A stretch of 64,000 nucleotides of DNA. It comes from Henriciella sp. GTDB taxonomy: Bacteria > Pseudomonadota > Alphaproteobacteria > Caulobacterales > Hyphomonadaceae. Positions 1 to 64,000 of this stretch are shown piece after piece; position 1 is the first letter of the stretch, and every line of letters begins with the position of its first letter. The translations under genes were made by a program, and so were the position numbers. The notes below the pieces were generated by a model, which was given only the letters and a program-made list of their open reading frames with translations, did not search any database and was not told the DNA's origin. The stretch lies in NCBI GenBank assembly GCA_017642885.1, contig JAEPOM010000003.1, forward strand, positions 62,001-126,000. The letters are read 5' to 3'.

Positions 1-7
1 CGATGAA

Positions 8-886
8 ATGCCGCTGCTCGGCTATCAATATACTCCCGATCATATTTTGGAGTTTTCTATTCCTGAAAAACTGCGCGAGATTGGGTATTTCGGTCGCCCG
101 CAACAAAAACGTTTTAGCTGGCTTGAGGCGGGAGCGCCTTTAATGAGCGTTACTGGAGAAGGCGAAACACCGATAACTGCCCACTCTCCAATTGGTGGGC
201 GCATCATGACAGCCATTGAAGGGCAGAGCGATGAGACGGGTTTTGTCATTGCGCTTCGCGGAAACAGATTGCTCAGTAACAGCGAAAAGTTGGACTATTC
301 AAACAGCGTATTTGGGCCAAGGCTAGAACAACTCCGTCGCGTTGAAGAAGCTCTTTTACTGGCGGAGCAAGAGCGCGAAAGACTGCGCCGCGAGGAACAA
401 GAACGGCGCAAGGCGCAACTTGAAGAGGATCGACTCAGAGCAGACCGCGAAGCCACAGAGCAAAGAGAACGCGAAGAACGAGAACGTCAGGAAAAACTCG
501 CGCGCGAACGAAAAAACAAAAAGGCTCAGCTTGAGTGGAACAAATATGCGAATGAACGCAAAGCTCTGAATGCTAAAACAGAAGCCACGGACGCTTACGC
601 AAATGAACTGAGGATGCCGGGTTGGATGGTTTTCCCAGTGCTGTTTATCGGCGGCGGCGGAGCAATCCTTATGCTAGCTGTGGGAGCACCTTTGGTTGCC
701 GCACCAATTGGCTTAGCTACCGCGCTATTGCTCATCTTTGGAAACTTCTCGGAACCGCCAAGCGGTTCACCTTCAGCTGGCAAAAATTTGAGTAGAATGT
801 CGCACATAGCCAAGGAGCACGAATTGCGAAAACGCTACGGCGACCCACCATCATCGAACTTCACATTGCCGCCCCTGAAAGACTAG
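8..886 (+). CDS. hypothetical coiled-coil membrane protein with possible lipoyl/biotinyl-like N-terminal segment
   Basis: 292-aa ORF; long E/R-rich coiled coil; two hydrophobic C-terminal segments; N-terminal LEAGAPLMSV..ITAHSPIGGRI pattern. Confidence 0.6.
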   Translation: MPLLGYQYTPDHILEFSIPEKLREIGYFGRPQQKRFSWLEAGAPLMSVTGEGETPITAHSPIGGRIMTAIEGQSDETGFVIALRGNRLLSNSEKLDYSNSVFGPRLEQLRRVEEALLLAEQERERLRREEQERRKAQLEEDRLRADREATEQREREERERQEKLARERKNKKAQLEWNKYANERKALNAKTEATDAYANELRMPGWMVFPVLFIGGGGAILMLAVGAPLVAAPIGLATALLLIFGNFSEPPSGSPSAGKNLSRMSHIAKEHELRKRYGDPPSSNFTLPPLKD

Positions 887-1248
887 CGAGAATAATCATC
901 TCCGCGTTCAAAGTCGCCTGAGCGTTCTTGTTGAACTTCATCTGCGCGCTGTTGTTCTTTGTCCCATCGATCATCAAAACTCTCGCGATCCACAGCGCGG
1001 GCGATTTCCGGCGCGGGCTTCGGCTCTAACACTGGCTGGTCGTTGGCGACCATTCGTGAACCGTCGCCGCGCTCGTCCGGCTGCGGTGTTTCCAAGCTCT
1101 GAGAAGGGTCATCTTCGCGCGCCGCATTGAACGCTTCGGCCGTTAGTCCATATCGCTCGAGGGCGTTATCGGCAGAAGCTTCTAGCGCTTCTTTTGCGTA
1201 GGAAGTCGTGCGTTCGGAAATGGCCTTGATCCTTGATGAGAGCGCACC
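883..1248 (-). pseudogene. possible C-terminal remnant of a larger (mobilisation-type?) protein
   Basis: Open frame extends upstream of the listed TTG start (1095) to about 1248 with no ATG; charged, low-complexity tail. Confidence 0.3.
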
Positions 1249-1362
1249 TTAGCGCCACTTCACCGAAACTCAAAATCATCCGTTTTGACGCAAGTTTGCA
1301 GGCGCGCCTCCACATTTGGTATAATATTACAATACGAAAAAATTGGCAGAAAAGGGGATCGA

Positions 1363-1715
1363 TGGGGCTAATTCCAACGTTTAAAGATCAAGCTGACACA
1401 GATGGGTCATTCTACGCCAATATTTCGATGGGCGATGCACTCAGCTACAAAGGCCAATTCATGAACATGCTGAATTCAGCAGCGCACGAGCTTGGCATTC
1501 AAATTGGTGTCAATGAGACGCCTGATGGCCTCGAACTTGGGTTTGAAGACCCGGCGCACTACACGGCTACAATGGATGTTGTTGAGCCGCGCTTTAACAA
1601 AGTTCTGAGCGCTGCAAGCCGGTCCATAAATCGAGTCATTGAAAACGCTGATGGCGGCAATACTCCTAAACCGCTCGATCAATGTCGCGGCGAAGACAAT
1701 GAATTGGCGCGTTAA
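1363..1715 (+). CDS. hypothetical protein
   Basis: In-frame ATG at 1363 (MGLIPTFKDQADTDGSFYANISMGDALSYKG) is a more plausible start than 1233. Confidence 0.5.
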
Positions 1716-2308
1716 TCTGTTGGATACGCGATAATCATGAGGCCCAAAGTATCGCCTCTCATAGCGAGATCACCATCTAAAAAGGACTGCTCCCCCACGA
1801 TACCATCGTACTCCAAGACTAAGTAGAAATGCTGGTCGGCAGAGTCCGTTAGACAGCAGATTCTTTCGCCTGATTTGAACTCCTCACCTTGGGCAATAAG
1901 CCAGCTCACCCGCAATAATTTATCCTCGGTTGGCACTTCTTCGGGAACACCTATGTTTTGCGTTCCATTGAATCTTTCAGGCAAATTTTCCACGAGGGCT
2001 TCTGTCTTGAGCCGCCTCTTTTCCTGTTCAGCGCGATGCTCGAATCTCAACCATCCATTCGCTTCCATCTCAGGGACCAAACGTGCAATTTCGTTCACAA
2101 GCTCCGATACTGCTTGATCTGGTTCGCAGGTGTCCAACATATTTGCTGTCACAGCGAGGAGCAGTTTCCGTTTCGCTTTCGGTGTTAATTGTCGGGGAAT
2201 GGAATTCTCGTCTACAATTTGAAAGACGGCCACGCGGTGCTCGATGAGGTTCATCAACTCATAAAATCTCTCATCGAAAACTGCGTCTTCGTCGCTAATG
2301 TCTTTCAT
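1712..2308 (-). CDS. hypothetical protein
   Basis: 198-aa ORF, acidic, no recognised domain. Confidence 0.5.
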   Translation of the reverse strand: MKDISDEDAVFDERFYELMNLIEHRVAVFQIVDENSIPRQLTPKAKRKLLLAVTANMLDTCEPDQAVSELVNEIARLVPEMEANGWLRFEHRAEQEKRRLKTEALVENLPERFNGTQNIGVPEEVPTEDKLLRVSWLIAQGEEFKSGERICCLTDSADQHFYLVLEYDGIVGEQSFLDGDLAMRGDTLGLMIIAYPTD

Positions 2309-2555
2309 CGATTCAAACCCTTCAGCCTAGAATTATCAAAATTCGACTGTCTTTGTCTTTTTAAGGCAAATCAATGGCTTAGCAGCTTGCCATAATTCTG
2401 ATTTTCCATTTTGCCGACACAAAATGTGCGAAAAACCAACTAAGCAATTGATCCAGAACAATAAAACCCATTGTCGTAATAACTGTTATCACTCAAAGTT
2501 TGCATTATAGATTTCATCTATGGTAAAAAACATACCATAACTATTTAGCTATGCT

Positions 2556-2723
2556 TTGAGTTTAGATTTAGACAAGCGACAGCGGGATAAAGCCCCGCAA
2601 CCGAACCCGGAATTTACCGCCGCGCACAACGCAACCGACGCAGAGAATTGGCGCTTGCTCGAACGCGATCTTGAAGAAAACCCTCATCTTTGGCCCCTGC
2701 CCGACTTTGAGACGTTAAAATGA
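2556..2723 (+). CDS. small hypothetical ORF (TTG start?) coupled to the next ORF
   Basis: Frame reads ...DKRQRDKAPQPNPEFTAAHNATDAENWRLLERDLEENPHLWPLPDFETLK; TGA overlaps ATG of next ORF. Confidence 0.3.
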   Translation: MSLDLDKRQRDKAPQPNPEFTAAHNATDAENWRLLERDLEENPHLWPLPDFETLK

Positions 2724-2866
2724 AATCTCTGAACTCAGAATTCAAATCGCAATCCACGAAGCTTGCCGCTCGTCGCTATGGGCACAAATTCGCTACCTCG
2801 AAATTTCAGCCGCGCGTCCGTTCCACGATCAAGCACCGCTTTAGAAAGCCAGATTGGCAAAAGTAG
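2720..2866 (+). CDS. small basic hypothetical protein (48 aa)
   Basis: ATG overlaps upstream TGA; MKSLNSEFKSQSTKLAARRYGHKFATSKFQPRVRSTIKHRFRKPDWQK. Confidence 0.3.
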   Translation: MKSLNSEFKSQSTKLAARRYGHKFATSKFQPRVRSTIKHRFRKPDWQK

Positions 2867-2867
2867 C

Positions 2868-3158
2868 TTAGTCTTCGAACGGCGGGTACATTTCTGCGCC
2901 GTGAAGAACGCGCAAGATGTACAGGCTTTCTGGGCTTAAGATGGCATACACCACAATGTACTTTGTCCCGGGCACAACGAGTTCGCGAGTATCGAGAACT
3001 CGACCTTCTTTTCCAATGAGCGGAAATGTTTCGAGCATTCTGATCGAAGTCGCGATGGCTGAAAGCTGCTTGTGTGATGCAATTGCATTCCGCGGCTCAA
3101 GATAATCTTTGAGCTGGGTAAGATCGGTTTTGGCAGTGGGTGTAAAATAGACGTTCAC
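2868..3158 (-). CDS. type II toxin-antitoxin system toxin, RelE/ParE family
   Basis: 96 aa; ParE-like MNVYFTPTAKTDLTQLKDYLEPRN...VVPGTKYIVVYAI...ILRVLHGAEMYP; GTG start. Confidence 0.8.
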   Translation of the reverse strand: MNVYFTPTAKTDLTQLKDYLEPRNAIASHKQLSAIATSIRMLETFPLIGKEGRVLDTRELVVPGTKYIVVYAILSPESLYILRVLHGAEMYPPFED

Positions 3159-3328
3159 AGATCGAGGTCTTTGAGGACATCTTTCATAGGAGCACAGGAC
3201 TCGGGGTTTTCCTGGGCTTCTTTCAAACCACGCTCAACTTGTTCTTTAAACCATTCATCATGGCCCGCAACAGGTACTGTTCCCGCGGGCAATTCTGGGC
3301 TTTCATGATCTTTCAAAGTCTCGCTCAT
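3155..3328 (-). CDS. putative cognate antitoxin (57 aa)
   Basis: Not in ORF track (short). Reverse complement reads MSETLKDHESPELPAGTVPVAGHDEWFKEQVERGLKEAQENPESCAPMKDVLKDLDL, overlapping the toxin start by 4 nt. Confidence 0.7.
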   Translation of the reverse strand: MSETLKDHESPELPAGTVPVAGHDEWFKEQVERGLKEAQENPESCAPMKDVLKDLDL

Positions 3329-3815
3329 ACAAGAAGTATAGCAGATTCTAAGGCTTAGAGGCTAATACTATTTCCAACGCTTGAAGGCACTGTCCGGACG
3401 GCAACTCTTGAACGTTCCCGCATCTCCGGCATGTCAGGTCATGACTTCCCACGTTGGGTTTGTTTGTGCGCCAGTGCTCACGCTTGGCTTTCCTGAAGGC
3501 AAACCCTCGAACTTTCCGCATTCGCCGGGTGCGCCTGTCTATCGTCCGCGTTGAATGTATGCAGAGACATGCAACGTCGGTTTCGCCAATCACTTATGGA
3601 GCGAAGGGGAAGATTTTAAACACCCCTCACCCCAGTGTTTGGGGTTTTAAGATCATTCCTGTAGCGGGCAGTGATGGTCGAATGATGTTTGGTCTGATCT
3701 CTTATGCAATGTTGGCGAGCCTGAGCTGAGGACCAATTGAACAAATCGTTCGCCCGCTGCGTCAGCAGCACCATAGGGCGAATTCCATTGAAGTATGCGT
3801 TAGCATTCAATTTCT

Positions 3816-4409
3816 CTATCCGCTTTCGATCTTGATCCCATTTCGACTGCAAATCTGGATCAATCTTCGCTCGAAAGGATCTGGGGATAGAGTGTTTATA
3901 AGAATGTTTCTATTAGTGTCGGACTCTTGTGTCGTGGCCTGATTTCTGCGGCTCACATCCCCAAAAGACTTGTCAGATCGCAGCGACGCTTGCTTCTTAC
4001 TCTGGGAGAAAATGGCGGCCTTGCACAGCACGATGCGCAAGCCAATGACATAGCCCATTCGGTTTGTGACTTTGCGAAAGTATAAGTATCCCTCCTCCGT
4101 AGCATCTCGCAAATAGCGTTGCACCTGCCGTGATGATCGCCCTAGGTGCTTGCCGATGATGCCAAGCGTCGTATCAAGCGGCCGCCCGCCCCCACTCCAC
4201 CCAGCAAGCAAAGCAATCATGCGCAGCGTTCCGGGCGCGATACGTGGGTCCATCACGAGAGACTGCGTGATTGGGAGAACAAATTTCCATCCGCTTTCAG
4301 GGCGTTCGAGGCTCTTGCGCCGCGGGCCCCGCCTCGCCAGGTCGTCGAAGTTTGAAGGCACGTAATATGGCAATGAGGCCATTGCAAAGGACAAGTGTTT
4401 CATAGGCAT
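3816..4409 (-). CDS. helix-turn-helix protein, plasmid replication-type
   Basis: 197 aa; winged-helix-like TLGIIGKHLGRSSRQVQRYLRDATEEGYLYFRK. Confidence 0.5.
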   Translation of the reverse strand: MPMKHLSFAMASLPYYVPSNFDDLARRGPRRKSLERPESGWKFVLPITQSLVMDPRIAPGTLRMIALLAGWSGGGRPLDTTLGIIGKHLGRSSRQVQRYLRDATEEGYLYFRKVTNRMGYVIGLRIVLCKAAIFSQSKKQASLRSDKSFGDVSRRNQATTQESDTNRNILINTLSPDPFERRLIQICSRNGIKIESG

Positions 4410-4476
4410 TCCTTTCTATCGAAGGAAAACCGCACCGTTTGGGCCATACGGTATTATTCGCAAAAACTTCTTGCGT

Positions 4477-4560
4477 TATACTGTTACAGTGGTAACATAG
4501 GAATTGTTCAGAGACCTACATCACCGATGTATAGACCCGCCCCGGCGGGTTTTCTTATGT
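4477..4560 (+). ncRNA. candidate short terminated transcript in divergent intergenic region
   Basis: TATACT -10-like element (4477-4482), then perfect ACCCGCC-CC-GGCGGGT hairpin (4535-4550) followed by TTTCTT. Confidence 0.3.
4535..4556 (+). terminator. rho-independent terminator
   Basis: 7-bp perfect stem ACCCGCC/GGCGGGT plus T-rich tail. Confidence 0.6.
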
Positions 4561-4681
4561 CCAAGTTTCTAAATACTTGTTGATAATTCATGCGCATGAG
4601 CTGCGCGAGAATCGAATCAATGTTATAGTATTACAAACATAAGCAACATTGCAATAGCGTTGCGTGCAACACTCTTGAGTA

Positions 4682-5173
4682 TTGAGTTTAATGGGAACGC
4701 CCAAGTACTTCTTATCAATGACAAAAGCGGCATCCTTTGCCGGTGTGAACCGTTCGACAATTCAGCGGCAGATTAAAGCTGGCAAGCTCTCGGCTCAAAG
4801 AGATGACAACAATCAATGGCGAATCGACCCTGCCGAACTGTCGCGCGTTTACCCGGATGCCGGGAAGAAAGAGCCTGTTGCAAATGATGATGCAACGCAG
4901 CGCCAAACCGATGCGTCGCAACATTCCGCAACACCGGAATCAAAGGAAATCATCGCAACATTGCGCACCATGGTTGAAACGCTCGAGCGCAACAATCGAC
5001 GAGAGGTAGAACACCTCAGTGAGACGATTGAGGACTTGCGAGATCGGCTGGACAAAGAAGCTGCTCAAAGCCGCGTATTGACTGCAATGCTGACCGATCA
5101 GCGTGAACAAAAAGAAGAAACCCCCGAGCCAAAGCGTGGAGGCTTCTTCGGCCTATTCTCCGCATCAAACTAG
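4682..5173 (+). CDS. HTH DNA-binding protein with C-terminal coiled coil, plasmid-maintenance type
   Basis: MTKAASFAGVNRSTIQRQIKAGKLSAQRDDNNQWRIDPAEL (MerR/excisionase-like HTH), coiled coil, GGFFGLF tail. Confidence 0.6.
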   Translation: MSLMGTPKYFLSMTKAASFAGVNRSTIQRQIKAGKLSAQRDDNNQWRIDPAELSRVYPDAGKKEPVANDDATQRQTDASQHSATPESKEIIATLRTMVETLERNNRREVEHLSETIEDLRDRLDKEAAQSRVLTAMLTDQREQKEETPEPKRGGFFGLFSASN

Positions 5174-5462
5174 GTGTTGCGCATCATTGCGCCGCAACGC
5201 TGTGCAACACTTGCGGCTGTTGCAACAAACCACTGCTGCTCAGCTTAAACGGTGCACACCTCTACTTTGGGCAAATTTGGCTCAGGAGGCAGGTAAAACG
5301 ATTTCCCGTCCCAATCCCCAATGCAAGAAGTAAAACTGCCGTCTAGAAGCTTCTATTCGCAATAATGGCGAGCATCACCCTAGGAAGGTTGGGGGCGTTA
5401 GCGACGATTAAAAATACATTGGCGAAACATCGCGCTGTTCCGCCAATTCTCGATTGAAATGA

Positions 5463-6647
5463 CTATTGAGCTTCAAACGAAATTATGTGTTCGGTTCGCA
5501 TCCGCTTGGACAAAGAATTTTCCTTGTTCAAGCTAATAGGCATGTACCGCCTGTTATTGGGTATCTCACGCACTTGCTCATCAACGAGTTTCAAACCAAC
5601 GCTTCGTGCGCAAGATTTCAAAAACTCACTATTTCGAACGTGAGTGTCCTTAATGTTGGAATTCCCGATTACATAGCAAGCATTTGCGCCAGACCGAAGA
5701 ACCCGCGCAGATTCAGCTGTGAGTGCTTTTAGGTCTATGTAGTATCGGAACAGCATCTGTGTTTGCCGACTCGTAAGCTCATTGAGCCCGAGTGCATCAT
5801 GGAGTTCATCAAATTCCTCCGAATCTCGAATGTGCATCGATTTCTCGGATCCGATCGACGTCGCCCGAATCTCGCGCAATTCACGTATGGTATAACCCAT
5901 CCAAACCAGAGACATCTTGTGCCCCCGCATGTAGTCAATCGCATTCAAGTAAGGCGGAGATGTGATTATAGCATCCACCGAGCCGGCCTCTAGCCTCGAG
6001 AGTTGTCGGGCGTCGCCTTTGTAGACCTTGGCATTGGTAAGAATTTCGTGCGGCTTTAGGGCTGATAACATTTGCTCAATCGAGCGATGAAACTCTTCAA
6101 CGATGTCAAAATCGTTCTGTAGGATCGTCCTGTGTGGACGGCTATGAGCGGTGTCTCTAGCTAGCGACGCTTTCGGCTCTTTTGTAACTATAAGCCGAGA
6201 AACCGCAACTTTCATAAAGTCGAGAATCGTTCTGCTTGTTGTAAAGGGGGTCGCGATTAGGTGTAGCGCGAAAGCTCGCAATTGATGTCGCTGTTTTTCG
6301 GCGAACCAATAGTCGATGAACTTCGAAGTCTCCGGGTCAGAATCTATCCAATCCAATGTGATAGATTCCCCTCGCTCACAACTATTCTCAACTTTGTGCA
6401 GCAATTCGTTCGCGCGTTTCCGAATGAGGTCAGGGTTCACGTTTGTAGCGCCGACTTTAGAAATGAGTTTTGCCAACGGGTCGAGGTCGAATCCTATAGG
6501 TTTCATTCCTTTTCGGGAAGCTTGAGATAAAACCATTCCGGATCCAGACATCGGATCGAGCACGACAGAGTCAGGGGCTAACTCCGCAACATGCGCTAGT
6601 GCTATTTCGGGGGCCATCCGAGCCGGAAAGGGGTGTATGTGCCTCAT
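5463..6647 (-). CDS. DNA methyltransferase (N4/N6 amino-MTase)
   Basis: SAM motif I VLDPMSGSGMVLSQA; catalytic motif IV IITSPPYLNAIDYMRGHKMSLVWMGY. Confidence 0.85.
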   Translation of the reverse strand: MRHIHPFPARMAPEIALAHVAELAPDSVVLDPMSGSGMVLSQASRKGMKPIGFDLDPLAKLISKVGATNVNPDLIRKRANELLHKVENSCERGESITLDWIDSDPETSKFIDYWFAEKQRHQLRAFALHLIATPFTTSRTILDFMKVAVSRLIVTKEPKASLARDTAHSRPHRTILQNDFDIVEEFHRSIEQMLSALKPHEILTNAKVYKGDARQLSRLEAGSVDAIITSPPYLNAIDYMRGHKMSLVWMGYTIRELREIRATSIGSEKSMHIRDSEEFDELHDALGLNELTSRQTQMLFRYYIDLKALTAESARVLRSGANACYVIGNSNIKDTHVRNSEFLKSCARSVGLKLVDEQVREIPNNRRYMPISLNKENSLSKRMRTEHIISFEAQ

Positions 6648-7111
6648 GGGGAGACCTGTATCCTGCTTCGCATTGGGTGCAACGCCTCTGCAAGACTATT
6701 TCTTGATATGCGTTTTTCCAAAACCCCATCTCTTCCTTTGATTTGATACATCTTATTATGCCGACGTCTGACGGTTACAGATTCTTGCGCTTCAAAGTTT
6801 TCGTCCAGCACTGCGCGAAAGTCTTGGTGTTTCAGTGCTACGATGCCATCTCGCCCGCATACAAAAATCATGATGCACTCTTTGTGTACTTCCGCCAAAA
6901 ATTGCTGGCGTTCTTGGTGCTCTTTGTGGAACGTGAATTTCCAAGGGCCGCGTCTCTGAGAGGAATACTTGATGTAAATTGGCAGGCGTTCATTCAACAG
7001 ATAAAATCCGGCGAAATCCTCATAAGCTTTTCGAATAGCTACAGAGCCGTCCCACCGATCAACAATGTAAGAAAACACCGCGCCAAAATATCTGGAAGTA
7101 TCGGTGATCAT
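6644..7111 (-). CDS. conserved-looking 155-aa protein of unknown function in Z1/MTase operon
   Basis: ATGA overlaps with both neighbours; compact alpha/beta composition LPIYIKYSSQRRGPWKFTF..IMIFVCGRDGIVALKHQDFRAVLD. Confidence 0.7.
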   Translation of the reverse strand: MITDTSRYFGAVFSYIVDRWDGSVAIRKAYEDFAGFYLLNERLPIYIKYSSQRRGPWKFTFHKEHQERQQFLAEVHKECIMIFVCGRDGIVALKHQDFRAVLDENFEAQESVTVRRRHNKMYQIKGRDGVLEKRISRNSLAEALHPMRSRIQVSP

Positions 7112-8979
7112 TGACGGTTTTGAATGAACTTAATCGAACCGCCGTTGATCTTATAGAACAATCGCGCCTGGCCATGTGGGTTACGAAACACCTTGAGATG
7201 GTGGCGAGCCATCGGCTTATCACCCCGCCGAAATTCATTGTTTGAGAAAATACCTTTCTTACGTCTCAGTGCTCTAACCTCAGTAGCGTCGTAATTTCCA
7301 AGCTTCGTTCCAAATTGACCCGGCTTGTGGAAGCAAATATCCGTACCTCTCAGCTGATCATCCTGCGAGAGATAATCGAACAAGTATTGGGGAAACTGAT
7401 TATTGTTCAACGCTTTTCGCAAGCCGTTCAATGTATCCTTATTTGATCGGCCATTTTGTTCGAACAGGTGGTCGACTTCGTCCGCGTTATAGTCAAATAT
7501 CCCAAAGGACATTTCTCCGCCTTCAAAATCCACCGAAGATTTGTCAATGGACGCCGCTGATGTGGGAGTGGTCTTGTGGTCTGACAGCCAAACCGGCGCA
7601 CCCGATCCGGATCTCATGGCTTGAAGTGCGAGCTTGTGAAACTCGAAACACTTACTCCAGTTTGCCATTAACTCGTCTGGAATCCAGAGCTGAAAAGCGT
7701 CTTTGTAAGCATTTCGGGCACCGAACATTCTCGCACGTTGAATATAGGTGTCTTGAGAGAATTTCCCCTTAACCGCGCGGGTAAAATACATAGACAGCAA
7801 ATTGTCGAATGTGACGCCCCGAGATATAATGTTGCCGCCGGCTCCGAACGAAAACAGGCTTGTCGGTTTCGCGATATCGGCAACAGCTCCACTATCCTTC
7901 TTGGAGTTGATTTCCACTATGTGGTGCTTGTTGATATTGCTCAAAACAAAGTGCATCACGGCATGAGCGTCGCCGTAACCAGCCGCTACCTTTTCAAGAC
8001 GTGACACTAGCCGTGGAAAACTCGGATGATCAGCTTTTGAGAGCACGCTAATCGAGTCTTGGATGACCTTCACGTCTTCACCGTGTTCGCTCTTCTTTCC
8101 GCTAGTATGGGCGAGCATGGTGAAGTTCTTTGAGTTGCCCAAATGATGTTGTTCGGCCACGCCGCACATAAAGTGCATAATCGCGTTTTGGAGTTCGGAC
8201 CGTTCGTTCCCTTCATCGCGAGCAAAAGTTCGAAGGCGATAAGGGACTTCCCCAGAAGACGGGAAAAAGTAATCCTGCCCGACATATGCTGGATGTGGCG
8301 GAAAATCGACCCACAGCTCGCTCACATTCTCGAAAGTGTTGTTCAGATTGAGCCTAGCGGGCGTCGCGGTGACGCCGATATACTGCCCATCTGCGCCCAG
8401 TAAAGTATGGATCAGCTCGTTAATTTTTGTTTTTTCGTCTTTATTTACCTTGGCATTTGGGGACGCGTAGTCCGCCTCGTCATCGATAATCATTAGACCA
8501 GTCTCATGCCTCAGAAGCTCAATTAGCTTTTCAAGATCCCGAGCGTTCTTTTTCGAAAAGATCACCCATTTCTTGCCCTTCAAGTCTGCCGCATTTTTCG
8601 GGAGCTCGCTGAATTGTTTAGGCGACGGGCTCAGCCCGGAGGCTCGAAAACGATCCAAGCTCTGCCGAAGTAAATCTACGCTATCAGTTAGCAAATTGAT
8701 GATTATGGTTGTGCCTTCATCCAGCAATCGTGCATTGAGCGCAATCATCATTTCGGTCTTACCGCTTTGCGGTTCACCAAAAATCACAAACGAACTTCCT
8801 TTGGCAGCTTGGAGATTTTTAACTGTCGATTCAACGGTAGTTTCTATCGACGATGTATCCATGCCGTTGTTTTTTAATCCGGTTATTCGGTCAACGTACT
8901 GATTATTTCCGACATTGCCGACTACACTGGCCCAGTCCATGCCTTCGCTCCAAATAACCCTTGCGACGCATATATTCAT
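7108..8979 (-). CDS. Z1 domain-containing helicase-like ATPase
   Basis: Walker A GEPQSGKTEMM; MIIDDEAD; IGVTATPARL; Z1 signature GGNIISRGVTFDNLLSMYFTRAVKGKFSQDTYIQRARMFG. Confidence 0.8.
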   Translation of the reverse strand: MNICVARVIWSEGMDWASVVGNVGNNQYVDRITGLKNNGMDTSSIETTVESTVKNLQAAKGSSFVIFGEPQSGKTEMMIALNARLLDEGTTIIINLLTDSVDLLRQSLDRFRASGLSPSPKQFSELPKNAADLKGKKWVIFSKKNARDLEKLIELLRHETGLMIIDDEADYASPNAKVNKDEKTKINELIHTLLGADGQYIGVTATPARLNLNNTFENVSELWVDFPPHPAYVGQDYFFPSSGEVPYRLRTFARDEGNERSELQNAIMHFMCGVAEQHHLGNSKNFTMLAHTSGKKSEHGEDVKVIQDSISVLSKADHPSFPRLVSRLEKVAAGYGDAHAVMHFVLSNINKHHIVEINSKKDSGAVADIAKPTSLFSFGAGGNIISRGVTFDNLLSMYFTRAVKGKFSQDTYIQRARMFGARNAYKDAFQLWIPDELMANWSKCFEFHKLALQAMRSGSGAPVWLSDHKTTPTSAASIDKSSVDFEGGEMSFGIFDYNADEVDHLFEQNGRSNKDTLNGLRKALNNNQFPQYLFDYLSQDDQLRGTDICFHKPGQFGTKLGNYDATEVRALRRKKGIFSNNEFRRGDKPMARHHLKVFRNPHGQARLFYKINGGSIKFIQNRQ

Positions 8980-9336
8980 ATTTCAAGCTTTACGGGAATA
9001 CGCTGACCGGCGGAAAGTTGTATTATTCGTCAGGTAGGATTTCTCCGTCTAATCAGCCTATCAGAATCTGAGTAAACACAGCTCAATCTAAGATCACAAC
9101 CTACACAGGGTTGCGACCTTGAGGTCTTTTTCGAGCGCCAGAGAGGATGTTAGAGCCATCAGTGTTCATGTCTTTTCTGGGCGCAAAAGATGACTCAAAA
9201 CAATGCTCTCCTCAACGGGCGAACAGGGGACTCGCTTGGTCGGTTAAATGCGAACATCAACCCTCGCGCATTGGATCGACATGCCCTCGACAATGGTTGA
9301 TAGCTAAGTAGTGAATCATTGGAATGTTTGTCAGCC

Positions 9337-9633
9337 CTAGTAACCGCAGGATTCCATTGTTGAGCGAGTGTCCGCCTCGATTGCCGCGACTTTGCCTGCG
9401 CGACCCTGATCCTCTGGAGCGCTCGCGATATCGTGCCATTGCGCCTCAGTCATTTTCTCGTTCATACAAGCGCAAGTTTGCATGATATTCGCTTCAGGGA
9501 AATCTGCTCTTTCTTCTTCTGCGATCCCGACAAGGCAAGCCGCGTACCAATCTTCAGATTCGCTTCCTGAGCACCCAGTCATTACCGTCAACAACGACAC
9601 CACGAGGATAACTGTATGGACGTGATTTATCAT
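9337..9633 (-). CDS. hypothetical lipoprotein
   Basis: MINHVHTVILVVSLLTVMTGC lipobox; internal start preferred over 9702. Confidence 0.55.
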   Translation of the reverse strand: MINHVHTVILVVSLLTVMTGCSGSESEDWYAACLVGIAEEERADFPEANIMQTCACMNEKMTEAQWHDIASAPEDQGRAGKVAAIEADTRSTMESCGY

Positions 9634-9792
9634 TCCACAAAGGCCTTTGATTTCAAATTGATATGCAGTCGGGTCACACGACGATATACGCTCGATCGGC
9701 ATCGTTCTTGTCTGTCAGCGCCATGCTGCTTGTATATGAGTGCAACTGGAGCAACGGGGGTTTTAGTCCCGTGTGCGACGGGTCTTGTCGAA

Positions 9793-12700
9793 TTATTCTG
9801 CCTTTAGCCGAATAAGAAGTTCTTTTGCGTCGACGTCGTCGCCCGGCTGAACCGCTACGAACTCAACTATACCATTCGAAGCTGATTGAAGTGTGGATTC
9901 CATCTTCATGGCTTCCATTGCGATCAGTACATCTCCCTTTTTGATCTTGTCACCGATTTGCACCGCAACCGATACTATTCTCCCCGGCATCGGGGCGCCA
10001 ACTTGATTGACATCCTGTGGATCGGCCAGAGGACGGGAAGAAGATACAACGGCAGCAACATCTTCTTGTACTTTTATTGTTCGTGGTTGACCATTCAGTT
10101 CGAAGAAGACGCTATGCCATCCAGTTTCAGATCTTTCGGAAACACTGACCAGGGTTATTTCCAATGTCTTGCCTTTTTCAAGCTCAACTGAAATGGATTC
10201 GCCTGGATTCATACCATAGAAAAAAACGGGCGTCGGTAGGGCACTCACAGGACCATATTGATTCAAGTGAGCGCGGTAGGTTGCGACAATTTCGGGGTAC
10301 AGGGTCGCGCTGATCGTTTCTTGATCGCTTGGCCTGCGACCGTCCTCACAATGAGCAAGGTTTGCTTCTATGGAAGAGAAATTTGCTGGTTCCAATTTCG
10401 CCCCGGGTCGTTCAAGGAGAGGTTTGTGACCTTTAAGCGCTTTCTTTTGAAGCGTCTTAGGCCACCCTCCTTTGGGTTGACCAAGTTCACCGCGTAGCAT
10501 GGAAATGGTTGAATCAGGAAAGGCGACGTCCTTCGCTGGGTCCTCGACATCTTTCCGACTGAGACCTTGGGAAACCATCATTAATGCCAAATCACCAACG
10601 ACTTTCGAAGATGGTGTGACTTTGACGATGTCACCAAACATCATATTCGCCTGGGCATATGCGTCTGCGATTTCAGCCCACCGATCGAGTAACCCAAGAC
10701 TCGCGGCTTGGGCTTGCAAGTTAGTGAACTGTCCGCCCGGCATCTCGTGAAGATAAACTTCAGATGCCGGGGCCTTATTCTCAGTTTCAAACGCCGCGTA
10801 TTGCGACCGAACCGCTTGCCAATAATTTGAGATCTCTCGCACCGCGTATGGATCTAAACCTGTGTCCCTGGGTGAGAACTTCATCGACTCGACCAACGAA
10901 CCAAGACAGGGTTGAGAGGTGGTCCCGGACAAAGAGTCCATTGCCGTGTCCACAATATCGACTCCGGCTTCGCTTGCGGCAAACAGTGTAGCGGCCGAGA
11001 TTCCACTTGTGTCGTGTGTGTGCAAATGAAGCGGCAATCCAGTCGCGGCCTTGAGTTCTTTGACCAGTAATCTAGCGGCATCGGGTTTCAATAACCCGGC
11101 CATATCTTTTAACCCCAATATGTGAATGCCCTGCGATTTAAGATCGATTGCTAGCTCGACATAGTAATCGAGGTCATACTTCGTTCGCGCCGGATTAAGG
11201 ACATCTCCAGTATAGCAAATTGTGCCCTCGCAAACACGTTCGCTCTCCAGCACCGCGGCAATCGCTACCTTCATATTCTCGGTCCAATTGAGACTATCGA
11301 AAACACGAAACAAGTCCACACCAGTCTCTGCTGCGCGCGCGACGAATGCCTGCACCACATTGTCTGGATAGTTCTTGTAACCAACCGCGTTTGAGGCACG
11401 CAGCAGCATTTGCAGAAGTATATTGGGCACTTTTTCGCGGATTTCGGTGAGCCGCTGCCACGGGTCTTCTTTCAGAAAGCGGTAAGCCACATCAAATGTA
11501 GCTCCGCCCCAACACTCGAGGGAAAATAGGTTATGCAGCTTGTCAGCATAAACAGGCGCAATTTTGAACATATCATAACTGCGCATCCGGGTTGCGAGCA
11601 GAGACTGGTGCGCATCGCGCATCGTGGTATCAGTGACCAAAAGCCGGTTTTCCCCCAGAACGTAATCGGCGACGGCTTGAGGTCCTTTCGTCTCTAGAAG
11701 CGTTTTTATTCCTTGAGGACATGGCGTCTGGTGAAGTTTTGGTACATTCGCTCGGCGGAAACCTTCCGGGCGAGGGCAATTTTTAACGTCCGGGTGACCG
11801 CGTACCGTGGTTTCTGCGATATAGGTGAGAAGCTTGGTTGCTCGATCCTTACGATTAGAAAAATTGAATAAGTCAGGCGTCGTGTCGATGAAATTTGTCG
11901 TGTAATTCTCATTCAAAAAGCCAGGATGCCTTAGCAGGTTCCCCACAAAATCGATGTTCGTACTGACCCCGCGCACGCGGAATTCGCGCAATGAACGATC
12001 GAGTCGCGCGAGCGCGATTTGAGAGCTCTGTCCCCAGGCTGTGACTTTGGCGAGCAGGCTATCGTAGAAACGCGTGATGACGGCTCCAGAATAAGCTGTT
12101 CCGCCATCCAAACGAATTCCCATACCATTTGCGGGCCGATAGGCGGTGATGCGACCATAGTCGGGAATGAAGTTGTTTTGCGGATCCTCGGTCGTCACCC
12201 GGCATTGTATGGCATGTCCATTCAATGGTACGTCGGCTTGAAAGTTGATACCGGTCGCCTCGGCTAGCGCGACCCCACTCGCGATCAAAATCTGAGCGCG
12301 CACAATATCAATGCCTGTAACTTGTTCGGTGACGGTGTGCTCGACCTGCACGCGCGGATTCACTTCAATGAAAAAGAACTCACCCGAATCCATATCCATC
12401 AAGAACTCGACGGTTCCTGCATTGCAATACTTCACGTGGCTGCCAATTTTTTTTGCGAGCGCGCACACGTATTCTCTTTGTGTTTGATTCAAATACGGTG
12501 CCGGCGCTCGTTCCACGACTTTCTGGTTTCGGCGCTGGATTGAGCAGTCGCGTTCCCAAAGATGAAAAAGGTTCGCGCTAACGTCACCTAAGATTTGCAC
12601 CTCAACATGCCGTGCCCGCTCAATCAGCTTCTCTAGAAATCCTTCTCCATTTCCAAACGCTGTTTCAGCCTCTCGTCTTCCCTCAAGAATATTGCGTTCC

Positions 12701-13236
12701 AGCTCTTCCGGACCAGAGATAGCGCGCATCCCTCGGCCTCCTCCGCCCCAAGACGCTTTCAGCATGAGCGGATACCCGATCAATGCGGCTTCCTTTTTTA
12801 TCTGATCAAAATCATTTCCCAGAACGCCGCTGGCGGGAATGACGGGCACACCGGCCTCAATCGCTATTCGCCGAGCCGATGCTTTATCCCCAAGCTGACG
12901 CATGGTCTCCGATTTTGGCCCAATAAAGACCAGACCCGCGGCGTCGCACGCGTCTACAAAGTCTGGATTTTCGGAGAGAAATCCATACCCGGGATGGATC
13001 GCATCTGCGTTGGCGTGCTTCGCCACGCGAATAATTTCATCAACTTCCAGATAAGCTTCTACCGGCCCCAGATCTTCGCCAATTAGATAGGATTCATCCG
13101 CTTTGAAACGATGAAGCGCGAGCCGATCCTCTTTAGAATAGACGGCGACCGTTTGCAGTCCCAACTCATTAGCTGCGCGCATGACACGGATGGCGATTTC
13201 ACTTCGATTGGCAATCAGGATTTTTTTAATGGGCAT
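9793..13236 (-). CDS. pyc: pyruvate carboxylase
   Basis: 1147 aa; biotin carboxylase + carboxyltransferase domains; biotinylation motif IAMEAMKMES. Confidence 0.95.
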   Translation of the reverse strand: MPIKKILIANRSEIAIRVMRAANELGLQTVAVYSKEDRLALHRFKADESYLIGEDLGPVEAYLEVDEIIRVAKHANADAIHPGYGFLSENPDFVDACDAAGLVFIGPKSETMRQLGDKASARRIAIEAGVPVIPASGVLGNDFDQIKKEAALIGYPLMLKASWGGGGRGMRAISGPEELERNILEGRREAETAFGNGEGFLEKLIERARHVEVQILGDVSANLFHLWERDCSIQRRNQKVVERAPAPYLNQTQREYVCALAKKIGSHVKYCNAGTVEFLMDMDSGEFFFIEVNPRVQVEHTVTEQVTGIDIVRAQILIASGVALAEATGINFQADVPLNGHAIQCRVTTEDPQNNFIPDYGRITAYRPANGMGIRLDGGTAYSGAVITRFYDSLLAKVTAWGQSSQIALARLDRSLREFRVRGVSTNIDFVGNLLRHPGFLNENYTTNFIDTTPDLFNFSNRKDRATKLLTYIAETTVRGHPDVKNCPRPEGFRRANVPKLHQTPCPQGIKTLLETKGPQAVADYVLGENRLLVTDTTMRDAHQSLLATRMRSYDMFKIAPVYADKLHNLFSLECWGGATFDVAYRFLKEDPWQRLTEIREKVPNILLQMLLRASNAVGYKNYPDNVVQAFVARAAETGVDLFRVFDSLNWTENMKVAIAAVLESERVCEGTICYTGDVLNPARTKYDLDYYVELAIDLKSQGIHILGLKDMAGLLKPDAARLLVKELKAATGLPLHLHTHDTSGISAATLFAASEAGVDIVDTAMDSLSGTTSQPCLGSLVESMKFSPRDTGLDPYAVREISNYWQAVRSQYAAFETENKAPASEVYLHEMPGGQFTNLQAQAASLGLLDRWAEIADAYAQANMMFGDIVKVTPSSKVVGDLALMMVSQGLSRKDVEDPAKDVAFPDSTISMLRGELGQPKGGWPKTLQKKALKGHKPLLERPGAKLEPANFSSIEANLAHCEDGRRPSDQETISATLYPEIVATYRAHLNQYGPVSALPTPVFFYGMNPGESISVELEKGKTLEITLVSVSERSETGWHSVFFELNGQPRTIKVQEDVAAVVSSSRPLADPQDVNQVGAPMPGRIVSVAVQIGDKIKKGDVLIAMEAMKMESTLQSASNGIVEFVAVQPGDDVDAKELLIRLKAE

Positions 13237-13380
13237 GTATCGGTTTTCAAACTTTAACGAACGCTGCCGCGTCTAGGGCACGCTTGGCTGTTCTAGTGAC
13301 GAAGAAGAGGTAGAAAGAGCACCAACGGGAAGGACTCGGCGCTTCCATTTCGGGCGGAATACAACGGTTGGCTGTGTTAA

Positions 13381-15357
13381 TCAGGTGCATTCGCGGTTCT
13401 GCCTGTTCTCGATCAAATCCTCGACCACTTCCGGTTCCGCCAGGGTCGAGGTGTCGCCGAGATTGTCGAAACTGTCTTCGGCGATCTTGCGCAGGATGCG
13501 GCGCATGATCTTGCCGGAGCGAGTTTTGGGTAGGCCGGCGGCAAACTGGATGAGATCCGGTGAGGCGATCGGGCCGATCTCCGTCCGGACATGCTGGACC
13601 AGGCTCTTCTTCAGCTCGTCATTACCCTCGACGCCCGCGACCGGAGTCACATAGGCATAGATGCCCTGACCCTTAATCTCATGCGGATAGCCGACCACCG
13701 CGGCCTCAGCGACCGCGTCATGGGCGACCAGCGAGCTTTCCACTTCGGCGGTCCCCATACGGTGGCCTGAGACATTGATCACATCATCGACCCGGCCCGT
13801 GATCCAATAGAATCCATCCTCGTCGCGCCGGCAGCCATCGCCGGTAAAATAAGTGCCGGGATAGGCCGAGAAATAGGTCTCGATGAAGCGCTGATGGTCG
13901 CCATAGACGGTGCGCATCTGGCCTGGCCAGCTTTTCGTGATGATCAGATTGCCTTCCGTGGCCCCGGCTAACTCTGCGCCCTCGGCATCCACCAGTTTCG
14001 GCTCGATCCCGAAGAAGGGATGGCTGGCCGCGCCGGGCTTCATGTCTGTCGCACCAGGCAGCGGCACCATCATGCAGGCGCCAGTCTCGGTCTGCCAATA
14101 CGTGTCGACGATCGGGCAGCGCGCCTCACCCACCGTGTGATAATACCATTCCCAGGCTTCTGGATTGATCGGTTCGCCAACTGAGCCGAGGAGGCGCAGG
14201 CTCGACCGGCTGGTTGATCTGACCGGTCCCTCGCCTTCGCGCATCAGGGCGCGGATCGCCGTCGGGGCGGTGTAGAAGATCGTCACCTGATGCTTGTCGC
14301 AGGCCTGCCAGAAGCGGCTCGCATCCGGATAAGTCGGCACGCCCTCAAACATCATGCTCGTGGCGCCATTGGCGAGCGGGCCATAGACAATATAGCTATG
14401 CCCGGTGACCCAGCCGACATCGGCCGAGCACCAGTAGACATCGCCTTCCTTCAGGTCGAAGACATATTCATGGGTCATCGAAGCCCAGACCAGATAGCCG
14501 CCGGTGGTGTGCAGCACGCCTTTTGGTTTGCCAGTTGAGCCTGACGTATAGAGGATGAAGAGCGGATCTTCGGCATTCATCGGCTCAGGCGGGCAATCAG
14601 AGCTGACCTCAGCGCCGGCCTCATGCAGCCAGATGTCTCGTCCGTCAGTCATGTTCACGGGATTACCGGTGCGGCGCACGACGAGGACTTTCTCGACCAG
14701 GCCGCCAGCCAGGTCGCAGGCCGCATCGGCATTCTTCTTCAGCGGCACGATCCGGCCGCCGCGCACGCCTTCATCGGCGGTGATCATGAACTGGCTGTCG
14801 CAATCGGTGATCCGGCCCGCCAGCGCCTCCGGCGAAAACCCGCCAAAGACAATCGAGTGGACCGCCCCAATCCGAGCACAGGCCAACATCGCATAGGCCG
14901 CCTCCAGGATCATCGGCATATAGATCGTCACCCGGTCGCCCTTCTTGACGCCCATCTCTTTGAGGACATTGGCAAACCGGCAAACCGCGCCATGCAGCTG
15001 CTTGTAGGTCACTGTCGCATCATCAGACGGGTCATCGCCTTCCCAGATGAGCGCCACCTTGTCGCCGCGGGTCGCAAGGTGGCGATCAATGCAATTATAA
15101 GCGACATTCAGCTCGCCATCCGAGAACCAGCGCACATGCAGGTCTGACTTGTCCCAGGACACATCCTTGACCTTTGTGTAGGGCTTCGACCAGTCGAGCC
15201 GCTTGCCTTGTTCGCCCCAGAATGCCTCCGGGTCGGCAATCGACGCGGCATACATTTCGCGATATTGCTCAGGCGAGAGATTGGCCTTTGCGGCAAAGTC
15301 CGAAGGGACGGGATATGATAGTGTTTCAGCGTTGGCCATATCAGTCGAATCCTTCAA
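13381..15357 (-). CDS. acs: acetyl-CoA synthetase (island copy)
   Basis: [18 protein letters not shown] motif; near-identical to 31316..33259. Confidence 0.95.
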
Positions 15358-15370
15358 TCTACGAAGTCAC

Positions 15371-17116
15371 TTACTTCCAGAATTTCAGCCGGGACGTTTT
15401 TCCAATGCCAGGGTTGAGACTATTGGTGGGGTCAAGTGCTTTATAGAACGCAGCCAACTCGGGCTTCGCAAGATAGAGGTGACCGACATTGTGTTCAGCA
15501 GGACATTGCGCTCCGCCTCGTTCCAGATGCTCAACTAGTTCTTGCTCAAAAGTGTGACCATCGACCCCATTCTCAACGATGAAGTCTAGGTGGAAGACGT
15601 TGCAAAAGAAATGACCATAGACGAACAACGCTTTGACTTTGGGTTTGAGCTGTGAAGGCACAAGATCATCCCAGGAGACGTCGTTTCGACGTAGCGCGAC
15701 ATCTACCGCGACAAGACGAGTCTTTTTTTTATAAGTGAGGGCATCATAGCGGATTGCAGCGCCTGCAGAGACGAACCGATGCTGAAACACTTCATCGCCT
15801 TCATCTTGTGAGCACTCCAAACATTCAACTTCCGTAGAAGTCGATATTTTTGCAAGTTCTTTTCGAACTGTATCGACCTGCGTTCCGTCAACTTTCAACA
15901 GGAGAGAATGGGCGAATTGGGCACCCTGGGATTTGAGGGTTTTGCTCATCGCATATGGAAAAGGCGAAGCAATAAATTGAAGGGCCTTGTCGCTAAAGAA
16001 AGAAATAGGAAGTCGAAGTCGACGACACCACCGATCAAGCGCATTCTTGAGACTGAAGAGCAATGGTAAGCGATTAGTTCCCAACAACTTTATCGCTAAA
16101 AATGAGTCTTTCGCGTAAGTCATTGCCGCCTGAAAAATCGTGCGATCCATGTATTCGGCCGCGATCGGAACGATATTGAGATCCATCAAAAAACGTCGTT
16201 TGATTTGGTTTAGTGCAGACGCTTTGTTTGTGCTAATCGCAAACACGTGAGTAGATTTTGGTTTCTCAAAACTATCAAGCCGAAGTGCAAACACAATCAC
16301 TCGGCCGGCACTGCCTGATGCTTCGAACAGCCCACGTGGATCAGCATTATAACGCGCTGGCGTTGACTCATCTAAACCACGCACATGTTCGTGATAGTCG
16401 GGAGACGAGCAGTGGCGGTTTGAAATACTATCCGGTTCGACTTCGTAGTTCCCGCTCTGCAAGTTGTTTAAGATCTCTTCCGGCGTTGACCCAAGGTCTA
16501 CGCCAAGGTGATTGATGAGATGGAGCTCTCCATTTGCATCGACCTTAGCATAAACAGCGGCTTCGGTATAAGCTGGCCCACGTTGCACCAACGCACCACC
16601 GGAATTATTGCACACACCGCCGAAAACAGAAGCACCTATGCAGGACGATCCGATTTCCGAGTGCGGACTGCGATCATAAGAAGCAAGTTCGTTTTCAAGT
16701 TCATAAAGTGTTGAACCAGGCAGACAAATGACCTGTCGGCCTTGGAGCACCGGGCGAATACCCTTCAATCTCAATGTGTTCACAACGACAACGTCACGAT
16801 CATAAGCACCAAAAGGTGTAGATCCACCCGTTAATCCGGTATTGGCCGCTTGCATGATTAGGATTTTATTGGCGCGCATGCACGCCAAAGCTACCTGCCA
16901 TAACTCAAAAAGCGATCCGGGCAACACGACCGCAACCGCGTCGCCCGAACCGACTCGATAACCGACAGTATATCGGAGGATAACGTCACTACCTGTCAGC
17001 ACATAGCGACGCCCAGCGATTTGAGTCAGTTGATCAATGAAGCGGATCGTGCACCTTTTCGCAATTGGTTTAGAGCCAAGTTGCGTGCTAACCGACTGGG
17101 GTGAATTACCCGACAT
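15371..17116 (-). CDS. dld: quinone-dependent D-lactate dehydrogenase
   Basis: E. coli Dld-type blocks: QAANTGLTGGSTPFG, HSEIGSSCIGASVFGGVCNNSGGALVQRGPAYTE, PAEHNVGHLY, DPTNSLNPGIGKTS. Confidence 0.9.
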   Translation of the reverse strand: MSGNSPQSVSTQLGSKPIAKRCTIRFIDQLTQIAGRRYVLTGSDVILRYTVGYRVGSGDAVAVVLPGSLFELWQVALACMRANKILIMQAANTGLTGGSTPFGAYDRDVVVVNTLRLKGIRPVLQGRQVICLPGSTLYELENELASYDRSPHSEIGSSCIGASVFGGVCNNSGGALVQRGPAYTEAAVYAKVDANGELHLINHLGVDLGSTPEEILNNLQSGNYEVEPDSISNRHCSSPDYHEHVRGLDESTPARYNADPRGLFEASGSAGRVIVFALRLDSFEKPKSTHVFAISTNKASALNQIKRRFLMDLNIVPIAAEYMDRTIFQAAMTYAKDSFLAIKLLGTNRLPLLFSLKNALDRWCRRLRLPISFFSDKALQFIASPFPYAMSKTLKSQGAQFAHSLLLKVDGTQVDTVRKELAKISTSTEVECLECSQDEGDEVFQHRFVSAGAAIRYDALTYKKKTRLVAVDVALRRNDVSWDDLVPSQLKPKVKALFVYGHFFCNVFHLDFIVENGVDGHTFEQELVEHLERGGAQCPAEHNVGHLYLAKPELAAFYKALDPTNSLNPGIGKTSRLKFWK

Positions 17117-17146
17117 TGTGTTGTTTCAACCACTCAATCTTCGAGC

Positions 17147-18295
17147 CTAGGCCTTCTCGAGTACTTCCTTAATTGACCCTTCCCAAACCTCTTGGGCTGC
17201 CTGCCACGTGACCACCGCGAGTGTGTCGCCGTTTTCTTCGTTGACCATCTGCAATGGCCCAAGGAAAGTCATGTAAAACTCGCTATCGATTGGGAAGAAA
17301 GTCCGACCATGAAACGCTTGGCAAGACTCGTATCCATAAGCGGGTGCCACAACCGTCTCACCTCCGTCATTTACGCCACCGCGAACTTCCATTCGTCCCT
17401 TGGTTAAAAAATACTCGCCCGGGCCAATGTGGTAATGGCTGGCAAAGCTCGACCCTGCGGGACAATCGAAGATCGCGGCCCAGGACCCGAGTTCCGGGGC
17501 AACATTCAGAAGTTTCCAGCGAATTCCTCCGCCGCTGAATGCTTCAGGAAACGGAACCCATGGTAGATCGTCTAGCTCTACAGCGCGACCTTCGACCGGG
17601 TCATAGTGATTGGGTAATTTGGACATATCAATTTTGCTCCCTTTGGTTTGTGATTGTGTGGCGCTGCTTTTCGCTGCAGCGGGTTTATCTTTTCGTTTGA
17701 ACAGTCCCATGTCTGGGCTCCCCTCATCTTCTTCTGTTTGTGGAATGGCGCCGGCATCGCGACACAGCCTTGTCAGGCTGGTAGCCTCTAAGATTTCAAT
17801 CCAGTAGCCATCAGGATCTTGAACAAAGGCCAGGCCCTTCATGCTGCCTTCTTCGGGGCGCTTGACGAACGTTACGCCCATCCGATCGAACCGCTGGCAC
17901 GCCCGAGCCACATCGGGAACGGATAATCCGATATGGCCAAATCCACGCGGGTCTGCGTTGCCATTGTGATAGACGTCGCCTTCCTCAGTTTCTGTTCCCC
18001 AATTGTGGGTGAGCTCGAGCATGGCGCGTTGCTTAAACACAAACTCTGTACGACCGGCCGCGGTCGCGGGGAGCGGTCCGTCCTCCGGACTAAGATATCC
18101 CAGGAAAAACAACGTGAACTTCATGTCCGGAAAGTCGAGTTGTTTCAACAAGACCATGCCCAGGACGTCCTGGTAGAAATTCAAGGACCTTTCCGGGTCT
18201 TTTATTCGCAACATTGTCTGATTGAAAACGAAGCCATCGGTCTCTTTTGCTTCGTTTACTGTACTGGACGGTTGTTCGTATTTCTTAGGTTTCAC
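17147..18295 (-). CDS. glyoxalase I (lactoylglutathione lyase) fused to Dke1-like acetylacetone-cleaving cupin
   Basis: N-term MLRIKDPERSLNFYQDVLGM...GFGHIGLSVPDV..DPDGYWIEI; C-term cupin FASHYHIGPGEYFLTKGRMEVRGG...YGYESCQAFHGRT. Confidence 0.85.
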   Translation of the reverse strand: MKPKKYEQPSSTVNEAKETDGFVFNQTMLRIKDPERSLNFYQDVLGMVLLKQLDFPDMKFTLFFLGYLSPEDGPLPATAAGRTEFVFKQRAMLELTHNWGTETEEGDVYHNGNADPRGFGHIGLSVPDVARACQRFDRMGVTFVKRPEEGSMKGLAFVQDPDGYWIEILEATSLTRLCRDAGAIPQTEEDEGSPDMGLFKRKDKPAAAKSSATQSQTKGSKIDMSKLPNHYDPVEGRAVELDDLPWVPFPEAFSGGGIRWKLLNVAPELGSWAAIFDCPAGSSFASHYHIGPGEYFLTKGRMEVRGGVNDGGETVVAPAYGYESCQAFHGRTFFPIDSEFYMTFLGPLQMVNEENGDTLAVVTWQAAQEVWEGSIKEVLEKA

Positions 18296-18316
18296 GAGAT
18301 GCCAACTCCGTAAATC

Positions 18317-18341
18317 ATGCCCGGCCGTGCAGGCCGGGCAT
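18317..18341 (-). other. intercistronic hairpin between TonB receptor and glyoxalase-cupin genes
   Basis: ATGCCCGGCC...GGCCGGGCAT 10-bp perfect inverted repeat. Confidence 0.6.
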
Positions 18342-18349
18342 TTGTTGCG

Positions 18350-20659
18350 TTAGAATTCAACCTTGACTGAACCGATGACGCGGCGGGGCTGCTCGAGCGA
18401 GCCGATGATGATCTGCCCGGGCCCGCCAGGGACGAGACTGCCTGCGAAATTCGGAAACTCTTGAACGTCGACATAGTATTCTTCGTCAAAGACATTCTCG
18501 ACATAGAGATCCACAGTCACATTCCCGAAGGAGTAACCCGCGCTAACATCCACCACGGTGAAGCTTGGATTGGTGAACTCCGGAAAGTCGTCGCCGGGCG
18601 CCTCAAAGAACTGCGCATTGGTTGAAGACTCGCCTTTGTAACGGGCCTGCACGCGCGCGAAGAACTCAGATTCATTGCCCACAGGCTTTGAGAAATCTAA
18701 TGCTGCGGATCCACTCCATTCGGTCGCGTTAGGAGGTTGCGTCCCGGAGATATCCCGACCGGTTATGGGCGAAATCGTGCCATCATCCCATTCAGCGTCG
18801 AGATATCCGAAGCCGCCTGAGAAGGTTAGGTAATCAGAGAGAAGCCAGGTCAAATCGGCTTCGAAGCCAAGTTGCTGCGAATCCCCCGCATTGACGACGC
18901 CTTCAACAAAACCACCGTCGGGATCGCTCGCCTGGAGTTCGAATTGGCGGTCTTTGTAATCGATGTAAAAGCCAGCCGCGGTTAGAATCATTCGGCCATC
19001 CATCAACTGGCCTTTATAGCCAAGCTCAAACTGAGTGGCGGTCTCCTTATCGAACCCGAGCAAATTATTAGAATTCGCAAAATTATTGAGACCAAAGTCC
19101 CCAGGTTCAAAGCCCTGTGAAATAGACCCGTACAAAAGTGTTGAGCCATCGTCACTCTTCCACGACAAGGAACCACGTCCTAGAACGACGGTCTCAGAAT
19201 TCTCTCCGGAAATCCCCGTGTCCAGATTGGTTCGCTTCGTCTCGGTGTCATCGATCCGGATACCGCCACCGAGTTCCCAATTGCCAAACGTATAGCTCCC
19301 ATTCGCAAACACGGCCTGTTGAGTACGGCTTCGGCGGCTCACTTCGAAGGGGAGGACGGCCTGAATTACACCATCGTCTGCATCGGGAAGCGGTGCACAG
19401 ACGCCCGGGTCCAAGAAACAAAATCCGCCACGAACATTCAGTACTGAGCTTAAATCGCGAGACAGGTCCAAGTAATAAGCACCGACTTGCCAGTCGAGAG
19501 GACCATTGCCGTTTGAGCTTACTCTGAATTCCTGCGTCACGGCTTCGAAATCTTCTGGTCTGAACAGGTCGAGCACAAATTCCTGGTTAAGGTCCAAGTC
19601 CGTTTGGCGAAGAGACTCAGTTTCTGTGTATGATGAGATCGACGATAGGATCACATTCGGCAGTTCGTAGGTTAGATCAAGTGTCGCTGCGGTCGTCTCT
19701 CGGTCATGACGTGGATTGAAACTGGTGTCGACTGTCGTGGGATACTCAAACGAGCCGTCTAACTCCAAAGACCAAACATTGTTGGGGGCATCAAGCTCAT
19801 TGTATCGAACGGAAGCGAGAGCTGAAAAGTTTTCAGTGATGTCGCCACCAAGCGAAACGCGAAGCCCCATTTCTTCGAACGACCGAACGTCTGGATCATT
19901 GGTTCCTGCAAGACCGTTTGAGCGAACCGAGTTTGGATTGGTCAAGTACGAGTCATCTGAAACCGAAAATCCAAACAATCTCAGCGCCCAGCTATCTGAG
20001 AGTGGAATATTGGTTTCGGCCTCCAGGTCGATATACCCATCTTCTCCGCCGCGAAGCTTCGCTCGCGCGGTATAGCCACTAGGGTCCGGACGCGCGCTGA
20101 TGAATTTCACAGCACCGCCTATATTAGATCCGCCATAGAGGATACCCTGCGGCCCTTTTAGCACTTCGACGCGCTCAAGGTCTCCAAATCGGGACGAGGC
20201 GTCAGAAAAAAGCTGCACATCGTCCAGGTAAAATCCAACGCCCTGAGTATTCCCGAATCCGCCGAGCCCTCGCAATGTGACATTTGGGAATCCGTCAAGC
20301 CGTGTGCTGAGAAACAGGTTCGGAACCAGCAGGCCGATATCACTAAGGCCATCAATATTCGCATTCTCGATGTCACTCTCGGAAAACGACGCGAGACTTT
20401 CCGGCACATCAAGTTCTGATTCAGCCTTTTTCCGAGCTGTGACGGTCACAACTTCCAAAGTCTTGCGCTCTTGTTCTTCGACGGGAGCGCCATCAATTTC
20501 AGTGTCAGCATCGGGACCCGATTGAGCGAATGCCGGTGATGCGGCGAACACCATTCCGATCGAAAGCGCCGCGGCTCCTAACAGTTGCGTACGGAATTTG
20601 TTGCCCGAAGACGTGCGCTCGAAAATGGATGAGTCGCGGCTGATATATGATGATCCCAA
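18350..20659 (-). CDS. TonB-dependent receptor
   Basis: Signal peptide, plug domain, beta-barrel repeats, C-terminal ...GSVKVEF. Confidence 0.9.
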   Translation of the reverse strand: MGSSYISRDSSIFERTSSGNKFRTQLLGAAALSIGMVFAASPAFAQSGPDADTEIDGAPVEEQERKTLEVVTVTARKKAESELDVPESLASFSESDIENANIDGLSDIGLLVPNLFLSTRLDGFPNVTLRGLGGFGNTQGVGFYLDDVQLFSDASSRFGDLERVEVLKGPQGILYGGSNIGGAVKFISARPDPSGYTARAKLRGGEDGYIDLEAETNIPLSDSWALRLFGFSVSDDSYLTNPNSVRSNGLAGTNDPDVRSFEEMGLRVSLGGDITENFSALASVRYNELDAPNNVWSLELDGSFEYPTTVDTSFNPRHDRETTAATLDLTYELPNVILSSISSYTETESLRQTDLDLNQEFVLDLFRPEDFEAVTQEFRVSSNGNGPLDWQVGAYYLDLSRDLSSVLNVRGGFCFLDPGVCAPLPDADDGVIQAVLPFEVSRRSRTQQAVFANGSYTFGNWELGGGIRIDDTETKRTNLDTGISGENSETVVLGRGSLSWKSDDGSTLLYGSISQGFEPGDFGLNNFANSNNLLGFDKETATQFELGYKGQLMDGRMILTAAGFYIDYKDRQFELQASDPDGGFVEGVVNAGDSQQLGFEADLTWLLSDYLTFSGGFGYLDAEWDDGTISPITGRDISGTQPPNATEWSGSAALDFSKPVGNESEFFARVQARYKGESSTNAQFFEAPGDDFPEFTNPSFTVVDVSAGYSFGNVTVDLYVENVFDEEYYVDVQEFPNFAGSLVPGGPGQIIIGSLEQPRRVIGSVKVEF

Positions 20660-20959
20660 CTGAACCTCCCTTGGGTGCAGGCATTTTCGCCTTATTGCCT
20701 GCAGGATGGCGATCGGCAGCTGAAACGGCTTTACTCACAGCGCAAAGCGTCTTGGATAATTGTGCGAAGCCGTCCGGCTGCGGGGAATGTGCGAGTCGCT
20801 ATATCTGCCGGGGATGTTGCTATTCGGCGAGATCTAAGAACACGCAAGTATCCTTCGTCAGTCAACGAGCGGAGCCCTCCAGACTGTACATTTGGCGAAT
20901 AATCGATCAGTATAAGTGAAAATACGTACTCGATTTTAGGCGAGTAAGGAGGATTTTCG

Positions 20960-21910
20960 TTGGCTGTTGTTCCAGAGGCCCAATCCTGGACTACAACAAA
21001 TCACGTATCGCATCAGCGATACGATGCATGGGTGCATCTACTCAATGAGACGTTCGGCACCTGGGGTGCACAGTCTATTTCGAACCGAGACTTCAACGCT
21101 GAGGTAAAAGCGACCGACATAGGGTCGCTTAAGGTTGTAGAATGTGTTTGCGACCCGTGCGGCGGTCAACGTACTGCCAGTACAGTGCGGATCGACGATG
21201 AAGAGCGGCTCGCCATTCAGCTCGTCCTCTCAGGACGTGAGCATATGCGCTTGGGCGATCAGGAGGCAGTTCTTGAGGCTGGCGACATATTCGTTTGGGA
21301 CACGACTCAGCCAATGACATTTGAAGTCCAGCAAAGGCTCCACAAAATATCTGCTGTCCTTCCTCTCCAAAGGTTCAAGCAGTGGATGCCAGACACATGG
21401 CTTACCGTTCCACGACATGTGAAGGCCGGATCACCCACGTCGTCGCTCGTCGGATCTTTTCTATCAAGTCTGGCGTTTTCGAACATTGCAGACCGCCCCG
21501 TGAATGACACCGCTCTGATCGAAGCTGCGATTGCCTTGTTTGCAACTCCAGGTCACGGATCCCCCGCTGATGCCACGCTGAAATCTTCGCAGCTACGGCT
21601 CGTTAAATCTTCGGTCATTCGCCGATTGTCCGATCCGTCTCTATCGGTGGAGAAAATTGCCCAACAGAATGCGATATCCGTTCGCAACCTTCACTGGCTG
21701 TTCGAGGAAAACGACGAAACCGCTTGGCGCTTTGTCGTTTCTGAACGTCTTAAACGGTGTCAAAAAGATCTCTGCAATCCTACGATGCGGGCGCGGAGCA
21801 TAACAGATATTGCGTTCGCTTGGGGGTTCTCAGACGCAGCATACTTCAGCCGCGTCTTTAAAGAAAAGTTCGGCACAAGCCCATCCCAGTTTCGGAACGA
21901 AAAAGCTTAA
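20960..21910 (+). CDS. AraC family transcriptional regulator
   Basis: Two C-terminal HTHs; DIAFAWGFSDAAYFSRVFKEKFGTSPSQFR. Confidence 0.9.
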   Translation: MAVVPEAQSWTTTNHVSHQRYDAWVHLLNETFGTWGAQSISNRDFNAEVKATDIGSLKVVECVCDPCGGQRTASTVRIDDEERLAIQLVLSGREHMRLGDQEAVLEAGDIFVWDTTQPMTFEVQQRLHKISAVLPLQRFKQWMPDTWLTVPRHVKAGSPTSSLVGSFLSSLAFSNIADRPVNDTALIEAAIALFATPGHGSPADATLKSSQLRLVKSSVIRRLSDPSLSVEKIAQQNAISVRNLHWLFEENDETAWRFVVSERLKRCQKDLCNPTMRARSITDIAFAWGFSDAAYFSRVFKEKFGTSPSQFRNEKA

Positions 21911-22146
21911 GCGTTGCATTTCTATTCTAGATTTTAGTTACTAACCGCAATAATCTAATTTGGGCGATACAGCGGACGTCCTCGGCGTCCAATTACGGGC
22001 ATTTTAAACCGTACCCGGATGTGGGCAACGTATGGGCAATGCTAATCGCCTTCGAAGCATTACAATACGCTGCGATAGGCTACGTTAAACTGCGTTGGGC
22101 AACGTTGTGCTCTTTCAAATTCAATGACTTAATGGAAGTCGGAGCG

Positions 22147-22191
22147 TTGCCAAGGTTGGGGTCGAGAGTTCGAATCTCTTCGCCCGCTCCA
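22147..22191 (+). repeat. 3' fragment of tRNA-Gly(GCC): attachment-site scar of an integrative element
   Basis: TTGCCAAGGTTGGGGTCGAGAGTTCGAATCTCTTCGCCCGCTCCA = anticodon loop to CCA end; no 5' half upstream. Confidence 0.75.
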
Positions 22192-22359
22192 AATTGATCA
22201 TATACTACTTCCACACATTGTTGGCGCGGCGCCCAGCCAGGCGCCTTGTGAGGAGCCCGTCTGACCGAGCATACGTTGTTGTCAATTTGCAACATTGTCC
22301 GGACATTTCTGATCCGTGATTTCACCTAGGCTTGTCAATTCATCCTAAATGAGCTCAAC

Positions 22360-22377
22360 CAAATGGTATATCATTTG
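22360..22377. promoter_or_regulatory. candidate operator upstream of TonB receptor
   Basis: Perfect inverted repeat CAAATG-N6-CATTTG with central GTATAT. Confidence 0.35.
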
Positions 22378-22435
22378 ATTGATATGCAAATAGCTTTGCG
22401 TGCTGAGGATCGCGCTGGCGCAAAGGGAGATAAGA

Positions 22436-24742
22436 TTGTCCAAATCATTTTTGCTAGCGGGCGCAACCGCGCTCGCATTTACGAGTTTCGCTATACCCGC
22501 GCACGCACAAAGCGTAGAGGACGAACCCGAAGCCAGACAAGATGTCGTTGTGATCACCGGTCGGAAGAAAGAGGAAACGCTTCTCGAAGCTCCGATTTCG
22601 GTTTCCGCTTACTCGGCTGAATTGCTCGAATCCTTCGGCGCTGTGAACGCGCGGGATGTCGCCGACCTCACCCCCGGGCTTCAAATCGCGGGGGATTTTG
22701 GTCGATCGGGCGAACGTCCTGTTATTCGCGGGATCTCCAACCTTCGGACAGAAACGGCCCAGCCCGTCGGTCTGTTTATCGATGGCGTCTATGTTCGCAA
22801 CGGGATCATTTCCGAGATCCTCGACAATGTCGAACGGGTTGAGGTTCTGAAAGGCCCGCAAGGCGCACTTTATGGCCGATCCACCTATGGCGGCGTGATC
22901 AACTATATCTCGAAAACCCCAAGTGACGAGTTCGAAGCGAGCTTCTCCGGCACCTATGCCGAGCATGATCAGGCAGAGGTTACGGCGCGCGTTTCCGGTC
23001 CGGTTGCCGACGGTTTCAATCTCGCCGTCGGGGGCCGGTATTACGAGTATGGCGGTGAGTATGACAACACGAACGCGAACTCCAGCGGGCGTGATGTCGG
23101 CGAAGAAAAGACCACAGCCGTCTATGGCGCGATCAATTTTCAGCCTCCGCAAACGCCGCAATTAGAAGCTAATTTCCGCGCCTATTATTCCAAGGATGAA
23201 GACGGTCAGTTTGCCGGGCAATTGTTTGATTCTACGTTTAACAATTCAGTCGCGGCAGGCGGGACTGCATGTCCTGAGGTTATTCGCTCCTATTTCTGCG
23301 GCGAAGCTTCCACGCCGAGCAGCGTGAACATTGCGACGTCCGCCGACCAGGGTCAGATCGTGTCTCCATTCTTTGGCGGAATTGGCGCAGCGTGGGATTT
23401 CCGGGCCGGCCTGGATCGTGAAATCCACCGCGTCACCGGTGACGTCACTTATGATTTCTCCGAGAACCTGTCGCTGACTTATATGGGCGGCTTCACGTCT
23501 GAAGAAAGCCAGACCGTCACCAACCAATCGTATTCTGGAACAATTGTCGGAAATTCATTTGGTTCGTTCCCGTCTGCCTGGGTAACTGACGATCAGGCCG
23601 AGCGTGATTACTGGTCCCATGAATTGCGCCTTAACGGCACGATCAACGACCAATTGGACTGGATCCTCGGCGCCTTCATTTATGATGAGGAATCGTCCGG
23701 AATCGATCGCAATATCCTGGAGCCGACTTACGGATTTGATGGCGAGCGCAGCAACGAAGAGAAAGCCGTTTATGGCGCCCTTTCTTTCGATGCTACGGAT
23801 CAACTCTCCTTCGGGCTGGAAGGCCGCTACTATGAAGAAGACGTCGGCGTTGTCACAGCCGTGGCAAATGCACGTGGACGGGAGCTCGACGCAACGTTTG
23901 ACGGGTTCACCTATCGCGCCACCGCGGACTATACATTTGCTGACGGTACGCTGCTTTACAGCAGTGTATCGACTGGCAACAAAGCCGGCGGGTTCAATAC
24001 AAACGTCAACCCCGATGACCCGGTCGAAGCACCGTTCTCATCTTTCGATGAAGAAATCTCGACCCAGTACGAAGTTGGCCTCAAAGGGCAATATTTCGAC
24101 AATCGCTTGCGCCTTTCAGGTGCCCTTTATCGGATCGATCTCGAGGATCAGCAGATCAGTCAGGTCGTGATCCTCAACGAAGGTACGCCGCAACAAGTCC
24201 AGGTGACCGTAGTCTTGAATGCCGGCCAGACCGAGATAAACGGCCTCGAAATCGACGGGCAGTTTGACGTGACCGACAACTTCACGGTCGGGGCGGTTTA
24301 TTCTCGCGCCGATGGTGAGTTTACGGAGGGTAGCGATCCAACACAGGCAACCATCTTGCCATCAGATACGATTGTTGGCTTCAGCGTGCCGCGGGTGCCG
24401 AAAGACACCGCGACCGTCATGGCGAATTATACGTTCCAGGATGTCGGCGGCTGGACGCCGAACCTGCGCGTAGACGGGATCTTCCGATCTTCACAATACG
24501 CTCAAGTTCAAAATCTGATCGAAACCGGCGAAAGCTTCAAAACCAATCTCCGCCTTTCCCTGGATCACGCGGACTCGAATACGGAAGTAACCCTGTGGGG
24601 ACGCAACATCCTTGATGATGACGCCCCGATCGGCGTTTTCCGCTACGTCGATCCCGGTGACTTCCGCTTCTTCGCCCGCGCACACGTATCTTTCCTGCCG
24701 CGCGGTCAGCAATTTGGGGTCACCGTGCGCAAAGAATTCTAG
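22436..24742 (+). CDS. TonB-dependent receptor
   Basis: TTG start preceded by GGGAG; signal peptide SKSFLLAGATALAFTSFAIPAHA; TonB plug and barrel. Confidence 0.9.
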   Translation: MSKSFLLAGATALAFTSFAIPAHAQSVEDEPEARQDVVVITGRKKEETLLEAPISVSAYSAELLESFGAVNARDVADLTPGLQIAGDFGRSGERPVIRGISNLRTETAQPVGLFIDGVYVRNGIISEILDNVERVEVLKGPQGALYGRSTYGGVINYISKTPSDEFEASFSGTYAEHDQAEVTARVSGPVADGFNLAVGGRYYEYGGEYDNTNANSSGRDVGEEKTTAVYGAINFQPPQTPQLEANFRAYYSKDEDGQFAGQLFDSTFNNSVAAGGTACPEVIRSYFCGEASTPSSVNIATSADQGQIVSPFFGGIGAAWDFRAGLDREIHRVTGDVTYDFSENLSLTYMGGFTSEESQTVTNQSYSGTIVGNSFGSFPSAWVTDDQAERDYWSHELRLNGTINDQLDWILGAFIYDEESSGIDRNILEPTYGFDGERSNEEKAVYGALSFDATDQLSFGLEGRYYEEDVGVVTAVANARGRELDATFDGFTYRATADYTFADGTLLYSSVSTGNKAGGFNTNVNPDDPVEAPFSSFDEEISTQYEVGLKGQYFDNRLRLSGALYRIDLEDQQISQVVILNEGTPQQVQVTVVLNAGQTEINGLEIDGQFDVTDNFTVGAVYSRADGEFTEGSDPTQATILPSDTIVGFSVPRVPKDTATVMANYTFQDVGGWTPNLRVDGIFRSSQYAQVQNLIETGESFKTNLRLSLDHADSNTEVTLWGRNILDDDAPIGVFRYVDPGDFRFFARAHVSFLPRGQQFGVTVRKEF

Positions 24743-24766
24743 TCTACGCGTTTCGCGCTTAAAATC

Positions 24767-24803
24767 GGGCGAGCTTCTCAATTATGGAAGCTCGCCCTTT
24801 TTG
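24767..24803 (+). terminator. rho-independent terminator
   Basis: GGGCGAGCTTC/GAAGCTCGCCC stem + TTTTT. Confidence 0.85.
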
Positions 24804-24957
24804 CATCCTTCGTCATCGTTGGTAGCAATTCTCGCGTGATCGGAACGGGATCGCTTGATTTTCAGCACCCGAGCTCTGTACAGTTCAGAAAAACAAGAAA
24901 AGCCGGAAGGCAGGTCGCGCCCCGACACGCCTGCCCGATCCACAAACGGAGAGATTC

Positions 24958-26241
24958 ATGAAACGCACCCTTGGCGCCATCGCCGCGCTGACCGTCACCT
25001 TTCAGGCCCAGGCCTTCGCAGATGGGTATCAAACGCTTCTGGAAAACGCGTCTCTGATCGATGTGGAAACCGGAAGCATCACCGAAGATCAGAACGTCCT
25101 GATCGAAGACGGCATGATCACAGCGATTGGCTCGCGTGTCCGCGCCAAGGGATCGGCGACCCGCATCGATTTGGACGGCGCATATCTTTTGCCCGGTCTG
25201 ACCGATAGTCATGTCCACTTGACCGGCCGGGCTGACAAGCACGGCCTGCGACGACTCACAGTTTCAACTCCGCGCGCGGCCATAAGCGCTGTCGCCAACG
25301 CCAAGATTACGCTTGAAGCTGGCTTCACAACGGTGCGCAATCTTGGGTCTCCGGGCTATGCGGACATCGATCTGCGCGAAGCAATCGATGAGGGGGAAGT
25401 TCCGGGTCCGCGCGTTCTTGGCGCGGGGCAGAGCCTTAGCATAACCGGTGGTCATTGCGGCGATGCGACTTCCCTACCCTATGAAGACAGAGTCGTGGGA
25501 CGTGCCGCAGATGGCCCCTGGGCGGCTCGACAGAAAGTCCGTGAGAATAAGAAATACGGTGCAGACGTTATCAAATTCTGCGCCACTGGCGGCGTTCTGT
25601 CTCCCAACACCACGATCAATGCCCAGCAATTTACATTGGAAGAAATGAAAGCCATCACAGACGAAGCGGCGGCGCTTGATCTGAAGGTTGCTGTTCACGC
25701 GCATGGGCCGCGCGGCATTCAATCTGCACTCGATGCCGGAGTCGATTCCATCGAGCATGCCAGCATGATTACAGATGCCAGCATCGCACAGGCGGTGAGC
25801 CAAGGGACGTATCTCTCAATGGACGTCTATGTTTCTGACTATATTTTGTCAGAGGGAGAAGCGGCCGGGATTTTGCCAGAGTCACTCGCCAAGGAGCGGC
25901 AAGTTGGGCGCTTTCAGCGCGAACGCTTCAAAGCCGCCGTGGAAGCCGGTGCGAACATCGCCTTCGGAACAGACGCGGGCGTTTACCCCCACGGGACCAA
26001 TGCGCGACAGTTCGCAAAAATGGTCGAGTGGGGCATGACACCGCTGCAGGCCATTCAAGCTTCAACCATCGGCAATGCTGACCTGTTCGGCATGTCCGAC
26101 GAGATCGGCTCGATCACTGTTGGCAAGTATGCGGACTTGATCGCCGTTCCCGAAAACCCGCTCAACGACATCTCTGTCTTGGAACATGTCGACTTCGTGA
26201 TGAAGAATGGCGACGTCTACAAGAATGAGCTGGCGGACTAA
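24958..26241 (+). CDS. secreted/periplasmic amidohydrolase (imidazolonepropionase/Xaa-Pro dipeptidase-like)
   Basis: Signal peptide; LPGLTDSHVHLTG; VHAHGPRGIQSALDAGVDSIEHAS; GTDAGVYPHG. Confidence 0.85.
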   Translation: MKRTLGAIAALTVTFQAQAFADGYQTLLENASLIDVETGSITEDQNVLIEDGMITAIGSRVRAKGSATRIDLDGAYLLPGLTDSHVHLTGRADKHGLRRLTVSTPRAAISAVANAKITLEAGFTTVRNLGSPGYADIDLREAIDEGEVPGPRVLGAGQSLSITGGHCGDATSLPYEDRVVGRAADGPWAARQKVRENKKYGADVIKFCATGGVLSPNTTINAQQFTLEEMKAITDEAAALDLKVAVHAHGPRGIQSALDAGVDSIEHASMITDASIAQAVSQGTYLSMDVYVSDYILSEGEAAGILPESLAKERQVGRFQRERFKAAVEAGANIAFGTDAGVYPHGTNARQFAKMVEWGMTPLQAIQASTIGNADLFGMSDEIGSITVGKYADLIAVPENPLNDISVLEHVDFVMKNGDVYKNELAD

Positions 26242-26271
26242 TCGAGCCAAACCACAACCAGTACAAAGCAA

Positions 26272-26306
26272 AACGGGCAGTCCCAGAGGACTGCCCGTTC
26301 TTTTTT
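26272..26306. terminator. terminator between convergent genes
   Basis: AACGGGCAGTCC/GGACTGCCCGTT stem + CTTTTTT. Confidence 0.85.
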
Positions 26307-26331
26307 GGTCTGTGATCGACGCTAGAGCGTC

Positions 26332-28842
26332 TTATTCACCGAACTTGTAGTTAAAGCGGACACCAACGGCACGTGGCGCGCCAAGCGTCGCATAATGCGT
26401 CCGCACAGTGACAGGGTTGCCGTCATTGTCTGAAACGATCTGATTGCTCAGAGGCGTGCCAACAAAACCTGTCTCGATGTACTGGTCGAACAGATTGTTA
26501 ACGTACAGTGAGGCCGTCCAGCTATCCGTCACGTAGGTTGCGTTGACGTTCGCAACACCGAATGACTTCAGAGTAACTGAATTTCCTCGACCGCCGGTGC
26601 GTGTCAGGACATCGCCCTGCCAAGCATAACCGCCATTGAAGACCAACTCGTCGCCATTGTTGAGCGGCTTCGTGTAGTCAGCAAAGAACGAATACTGAGT
26701 CTCTGGCGAGCCAGGCAGACGATCACCCGTGCGACCATCTTCAAACGCAGTCCCAAATCCTGGAGGTGTAATGGTCCGAACCAGGAATGGAACATCCTCG
26801 GTCAGTTCCGTATCGGAAACCGACAGCGCCCCTCGCAGGTTCAGAGCGTCGTTGACGGCCCAGGATCCCTGCAATTCAAGTCCAGTCGATTCTGCACCAG
26901 CGGCGTTGATGGTGATTGGAATGTTTGCGTTCACCGTCGCTGAATCAACCTGCGGGTCAACCCAATCGACGTAGTAGAGCGCACCGTTTAGCGTCAGCGC
27001 GCCATCCAGCCAGGTCGTCTTGGCTCCGATCTCATAGTTGGTGGTTTGATCTGGACCAAACTGACGCTCATCAAATTGCGCAATATCGCCAGGATTTGGA
27101 CCAAACTGCTGACCGGGTGCCAGAGCACAGGAGCCTTGGGTTCCGTTCGGGTCAAACGTCGGGCAAGGGCCAAGGCCGTTCGAGTTACCAATCCGATAGC
27201 CTTCGCTGATCGTGAAGTAAGCCAGGAAATCATCGGTGAAATCATACGACGCGTTAAACTTGTACAGGAACCCGTCATCGGCCTGACCAAGACTTGGGTC
27301 AAACGGCTGAGAACTGATTTCGCCCAGCGAACGTGGAACGAAGCCAAGATCGAACAATGGGAAGTCCACTGCGCTGAATTCTTCCAGCTCGTAATCGTAC
27401 CAACGCGCACCAACGGTGACGTTCAACCGATCCGTAATGTCGTAACCGAGTTCACCGAAGATCGCGGTTTCGGTCAGCTCAGAATACGCTTGCGAGAAAT
27501 ACTCGAGATCGTCAGGACGATCGACCAGGAAAGTGAACCCAAGCGTGTTGATCGCATAGGTGTCGTATCCAGGAGTGAATTCGGATGACGATCCAACAGT
27601 TTCATTCTTTGAGTAGAAACCGCCAATAATCCAGTCGAATGGACCGTCATGCTTCGAAACCAGACGAACTTCCTGTGTGAAAGTTTCTTCTTCGCCAACT
27701 TCGTGCGTAATCGAAGCAAATGCTGGGAACAGCTCGTAGGAATACTCGAGCGAGATAAGCAGATCGTTCTGATCGCGCATACCGTCATCTTCGAAAGTAG
27801 ACAGACCCGTTGCCGAAGTCAGCTCAGCAAATCCTAGATCCGCGGTCACTTCCAATGCCAGCAAATCATTGGTGATTTCATTTGGCTCAGGAACTCGCTT
27901 GGCATTTTCGAACGCGCCAGCGCGGAAAATGTTGGCAAGGGCGCCCGGATAAACCGCGCGCTGAGATGAGATCCGACGACCACCGACATCCACATTCTGA
28001 TAGTAGTAGGTCAGCGTACCATCGAGCCAATCAGTTGGCGTCCAACGCGCAGCAATACGTCCGGAAAGCGCTTCTTCGCTATCTACGTCTGTTGCGCTGC
28101 GCAGATTCGCCGAAACATCAGCGGGATTTGTGAAATCGGGATCAGGATTAGATACACCTGGTTCAATCAACAGGAATGGCTGATCAACGAAGCCGCTATC
28201 GTTGAGCATATCGAGTGAACCACGAATGGCGAAATTGTCACCGAACTGCTTGTTGAAAGTGAATCCGTAATCGGTCGAAAGGCTGTCAGCGGTTTCGTAC
28301 TGATAAGCTTCAGCGCGAACTTCGAACGTGTCAGCTGCGAAGTCAGGGCGCTTCGGGATGTAGCGAATGGCGCCAGCCAGCGTCCCGGCACCGTAAAGCG
28401 TACCTTGTGGTCCGAGCAGAACTTCGACGCGCTCAACATCATTGAGTTTGAGGTCGATAAAGAGCGGAATGTCGCCAATGTACGTCGCAACTGTGCCGCC
28501 GCCATCATTGTTCCCGTCGCCCGAACCGATTGGGTTCGCGTTCAAGCCGCGGACAACTATCGGGTTACCCTGACGACCGCCGCGGTCAACAACGTTGATC
28601 CCCGGAACATAAGCCAGCGTATCTGCAAGCTCCGTGAAGCCTTGCTTTTCGATTTGGTCAGCACCAACCGCCGCGATGTTCAGCGGAACATCCTGAACGC
28701 TCTCGGCGCGGCGCGTAGCCGTAATAATGACTGTTTCCTGGCGAGCTTCGGTTTCGTCAGCGTCGGTCTCTTGAGCGATCGCATGCGGGGCCGCAGCTAA
28801 GGCGAGCAGGACACTCGCACTCGTGAGTAGTTTGGTTTTCAT
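26332..28842 (-). CDS. TonB-dependent receptor
   Basis: Signal peptide, plug (VQDVPLNIAAVGADQIEKQGFTELADTLAYVPGINV), barrel. Confidence 0.9.
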   Translation of the reverse strand: MKTKLLTSASVLLALAAAPHAIAQETDADETEARQETVIITATRRAESVQDVPLNIAAVGADQIEKQGFTELADTLAYVPGINVVDRGGRQGNPIVVRGLNANPIGSGDGNNDGGGTVATYIGDIPLFIDLKLNDVERVEVLLGPQGTLYGAGTLAGAIRYIPKRPDFAADTFEVRAEAYQYETADSLSTDYGFTFNKQFGDNFAIRGSLDMLNDSGFVDQPFLLIEPGVSNPDPDFTNPADVSANLRSATDVDSEEALSGRIAARWTPTDWLDGTLTYYYQNVDVGGRRISSQRAVYPGALANIFRAGAFENAKRVPEPNEITNDLLALEVTADLGFAELTSATGLSTFEDDGMRDQNDLLISLEYSYELFPAFASITHEVGEEETFTQEVRLVSKHDGPFDWIIGGFYSKNETVGSSSEFTPGYDTYAINTLGFTFLVDRPDDLEYFSQAYSELTETAIFGELGYDITDRLNVTVGARWYDYELEEFSAVDFPLFDLGFVPRSLGEISSQPFDPSLGQADDGFLYKFNASYDFTDDFLAYFTISEGYRIGNSNGLGPCPTFDPNGTQGSCALAPGQQFGPNPGDIAQFDERQFGPDQTTNYEIGAKTTWLDGALTLNGALYYVDWVDPQVDSATVNANIPITINAAGAESTGLELQGSWAVNDALNLRGALSVSDTELTEDVPFLVRTITPPGFGTAFEDGRTGDRLPGSPETQYSFFADYTKPLNNGDELVFNGGYAWQGDVLTRTGGRGNSVTLKSFGVANVNATYVTDSWTASLYVNNLFDQYIETGFVGTPLSNQIVSDNDGNPVTVRTHYATLGAPRAVGVRFNYKFGE

Positions 28843-28980
28843 GTTTTTACCTCCAGACCTCTCTCCATAATTCTGACAAACACGCGCTGGTCGCCACTCG
28901 TCAAACTTATCTGAGTGTCTCAGCAGCCATTGACATAAATGCGTTGTAATTGGGCAACGTTTGCCTGATTAAGTGCCAGC

Positions 28981-30552
28981 ATGGATGACTTGCGCAAAAA
29001 CTTGCCTGAAGCGCGCAGACTGCTGCGCCGCAAAGCCTATCGTGAATGCCACGCGATTTGTCTTAATGTCCTAAAATCACAGCCGAAAAATGCGGAAGCG
29101 TTCACTATTCTCGGCTTGTTGACAGCGGAGCACGGAAACTTCACCAAAGCTCTGGAACTGTTCCGTCGCGCGATTGCAGCGAGTGAACTGACTGGCGAAG
29201 CGGAGGCTCATGCGGCCCGATGCCTGATCGCTCTTAATCGCCGAGACGAAGCTGTCTCAATGGCTCAAGCCGCAGCGAATCGGGGCCCGACTAACGCGCT
29301 CATCCTGGATACGATTGGGGTCGTTCTTAGCCGGGCTGGGCATCATGATGATTCACTGGCTTACTATCAACGCGCGGTCGAGGCCGACCCCGCTGACCCA
29401 AGCTATCATTATAATCTGGGCGCTGCGCTGCAATTTCTCGGACGTTTCGATGCTGCTAAATCCGCCTTTCATGCCTGTCTTGACCTGAACCCGGACGAAA
29501 GCCGCGCTCTGGTCGCGCTCGCCTCCATGGGAAGAGACGCAAACGAGGCCTCGCTCATCCCCGCACTGGAGGCGGCGTGGGAGGCCCGCGATGAGACCGA
29601 TGCCGATCAGGCCTTGCAACTCGCACATGCTCTGGCCCGCTCGTACGAAGATCAACAAGACCCAGACACCGCCATGAAATGGCTCGAGCTGGGAAAACGC
29701 CAGAAACGCGCAACTGTGCGCAATCGGGAAGAAGAAGACAAAGCTTGTTTTGCCGCCGCGATTGATCTCGCCTCAAGTCTTCCCATCGCAAGCACGGCGA
29801 ACAAGGGTGGCCCCATCTTCATCGTCGGTATGCCCCGAACAGGCACCACGCTCACCGATCGGATTCTCTCCAGCCACCCCGAAGTTAACTCTGCCGGCGA
29901 GCTCAGCGATTTCAGCGTCGCGCTTAAACGACAAACACAAACGGCCGGGCCATACGTTCTCGATGCGGAGACGCTCTTTGCCGCTAAAGGTGTGGACCTG
30001 CCCGCCCTCGGACAAACCTATCTGGGAAAAGTGGCTGCCACCCTCGGACTCGATGGCCGCTTCGTCGACAAGATGCCACTCAACGCGTTTTTTGCGCCAA
30101 TCATTCTCGCGGCGATCCCAAATGCGCGCGTGGTTTGCTTGCGCCGACACGCGGCGGATACCGTGCTCAGCAACTACCGCCAGCTTTTCGCCACTTCGTT
30201 TTCTTATTATGCTTACGCGTACGATCTGAAAGCGACGGCGCGCTATGTCGTGAAGTTCTTCAATCTGATCGACGAGTATGAAACCGCCTTACCACCCGGA
30301 CGATTCAAAATTCTGGACTACGAGTCGCTCGTTGCGGACCAGGAAGGTCAGACCCGTCAATTGCTCGATTTTTGCGGTCTGACGTTCGACCCCGCCTGCC
30401 TCAATTTTCATGAAAACGAAGCACCGGTTGCAACAGCCAGCGCGACGCAGGTCAGGCAGCCGCTCTATTCAAGCTCGATGGGGCGCTGGAAATCCTATCG
30501 CCCGGCCATGGATCCGGCGCTTGAAATCCTTCAGGTCGCCGATCTGATCTAG
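28981..30552 (+). CDS. TPR-repeat sulfotransferase family protein
   Basis: N-terminal TPRs; PAPS-site-like IFIVGMPRTGTTLTDRILSSHPEV. Confidence 0.85.
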   Translation: MDDLRKNLPEARRLLRRKAYRECHAICLNVLKSQPKNAEAFTILGLLTAEHGNFTKALELFRRAIAASELTGEAEAHAARCLIALNRRDEAVSMAQAAANRGPTNALILDTIGVVLSRAGHHDDSLAYYQRAVEADPADPSYHYNLGAALQFLGRFDAAKSAFHACLDLNPDESRALVALASMGRDANEASLIPALEAAWEARDETDADQALQLAHALARSYEDQQDPDTAMKWLELGKRQKRATVRNREEEDKACFAAAIDLASSLPIASTANKGGPIFIVGMPRTGTTLTDRILSSHPEVNSAGELSDFSVALKRQTQTAGPYVLDAETLFAAKGVDLPALGQTYLGKVAATLGLDGRFVDKMPLNAFFAPIILAAIPNARVVCLRRHAADTVLSNYRQLFATSFSYYAYAYDLKATARYVVKFFNLIDEYETALPPGRFKILDYESLVADQEGQTRQLLDFCGLTFDPACLNFHENEAPVATASATQVRQPLYSSSMGRWKSYRPAMDPALEILQVADLI

Positions 30553-31310
30553 ATGTCTTCAAAATCGCCACCGCGGCCTTTGCCGCCAGCGAAGCGTCCA
30601 GCGCCCTGAGCCGCGCCAGCCCGCAAGGAGTCGCGGCCATACTCAGCTTCAAGCTCCAGCGCCTGATCGATGGGAAGTCCCCATTGCTCAATCGAACTGG
30701 CGCGGTCCAACCGCATGCAGGTCTGCGGGAAGGCCGCGAGCTGTTCAGCTAAATCAATGGCCGCTTGCAACGCGGCGCCATCCGGCACAATTCTGTTTGC
30801 GAGACCAAAAGAAAGCGCTTCGTTCGCGTCAACGGAGCGTCCCGTCAGGATCATATCCATAGCGCGCGACTGACCGATCAAGCGCGGCAGACGAACGGTA
30901 CCGCCATCAATCAGCGGCACACCCCAGCGCCGGCAGTAAACCCCGAACACGGCGCTCTTCGCCGCTATGCGTAAGTCGCACATGATCGCGAGCTCCAGGC
31001 CGCCCGCAACGGCGTGCCCTTCTACGGCGGCGATTGACGGCTTGGTGAGTGACAACCAGCTCGGCCCCATGGGACCTTTGCGCTCATATCGCTGACCTTC
31101 CGAAACGGCTTTGAGATCGGCGCCAGCGCAAAAATGTCCCTCGGCGCCGGTCAAGATGTGTACGGCGACGTCCGGGTTTGACTCGCCTTCGAGAAACGCT
31201 TGCTTCAAGGCCGCTGCCGTCTCCGGATCGACGGCATTGCGTGCGTGCGCCCGGTTGATCGTGATAATCTGCGCGGGCCCGCGCGTTTCGACCAGAACAG
31301 TCTCCGCCAT
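30549..31310 (-). CDS. enoyl-CoA hydratase/crotonase family
   Basis: GHFCAGADLKAV; AAVEGHAVAGGLELAIMCDLRIA. Confidence 0.85.
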   Translation of the reverse strand: MAETVLVETRGPAQIITINRAHARNAVDPETAAALKQAFLEGESNPDVAVHILTGAEGHFCAGADLKAVSEGQRYERKGPMGPSWLSLTKPSIAAVEGHAVAGGLELAIMCDLRIAAKSAVFGVYCRRWGVPLIDGGTVRLPRLIGQSRAMDMILTGRSVDANEALSFGLANRIVPDGAALQAAIDLAEQLAAFPQTCMRLDRASSIEQWGLPIDQALELEAEYGRDSLRAGAAQGAGRFAGGKGRGGDFEDI

Positions 31311-31315
31311 GGTGT

Positions 31316-33259
31316 TTACCTGTTTTGCCGGTTCTCGATCAGGTCATCAACGACTTCGGGTTCGGCAAGGGTTGAGGTGTCGCCGAGATTGTCGAATTGA
31401 TTCTCCGCGATTTTACGCAGGATGCGACGCATGATCTTGCCCGATCGGGTCTTGGGCAGCCCGCTCGCAAACTGGATCAGGTCTGGGCTAGCAATTGGGC
31501 CGATCTCTGTGCGGACATGTTGGACCAGCGCTTTCTTGAGCTCATCATTGCCTTCGATGCCCGCAACCGGCGTGACATAGGCATAGATGCCCTGTCCCTT
31601 GATATCGTGCGGATAGCCGACAACGGCGGCTTCTGCGACGGCGTCATGGGCGACAAGGGATGACTCCACCTCAGCCGTGCCCATACGGTGGCCGGAGACA
31701 TTGATGACATCATCGACGCGGCCGGTAATCCAGTAGAACCCGTCCGCATCACGCCGACAGCCATCGCCAGTAAAATAAGTACCGGGATAGGCCGAAAAGT
31801 AGGTCTCGATGAATCGCTGATGGTCGCCATAAACGGTGCGCATCTGGCCAGGCCAGCTATTGGTGATGATCAGATTGCCTTCGGTGGCCCCGGTCAGTTC
31901 TGCGCCCTCGGCATCCACCAGTTTCGGCTCGATTCCGAAGAATGGATGGCTCGCCGCGCCCGGCTTCAAGTCTGTCGCGCCGGGCAGCGGCACCATCATG
32001 CAGGCGCCCGTCTCGGTCTGCCAATACGTATCGACGATCGGGCAGCGCGCCTCACCCACCGTGTGATAATACCATTCCCAGGCTTCCGGATTGATCGGTT
32101 CACCAACTGAGCCAAGCAGGCGGATCGTGCTGCGGGAGGTCGAATTGACCGGCCCCGCGCCTTCGCGCATCAGCGCGCGGATCGCCGTCGGAGCCGTGTA
32201 GAAGATCGTGACCTTATGCTTATCGCAGGCCTGCCAAAAGCGGCTCGCATCCGGATAGGTCGGTACACCTTCAAACATCATGCTCGTGGCGCCATTGGCG
32301 AGCGGGCCGTAGACGATATAGCTATGCCCGGTGACCCAGCCGACATCGGCGCTGCACCAGTACACATCGTCTTCCTTCAGGTCGAAGACATATTCGTGGG
32401 TCATGCTGGCCCAGACCAAATAGCCGCCGGTGGTGTGCAGCACGCCTTTCGGCTTGCCTGTTGAGCCTGACGTATAGAGGATGAAGAGCGGATCTTCCGC
32501 ATTCATCGGCTCCGGCGGGCAATCGCTGCTGACCGCGGCACCTGCCTCATGCAGCCAGATGTCTCGCCCCTCAGTCATGTTCACGGGATTGCCGGTACGG
32601 CGCACGACGAGCACTTTCTCGACCAGGCCGCCGGCGAGCGCGCAGGCCGCGTCGACATTCTGTTTCAACGGTACGATCCGGCCGCCGCGCACGCCTTCAT
32701 CGGCGGTGATCATGAACTGGCTGTCGCAATCGGTGATCCGGCCCGCCAGCGCTTCCGGAGAAAAGCCGCCAAAGACAATCGAGTGGACCGCCCCAATCCG
32801 GGCACAGGCCAGCATCGCATAGGCTGCCTCCAGGATCATCGGCATATAGATCGTCACCCGGTCGCCCTTCTTGACGCCCATGTCTTTCAGGACATTGGCA
32901 AACCGGCAGACCGCGCCATGCAGCTGCCTGTATGTCACAGTGGCATCGTCAGACGGGTCATCGCCTTCCCAGATGAGTGCCACCTTGTCGCCGCGCGTCG
33001 CCAAGTGGCGGTCGATGCAGTTGACCGAAACGTTTAGCTCGCCGTCCGAGTACCAGCGCACGTGCAAGTCGGACCTGTCCCAGGAGACATCCTTGACCGT
33101 GGTATAAGGCTTCGACCAGTCCAGCCGCTTGCCCTGCTCGCCCCAGAACTTTTCCGGATCTGCGATCGAAGCGGCATACATTTCACGGTACTGCTCAGGG
33201 CTCAGATTGGCCTTCGCAGCGAAATCGGATGGGACAGGATAGATGGCGGATTCACTCAT
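31316..33259 (-). CDS. acs: acetyl-CoA synthetase (chromosomal copy)
   Basis: As 13381..15357. Confidence 0.95.
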
Positions 33260-33357
33260 ACAAAGGCTCCATTGAGCTGGATCGGATTCTTCCTGTCACA
33301 ATGCGGATTTGTCTGACGAGGTAAAGTCTGACCTTGCGCCAAAGCCGACCTGATCAG

Positions 33358-33507
33358 CTAAAGCGGTGTATCGTCGTCTTCGAGAATTCGATGCGCCGCC
33401 CCGTCCAGGTCCTCATACTGATCGGAATTCACCGACCAGAGAAAAGCGACCAGCCCAAGCGCCCCAAGCCCGAGCGCGACCGGAATAAGATAGACAATGA
33501 TATCCAC
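33358..33507 (-). CDS. ccoS: cbb3-type oxidase assembly protein CcoS
   Basis: Not in ORF track; GTG start; MDIIVYLIPVALGLGALGLVAFLWSVNSDQYEDLDGAAHRILEDDDTPL. Confidence 0.85.
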   Translation of the reverse strand: MDIIVYLIPVALGLGALGLVAFLWSVNSDQYEDLDGAAHRILEDDDTPL

Positions 33508-35715
33508 CTAGGACTGCCCCCAATTCATGCGCAACGCATTGACGGTCACGATAAGCGAAGAGGCGGACATGGCAATCGCGGCGATCAAAGGCGTGACGTG
33601 ACCGGTCACCGCGATCGGCACAGCAATCATGTTATAGGCCGCCGCCAGGCCAAAATTCTGGAGCATCACCTGCTTCGTCCGTTTTGCGACATTCAGCACC
33701 GTCACAATTGACGATAATCCGCCCGCATAAACCGCATCCGAAGCCGACTGAGAAACGTCCATCGCTCCGCCCGGCGCCAGCGAAGCATGCGCCATGGCGA
33801 GCGCGCCCGCATCGTTCAGGCCATCGCCAACCATCAGCACTTTCTTTCCGCGCTCGCTGAGGGTCGTGAGGCGATCAACCTTGTCCTGCGGAGAGACTTT
33901 CGCGTGCCAGATGGAGACGCCTGTTCGCTCAGCGACTTTGCGCACGGAATCCGGTGTATCGCCGGACAGGATCTCGGTCTCCAATTGGCGCGCTCGGAGA
34001 TCTGCGAAGACCTCGCTCGCGTCTGATTGAAGTTGATCCTCGAAAAGGAACTGGATGGGCTCAATGTCATCGCCTGCGAACCACAGGGTCGGCCCGTCAG
34101 TCGGTTCCTTGCTTTGCACGGCGACCCATTCAGCAGAGCCCAGGCGGTACTTGCGTCCTTCAATCTCGCCTTCCACGCCGAGGCCGGGCAATTCCTTGAC
34201 CTCATCTGCGATCGGCCCCGCCCCTTCAGCCGCAACGATGGCGCGGGACAACGGGTGGCGACTGGCTCTCGCGAGCCGGGCGGCGAGACCAAGCTCTTCG
34301 CCGTGCTGAGAGACAAGGCTCGGCGTCCCGAGCGTGAGTGTCCCGGTCTTGTCAAAGACCAGGTGATCGATATCGGCAAACCGCTCCAGCGCGTCGCCGG
34401 ATCGCAAATAAATCCCATTGCGGAACAGACGTCCCGACGCCACGACCTGCGCCACCGGTGCTGCGAGCGCGAGCGCACATGGACAGGTAATGATCAGGGT
34501 CGCCACGGCAACCATGATGGCGTCCCGCACGTCTGCGCCGAGCAACAACCACGCGATCAAAGTGACGGCGGCCGTCGTGTGAACGAATGGCACATAAAGT
34601 GACACGGCCTTGTCGGCGATCCGGCGATATCGGGCGCGCTTCTGCTCACCAGCTTCGAGCATCTGCGCGATATCCGCGAGCAGGGAATCGGAGGTGCTGC
34701 CGAGCGCCTCACCCGTGATGGGATGGTCCAGATTGACGGTCCCAGCATAAAGCGTCTCGCCCGTCTGGATCTGGCGCGGCAAGGATTCCCCCGTCACCAG
34801 GCTTTCATCGACAGTGCTGGTGCCGGACGCGATCTTGATATCGATCACAGCCCGCTCGCCAGCCGCAAGCAGGATTGTATCACCGCGGCGAACGTCTTCC
34901 GCGCGCACGCTCTCAACGGAATGATCGGCGCCGAGGCGATTGACGGAGCGGTTTTGCAGCGCGGCAAGATCATGCGCCGCTGCATGGGCCTGCCGTCTCA
35001 GACGCGCGTCCAGGAAGCGCCCAATCAAAAGGAAGAAGAGCAGCATCACGCTGGCATCAAAATAGGCGTGATCGCCCTTGGCTGCGGTCTCCCAGACGCT
35101 GACGCCGAACGCCAGTGTGAGAGCGAGGGAAATTGGTACATCCATGTTGGCGCGGCCATGCTTCAGCACCGACCAGGCCGACTGGAAGAAATGACGTCCG
35201 CTAAAGATCAGAACCGGAAATGCGATCAGACCAGAAATGGCATGCAAGGCCGTACGCGTGTCGCCACCCATCTCACCATGTCCGCCCCAGACCGAAACGG
35301 ACAGCAACATGATATTGGCAAGCGCAAACGCCGCGACGCCCATTGAAATGAGCAAGGCACGCTCTTCGCGTTTGGCGGCTTTTTCAGAGCCATCCTCGGA
35401 ATAGGCTGAGACGCCGTAGCCGAGCTCGGTTAAGCGCTCGACGATCGTATTCGCCGCAATGGCGCCCCGCCACGTCACTTTCAGTTTTCCGTTCGAGAGG
35501 TTCATTCGAACCTGCTCGACGCCGGGAACTGCCCCGACTGCGCTCTCAATCTTTGACAGGCAGCCGCCGCATTTGGCCCCGCGCACCGAGAGGGACAGGA
35601 CGGACTTACCGTCCTTGGACTGAACGAACGCGCTATAGTCGCCACCCGCCGAGCGACTGGGAGGTTCCAGTCCGGATGGACATCCTATCGGTCCGGAGAG
35701 GACCGTGTCCGTCAT
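33508..35715 (-). CDS. ccoI: copper-translocating P-type ATPase CcoI
   Basis: HMA CGGC; CPC in TCPCALALAAP; DKTGTLT. Confidence 0.92.
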   Translation of the reverse strand: MTDTVLSGPIGCPSGLEPPSRSAGGDYSAFVQSKDGKSVLSLSVRGAKCGGCLSKIESAVGAVPGVEQVRMNLSNGKLKVTWRGAIAANTIVERLTELGYGVSAYSEDGSEKAAKREERALLISMGVAAFALANIMLLSVSVWGGHGEMGGDTRTALHAISGLIAFPVLIFSGRHFFQSAWSVLKHGRANMDVPISLALTLAFGVSVWETAAKGDHAYFDASVMLLFFLLIGRFLDARLRRQAHAAAHDLAALQNRSVNRLGADHSVESVRAEDVRRGDTILLAAGERAVIDIKIASGTSTVDESLVTGESLPRQIQTGETLYAGTVNLDHPITGEALGSTSDSLLADIAQMLEAGEQKRARYRRIADKAVSLYVPFVHTTAAVTLIAWLLLGADVRDAIMVAVATLIITCPCALALAAPVAQVVASGRLFRNGIYLRSGDALERFADIDHLVFDKTGTLTLGTPSLVSQHGEELGLAARLARASRHPLSRAIVAAEGAGPIADEVKELPGLGVEGEIEGRKYRLGSAEWVAVQSKEPTDGPTLWFAGDDIEPIQFLFEDQLQSDASEVFADLRARQLETEILSGDTPDSVRKVAERTGVSIWHAKVSPQDKVDRLTTLSERGKKVLMVGDGLNDAGALAMAHASLAPGGAMDVSQSASDAVYAGGLSSIVTVLNVAKRTKQVMLQNFGLAAAYNMIAVPIAVTGHVTPLIAAIAMSASSLIVTVNALRMNWGQS

Positions 35716-36221
35716 GACACGACAATCGTTTTGGTGACATTGAACAGGACGGTGTCAGCATCCGCATCCATGACATTGATCCGCAGCGCCCATTGGCCTG
35801 ATGCCAGTGCGCCAGCGGTGGCGACGTATTCACCATTCGCACGCGCACTATAGATGATCGCCTGATCGGCATCCTGGGTGGCGAACCGGCGAAGTTCGCC
35901 GATGACGACAAGGTTTGAAACGGGCGCGCCATCTCGGTCATGCAGGCGAAATATCAACTCTTCACCTTGCAGGCCGGCCTCTGCTGTCCAGCCCAGCTCT
36001 GCCTGCGCGGCACGCGCGGCCAAAGTCTGATTGTAGCTCAAGCCCTGAACGTACGATTTCTTGACATCCTCGCCGGGAAAACTGGTGATCGCATGATAGA
36101 GAAAGACGCCATTGACGGCGAACATGACACCAAAAAAACCGAGCATAATCAGCAGGACATGCCAGCCTTTGAGTTCTCTGCCAGAACTTTCGGACGCCGG
36201 AACAGCTTGAGCTTCAATCAT
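35712..36221 (-). CDS. ccoH: FixH/CcoH family protein
   Basis: Position and FixH-like architecture; ATGA overlaps on both sides. Confidence 0.85.
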   Translation of the reverse strand: MIEAQAVPASESSGRELKGWHVLLIMLGFFGVMFAVNGVFLYHAITSFPGEDVKKSYVQGLSYNQTLAARAAQAELGWTAEAGLQGEELIFRLHDRDGAPVSNLVVIGELRRFATQDADQAIIYSARANGEYVATAGALASGQWALRINVMDADADTVLFNVTKTIVVS

Positions 36222-37684
36222 CGATTTGGTCCTCTGAAGGATGCGCGGTTTGTGTCGGTTTCTTCACTCACCGTATCGCGCACGGATAAGGTGATCTGGC
36301 GTTGCGGTGCGCCTTCGGGAGCGCTTACCAGAACTCTGTAGCGGTCAACACCATAAGGTTCGACCGGAACGATCAGCGGCTCGGAGCCTTCATGTTCAAA
36401 ACCGATCACGTTGAAAGACAGACCCTCGATCCCGGTGATGCTGATCTCCATCTGTCGCGGTTCAGCCAGCTTGTTCACCAGCTTCAGCGTGTAGCCGTTT
36501 TGAATATCGCCGTCAGACAATTGCACGAATGGCGGTGAGCGGTCTTTCAGCACATTGGCTTCAATCGTCGCCTTAGTTGCGAGGCCCCAGATGATCAAAC
36601 CGCCAATGGCGGCGATCAGAACCGAGTAAAGAACGGTCCGGGTCCGTAGAATACGATACTTAGGCGGCGTCTGGTGCGCAGCACGGGCAGCAACGGCGAC
36701 ATCCGTATCGTAGGCGATCAGACCGGTCGGGCGGCCGATCTTGGTCATCATCTGATCACAGGCGTCGATGCAGAGCGCGCAATGTATACATTCCAACTGT
36801 GGTCCGTTGCGAATATCGATTCCGACAGGACAGACTTGCACGCACTGATCGCAATCGATGCAATCGCCCCGTTCATCCCAGCTTTCTGATTTTCGTTTCG
36901 GTCCGCGTGGTTCGCCTCGATCGTAGCGGTAGGTGACGTTCAGCGCGTACTCATCTGTCAGCGCGGCCTGAATGCGCGGCCAGGGACACATATAGGTACA
37001 AACCTGTTCGCGCATCCAACCAGCCAGGAAGTATGTCGTCAGCGTCAGCAAGCCTGCGAACCAATAGGCCGATAGTGGGGCCTCGCCGGTGAACCAGCCG
37101 CGCGCGACGGTTGGCGCGTCGTGCCAGTAGAGAATGAAAGCGCCGCCGGTCCAGAACGCAATAATCAACCAGACTGTATGCTTGCCGAGTTTGCGCCAGG
37201 CTTTGTTGAACGTCCACTTGCCCTTATCGAGACGCATGCGCGCCGCGCGATCACCCTCAAAGGCGCGTTCGACCCAGATATAGAGATCGGTCCAAACCGT
37301 CTGTGGACAGGTATAGCCGCACCAGACTCGCCCCAGCAGGGAGGTCACAAGGAACAGAGCCAGTGCGGCTAAAATCAGAAGGCCCGCAAGGAAGTGTATG
37401 TCCTGCGGCCAGATCTCGACGAAGAAAAAATAGAATTTTTCGCTCTCGAAGTCAGCAAGAACAGCCTGGTCGGGAATGCCCTCACCGCGCTCCCAGCGAA
37501 TCCAGGGCAACAGGTAGTACACACCTAGCGTCGCCGCCATCACCACCCATTTGACGAGGCGGAACTTGCCATGCGCTAGCTTAGGATAGATCTGCTCGCG
37601 CTTGGCATAGAGATCCTGATGCGAGGGCGGCGTCGGACCGCCGGATCCCCCGCCCGGATGGATGTTGAGTGTGGTCTGTCCCAT
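36218..37684 (-). CDS. ccoG: cbb3 accessory protein CcoG (FixG), 4Fe-4S
   Basis: CIDCDQCVQVCP and CIHCALCIDACD clusters. Confidence 0.92.
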   Translation of the reverse strand: MGQTTLNIHPGGGSGGPTPPSHQDLYAKREQIYPKLAHGKFRLVKWVVMAATLGVYYLLPWIRWERGEGIPDQAVLADFESEKFYFFFVEIWPQDIHFLAGLLILAALALFLVTSLLGRVWCGYTCPQTVWTDLYIWVERAFEGDRAARMRLDKGKWTFNKAWRKLGKHTVWLIIAFWTGGAFILYWHDAPTVARGWFTGEAPLSAYWFAGLLTLTTYFLAGWMREQVCTYMCPWPRIQAALTDEYALNVTYRYDRGEPRGPKRKSESWDERGDCIDCDQCVQVCPVGIDIRNGPQLECIHCALCIDACDQMMTKIGRPTGLIAYDTDVAVAARAAHQTPPKYRILRTRTVLYSVLIAAIGGLIIWGLATKATIEANVLKDRSPPFVQLSDGDIQNGYTLKLVNKLAEPRQMEISITGIEGLSFNVIGFEHEGSEPLIVPVEPYGVDRYRVLVSAPEGAPQRQITLSVRDTVSEETDTNRASFRGPNR

Positions 37685-37695
37685 GACAGTGCGCC

Positions 37696-38580
37696 TTATT
37701 CGCCCCCGCCCAGTGTGTGGACATAAACCGCCAGCGCCTTGATCGAAGCGTCATCCAGACGATCCTGCCAGGCCGGCATGTGCGAATTTCTGGCATTGTA
37801 GATCGTATTGTAGATGTCGTCACGCGAGCCACCGAACAGCCATTCCTGGTCCGTCAGATTCGGCGCACCCTGGTTTCGGTCACCTGTGCCGTCGACGGCG
37901 TGACAAGACGCGCATTGCTGCTGATAAAGTTCGGCGACACGGCCCGCCGCAACGGGATCATGCTCTTGCCCGGAAACCAGCAGGACATAGTCCGTCAGAT
38001 CGTCAATCTGATCAGTTGAAAGCAGGTTGTCGCGACCGAAAGACGGCATCAGCGAGAAACGAGTATCGAGATCGTCGTCATGGCGAATGCCGTGCCGCAA
38101 CGTGTACTCAATCCCGTCCAAAGTGCCGTCCCACAGCCAGACATCGTCGGCCAGGATGGGATAACCAGCAGCTCCTCGTCCGCCAGCGCCGTGGCAAGTT
38201 GCGCAGTTATCGCCGAACAGGCTCTCGCCCATGGCGAGCGCAAATTGCTGCAGGCCGCGATCGGTTTCGATCTCCTCAAGCGACGCTTCGAGCAGAGTTT
38301 CCGACTGCGCAACGCGGGCTTCTTTCAGGTCGGCCACAGCGACTGCAACGAGATCCCGGTCAGAGTGGTTACGCAATCCGGTCGTGTTCGTGCCCATACC
38401 CGGCAGCGCTGGAATGGCCGGCATCAAGACCATGTAGACCACAGCCCACACAATCGTCCCGTACCAGATATACAGCCACCAGCGTGGTAGCGGGTTGTTC
38501 AATTCCTTGATCCCGTCCCAGCTATGGCCGGTGGTTTCAATGCCGCTATGATCGTCAATGTCTTTGATTTCATTGGCCAT
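37696..38580 (-). CDS. ccoP: cbb3 oxidase diheme subunit CcoP
   Basis: CATCH and CASCH heme motifs; MANEIKD start. Confidence 0.92.
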   Translation of the reverse strand: MANEIKDIDDHSGIETTGHSWDGIKELNNPLPRWWLYIWYGTIVWAVVYMVLMPAIPALPGMGTNTTGLRNHSDRDLVAVAVADLKEARVAQSETLLEASLEEIETDRGLQQFALAMGESLFGDNCATCHGAGGRGAAGYPILADDVWLWDGTLDGIEYTLRHGIRHDDDLDTRFSLMPSFGRDNLLSTDQIDDLTDYVLLVSGQEHDPVAAGRVAELYQQQCASCHAVDGTGDRNQGAPNLTDQEWLFGGSRDDIYNTIYNARNSHMPAWQDRLDDASIKALAVYVHTLGGGE

Positions 38581-38734
38581 CTGATGGCCCTCCATCTTCT
38601 AAAGGCAGCCGCGCGGCGGCATCGAATTTTTCCTGATTTCGTGGCCACAACGCGTAGGCGAGTGCGCCGGCAAACATCAGGACGAAATAGATCAGTCCTC
38701 CTGTCTGCGCGAAACTGGCAAGCAGTTCATACAT
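38570..38734 (-). CDS. ccoQ: cbb3 oxidase subunit CcoQ
   Basis: Not in ORF track; MYELLASFAQTGGLIYFVLMFAGALAYALWPRNQEKFDAAARLPLEDGGPSDGQ. Confidence 0.85.
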   Translation of the reverse strand: MYELLASFAQTGGLIYFVLMFAGALAYALWPRNQEKFDAAARLPLEDGGPSDGQ

Positions 38735-38746
38735 AGCTGGTCTCCC

Positions 38747-39517
38747 CTATCGACGGTTGCTGAGATCATCGGCCTCATAAGTCGAGAAATCGACCAGAGT
38801 GCCAGTCATCTGAAGGTAGGCAACGAGCGCATCCATCTCCGTGATCTCGTCTGGATTGCCGTCCCAGTCGCGCGCTTCGACTGTTCCTTCGCGGCCAGCT
38901 TCGGCCTCGTACAGGCCCATCAAGCTGTCATAGTAATCGAAGCCTTTATCGTCCGGGTCTGCTTGAGCGAGTATGTGCCCTTTGGCGTTTTCGATCATCT
39001 CGTCAGAATAAGGTACGCCGACCAGTCGCTCTGTACGCAGGCGATCTTCGATACCTTCGTATTTGAGCTTCTTATCCATCAGGAAGGCGTAAGGCGGCAT
39101 GATGCTTTCTGGCACCAGAGCGCGCGGATCGATCAGGTGATCCACCTGCCATTCTGCAGAATACTTGCCGCCGACCCGCGCCAGATCCGGCCCCGTTCGT
39201 TTGGAACCCCACTGGAAGGGATGATCGTACATGGACTCTGCTGCGAGCGAGTAGTGACCATAACGTTCTACTTCATCCCGCAGCGGGCGGACCATCTGGC
39301 TGTGACAGACATAACAACCTTCGCGGATGTAGATGTCCCGGCCTTTCAGCTCGAGCGGTGTGTAGGGCCGCATGCCGTCCACTTTCTCGATCGTATTGTC
39401 CATGTACATCAGCGGTGCCATCTGAATGATCCCGCCAATCGAGACCACGATCAGAATGCCGACGGTGAGGAGCAGAGAGTGGCGTTCCAGAACGCCGTGA
39501 TTGTTCATCAGTCCCAT
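38747..39517 (-). CDS. ccoO: cbb3 oxidase monoheme subunit CcoO
   Basis: [23 protein letters not shown]. Confidence 0.93.
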
Positions 39518-39532
39518 GATACTCCGGGCCTC

Positions 39533-41227
39533 CTATTCAGCAGGCGCCAGCGCGGCGCGCGGCTCTGGTTGTGCGTAAGGATCGCTTGCCGTCTCGAGAT
39601 CTTCGGCTTCGCCGTGCCCGAGTGCGGTTTTGATCAGATTGTAGGCCATGATCGCAGCGCCGCTAAAGTAGAGCAGTCCACCCAGTGCACGGATCATGTA
39701 GCTGATATGCTTGGCCTCAACGGTCTCCACGAAGCTGTATTCGAGGAAGCCATACTCGTTATAAGCGCGCCACATCAGACCTTCCATGATCCCGGCAAAC
39801 CACATGGAGACCATGTAGAAGATGATGCCGATCGTGGAGATCCAGAAGTGCCACTCGACCAGTGATTTGGAGAACAGACCCTTCTTCTTATAGAGCCATG
39901 GCACCAGGCAGTAGAGCGCACCGAAGCTGATATAGCCAACCCAGCCGAGCGCACCGGAATGCACGTGGCCAATGCCCCACTCTGTGTAGTGGCTAAGCGA
40001 GTTCACTGCGCGAACCGACATGAGAGGACCTTCGAAGGTCGACATGCCGTAAAAGGCGAGCGAGACAACCATCATCCGAACGACAGGGTCTGTGCGCAGC
40101 TTGTCCCACGCTCCTGACAGGGTCATCACGCCGTTGATCATGCCGCCCCAACTTGGCATCCACAACATAATCGAGAAGGTCATACCCAGCGTCTGTGCCC
40201 ATTGTGGCAGAGCCGTGTAGTGCAAGTGGTGAGGTCCGGCCCAGATATAGATGAAGATCAGCGACCAGAAGTGCACGATGGACAGGCGGTAGGAGAAGAC
40301 CGGCCGATTCACGCGCTTCGGAATGAAGTAATACATGATCGCGAGGAATCCGGTGGTGAGGAAGAAACCCACCGCATTGTGGCCGTACCACCACTGCGTC
40401 ATCGCATCCTGAACCCCTGCGAACACTTGCACGGATTTAGAGCCCGTCAGGCTAACCGGGATAGACAGGTTGTTGACGATGTGAAGCATCGCGATGGTCA
40501 CAATAAAGGACAGGTAGAACCAGTTCGCGACATAGATATGCGGTTCTTTACGCTTCCAGAGCGTGCCGAGGAAAACCAGAAGGTACACGACCCAAACCAG
40601 GGTCAGCCACAAATCGACATACCATTCAGGCTCGGCATATTCCTTCGACTGCGTGATCCCCAGGAGGTACCCCGTCGCCGCCAGCACGATGAAAATCTGA
40701 TACCCCCAGAACACGAACCAGGGCCACATGCCGCCCGCGAGGCGGGTCCGACAGGTGCGTTGAACGACGTAGAAACTTGTCGCCAGCAACACGTTGCCGC
40801 CAAACGCAAATATCACGGCGCTCGTATGCAGCGGGCGCAAGCGTCCGAAATTGGTCCATCCAAGCTCTGGAAAATAGAAAATCGTTGGCCAGGTGAGTTG
40901 CAGCGCAATGATGACGCCAACCAGCAGTCCCGCGATGCCCCAGAACATGGAGGCTGCGACGCCAAACTTAACGAGCGTGTTCTCATATTCAGATTCATCG
41001 AACGGATCGCGATCTACCAGCCCTCCGGCCCACATCGCTGTTGCGATCAGAAATACACCCCCCAAGACTATGAAGGTAAGTGCCTGATATTCCATTCCGG
41101 CATCCTTCGAGAAGGTTGCCATCAGCAAGGCCAGGAACAGGAAAACGCCTGTCAGCGCTCCCACTCCTAAAATGCTGGTATTGTTTCCGCGCCTTGTGGC
41201 CCCAATCCGTTCCGTCATCGCCGACAT
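39533..41227 (-). CDS. ccoN: cbb3 oxidase catalytic subunit CcoN
   Basis: Heme-copper oxidase [27 protein letters not shown]. Confidence 0.95.
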
Positions 41228-41377
41228 TCACCTCCGTAAGTCCCCAAAAAGGGGCGGTTTCAGCTCGGGCGATGCATAACTTTGGCCGCGCGCGGCCTGA
41301 ATAAGGGTAATCCCCTATGTGCGTGCGCGCCGCACTCGGTAAATACGGAAACACACGGACCAGAGCGGACTCTCAAC

Positions 41378-41635
41378 ATGACGAATTTTGGAACAGCCCT
41401 ACTTGCCGCAGCGATGATTGTGATCGGCAGCATAAAAACCTGGCTACTTATGGGTTCAATTCCGCTGCTCGCTTTGCCAACCTGCAACGGCGAGACGCTC
41501 AATATAGCGATCGGCAATGTGAGCTTCTTTGAACGCGCTCATTGCTGGGGGTGCTATATGTTGGCGGCGGGATTGACCGTAGCGGCGTTTGCAGCTCATG
41601 ACCGATTTGCCAAGCGTCGCTCTGTCGCTTCCTGA
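41378..41635 (+). CDS. small Cys-containing membrane protein
   Basis: 85 aa from internal ATG; two TM segments; FERAHCWGCYM. Confidence 0.6.
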   Translation: MTNFGTALLAAAMIVIGSIKTWLLMGSIPLLALPTCNGETLNIAIGNVSFFERAHCWGCYMLAAGLTVAAFAAHDRFAKRRSVAS

Positions 41636-41680
41636 TTGGATTGATCCATGCCTGACGCCCGCTACAAAGGTTGGCTGATG

Positions 41681-42838
41681 TCAGAGCCACTTTCCCCGAT
41701 TCTCACGGATTCGTCCGGCAATTATGGAGACAAAGAGTCTCTTGAGCTGTTGATGCAGTCCATTCTGGCGTCCGTGCCGGACGCCATGATCGTTATCGAC
41801 GAGACCGGCAAAATTCTCGCCTTCAGCGCTGCGGCCGAACGCCTGTTTGGATACGAGGCCCAAGACATAGCCGGTCGCAATGTTTCCCATTTGATGGCCG
41901 GAGCTGACGAGAAACACCACGATCAGTACATTCGCAATTATCTCACGACTGGAGAAAAACAAATCATTGGGATCGGGCGAATCGTCGAAGCGAAGCTTGC
42001 GAATGGCGAAAGAATACCCGTGGAACTGAAGATCGGTGAGGCGAATGTTCACGGGCGGCGATTGTTCACCGGATATATTCGCGACATGTCCGAGCAGCAG
42101 GCAAACGCCCTGCGTCTGAATGAAATGCAGGTGGAGCTCGCGAACTTTTCACGGCTTAGCGCCGTCGGCACAATGGCATCAGCAATGGCCCACGAGCTCA
42201 ATCAGCCGCTGACTGCCGTCGCGAATTATCTCGAAGCCGCTCGCGACTTGCTGGATCAGGCCGATCCCGAAACGCTGTCTTTCATCCAAGAAGCTCTCGA
42301 CGCGGCGGCCACGCAATCCATCCGCGCGGGTCAGATTGTTCGCCGTCTGCGCGACTATGTTTCTCGGGGAGAGCTCGATCTGCGATCAGTCCATCTCCAG
42401 GAAGTTGTTGATGATGCGATCTCACTGGCAAAAGTCGGCATTGAAGGGCAGTTGGCGCGGGTTATCTCTCGCGTTCCGGATGATTTCCCTGCCTTGTTGG
42501 CCGATCGGCTTCAGCTGCGGCAGGTCATCGTAAACCTCGTGCGTAATGCGATCGAAGCGCTTGCAGAGACTGCCAATCCCCAAGTCTGGATCCGCGCAGA
42601 ACTGGAAGACGGTCTCGCCGTAATCACAGTGGAAGACAACGGCCCGGGCTATCAAGGCCAAGGTGACGCGTCGCCGTTTGACGCGTTTAACAGCTCAAAA
42701 ACCCACGGCATGGGCCTGGGCCTGTCCATTTGCCAGACCATTCTCGATGCCCACGGCACCGATATCGAGTACGCGCCATCCGAAAGAGGCGGCGCAGCCT
42801 TCAAATTCACCCTTCGCCTGGCACAAGGAGAGGAATGA
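41681..42838 (+). CDS. fixL: oxygen-sensing histidine kinase FixL
   Basis: Heme-PAS hallmark HDQYIRNYLTTGEKQIIGIGRIV; HisKA MAHELNQPL. Confidence 0.88.
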   Translation, partial: SEPLSPILTDSSGNYGDKESLELLMQSILASVPDAMIVIDETGKILAFSAAAERLFGYEAQDIAGRNVSHLMAGADEKHHDQYIRNYLTTGEKQIIGIGRIVEAKLANGERIPVELKIGEANVHGRRLFTGYIRDMSEQQANALRLNEMQVELANFSRLSAVGTMASAMAHELNQPLTAVANYLEAARDLLDQADPETLSFIQEALDAAATQSIRAGQIVRRLRDYVSRGELDLRSVHLQEVVDDAISLAKVGIEGQLARVISRVPDDFPALLADRLQLRQVIVNLVRNAIEALAETANPQVWIRAELEDGLAVITVEDNGPGYQGQGDASPFDAFNSSKTHGMGLGLSICQTILDAHGTDIEYAPSERGGAAFKFTLRLAQGEE

Positions 42839-42839
42839 A

Positions 42840-43460
42840 ATGACCAATCGAACCGTCTATCTGGTCGATGATGATGAAGCGATCCGGCATTCGGCGAGCT
42901 TCATGCTGCGCCACGCTGGATACCTGGTTAAAACCTATCCGGATGGCATGTCCTTCCTTGAGCAGGTCACCAGCGATATGGATGGCTGCATCCTCCTTGA
43001 TGTGCGCATGCCAGGCATGGATGGCCTCGCCGTACAGAGCGCGCTCAACCAGCGCGGCATCAAAATGCCGGTCATCGTTCTGACTGGTCACGGTGATGTT
43101 CCGGTCGCAGTCGAAGCGATGAAGGGCGGCGCGATTGAGTTCCTGGAAAAGCCCTACGAGAAGCACACACTCGTCACAGCAATAACCAACGCGTTTGAGC
43201 AACTCGACACCGAAACAGCAGACGACCGCCGCAGCAAGGATGCCCAAGCGCGGCTCAGCGCGCTGACTCCGCGAGAAATGGAAGTTCTGGAATGCCTAGT
43301 GGCCGGGCTTACCAATAAAGGCATCGCGCAGGCGCTCTCAATCTCGCCTCGCACGGTTGAAATCCACCGCGCACACATGATGGAAAAGCTCGAAGCAGAA
43401 AGCCTGTCCTCGGCATTGCGACTAGCGTTCGTGGCCGGGATCGGAAGTGAACAGGCATAG
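42840..43460 (+). CDS. fixJ: response regulator FixJ
   Basis: Receiver + LuxR-type HTH (LTPREMEVLECLVAGLTNKGIAQALSISPRTVEIHR). Confidence 0.88.
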   Translation: MTNRTVYLVDDDEAIRHSASFMLRHAGYLVKTYPDGMSFLEQVTSDMDGCILLDVRMPGMDGLAVQSALNQRGIKMPVIVLTGHGDVPVAVEAMKGGAIEFLEKPYEKHTLVTAITNAFEQLDTETADDRRSKDAQARLSALTPREMEVLECLVAGLTNKGIAQALSISPRTVEIHRAHMMEKLEAESLSSALRLAFVAGIGSEQA

Positions 43461-43481
43461 GGACAGTACCTAGAGACGAAT

Positions 43482-43500
43482 GTGTAGCTCTTAACTACAC
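43482..43500. promoter_or_regulatory. inverted repeat upstream of receiver-only gene
   Basis: GTGTAG-N7-CTACAC. Confidence 0.35.
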
Positions 43501-43507
43501 GCATATT

Positions 43508-43909
43508 ATGCCAGAGCGATCTCATCCGCCCACACGCGCCAAGCCCGCGCAATCCTCCCGGTTGGTCTTGATCGAGGATGATGAGAACGTGCGTCGCTCA
43601 ATGACGATGCTGTTGCGAGCGCGCGGGTTCATCATCGATGCTTATCGCAGCGGGACCGAATTCCTGACGCTGCAAGGTCGCCATGGCGGCGATTGTCTAC
43701 TGATCGATTACAAAATGCCGCGTTTGGATGGCCTCGAGGTTATGCGCAGACTGAGAGCCGTGAATGACACGACACCCGCGATCATGATCACAGGCTACTA
43801 TTCAGATTCCCTGTTAGCGCGGGCCCAGTCTGTCGGATTCGCGGAGGTCCTTGAAAAGCCCGCCACTCCGGAAGTGCTGATTCAATTGATATCAAACACG
43901 ATCAACTGA
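43508..43909 (+). CDS. single-domain response regulator (FixT-like candidate)
   Basis: Receiver domain only: LVLIEDDENVRRS..LLIDYKMPRLDGLE..VLEKPATPEVL. Confidence 0.8.
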   Translation: MPERSHPPTRAKPAQSSRLVLIEDDENVRRSMTMLLRARGFIIDAYRSGTEFLTLQGRHGGDCLLIDYKMPRLDGLEVMRRLRAVNDTTPAIMITGYYSDSLLARAQSVGFAEVLEKPATPEVLIQLISNTIN

Positions 43910-43953
43910 AGGATCGAAGGCGCATCTCTGTGCAGTCCACGCGTCATCGGGCC

Positions 43954-44958
43954 TTACAATTGCAAATTCGGCGTCAGATCGAATACGTTCTCCGAACCGA
44001 GGATTTGCGCCGTCCCATCCATTTTGTTCGGGTGTATAAAGTCGGATCGAAACCACTTGTGCGTTTGCTCGTTGAAAATGGATTGAAGCCACTCGATGGC
44101 CGCCATCCCCGCAGGGTTTCGACGAACCCGCTCAGTATAAGTCAACCAGAATTGAATTGGCGCCAACGCAGGCAGATGAAGCGGAACCAAGTCTGGTTCA
44201 ACCTCCGCGATATAGCTGGGAAGAATCGCGATTCCACCGGCGTTTCCGGCGAGTTGCAGCAAGGCCGTTCCGGAATTCGTAATCACTGAATAGTCGATGA
44301 AGTCCTTTAATTGTTTGATGTTTTTCGACCATTGTTCGACTTGATGCACATAAGCCGTGTGCATCAGCAATTTGCGGTTTTGAAACTCGAAAATCGATTG
44401 CGGATGCCCGTGCTCATCAATGTATGCCTGCGAGGCAAAACACATATAATGCAACGTACCGGCACGCTGCGAAATGATCTCTGGGTGTGTCGGCTTTTCG
44501 AACACGATCGCCACGTCGGCTTGTCGATGAACCACTTCGTCAACCGCAAGGCCGATCTCGAGATCAACCTGTACGTTCGGAGCGGTGCGGTGAAAGTCCG
44601 GGAGCTGGCGGGCAATCCAGTAAGGCCCAAGGCCGTCGCCCGCCTTAATCTTAACCGCGCCAGCAATCGTCGCGTTCTTCTCGGCCACCTGATCGCCGAC
44701 CGTTTCGACCAAACCCTGCATCTTCTGCACAAGGTCCAGAAGTCGTTTGCCTGCCGCTGTCATCTCGACGCCGCGTTTTGAGCGTTGGAAGAGTTTGGTG
44801 CCGAGCTCTCGCTCCAGATCGTTTATTCGTCGACTGACTGTTGGAGTAGATTCACCAAGCGTGCGTGCGGCGGCGGTCATGCTGTGAGCTTCTGCGACCA
44901 GGCGGAACACCCGCAATCTGTCCCAGTTGAACCGCTCTGATAACACACGCTGCTCCAA
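43954..44958 (-). CDS. LysR family transcriptional regulator
   Basis: N-terminal HTH VAEAHSMTAAARTLGESTPTVSRRINDLERELGTKLFQRSKRG. Confidence 0.9.
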   Translation of the reverse strand: MEQRVLSERFNWDRLRVFRLVAEAHSMTAAARTLGESTPTVSRRINDLERELGTKLFQRSKRGVEMTAAGKRLLDLVQKMQGLVETVGDQVAEKNATIAGAVKIKAGDGLGPYWIARQLPDFHRTAPNVQVDLEIGLAVDEVVHRQADVAIVFEKPTHPEIISQRAGTLHYMCFASQAYIDEHGHPQSIFEFQNRKLLMHTAYVHQVEQWSKNIKQLKDFIDYSVITNSGTALLQLAGNAGGIAILPSYIAEVEPDLVPLHLPALAPIQFWLTYTERVRRNPAGMAAIEWLQSIFNEQTHKWFRSDFIHPNKMDGTAQILGSENVFDLTPNLQL

Positions 44959-45112
44959 ATATTGTTCTGTTTACCTAAGTTTTGCGCAGAGGACTGGCTT
45001 AATCCAGACCTAAACTGCATTTTCAGGCGATCAGATTAATTTGGATCTTTCTCATTAAGCCTTTTCACACCCAAGACTGGCAGATAGCGCGAAGGGAAAA
45101 ACGGGTGGATAG

Positions 45113-45313
45113 ATGAGAAAGCGGGTGAGCGAATTCGAGCAATTGGATCGTGTTTTAGCGACTATGAGGTTGCTTCAGAGCCATCTGGAAGAAGCAAACT
45201 TCGAAGTTACCGAGTTTGAGGAAGTCGAGATCTTTCTAGACCTTGCTCTCAACGCAGGCGAACAGTTGCGCAAGCCAGAGCATGCGCCGGTTCTTGATCG
45301 ATATTTTAAATAG
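45113..45313 (+). CDS. small hypothetical protein
   Basis: 66-aa acidic helical ORF. Confidence 0.4.
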   Translation: MRKRVSEFEQLDRVLATMRLLQSHLEEANFEVTEFEEVEIFLDLALNAGEQLRKPEHAPVLDRYFK

Positions 45314-45319
45314 TCGGGC

Positions 45320-45733
45320 TTAGCGCCCTTTTTTGCCGAGCCCGATTTTCTTGGCAAAATCTGACCGCCGTCGCGCGTATTCAGGTGCGACCATTGGATA
45401 ATCCGCAGGCAACCCCCAACGCGCGCGGTATTCATCTGGCGACATATCATAGTGCGTCCGCAAATACCGCTTGAGCATTTTCAGCTTCGCGCCGTCTTCC
45501 AGACAGATGATATGGTGATCTGTAACCGACTTGTTGATCGCAACAGCTGGATCCGGTCGGGGCGAACTCGTGCTCGACTCTGCCAGTTCTCCAAGCTTGG
45601 CGTGAACGACTTTCAGAAGTCCCGGCAAGTCTGCAGGGCTGATCGCATTATTGCTCACATAAGCCGATACGATGTCGGTCGCCTGGCTCAACAAATCTAG
45701 ATTGGATACGGAATCATTTTCAATAGTAGACAT
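45320..45733 (-). CDS. MucR/Ros family transcriptional regulator
   Basis: CLEDGAKLKMLKRYLRTHYDMSPDEYRARWGLPADYPMVAPEYARRRS. Confidence 0.92.
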   Translation of the reverse strand: MSTIENDSVSNLDLLSQATDIVSAYVSNNAISPADLPGLLKVVHAKLGELAESSTSSPRPDPAVAINKSVTDHHIICLEDGAKLKMLKRYLRTHYDMSPDEYRARWGLPADYPMVAPEYARRRSDFAKKIGLGKKGR

Positions 45734-45908
45734 GCCCTCGGATAGGGATGAGACTTGTTATCTGTCTATAAAACCGCCTGAAATACTAGCTTGATTGCAG
45801 ATTTGTATATTCGCACCCGAAGATCGTTTCAATTTTAGTGTATACACACTAGAATGGACCATCTGGTTTATATCTAAACCACATCAACGGGCAATAGAGG
45901 CTGGAGCT

Positions 45909-47636
45909 TTACCAGCCACCGCCGCCGCCGCCGCCACCGCCGCCTCCAGAGAAGCCCCCTCCTCCACTTCCGGACGAACTGGAGCTTTGCGGCAGTGCTG
46001 AAGAGACGCCGGAACTCATGCCGGACACCATGCCATCGGTCATCCCCCCCATAGAGCCAAACGTGCGCGCGCTGACATTTGTCCAGCCGGGATTGTAGTT
46101 TTTGGCTTCCTCAGGAATCAGGCGTTCGAAATGCTTGGTCCACGGTTTTTCGACGCCCAACGCAACGGCGTAAGGCAGGAACGTCTCGTAGCGCTCCACA
46201 GTCATCGGCGGCGGCGCATCGCTGCCCACTTCCACCGAATTGAGCTGCAGTTTTTCAGCCTTCTCCATGTATAAACGGAACCCCTGCAAATGGGTCCTGA
46301 CGTCCTGGCCCTTCTCTGTCGGCGCAGGCATCAGGTACATAAACAGGCCGTTCAATCCAGCGAGCGAGACGACAAGAAGCGTATGCCAGCCTGACCAGTA
46401 TGAGACTTGGGCGATCGCGAAAGCGACAGCCGCGACGCTGAGAATTCCGCCGATGATAAGGTAGATGAGATTCCACTTGAAATAGGCCGAGCCATACTTG
46501 CCTGAGATTTTTTTCCGGAACTGAGTGTAGGCCTTGGTGAAGTCCGCATCATATTTTTCACCTAGCTTTACCGCAGCCTTCCCTGAAAATAGGCGGCTGT
46601 GAAAGGATGCCAATTCGGCGGTCACCGCCGACGCAGGGCCGGACGTTTGCTTCGACAACGTCGTTTTCTTTTTGTCGTTCTTGTCGACGTCGATACGCAT
46701 ATGCCCGTTCGCAGCGAGGAACATCAGGCTGCCAATCAATCCATCATGACCACGGAACCCGCGATAATAGATGTGATGCGCAGCGGCGGGTGAGTAACCT
46801 TTCGGTGGCTCATATTGCGGAAACACCGGCCCTTTTGTCGGATCACGCCCGACCCGGTCAAAGCTACGCTGGTAGAAGATCAGCAATCCAAAGAAGGATG
46901 TGATGAGCGCCGTGAGGGCGCCATTTCGCGCCCACCATAGCCAGCCTTTGTCAGATAAAGACGGGGGATCGATCACGCCCTTTGCAATCGAGACAGATAC
47001 GGTCAGCCCCTCACGAGGGCTCAGAGGTCGATTGGTTCGAAACACATGAGACGTGCCATTACCGCGATAATCATAGTCCCGACCTGCGCTACCACCGTAT
47101 CCCGTGTAGGCATTTGCATCGACCATCTGCGCACCGTCCGGGAAACGCACGTCCGCGCTCGCCGACAGGATCGGGAATTGCCAGTAGGTGCCCGTGGCGT
47201 TCCAGTAGACCTCGTCAAAGCCTTCGCTGTAACGAACCATATTCTTCACGAGGTAGCGAATTTCATAGGAGTGCACGCGGTAATCCAGATAGACATTGGG
47301 ATCGCCGATCTGAACGCGCACGGCATTTCCGATCGTCTCCCGCGAGTACGGCTCGCGCTCTCCATCCTTCCTGACGCTCAGGATGGTGTACCTATACGGC
47401 AGAGTTCCCGTGCCGTCTGAGTCCTGGAAGGAAGCGGGAAGGTCGCGAAAGATCCCGCGGCGGATATCGCGGCCTTCAACATTCACATCGATCGTCTCAG
47501 TAACCCTGATGTCGCCGTTCGTCTCAACTTCTATAACGACATCGAAGTTTCGGATCTCTTCCTGACCGACAGCCAGCCCACTCAGGATGAGCGCAGCACA
47601 GCAAAGGAATATCAGGCGAGCCAGTCCCAGCATCAA
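45909..47636 (-). CDS. DUF2207 domain-containing membrane protein, Gly-rich C-terminus
   Basis: IRNFDVVIEVETNGDIRVTETIDV; GGGGFSGGGGGGGGGGGW tail. Confidence 0.88.
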   Translation of the reverse strand: MMLGLARLIFLCCAALILSGLAVGQEEIRNFDVVIEVETNGDIRVTETIDVNVEGRDIRRGIFRDLPASFQDSDGTGTLPYRYTILSVRKDGEREPYSRETIGNAVRVQIGDPNVYLDYRVHSYEIRYLVKNMVRYSEGFDEVYWNATGTYWQFPILSASADVRFPDGAQMVDANAYTGYGGSAGRDYDYRGNGTSHVFRTNRPLSPREGLTVSVSIAKGVIDPPSLSDKGWLWWARNGALTALITSFFGLLIFYQRSFDRVGRDPTKGPVFPQYEPPKGYSPAAAHHIYYRGFRGHDGLIGSLMFLAANGHMRIDVDKNDKKKTTLSKQTSGPASAVTAELASFHSRLFSGKAAVKLGEKYDADFTKAYTQFRKKISGKYGSAYFKWNLIYLIIGGILSVAAVAFAIAQVSYWSGWHTLLVVSLAGLNGLFMYLMPAPTEKGQDVRTHLQGFRLYMEKAEKLQLNSVEVGSDAPPPMTVERYETFLPYAVALGVEKPWTKHFERLIPEEAKNYNPGWTNVSARTFGSMGGMTDGMVSGMSSGVSSALPQSSSSSGSGGGGFSGGGGGGGGGGGW

Positions 47637-48199
47637 TCGGCCCCGCCAAGGTCGATTTCCGGGATGGCGCGATCGCTCATTTGGATTTCGAAGAAGTGCC
47701 GGCGTGCGAACCCAAACATTCCGGCAATAAGATTTCCAGGAAAGCTCTCAACCGCAACATTCATCTCTCGCACTGCGCCATTATAAAAGCGCCGCGCCAT
47801 TTCGATCTTGTTCTCTGTCTCGGCGAGCTCGGTCTGAAGCTCCTTGAAGTTTTCGTTGGCTTTGAGGTCTGGATAGTCTTCCGCCAGGGCTATGAGCTTT
47901 CCGACGGGCGCGGCGAGCGCGCTTTCCTTTGATCCACGCGCGCCGGGATGATCCCCGGCCTGCAGGGCCGCGTTTCGTTTCATTATGACATCCTCGAACA
48001 ATTGCCGCTCATGACTGGCATAAGCCTGCACCGTCGTGACCAATTGCGGGATCAGGTCCGCGCGCCGTTTGAGCTGAACATCGATATCTGCCCACCCATT
48101 GTCGACCATGTTCCGCTTACCAACCAGCTGATTGAACAGAATGATCACAAAGGCGAGTAGAACGACGAGGATGCCGAGAACCACATAGATTGGTGTCAT
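47633..48199 (-). CDS. LemA family protein
   Basis: LVGKRNMVDNGWADIDVQLKRRADLIPQLVTTVQAYASHE. Confidence 0.92.
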   Translation of the reverse strand: MTPIYVVLGILVVLLAFVIILFNQLVGKRNMVDNGWADIDVQLKRRADLIPQLVTTVQAYASHERQLFEDVIMKRNAALQAGDHPGARGSKESALAAPVGKLIALAEDYPDLKANENFKELQTELAETENKIEMARRFYNGAVREMNVAVESFPGNLIAGMFGFARRHFFEIQMSDRAIPEIDLGGAD

Positions 48200-48364
48200 T
48201 TAGATAGGCCCCTCTTTCTGTGCATGTAATCAGGCTTACGGCATTCACCTCGTTTGTGAAGAGCGCACAAAATACTGACAAGCGACCCGGGTGTTACACT
48301 GTCATGATTGCCAGCCACACCGGCCCGGTCTAGATCGGTTGCATCGTCTAAATAACTGGGAGAG

Positions 48365-49987
48365 ATGGGCATGGCAGAGGCCGCCGCACAGGCAGAAACA
48401 AAAGGCTTTCTCGGCTGGGTAGAGAAAACGGGAAATAAATTACCCGACCCGGTCTTTATATTCTTCTATTTGATTATCTTGTTGATCGGCATTTCCGTGG
48501 TCGCTCAGATGGTCGGCGTTTCCGCCGAACATCCGACCCAGATCGCCGCCGACGGCACCGCAAAAGTTGAAGAGGCTGTCAGTTTGCTGTCCCCGGACAA
48601 CATCCAGCGGCTATGGGTCGATATGCCGAAAACCTTCACCCACTTCCACCCGCTGGGCTATGTGCTCGTGGTGATGCTGGGGGCAGGTGTTGCGGAGCGA
48701 TCCGGCCTCTTTGCCAGCGCCATCAAAGGCGCTGTTCGTAACGCACCTAAAGCCTTTCTGACCCCGCTCGTCGCGTTGATCGCGATGCTGTCAAACCACG
48801 CCGCTGATGCGGGTTATGTCGTCATGATTCCGCTGGCAGCGATCATCTTCGCGTCGGCTGGCCGTCATCCTCTGGCGGGCATCGCTGCTGCGTTCGCTGG
48901 CGTATCGGGCGGGTTCTCCGCCAATATCGCCCCCGGTCAACTTGATGCGCTTCTCTATGGCATCACCGAGACGGCGTATGATGCCAGCTCCATCGATGCG
49001 GGTTGGACAATGAACATCGCCGGAAACACCTATTTCATCATGGCGCTTCTGTTTATCTATATGCCCATCATCTGGTTCGTGACGGACCGCATCATTGAGC
49101 CTCGTCTAGGCAAATGGGTGCCGGATGAAGGCAGCGATGCTCAAAGCTATGGCGACGAAAACAAGGCGCTGACGACGGAACAAAAGAAGGGCCTCAAATG
49201 GGCCGGTATCGCCGTACTCGGCGTCTGCGCACTTTGGGCCTTCATGACATTCGGCCCGGGTACGCCGCTGATCGACGAAGCCGCGTGCGCAGGTGAAGCC
49301 GCGGCGACCGGCGCGTGCAGCCCGATTTCGAATTACGGACCATTCTTTCGATCGCTCGTGGGCGGCTTCCTCGTCCTGTTCCTGGCTGCAGGTTGGGCCT
49401 ACGGCGCGGCTGCCAACACGATCAATAATCACAAAGACCTTGTGAACATGATGTCGGAAGCGATGAAAGACATGGGCTACTATCTGGTCCTGGCTTTTGC
49501 CGCCGCTCACTTCGTAGCGATGTTTGGCTGGTCGAACCTGGGACTGATCACCGCCGTGCATGGCGCTGACGCCATTCAGTCGAGCGGATTGCCGCTACCA
49601 ATCGTCCTCGGCTTGATCGTCCTGTTCTCGGCCTTGCTGAACCTGTTTGTCGGCTCTGCTAGCGCCAAGTGGGCGCTAATGGCGCCTGTCCTGGTGCCCA
49701 TGCTAATGCTGCTCGGGATCAGTCCGGACGGCGCGACCGCGGCCTACCGCGTCGGCGACGGTGCGACCAATATCATTACTCCGCTTATGGTGTACTTCCC
49801 GCTGATCCTTGTATTTGCCCAGCGCTGGAAGAAGGATTTCGGTCTCGGCAGTCTCACGGCGATGATGATCCCTTATTCGATCTGGCTCCTGATCTCGGGC
49901 GTTATTCTGATGATGATCTGGATCTTCCTGGGCTTGGATCTTGGACCAGGCGCACCCGCGCAGATCCCGATCCCTGGAGCCGGTTAG
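48365..49987 (+). CDS. AbgT family transporter
   Basis: KLPDPVFIFFYL; SNHAADAGYVVMIPLAA; YRVGDGATNIITPLM. Confidence 0.9.
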   Translation: MGMAEAAAQAETKGFLGWVEKTGNKLPDPVFIFFYLIILLIGISVVAQMVGVSAEHPTQIAADGTAKVEEAVSLLSPDNIQRLWVDMPKTFTHFHPLGYVLVVMLGAGVAERSGLFASAIKGAVRNAPKAFLTPLVALIAMLSNHAADAGYVVMIPLAAIIFASAGRHPLAGIAAAFAGVSGGFSANIAPGQLDALLYGITETAYDASSIDAGWTMNIAGNTYFIMALLFIYMPIIWFVTDRIIEPRLGKWVPDEGSDAQSYGDENKALTTEQKKGLKWAGIAVLGVCALWAFMTFGPGTPLIDEAACAGEAAATGACSPISNYGPFFRSLVGGFLVLFLAAGWAYGAAANTINNHKDLVNMMSEAMKDMGYYLVLAFAAAHFVAMFGWSNLGLITAVHGADAIQSSGLPLPIVLGLIVLFSALLNLFVGSASAKWALMAPVLVPMLMLLGISPDGATAAYRVGDGATNIITPLMVYFPLILVFAQRWKKDFGLGSLTAMMIPYSIWLLISGVILMMIWIFLGLDLGPGAPAQIPIPGAG

Positions 49988-50685
49988 AGCCCCAGCTCAA
50001 TCCGCTTATCTTCGAACTCAACTGGAACTGGCGCCTCGAGCGCCAGTTTCTTTTTGTCGGGAAGTTCAATTTCGAGCGCAGTCGCATGAAGCATCAACCG
50101 CGCCGCGTCGTCGCTCCCATGACCGTAAATTGCGTCGCCCAGAATCGGACAGCCCATAGCTGCGAGATGGGCGCGAATCTGATGCATGCGCCCGGTTTCC
50201 GGGCGCGCCTCGAGCAGCGCCTGGTCGCCTGACCTGCTCAGCACCCGCCACGCCGTCCGTGCGGCATCTGCCCCGGCCTCGATTTGGCCCGGCACGACGC
50301 TCCGCCCTGTCTTGAGCAAGGGGATGTCGCAAACACCCTCGTCCTCAGCCGGCAAATCGCCCGAGACCAAAGCAAGGTAGCGTTTCTGTACCCGGCGCTC
50401 AGCAAACTCCGTCGACAGCGCTGCAATGGCTGGTTTGGTCTTACCTGCGAGGATGAGACCGGAGGTTCCCGCATCGATCCGGTGAACCAATTGCGGGCGC
50501 TTGCCGTTCGATCGGGCGAATGTCCACAGCAGATGATCCAGCGACGTGCCGCGATTACCGCGGGTCTGCACGGGTAGCCCGGACGGCTTGTTGAAGGCGA
50601 GTAAGATCTCGTCCTCGTAGAGCACGAGATCGCGCACGAACGCCTGTTGATCGTCTGCGATCCTGGGAATGGGACGATTGCGCAT
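49984..50685 (-). CDS. RluA family RNA pseudouridine synthase
   Basis: LVHRIDAGTSGLILAGKT; GRMHQIRAHLAAMGCPILGD. Confidence 0.88.
   Translation of the reverse strand: MRNRPIPRIADDQQAFVRDLVLYEDEILLAFNKPSGLPVQTRGNRGTSLDHLLWTFARSNGKRPQLVHRIDAGTSGLILAGKTKPAIAALSTEFAERRVQKRYLALVSGDLPAEDEGVCDIPLLKTGRSVVPGQIEAGADAARTAWRVLSRSGDQALLEARPETGRMHQIRAHLAAMGCPILGDAIYGHGSDDAARLMLHATALEIELPDKKKLALEAPVPVEFEDKRIELGL
50026..50055 (+). terminator. terminator of AbgT gene embedded in the 3' end of the convergent pseudouridine synthase gene
   Basis: AACTGGCGC-CTCGA-GCGCCAGTT then TCTTTTT. Confidence 0.7.
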
Positions 50686-50694
50686 AAAGGCGGG

Positions 50695-51645
50695 TCAGGC
50701 TTGGACTGAGAGTCCGCTCACGATGAGCGTCGCAAGCATGATCACCAGGGTCACGCTCGACCAGAAGAAAAAGATCAAGAATGTTCTGAGCCCAGACATC
50801 ATGATGCCCGATCCACCGGCAACCATCAGGCTGCGCCAGAGATAGACAAAAAAGCCGATCCCATAGAGCCAGAATGCAATCCCTGGCAGCACGGGCCCCG
50901 CAAACATCATGAACGCCCCGGTCAGATAGATCCAGGAATGCAGGTGCAGCGCGTGAACCGCGTGGTCATAGACGTACAATTTCCGGCGCCAGACATGTAG
51001 CAAGACCAATGCAATGATGGTGAGCGGGACCAGGAGGATACTCAGGCGCGGCAGCCATTTCTCAACTTCGGCTCCGAACTGGTCCGGATGGTCAAGGACA
51101 TTGGCGACCTGCGCTTCGATTTCGCTTTGATAGGCCTCCGCCGTCTCGACATCGATATTCGCTTCCTCGAGCTGCGCAAGCGTCGTCTCATCGACTTCTG
51201 ACAGATCCATGCCTTCGTTGAGGCTTTGCTCGATTCCGTTTCGCGTATCTGTATCGATCGTGTTGATCCACCGCCCCGGAGTCACCAGCGTGAACAGCAT
51301 CAGATAGAATACAAGGCTGGCGAGCAGGAACATGCGGAAGGGCGGCACATATCGTGCACGTTTTCCTTCCGTGTAGTTGCGGGTCAGCCGCCCCGGTCGA
51401 AAAAGTAAAACCGGAAGAGTGCGCGCGAGCCGTCCATCCAGAGTGAACGTGTCTGAGATGGTCTCACCCATCAAGGTCCAGATGGGGCGATGAAAACTCG
51501 CGGCGAGCTGACCGCATTCGGAGCAATATTTCACTTCGACATTGGCGCCGCAATTGCGGCAGGGCTCTCCGCTGAGATCAGCGGACTGCCGGGTGGAGAG
51601 CGCGCCGGCTGACGCGGCTCCCGCGATTTCGAGTTCTACGGACAT
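50695..51645 (-). CDS. DUF3667 family membrane protein
   Basis: Zinc ribbon CRNCGANVEVKYCSECGQ; FHRPIWTLMGETISDTFTLDGRLARTLPVLLFRPG. Confidence 0.85.
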   Translation of the reverse strand: MSVELEIAGAASAGALSTRQSADLSGEPCRNCGANVEVKYCSECGQLAASFHRPIWTLMGETISDTFTLDGRLARTLPVLLFRPGRLTRNYTEGKRARYVPPFRMFLLASLVFYLMLFTLVTPGRWINTIDTDTRNGIEQSLNEGMDLSEVDETTLAQLEEANIDVETAEAYQSEIEAQVANVLDHPDQFGAEVEKWLPRLSILLVPLTIIALVLLHVWRRKLYVYDHAVHALHLHSWIYLTGAFMMFAGPVLPGIAFWLYGIGFFVYLWRSLMVAGGSGIMMSGLRTFLIFFFWSSVTLVIMLATLIVSGLSVQA

Positions 51646-51665
51646 GATCCTCCCCCGAGTCTGCC

Positions 51666-53303
51666 CTATTCAGTCGTTTCAGTGTCCGGTGTCGCAACTG
51701 CTGGCGCAGGGCACAGCCAGCGAGACCGGTGATTGTCTTCCGCGTTTTCCGCCCAGCCCTCCAGATTCGGATCTACCAGGTTCTTAGTGACTTGGAACCA
51801 CATTGGCGTGACCGGATGGTCTTCCAACATAATCTTCTCAGCCTGTGCGAATTGCGCAGCTCGCGCCTGAAGGTCGCGTTCTTGGCTCGCCGCTTCAAGC
51901 AGGCGATCAAATTCCGGGTTGGAATAGTTCCCGTAATTCTGCTGCCCCGTATCGCTATCAAGCAGATAGAGGAAATTCAGCGGGTCGTTATAGTCAGCAA
52001 GCCACGCACCGTCCGACACTTCGAAATTGCTTTGGCGAAGATCGGAATAGAGCACTTTCGTATCCTGGCGCAGGATCTGAGCGTCGACCCATGGCGCAAT
52101 CTCGTTCCAGTTGGACTGTGCTACCGGGGCGGCTTTCGGGTTATCATCGGTTGAGCGGTGCTTGAACTCGAAGCGCAATTGATTGTCTGGACCATATCCC
52201 GCGTCTTCCAGAAGTGCGCGCGCTTCAGCCAGTCGCTCTGGACGGCTCAGCGATTTCCACGAAACTTCCGGACGAACGGTGTCGTAATTGTTGATCCCGG
52301 GCGGAACGAAGCTATAGGCTGGCACGAATCCAGGCGTGAGAACGTTCTCGACCAGATATTCGCGATCAAGCGCCATGGAAAGCGCCTTGCGGACACGGAT
52401 ATCGTCGAATGGCGGCTCGCTGGAATTAAAGCTCCAATAGGTGGTCAGCAGGCCGGGCGTCGTCCGCGCCCATCCTGCTAGACGGCGGTCCAGCTCGGCT
52501 TTGCGTCCGCCGTCAAAGGCGTTATTGATGTCGAGTTCACCCGCTTCGATCCGGCGCTCAACAGCGGCGAGATCTTCAAGCTCGAAATAGCTTACGCGCT
52601 CAAAGCATAGCGTATCGGCTTCATAAAAAGCCGGGTTTTTCTCTACCACGAGCTGGTCGCCCGTGACCCAGTAAACCAGCTTGTAGGGACCATTTACTTC
52701 GATGTTGTCCGGCTGAACCCAAGCCTCACCATACTGCTCGACGATATGCCGGGGCACTGGATAGGTGGTGTAGTGCGTCAGGAGACCAAGCAGATAGGGC
52801 GCGGGCTGTTCGAGCGTAATCTCGAGCGTGCGATCATCGATCGCGCGAACGCCGAGCTCCTCCGGCTCAATACGGGCCTCATTGAGGGCCTGAGCATTCT
52901 TGATGATGTAGAGCAGCGAAGAATACTGCGAGGCGATTGCCGGATCCTGGATACGGCGCAGCGCATAGACGAAGTCTTCTGCCGTCAGCGGTGTTCCATC
53001 CGACCAGGTCGTGTCGCGCAGGTTGAACGTCCAGATCAAACCATCGTCAGACGTCGTCCAGCTTTCCGCCATTGCCGGAATGACCTGCCCGTCAGCTGTG
53101 TGCTGTGTGAGACCGAGGAACATGTCGCCAATGATGATGTTTTCCCAGGCCGCAGAAGAACGGTGAGGATCGAGCGTATCGACTTTAGCGGAAATTCCCC
53201 GGCGCAGCGTGAGCGTATCATCGCCTCCACCGCCGCCTCCGCAAGCAGACAAAGCGAGCGCGAAAGCAATCGCGGTTCCGGCAAAAAGGCGGTTCAAGCG
53301 CAT
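51666..53303 (-). CDS. peptide ABC transporter substrate-binding protein (OppA-like)
   Basis: Lipobox ALSACG; SBP family 5 WTFNLRDTTWSDGTPLTAEDFVYALRR. Confidence 0.9.
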   Translation of the reverse strand: MRLNRLFAGTAIAFALALSACGGGGGGDDTLTLRRGISAKVDTLDPHRSSAAWENIIIGDMFLGLTQHTADGQVIPAMAESWTTSDDGLIWTFNLRDTTWSDGTPLTAEDFVYALRRIQDPAIASQYSSLLYIIKNAQALNEARIEPEELGVRAIDDRTLEITLEQPAPYLLGLLTHYTTYPVPRHIVEQYGEAWVQPDNIEVNGPYKLVYWVTGDQLVVEKNPAFYEADTLCFERVSYFELEDLAAVERRIEAGELDINNAFDGGRKAELDRRLAGWARTTPGLLTTYWSFNSSEPPFDDIRVRKALSMALDREYLVENVLTPGFVPAYSFVPPGINNYDTVRPEVSWKSLSRPERLAEARALLEDAGYGPDNQLRFEFKHRSTDDNPKAAPVAQSNWNEIAPWVDAQILRQDTKVLYSDLRQSNFEVSDGAWLADYNDPLNFLYLLDSDTGQQNYGNYSNPEFDRLLEAASQERDLQARAAQFAQAEKIMLEDHPVTPMWFQVTKNLVDPNLEGWAENAEDNHRSRWLCPAPAVATPDTETTE

Positions 53304-53397
53304 AAAGGCTCTCCTGGTGAATAAAGTTATGTTTGCAATCAACTTTGTTTCAGACAAAAGCGGGCTTGCCTAGGTCACACCTGTCACATTCGGGCGA

Positions 53398-54159
53398 TTA
53401 GCGACGGCGGAAAAACCCAACAAATCCAAACAGTCCGGCCAACAATGATCCGATCCCACCCGCAACAACGGTGATCGGGCTGACAGATCTCGCAATTGCG
53501 ATCGCCTGACCAATGCGGGAAACATTGACCTCGACCTCATCGCGGAACGTCCGCAGCGGCAGCGCCTGACCATCCAGGTTAGCGAAAAGCTCGATCACCA
53601 ATTCCTGTTTGCCAGTGGCAGTTGGCGTAACTTTCCAACGCCAGACATTCTCCGTCATCGGCGAAATCAGCTGCGTTTCCGGTGTAACAGCCCGGACTTC
53701 AAACGTGTCGCCTGACACCAAGGCAGTCACTGACGAAGAGATCTGTGCCTCCCCCTCAACCACGTTGCCACGGCCAGACAAGGCGTCGGCGGCCGTGTCA
53801 TCGCCCGTTGCATCAACGGCCAACGTCACAGTGAATTCTCTCCCGAATTGCGCTTCGGACGGTGTTTCATGGGCAATCGGGACGGTTCTCAACGTCGTCA
53901 TCAGGCCGCTATCCGCCGACGCAACGCCGAAGAAATCATCATCAGAGCTGGAAGATGGCTGTGTCAGGCTGCGGCTTCTCGGGCTCGCCGCAATCGGAGA
54001 CTCTGACCCGGCAGGGGCGTCAAATCCAAAGCTTTCAGACGGCGGAGGCGCTGAAGCTGCGCGCTCAGATTGAGGTTGTGTTTGCAGATATTGATACCCG
54101 CCAAAGGCAAGGGCTCCAGCACCGACAAGGATCAACAGAATAGATAGGAAACGGAACAT
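53398..54159 (-). CDS. hypothetical membrane-anchored protein
   Basis: N- and C-terminal TM segments; start at internal ATG 54159. Confidence 0.6.
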   Translation of the reverse strand: MFRFLSILLILVGAGALAFGGYQYLQTQPQSERAASAPPPSESFGFDAPAGSESPIAASPRSRSLTQPSSSSDDDFFGVASADSGLMTTLRTVPIAHETPSEAQFGREFTVTLAVDATGDDTAADALSGRGNVVEGEAQISSSVTALVSGDTFEVRAVTPETQLISPMTENVWRWKVTPTATGKQELVIELFANLDGQALPLRTFRDEVEVNVSRIGQAIAIARSVSPITVVAGGIGSLLAGLFGFVGFFRRR

Positions 54160-54272
54160 GGCGCGATTTTCTCCCCGATCACCAGAAGAAGCTACCACAA
54201 AATTCTCGGTTAAAAACCCGTCGCTTTTGGGGCACGTCTATTCATCTCCCAGTCGGGTCGGCGTTAAGGCCC

Positions 54273-55868
54273 CTAAACCGACCGTTCCTTGGTCGCCGTG
54301 AAGCGGATTTCGGGGTTCTTTTCCTGCGCGTAGCCAACATCCCAAGCATTCTTAGCCAGATAGACCGGCGCGTCGTCGAGATCGGTACCGGACGCCGATT
54401 TGTTCTTGTCCAGAAAGGCTTCGAGCACGGCATCATCGTCACAATGAATCCAGCGCGCGACATTGTACGGCGCTTCTTCAAACAAAACATCCAGGCCATA
54501 CTCGTTGACCATACGCTCAGCCATGACGTCGATTTGCAGAGACCCAACGGCCCCGACAATCATATCCGAGCCAATGGTCGGCTTGAACAGCTGCGTCACG
54601 CCTTCCTCGGCCAGACCTTCCAGAGCCTTGCGCAAGTGCTTTGCTTTCATCGGATCTGTGGTGCGCGCGCGTCTCAGGATCTCGGGCGCGAAGTTCGGAA
54701 TGCCCGCAAACCGGATATCGCCGTTTTCTGACAGACTGTCGCCCACGCGCAGCTGGCCGTGATTAGGAACACCGATCACATCGCCCGCATAAGCGGTTTC
54801 CGCAATTTCTCGATCCTGGGCCAGAAACATTAGCGGGTTATGGATATTGATCTGCTTCCCTTCGGCTGTCTTCAACCGCATGCCGCGCTTGAACTCGCCT
54901 GAGCAGAGACGCAGGAACGCCACCCGGTCGCGATGGTTAGGGTCCATGTTCGCCTGGATCTTGAACACGAAACCGGCGACGGGCTTATCATCCCGGTTCA
55001 ACGTGTGTTCGACGTCTTTGCGATGACAGGTCTGAGGTCGCGGCGCGGGCGCGAACTCCTCCAGGACCGACAAGAGTTCGCCGACCCCGAAATGACGCAG
55101 AGCCGTTCCAAACACGACAGGGGTCATATGACCTTCCAGGAAAGCCTGCTTATCAATCGTCGGAAGCATCTCGCGCGCCATCTCGGCGCCCTCTTCCAAT
55201 TCTTCCAGCGCGCTCGGGTCGACTTCGTCTCGCACGCTATCCAGGGATACGCGCGGGGACTCGCCGGGGGTCAGACCCTCATCGGCGGTCTTTTTGGAAT
55301 AGTGCAGAAATTCGCCCGTCCGAAGATCGCTCATCCCGCCAAAACGTTGACCGGACGCTGCTGGCCAATAGAGCGGTGCACAGTCGAGTTGCAATTGGTC
55401 CTGGATCTGGTCGAGCAATTCGAGCGGGTCCAGCGCTTCACGATCAAGCTTGTTGATAAAGGTCACGATCGGAATATCGCGCAGACGGCAGACTTCGAAG
55501 AGCTTCAGCGTTTGCGGCTCGATGCCTTTGGCTGCGTCCAGAACCATGATCGCACAATCGGCTGCGGTCAGCGTACGATAAGTGTCTTCGGAGAAATCCT
55601 CGTGACCCGGCGTATCGAGCAAATTGTAGACATTACCACGATACTCGAAAGTCATGACCGAGGCGCTGACCGAGATACCGCGATCGCGCTCGATCTTCAT
55701 CCAATCGGACGTTGTCCGGCGGCGTTCGCCGCGCGCAGCCACCTCGCCGGCCGCGCGGATCGCGCCACCCGCCAGAAGCAGGTTCTCAGTCAGCGTCGTC
55801 TTACCGGCATCCGGGTGCGAAATGATCGCAAAGGTTCGGCGGCGACCCGCCTCTTCTGTCAAAGACAT
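54273..55868 (-). CDS. prfC: peptide chain release factor 3
   Basis: GTPase ISHPDAGKTTLTENLLLAGGAIRAAGEV; DTPGHEDFSEDTYRTL. Confidence 0.93.
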   Translation of the reverse strand: MSLTEEAGRRRTFAIISHPDAGKTTLTENLLLAGGAIRAAGEVAARGERRRTTSDWMKIERDRGISVSASVMTFEYRGNVYNLLDTPGHEDFSEDTYRTLTAADCAIMVLDAAKGIEPQTLKLFEVCRLRDIPIVTFINKLDREALDPLELLDQIQDQLQLDCAPLYWPAASGQRFGGMSDLRTGEFLHYSKKTADEGLTPGESPRVSLDSVRDEVDPSALEELEEGAEMAREMLPTIDKQAFLEGHMTPVVFGTALRHFGVGELLSVLEEFAPAPRPQTCHRKDVEHTLNRDDKPVAGFVFKIQANMDPNHRDRVAFLRLCSGEFKRGMRLKTAEGKQINIHNPLMFLAQDREIAETAYAGDVIGVPNHGQLRVGDSLSENGDIRFAGIPNFAPEILRRARTTDPMKAKHLRKALEGLAEEGVTQLFKPTIGSDMIVGAVGSLQIDVMAERMVNEYGLDVLFEEAPYNVARWIHCDDDAVLEAFLDKNKSASGTDLDDAPVYLAKNAWDVGYAQEKNPEIRFTATKERSV

Positions 55869-55944
55869 ATAAATTCTCGAATATGATCAGGCCGTGCGGT
55901 TAAACGAAAACGCAAGCCGCTTCAATTGATCGGTCTGCGATCTT

Positions 55945-56304
55945 TCAAGCAGAAGCGCTTTGGCGGTCGTCTCGATCATTGGCGACGCCCGCTCTGAACG
56001 TCTCCAGCACAAGGGGCCGCACGTCCTGCAGGCGGGCTTCAAACAGGCCGCCAGCAATCGGTTTGAGGATGAGACTGTTGGCGCCGGTCTTGGAAACGAT
56101 AAGCGCGGCAATGTCTCCCAACAGGTCCGGATCCGCTTCAGCGGTTCGTCCCATCCAGGGATGGAGTTGAGTCTTGGCAAACTCAACCGCATCTGATGCT
56201 CGCAGCTTGCGCGGATCTCCGCACCCCATATCGCGCCATCGAGCCAACACTCGCGCCTCTGGCGCGTCGATCTCAATGACCGTGTCATTCAACAAAAACA
56301 ACAT
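55945..56304 (-). CDS. hypothetical protein
   Basis: 119-aa ORF with coherent alpha/beta composition. Confidence 0.5.
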   Translation of the reverse strand: MLFLLNDTVIEIDAPEARVLARWRDMGCGDPRKLRASDAVEFAKTQLHPWMGRTAEADPDLLGDIAALIVSKTGANSLILKPIAGGLFEARLQDVRPLVLETFRAGVANDRDDRQSASA

Positions 56305-56377
56305 GGATCGTCCCTCACTTAACGCCCATGTCGCGGATTGGCGGTTAACGAACGGTTACAACGCCTGATTGAAGCAC

Positions 56378-56719
56378 CTATTCTACCGGTTCGGTCAGAA
56401 AATGCCGTGCCTCGCGATCCTCGATTTCGATAACCCATAGATCGCGATCACGGTCTCTCGCGCGAGCCAGGTAGTCGTCCACGCTGGGTTCTTCCGGGCC
56501 AATTCCCTGCACTTCCAGGTCAACAAACACGCGATCGCCTTCCATTGAGGTTCGCGGGACGTAGGCGCGTGCGCTCCCGGATAAATCGGAAACTTTGATC
56601 AGGACATCGCCGCGCGACTCTTCCCCGCGCTGCACGACGAAGGCAGCCGCACCCGCAACTTGCGCGCGCCGCACCAAGGCATCGACCCAGATCCGCGTGG
56701 AGAGGCGTTCTTCAAACAT
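56378..56719 (-). CDS. DUF1491 family protein
   Basis: ERLSTRIWVDALVRRAQVAGAAAFVVQRGEESRGDVLIKV. Confidence 0.75.
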   Translation of the reverse strand: MFEERLSTRIWVDALVRRAQVAGAAAFVVQRGEESRGDVLIKVSDLSGSARAYVPRTSMEGDRVFVDLEVQGIGPEEPSVDDYLARARDRDRDLWVIEIEDREARHFLTEPVE

Positions 56720-56755
56720 CAGAGGTCGGTCCTTTCCCGAGCAAGTTCTTCGCGT

Positions 56756-57982
56756 TCACTCCGCCGCCCGTTTCTGGTCTTCCCGTAGGGCTGGCAGAGT
56801 GACGGTCACAGTTGTGCCTGCGCCAAGCGCTGTTTCAATCTTCACTTTGCCACCCTGCATTTCTACAAGGCGGTGCACGAGTGCTAAACCGAGACCGGTT
56901 CCCGGGCGTCCTTTTGCATTGCGCCCCTGCGAAAACGGCGCTGCGATCCGGGCGAGATCCGCCGCGTCCATACCCGTACCGGTGTCGCGCACTTGCAATA
57001 CGGCTTGTCCGTTCCGTACGCCCGACAGGAGGGTCACTGTGTCGCCCGCCGCTGAATATTTGATCGCGTTCGATACGAGATTGTCCCAAATTCTGCGAAT
57101 GGCTCCGGCGTCCGCAAGAGCCAGAACTTCAGCATCGCATTTCATGCGTAAGGCGACGCCAGCTTTATCGGCCGCCGGCTGCGACTGACGCAGAACGCTC
57201 TCGCCGCTCGCCGCTATGTCCATCGGGGCAAGATCAAGCTCATAGGTTCCCGCTTCTGACTTGGCATAGCCGAGCATGTCCTCGACTAAGCGGAGCAAAG
57301 CTTCGCCGCTTTCCCGGATGAGCCCTGGATAATCTTTGTAAGCCTCTGGCATCGGCCCACGGATTTCGGCGTCCATGACGTCGGCGAAGCCAATCACCGC
57401 ATTGAGCGGGCTTTTTAGATCATGCCCAAGTCCAGCAAAGAAATTCGTCCGCTCCAGGACTTCATTCGATAGAGCCGCGTCATCGACCTGCGCCGGCGCG
57501 AGAACCACTATCATCCCCGAATCTGTGTTGAACCGGCGAATCACCAATGGGTCGCGAGCAGTCTTCAATTCTGTCGCTTCGGGTGCGATTAGTTTCTCCA
57601 AAATCACACCGACCCGCAGACCTTCCAGATAGTCGGTATTTCCCCAAACGGAGCGCACGCGCCCAAGATCCGACACGCTGATAATCAGGATTTGATCCCG
57701 ATTTGGGGCGGTATCTTGCGCGATCTCCGGTCCAGATTGGGACACCTCAACTGGTCGTCCAGGCGCCAGCTCAGTTCGTCCCGTAAGCGAATAAATTTGC
57801 AATATGATCAGTACGGTAAACACCGCGGCACCAAGCATCGTGCCGACCTGACCGCCTGCCAGCGTTACAGCTAGCGCGCCGGTCCCAGCTAGACAAATTC
57901 CGCCCAGAAGCCAGTAACTCTTAACCGAGTTCCCGCGTTCTCGACGGCTCATCTTAACGGATTGGTCAGGTCTGTTAGGCAT
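56756..57982 (-). CDS. membrane sensor histidine kinase
   Basis: HisKA GLGHDLKSPLNAVIGFADVM; HATPase GTGLGLALVHRLVEMQGG. Confidence 0.88.
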   Translation of the reverse strand: MPNRPDQSVKMSRRERGNSVKSYWLLGGICLAGTGALAVTLAGGQVGTMLGAAVFTVLIILQIYSLTGRTELAPGRPVEVSQSGPEIAQDTAPNRDQILIISVSDLGRVRSVWGNTDYLEGLRVGVILEKLIAPEATELKTARDPLVIRRFNTDSGMIVVLAPAQVDDAALSNEVLERTNFFAGLGHDLKSPLNAVIGFADVMDAEIRGPMPEAYKDYPGLIRESGEALLRLVEDMLGYAKSEAGTYELDLAPMDIAASGESVLRQSQPAADKAGVALRMKCDAEVLALADAGAIRRIWDNLVSNAIKYSAAGDTVTLLSGVRNGQAVLQVRDTGTGMDAADLARIAAPFSQGRNAKGRPGTGLGLALVHRLVEMQGGKVKIETALGAGTTVTVTLPALREDQKRAAE

Positions 57983-58097
57983 TTTCCTTATCGTGGATTC
58001 ATTAAATATGCGGCAGAATCCTTATTTCAGCAGATGCTAGCCTTTGCGGAACGCAAAAGATAGGCCAGTGTCTCGGTCGTAGAGTGAGGAGCTATTC

Positions 58098-59108
58098 ATG
58101 ACCAAAAGAACGATAATGACTGCCATCGCAGCCATTGCAGGCCTGACCCTTCAGGCGACTGCACAGATGGTCACACCGGCTCCCCAGCAGGTCTCAGCGA
58201 CAGCTGCGGAAACGGACCCCCTCGCGCGGGCAGCGGCGCTCTATGCAACTTACCAGGGCGAAGTCACCGACGTGAAAACCAAAGGGTTTGCTTCAGCGCG
58301 TGACATCGACAAGTCCCTGACCAATCTTGGCGGCCACAATCCAGAGCAACTCACTCAAGGTTGGATGGCGTATTCGGCCCTGGTTGCCGCGCAGAACCCA
58401 GAATTTCGCGCAGCTGTTCTCGATATCGAAGGTTATTATGGTCGCGATATGCTGATGACCGGCATGCAGAACGACATTCGCTATGCTCGCACCTTGAGCG
58501 GCGGCAACGCCGCGGTGAATCAGGCGCTCACAGCAGTGAACGCAGACAGCGATCGCTTGATCGGTGCCGCAGCGTTCGTGAAAGAACAAGCTTACAGCCT
58601 GCAGGGATCAGGTTGGGCAAAAGGCCGGGTTGGAAACTCTGGTGCGAAAGCGTCGAGCCTGTTCGCGTCTACACAGACCGGCATTCCGGCCCGCAATGCA
58701 ATGGTTCAGGCCATGCACTCTCCAGAGATCAACACCGTGTTTCAACAAGCCGGTCAGTCTGGCGCGCCCTCGGTTTGGGAAAGCGTCTCCGGCGCCGCGA
58801 GCACAATTCGTGTGCCGTCTGTCGTCGCCAGCCTCGGCCAGTCGAACGGAATTGCACGAGGCAAGGAACCGATTGCCGACCGGATCACAACATTGGCCGC
58901 ATACCGCATCCTCAGCGCTGACCCGATTAAGGCCGGCTCTATGCGACAGGCTATGGGTGAACGCGAGACGCAGGCCTGCCTGAACATGGCGAACCTCAAT
59001 CTCCAACAATGTGTGGCTGCTGCTCACAAGCATTACGAAGTTCCGTTCTGCATCGGCGAGCACGCTCTGTCAGATGTCGGTAAATGCATCGGAAAAGTCA
59101 CCCACTAA
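58098..59108 (+). CDS. hypothetical secreted protein
   Basis: Signal peptide; C-terminal Cys residues. Confidence 0.65.
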   Translation: MTKRTIMTAIAAIAGLTLQATAQMVTPAPQQVSATAAETDPLARAAALYATYQGEVTDVKTKGFASARDIDKSLTNLGGHNPEQLTQGWMAYSALVAAQNPEFRAAVLDIEGYYGRDMLMTGMQNDIRYARTLSGGNAAVNQALTAVNADSDRLIGAAAFVKEQAYSLQGSGWAKGRVGNSGAKASSLFASTQTGIPARNAMVQAMHSPEINTVFQQAGQSGAPSVWESVSGAASTIRVPSVVASLGQSNGIARGKEPIADRITTLAAYRILSADPIKAGSMRQAMGERETQACLNMANLNLQQCVAAAHKHYEVPFCIGEHALSDVGKCIGKVTH

Positions 59109-59131
59109 GACAACCATCTCCACTTTCAGAA

Positions 59132-59166
59132 AACCCCTGGCCACAGTTCCAGGGGTTTTCTTTTGC
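59132..59166 (+). terminator. rho-independent terminator
   Basis: AACCCCTGG/CCAGGGGTT stem + TTCTTTT. Confidence 0.8.
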
Positions 59167-59190
59167 CTGTTTATCACCCAAATGCGGCGC

Positions 59191-59601
59191 ATGACGATTA
59201 CAGAACGCGCCGCCAATATCGAAGACGAGTTTGCATTCCTGGATGATTGGGAAGATCGCTATGCTCACATCATCGATCTCGGCAAGGCCAACCCGCCTCT
59301 TGAGGTCCATGAGCGAACTGAAGACAGCAAGGTACGCGGCTGTGCGTCTCAAGTCTGGATGGTCATTACGCCTCTGGAAGATGATCGCCTGGAGATCCGT
59401 GCCGAAAGCGATGCGATGATTGTTTCTGGCCTGATATCGCTTCTGATACAGCTATTTTCTGGCGCTCCGCGGGCTGAAATCTCTGATTTCGATGCCGATG
59501 CATTCCTTGAAAAAATCGGCGTAAAAGGCGCACTCAGCGCGCAGCGATCCAACGGGCTGGCATCCATGTTGGCGCGCATCAAACAGACGGCGGCCGCTTA
59601 A
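59191..59601 (+). CDS. sufE: SufE family Fe-S assembly protein
   Basis: NPPLEVHERTEDSKVRGCASQVWM; true start at internal ATG. Confidence 0.88.
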   Translation: MTITERAANIEDEFAFLDDWEDRYAHIIDLGKANPPLEVHERTEDSKVRGCASQVWMVITPLEDDRLEIRAESDAMIVSGLISLLIQLFSGAPRAEISDFDADAFLEKIGVKGALSAQRSNGLASMLARIKQTAAA

Positions 59602-60287
59602 TCGGTTCGCCGAACCTTATCCCGATAAACTTCGTGCAAAGCGCGAATAGCCGCCAAGGATCGGCGCTCCATTAAAGCAGGTCGTCCGCCCAGTCTTTTG
59701 GTCAATTGCGTCCGGCTGTCTCCACTTAAGATCAACCGGTCCAGGAGACTCATCGTTTCACTCCCCAGATGTCTGCGCAGCGCTTCATGAGCAGATTGCG
59801 CCGACAGCGCGCCGCCGCCTGGCCCCTGATCCGAGAAACCGCGCCCTCCATCGATCTTTCCGCCCAACGCAAGCCCATCCCAGTTCATTCCGCGGGCAGC
59901 ACCCACACTTGAAGCGCGCTCCGCATCGGCGCGATATCTCCGAGCGGTTTCCCGAATGAGCTCCCGAAGCCCCACATCTTGAGAGCGCGACAGGAGGAGT
60001 TCTATCATTGGAGCGACGGTTCCTTGAGCGTCGTTATCGAGACGCGCCGAACTCGGGGCAACGAGCGGCGTTTCAAGTACAGATCCCGCCCAGACAAGTA
60101 TAAGCGGTTGACCGTCGCCGAGCGATTTCAGCGCTTCACGGACACGCAGCACGTCGATTTCGGCGCCGGTCAGGACGCCTATCATCCGACCGCGCCTGTC
60201 TTTGCTGCGCCAAACACCCCATCGCTCGGGGCCAATCTCAGCTACGATCCCGCCGCGCTGAAGAGCGCGGATCAGGCGCGACTTCAT
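59598..60287 (-). CDS. DUF6456-type hypothetical protein
   Basis: C-terminal HTH-like ETMSLLDRLILSGDSRTQLTKRLGGRPALMERRSLAAIRALHEVYR. Confidence 0.6.
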   Translation of the reverse strand: MKSRLIRALQRGGIVAEIGPERWGVWRSKDRRGRMIGVLTGAEIDVLRVREALKSLGDGQPLILVWAGSVLETPLVAPSSARLDNDAQGTVAPMIELLLSRSQDVGLRELIRETARRYRADAERASSVGAARGMNWDGLALGGKIDGGRGFSDQGPGGGALSAQSAHEALRRHLGSETMSLLDRLILSGDSRTQLTKRLGGRPALMERRSLAAIRALHEVYRDKVRRTD

Positions 60288-60661
60288 GCGCCAGGTTCGC
60301 TCAAGGGCGCAACCGTCATCAACCCTTTCTCGAGAGTCTCAAGCCAGGCGTCAAACTCCGCCTCATCACGCATCTCTTCTATCTTGTGACAAGCATGCGC
60401 GACCGTGGATCGATCGCGTTCAAATGCGTTTGCCACGCGCGACAAACTCATCTCTAAACCAACATGAGTGAGGTACATCGCCACCTGCCGGGCCTGCACC
60501 ATGTCCCTTGGTCCTCTGTCCCGCATCAGGATGTTTTCTGCTTTTAGTTCCAGCGCGTATCCGACCAGACTGGCCGCCAGATATGCGTTGTTTCGATCAA
60601 TCCGTTGCTGGCTGCCCACTCTAAAATCTCCTTCCGACCACCGGGAAAGAAACACTATCAT
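60284..60661 (-). CDS. DnaA C-terminal-like HTH protein
   Basis: ARQVAMYLTHVGLEMSLSRVANAFERDRSTVAHACHKIE. Confidence 0.8.
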   Translation of the reverse strand: MIVFLSRWSEGDFRVGSQQRIDRNNAYLAASLVGYALELKAENILMRDRGPRDMVQARQVAMYLTHVGLEMSLSRVANAFERDRSTVAHACHKIEEMRDEAEFDAWLETLEKGLMTVAPLSEPGA

Positions 60662-60716
60662 GGCCTTATAGGTGTAGGATTGTTTTCCTATTTCCCATTG
60701 GGCTTTCTCAAAGAAA

Positions 60717-61247
60717 TCAAGCTGCTAGCGTATGCCGATGAGGTTGGACGCTGTGGGACTCGCCGCGACGGTCTTGACGCATACGCTCTTTCGGCACGAG
60801 CGTGTCGTGACATAAAACGAGCGCGCGGCTGCGCGAGGAGTGGAGCGGCAGGCGCAACCAAGCGTGGCAATCCATGTCTCGCTCAATCAACCCACCGACG
60901 GGACGCAACTGATCCAGCGCGCTCGACAGTCCGAGCGACCACATTTCGCAGACCGTCGCGCCGAGCTCAGCGACGCAGCGGCCTCGCATCTCACGGCCGA
61001 GAATGTCACGCAGTCCGGATCCAGCAAGACGGAACCGAACTTGTCCCTCCGCCTCGACTTCGACGATGGAGATAGAGGCGAGGTGGGCCCGGATCGCACC
61101 TGGATCGAGGTCTTCACGCCTTGGAAGGCAGAGCCCATGGCGACACGATTCCCAATGTTTCAGGAGATCAATTTGCGAAGGCGTGAAGCCTGCGAATTCT
61201 GTTGACAACGAAACCATAGCCACCCCCGCGGTGATTCGACTCACCAC
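60717..61247 (-). CDS. PAS domain-containing protein
   Basis: LAGSGLRDILGREMRGRCVAEL. Confidence 0.65.
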   Translation of the reverse strand: MVSRITAGVAMVSLSTEFAGFTPSQIDLLKHWESCRHGLCLPRREDLDPGAIRAHLASISIVEVEAEGQVRFRLAGSGLRDILGREMRGRCVAELGATVCEMWSLGLSSALDQLRPVGGLIERDMDCHAWLRLPLHSSRSRALVLCHDTLVPKERMRQDRRGESHSVQPHRHTLAA

Positions 61248-61360
61248 TAGTGAATCAGTTTGATTCGCCGTGCAAGGGGAAAATCAGTAATTCGTTAACC
61301 TATATTACTGATTTATTTCATTTCTTATTCGAAACGATACTATTTGTTTTGAATTCGAAA

Positions 61361-61777
61361 CTATTTCTCGAGCTTTCCCAAACCCATTTCTTTCGCTAGC
61401 GCGGATCGCTTGCGGGCATAGCTGGGCGCCACCATTGGATAGTCGTATGGCAAGCCCCACTTCTCGCGATACTCTTCCGGGCTCAGTCCATACTTGGACC
61501 GCAAATGGCGCTTGAGTGACTTGAACTTCTTGCCGTCTTCAAGGCAGATCAGGAACTCATCCGTGATCGAGTTCTTAATCGATACGGCAGGCTTCTTGGC
61601 GGGCGCATTGTCTCCGCCATTGCCGAGCTTGGCTAGCGTCGCATGCACATCGCGGATCAGGTCCGGTAGCTCGCCGCTTTGAATCGCATTGTTGCTGACA
61701 TAGGCCGATACGATATCGGACGCGAATTCCAAGATCGCCCCAGTCGAGGCGACCTCATGATTTATCTCTTCACTCAT
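61361..61777 (-). CDS. MucR/Ros family transcriptional regulator (paralogue)
   Basis: CLEDGKKFKSLKRHLRSKYGLSPEEYREKWGLPYDYPMVAPSYARKRS. Confidence 0.92.
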   Translation of the reverse strand: MSEEINHEVASTGAILEFASDIVSAYVSNNAIQSGELPDLIRDVHATLAKLGNGGDNAPAKKPAVSIKNSITDEFLICLEDGKKFKSLKRHLRSKYGLSPEEYREKWGLPYDYPMVAPSYARKRSALAKEMGLGKLEK

Positions 61778-61958
61778 ACTAGTTCCCCTTAGTACAAGCT
61801 CGATATATGGTGGGCTCCGCTGGAGAGTAAACAGAAAATTACAGAGCTTTTACCAGCGTTTCTCTAGCATGTGTTCCGATTGCTACAGGCTTCTCTAATA
61901 CTGGCTCAGAACTCATTGCCGCGTCACCGCGATCTATTCAAAGACTCGCGGCGTCGAC

Positions 61959-63737
61959 TTAACTCGCCAACAGAACAATCAGCATAACGACGCCGAGCAG
62001 CACGGCAGACCACATCGCCATGGAATTGGTCAATCCGCCCCTAGCCAGCGCGCCGCGCGGGCTAAACGTCGCTTCAATCTGTTCGAAAGTGCGAGCTCCG
62101 ATCCGACCAGCAAAACCGGTCATGGCAGGTCCCGCTTTACCCCAGACGGTGCCGGCCCACTTGAACAGGCCAAATCCCGGTTTCCGCAGAACCCAATCTG
62201 TATCCAGGATGGTGCCAGGTCGTTCCGGCGGATACAGCCCGAACCGCTTCAGCAGCATGAAGGCCAGAACGGCGAGCATCAGGAGCTGCATCTGGGTCAG
62301 AATGTGATCGACGGTATACGGCTTGTAAGTCTTGATCTCGTCGCCTGAGATCATACAGACGTCCGCAGGTGCGGTGACCGTACACGGCAGCATGTCGTAG
62401 AGCCAACCGTAACCAAAGCCGCCAATCGCAGGCAGACCGATTGCAATACAAATGAACGCGGCCATACCCATGGCTAGCAACATGTTAAACGGCGCCTCTT
62501 TCACCCTGATCCCGCTATCGTGTCCAAAGAAGGTAAAGTACGGAATCTTGATCCCCGAATGCTCCAGCACACCTGCAGATGCGAACAGCAGCATCAGCCA
62601 GACTATGACATACCCTTCGGTTGCAACCGCGCCCATCGTCATCGCCTTGGCAACAAAGCCTGAGAAGAGCGGAAAGGCGGAAATCGAAACCGCCCCGATG
62701 ATGCAGAATATCGTCGTCCAAGGCATGGACTTGTACAATCCGCCAAGTTCGCTGGCCTTTGCCGTGCCAACCCGATAGAGGACGGCGCCCATGCTCATGA
62801 ACAGCAAGCCCTTATAGATGATATGGGCGAACGCGTGCGCCGCAGCGCCATTCAGCGCCAGCGGCGTGCCGATACCAATCGCACAGATCATGAAGCCAAG
62901 TTGGTTGTTGAGCGAGTAGGACAGGACCTTTCGGAGATCATTTTCGATCACAGCGAAGAAGACCGGGAACACAGTCATAACTGCGCCGATCCAGATCAGC
63001 ACTTCGAAGCCTGGGAACATGCGCGCAAAGGCGTAGACAGCAAGCTTGGTCGTAAACGCCGACAGAACCACAGCGCCAACAACTGTCGCCTTCGGATAGG
63101 CGTCCTGCAGCCAGTTATGCAGGAATGGGAAAGCGGCCTTGATGGCAAATGCGATGAAGATGAATTTAGCGCCCGGCTGATCAAAGCTGGTAAACGCATC
63201 CAGCGAAAGACTACCGGTAGATTTGTAGACATAGCCGAGGCCATTCAGCAGCAACACGCCGGAGAATATCTGCACGCCGAGATAACGCATCGCGGCTTGG
63301 TAAGCCGCCTTGGTCCCTGCCCGCAGGATCAGGAAGACCGAGCTAACTGCCGTGATCTCCCAGAAAATGAACAGGGTCATCAGGTCGCCTGCAAAGGTCG
63401 CCGAAACGGCCGCCCCCGCATAGGCGAGGGCCATACCATCTTGCAGTCGATCGTCCGTATGCAGCGCATAGATGGCGTTCAAGAAGGACGCGATCAGGAA
63501 GGCCAATCCGAAGATGAAGGAAAGGCTATCAACGCGGTAGAGGATGAGATCGATCCCCAGTACCGATGCGGTGGCGAGATCAGTGCTACGCTCGGCCAGC
63601 GCCAGCATCAGGATCGCAACCACGGGGGTCGCTACCATCAGTGCCTGACGCACCCGCTGGATCGGGATCAAGCACCCGATAAAGCCGACCGCGACGAGCA
63701 GAAGTCCGGGATTGATCTGACCGAGAAGCCCGCTCAT
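61959..63737 (-). CDS. Mrp/Mnh-type Na+/H+ antiporter subunit D-like (proton-conducting membrane subunit)
   Basis: ND2/ND4/ND5 family membrane transporter signatures. Confidence 0.85.
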   Translation of the reverse strand: MSGLLGQINPGLLLVAVGFIGCLIPIQRVRQALMVATPVVAILMLALAERSTDLATASVLGIDLILYRVDSLSFIFGLAFLIASFLNAIYALHTDDRLQDGMALAYAGAAVSATFAGDLMTLFIFWEITAVSSVFLILRAGTKAAYQAAMRYLGVQIFSGVLLLNGLGYVYKSTGSLSLDAFTSFDQPGAKFIFIAFAIKAAFPFLHNWLQDAYPKATVVGAVVLSAFTTKLAVYAFARMFPGFEVLIWIGAVMTVFPVFFAVIENDLRKVLSYSLNNQLGFMICAIGIGTPLALNGAAAHAFAHIIYKGLLFMSMGAVLYRVGTAKASELGGLYKSMPWTTIFCIIGAVSISAFPLFSGFVAKAMTMGAVATEGYVIVWLMLLFASAGVLEHSGIKIPYFTFFGHDSGIRVKEAPFNMLLAMGMAAFICIAIGLPAIGGFGYGWLYDMLPCTVTAPADVCMISGDEIKTYKPYTVDHILTQMQLLMLAVLAFMLLKRFGLYPPERPGTILDTDWVLRKPGFGLFKWAGTVWGKAGPAMTGFAGRIGARTFEQIEATFSPRGALARGGLTNSMAMWSAVLLGVVMLIVLLAS

Positions 63738-64000
63738 GAGTCCGACTCCACATCTTGTGGCTTGGTATCGGCTTCGCCGTAATAGTCTTCATCGCGGCGC
63801 AGCAGCTTGCCGAGCGGCCAGCCGGATAGAACCGCGATCGCGAAAGCCGCAAATCCCCAAAACGCGTAGAATCCGGTTGATTCAGCAAACGCGGTATACT
63901 TGTACTCATGACGATCGATAAAGACGTCCGCCACAATCAAGCCCACGGAAATCAGGACAACGATCAACAGCAATAGGAACGGTGTACGCGGCGACTCCAC
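63734..64000 (-). CDS. hypothetical membrane protein (start at or beyond window edge)
   Basis: 88 aa; ATGA overlap with downstream antiporter gene. Confidence 0.6.
   Translation of the reverse strand: MESPRTPFLLLLIVVLISVGLIVADVFIDRHEYKYTAFAESTGFYAFWGFAAFAIAVLSGWPLGKLLRRDEDYYGEADTKPQDVESDS

Follow-up and report, generated by a model that had tools for sequence, protein, structure and literature searches.

The described systems closest to the locus studied here are CglI and NgoAVII, which comprise a methyltransferase (M), an R subunit and a DEAD-Z1 motor (N); N hydrolyses ATP, R is a PLD/B3 protein that cuts near GCCGC, and the systems act as an ATP-dependent, site-specific cleaving R2N2 complex (PMC4267653, PMC5737866). 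DEAD-Z1 is a distinct restriction motor, and its studied examples, CglI, NgoAVII and BceSIV, use a PLD nuclease. A Z1 motor carrying the DThhQxuRhFG motif, together with a methyltransferase, is also found in the MORC/paraMORC clusters (Iyer et al., 2008; PMC2292703), where this motif was defined for the helicase group, and in MZA, with MzaC; in these clusters a GHKL ATPase, AIPR, DUF4420 or E-D-ExK nuclease lies beside Z1. Type ISP LlaBIII and Type I HsdR are further SF2 restriction translocases.

In this study, a stretch of 64,000 nt of Henriciella sp. DNA (GCA_017642885.1, JAEPOM010000003.1, 62,001-126,000; hereafter the window, within which all coordinates count) was analysed, and three of its genes, N, R and M, were found to share with CglI and NgoAVII the set of methyltransferase, R subunit and DEAD-Z1 motor, with a homologous N (Table 1). 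We read this triplet, with a probability of about 0.6, as an ATP-dependent restriction-modification system that resembles CglI/NgoAVII but whose R subunit is different and very small. Restriction-like defence has a precedent in CglI/NgoAVII, which have the same gene content and a motor homologous to N. The new element is R; the N family seems to pair with a partner that is different from, and much smaller than, the PLD nuclease.

Table 1. Features of the N-R-M locus and its surroundings in the window.
Feature	Position	Strand	Description or evidence
N	7108-8979	-	623-aa DEAD/Z1 helicase-like motor; SF2 core and C-terminal domain
R	6644-7111	-	155 aa; predicted PD-(D/E)XK (Hjc-like) fold; candidate nuclease or recognition subunit
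M	5463-6647	-	394-aa SPPY-type DNA amino-methyltransferase
N stop/R start overlap	7108-7111	-	ATGA read in sequence
R stop/M start overlap	6644-6647	-	ATGA read in sequence
Terminator-like hairpin directly 3' of M	5447-5418	-	12-pair stem and T-rich tail; pattern match
Weak promoter-like site 5' of N	9051-9022	-	Pattern match
ParE/RelE-type toxin	2868-3158	-	96 aa; Pfam ParE_toxin 1.5e-16
57-aa ORF overlapping and preceding the toxin	3155-3328	-	Putative antitoxin
HTH_17/excisionase-like ORF	4682-5173	+	Coiled-coil-like tail; Pfam and PHROG profile matches
Orphan 197-aa ORF	3816-4409	-	Very weak HTH match alone

The preliminary description of the locus, made from the sequence alone, had reported three minus-strand genes joined by exact ATGA overlaps, and both junctions read accordingly (...GTCAATGATCACC... 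and ...CCCCATGAGGCAC...), with the three ORFs intact and zero internal stops. The terminator-like hairpin and the promoter-like site, patterns whose counts equalled and did not exceed the shuffle background, are consistent with N, R and M lying on one transcript. The toxin-antitoxin neighbour described earlier was recovered as a ParE-type toxin, of which the overlapping 57-aa ORF is likely the antitoxin, while the plasmid genes that had been placed nearby found slight support in the HTH_17/excisionase-like ORF, possibly a plasmid or phage remnant. When an empty site was sought in congeners by DNA comparison, the flanks gave no match.

N matched Pfam Z1 (E 2e-21; 77 bits at a cut-off of 25), SWI2_SNF2 (7e-7) and ResIII (1.5e-5), and Helicase_II in PADLOC (2.6e-45), in agreement with the Z1 helicase assigned earlier; among 14 control genomes, a Z1 match was obtained in C. 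glutamicum alone. In an hhalign comparison with its N. gonorrhoeae counterpart, from an M-R-N locus taken as NgoAVII on gene order and domains, N gave 99.8% probability (E 1.4e-29, 378 columns) over the DEAD and Z1 parts, and no significant match in its C-terminal part. Walker A GEPQSGKT, IDDEAD and QDTYIQRARMFG were invariant or nearly so among 76 N homologues, and DTYIQRARMFG is an instance of the DThhQxuRhFG motif. The AlphaFold2 (AF2) model of N (pLDDT 88) retrieved by Foldseek a list led by LlaBIII and including other SF2 enzymes such as EcoR124I HsdR; unlike in LlaBIII and HsdR, the functions here are on separate polypeptides, and no nuclease or methyltransferase domain was recognised in N. 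Its C-terminal domain is conserved at H593 (100%) and at H594, N600, R606 and Y609 (at least 90% each in the homologue alignment), and none of the reported top Foldseek matches, all SF2 helicases and restriction motors, names a function for it. An assignment of this domain as an HKD nuclease, prompted by its HHxK, was dropped, as Lys596 is conserved below 90%.

M was likewise confirmed as the DNA methyltransferase of the preliminary description, with matches to Pfam N6_N4_Mtase (2.7e-6) and UPF0020 (1e-8), to many MTase_II models of PADLOC (best 3.9e-32) and to a PHROG DNA methyltransferase (3e-33). It carries the FxGxG-like motif I and (D/N/S)PP(Y/F) motif IV of amino-methyltransferases: in motif IV, TSPPY (229-233), S230, P232 and Y233 were kept in all 69 homologues and P231 in 68 of them, and in motif I, DPMSGSG (31-37), D31, G35 and G37 in 67-68 of 69. 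Motif I placed before motif IV together with SPPY favours N4-cytosine methylation, and since DPMSGSG precedes TSPPY, M probably methylates N4-cytosine, as judged from the motifs alone.

Compared with CglI and NgoAVII, the triplet has the DEAD-Z1 motor in common but neither of the other two protein families. Their R consists of PLD and B3, whereas the R here is an unrelated 155-aa protein of predicted PD-(D/E)XK fold; their M is a C5-cytosine methyltransferase, whereas that of the window is an SPPY amino-methyltransferase; and the N-R overlap and the gene order differ as well. Because the R and M families differ, the triplet falls outside CglI/NgoAVII, and by analogy, given the common motor and gene content, it probably works the same way. 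The likeness to Z1/MutL/AIPR clusters holds at the family level but is less close than that to CglI/NgoAVII. MutL, DUF4420 and AIPR partners, already stated to be absent, did not adjoin the triplet in the window neighbourhood by Pfam, nor was any partner domain of the MORC/MZA type matched among R and its 62 homologues, and N scored 39 bits against an MzaC cut-off of 1500. A stripped-down MZA or MORC cluster, with no GHKL-, AIPR- or DUF4420-like partner present, was thereby ruled out for the window. Of the earlier proposal of a stripped-down restriction system, the restriction-like character was supported, while the reduction was not, the gene content being that of CglI/NgoAVII (PMC4267653), systems that the proposal had left unmentioned.

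Conservation of the triplet was evaluated in 81 loci, namely 80 from a genome-wide scan with the N profile (A2), picked by similarity to N and so favouring close relatives, and one IMG/VR contig (L095) from the R search. An R homologue adjoined N in 66 of them: in 63 it was the next gene downstream in the same orientation, and in three SAR11-related contigs it was divergent. A homologous M was present in 56 of the 59 R-bearing loci free of contig-end limits, usually adjoining N and R, though lying some kilobases away in a few loci; one of the three others (L035) carries a methyltransferase with reversed motifs, SPPF before DPFAGSG, probably a non-homologous replacement of M. These loci span at least a dozen phyla, the hosts including Alpha-, Beta- and Gammaproteobacteria, Myxococcota, Bacteroidota, Actinomycetota, Acidobacteriota, Planctomycetota, Verrucomicrobiota, Nitrospirota, candidate-phyla bacteria including Patescibacteria (CPR), and SAR11-related genomes. 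The orders N-R-M, M-N-R and N-R facing M were all seen. The 4-nt N/R overlap occurred in 12/12 measured relatives from the window's clade of N (15 rows, 100% SH-aLRT) and in 29/56 loci overall, and R ended in ATGA in 13 of the 20 loci where M follows R. These results indicated that the N-R-M triplet is a conserved unit, so that the condition under which the preliminary description would have been refuted, lack of the triplet in other genomes, did not hold.

N proteins lacking R formed one clade of 12 (100% support), 11 of which have M near N; the remaining R-less loci were that of Bartonella choladocola (L028) and loci truncated or limited by contig ends. In L028, a 433-nt R-sized gap (8860-9293) between intact N and M held broken frames alone, probably a decayed R with N and M kept. 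Some members of the R-lacking clade have MORC-like ATPases, or HerA-like and nuclease-like genes, beside N, which suggests that the motor can pair with other modules than R; a MORC-like GHKL ATPase was near N in 11/81 relatives. That N and M can apparently exist with other partners, as in this clade, counts against our reading of the triplet, and so does the loss or decay of R in L028.

R itself was searched in wider sets. It was present in 1/105 genomes of the window's family, and among 385 genomes of the class four matches were obtained, the window, two adjoining N and one spurious. A weak R match in genome G126 was thrown out for 5 in-frame stops. Two plasmid matches both adjoined a Z1 gene, and these R-started searches agree with the N-started neighbourhood result. 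In phage genomes no R was found by tblastn; on viral contigs, the A5 search gave nothing and the A1 search one full triplet. The dN/dS values of R were 0.005, 0.010, 0.091 and 0.099 in the four pairs with measurable, unsaturated dS, and from these low ratios R is taken to be under purifying selection. A chance ORF was ruled out by these values and by the homologues adjoining N.

The AF2 model of R, built with 63 family sequences, had a pLDDT of 94.4 and a pTM of 0.89. Foldseek against the PDB placed Archaeoglobus and Sulfolobus Hjc, RecU, splicing endonuclease and PvuII at the top, with probabilities up to 1.00 and TM 0.4-0.6 at modest E-values (best 2.8e-3), and a structure search of viral models agreed. 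The modelled elements (helix 4-19; strands 26-28, 36-39, 43-50 and 57-62; helix 63-76; strands 80-85 and 89-94) follow the alpha-beta-beta-beta-alpha-beta order of the PD-(D/E)XK core. Since R is predicted to fold like PD-(D/E)XK nucleases, it would be the best candidate for the effector, a role for which the middle gene had been proposed beforehand. Similar to archaeal Hjc and RecU Holliday junction resolvases, it has the predicted fold, the element order and an invariant Lys in the equivalent strand; unlike them, it has extra C-terminal strands and a helix beyond the core, and neither sequence similarity nor the conserved acidic catalytic residues. No R-Hjc link was seen by sequence profiles, so that R as a sequence homologue of Hjc was unsupported (the AfHjc query being a PDB chain), and R as a diverged PLD/B3 subunit was ruled out by hhalign (0.1% probability) and Foldseek.

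Invariant in the R family (63 homologues) are G10, K48, W57, G89 and G126. When the elements were matched by hand in their order, Lys48 (63/63) took the catalytic-Lys position and was alone there, the acidic ligands of a D...(D/E)xK site not being recognisable in the 63 homologues: the helix-1 Glu maps to Gly10/Ala11, the strand-2 Asp to the aromatic 36-37, and the Glu of ExK to Tyr46. Conservation among polar residues extends to Glu/Asp4 (60/63), Arg53 (60/63), Asp88 (56/63) and Arg116 (62/63). With Lys48 kept and the usual acidic ligands not recognisable, R would be a nuclease whose site is rearranged, or else a pseudo-nuclease with a DNA-binding or activating role. In the second case the system would be the same, with a non-catalytic R serving DNA recognition or ATPase activation, and invading DNA would be destroyed by a host nuclease or by N itself, through translocation, roadblock or an unrecognised C-terminal activity. 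R is perhaps non-catalytic, since the classical metal site is not recognisable, and the conserved residues of the N C-terminal domain, the lack of a named function for this domain among the top fold matches, and the loss of R in one N clade fit such a scheme; however, Lys48, Asp88 and Glu/Asp4 also fit a rearranged active site, and N showed no nuclease domain. We consider a non-catalytic R unlikely, though the strongest of the alternatives.

With a cleaving R, the preferred reading is as follows. M would methylate host DNA at the target, probably to m4C; N and R, as in CglI/NgoAVII, are expected to form one complex, in which, at unmodified DNA, N would hydrolyse ATP and move along the duplex while the compact PD-(D/E)XK-fold R would cut it, possibly from an active site rearranged around Lys48 with Glu/Asp4, Asp88, Arg53 and Arg116. 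Site recognition and cleavage of this kind would give protection from phage or plasmids. A wider proposal, that such loci make up a widespread and hitherto undescribed ATP-dependent restriction class combining a DEAD-Z1 translocase, a minimal ~150-aa subunit of PD-(D/E)XK fold whose active site is rearranged or independent of metal, and interchangeable amino-methyltransferases, is tentative and stands somewhat below an even chance.

The pairwise identities of N and R were correlated (rho 0.72 across 59 loci, against 0.14 for the best of 300 permutations), while over all loci rho was 0.13 for N-M and 0.04 for R-M. When the comparison was confined to the main M subfamily, N-M stood at 0.38 and R-M at 0.32; in the window's clade the two values were 0.80 and 0.61. 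Given the high N-R and low N-M and R-M correlations over all loci, N and R behave as one inherited module and M is swapped over longer times, a pattern expected if N and R carried out restriction and M modification. The patchy spread, the carriage on plasmids and an IMG/VR contig, the recombinase neighbours, the exchange of M and the homology of N together point to a mobile restriction-modification system. The same observations (the distribution being very patchy, and N being homologous to a restriction motor) argue against a module for epigenetic marking or DNA repair, with M marking the DNA and N with R remodelling or repairing it; a Hjc/RecU-like fold joined to a motor could suit junction processing, yet we judge such a module improbable. 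An ordinary, already typed Type II system with R merely unannotated, for which speak the PADLOC labels Helicase_II and MTase_II and the place of R in an unnamed PHROG, is very improbable, as R is covered by none of the curated models in Pfam, NCBIfam or PADLOC, and no system with an R of this family turned up in the papers searched (REBASE and subscription journals lay outside the scope).

As stated earlier for the small middle protein, R and its homologues (63 sequences) matched no Pfam, NCBIfam or PADLOC family, and all 63 matched the unnamed phrog_28860, so the family has no curated name in the searched libraries apart from this PHROG. For this reason, current defence-finding tools would see a helicase and a methyltransferase alone at such loci. 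An R-paired motor would let one ask which motor parts talk to the nuclease, and an R-type partner how ~155 residues recognise and cut DNA.

Several loci differed in arrangement. On the mobilizable plasmids p057_D of Nostoc (L099) and plasmid5 of Calothrix (L100), R lies immediately upstream of a ~740-aa Z1 protein, with no annotated methyltransferase within 7 kb. The putative viral contig L095 carries a complete N-R-M with both ATGA overlaps and a serine recombinase alongside. In two Mesorhizobium loci (L029 and L030), R-less N and M are preceded by a HerA-like ATPase and a NurA-like gene and adjoin an AbiEi-like ORF, names given from reading the sequences; this arrangement may represent a further effector module for the Z1 motor. 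R-less N and M with a MORC-like GHKL ATPase were observed in L039, L056, L084 and Pseudoduganella (L075), the last also having a large downstream gene with PLD-like motifs.
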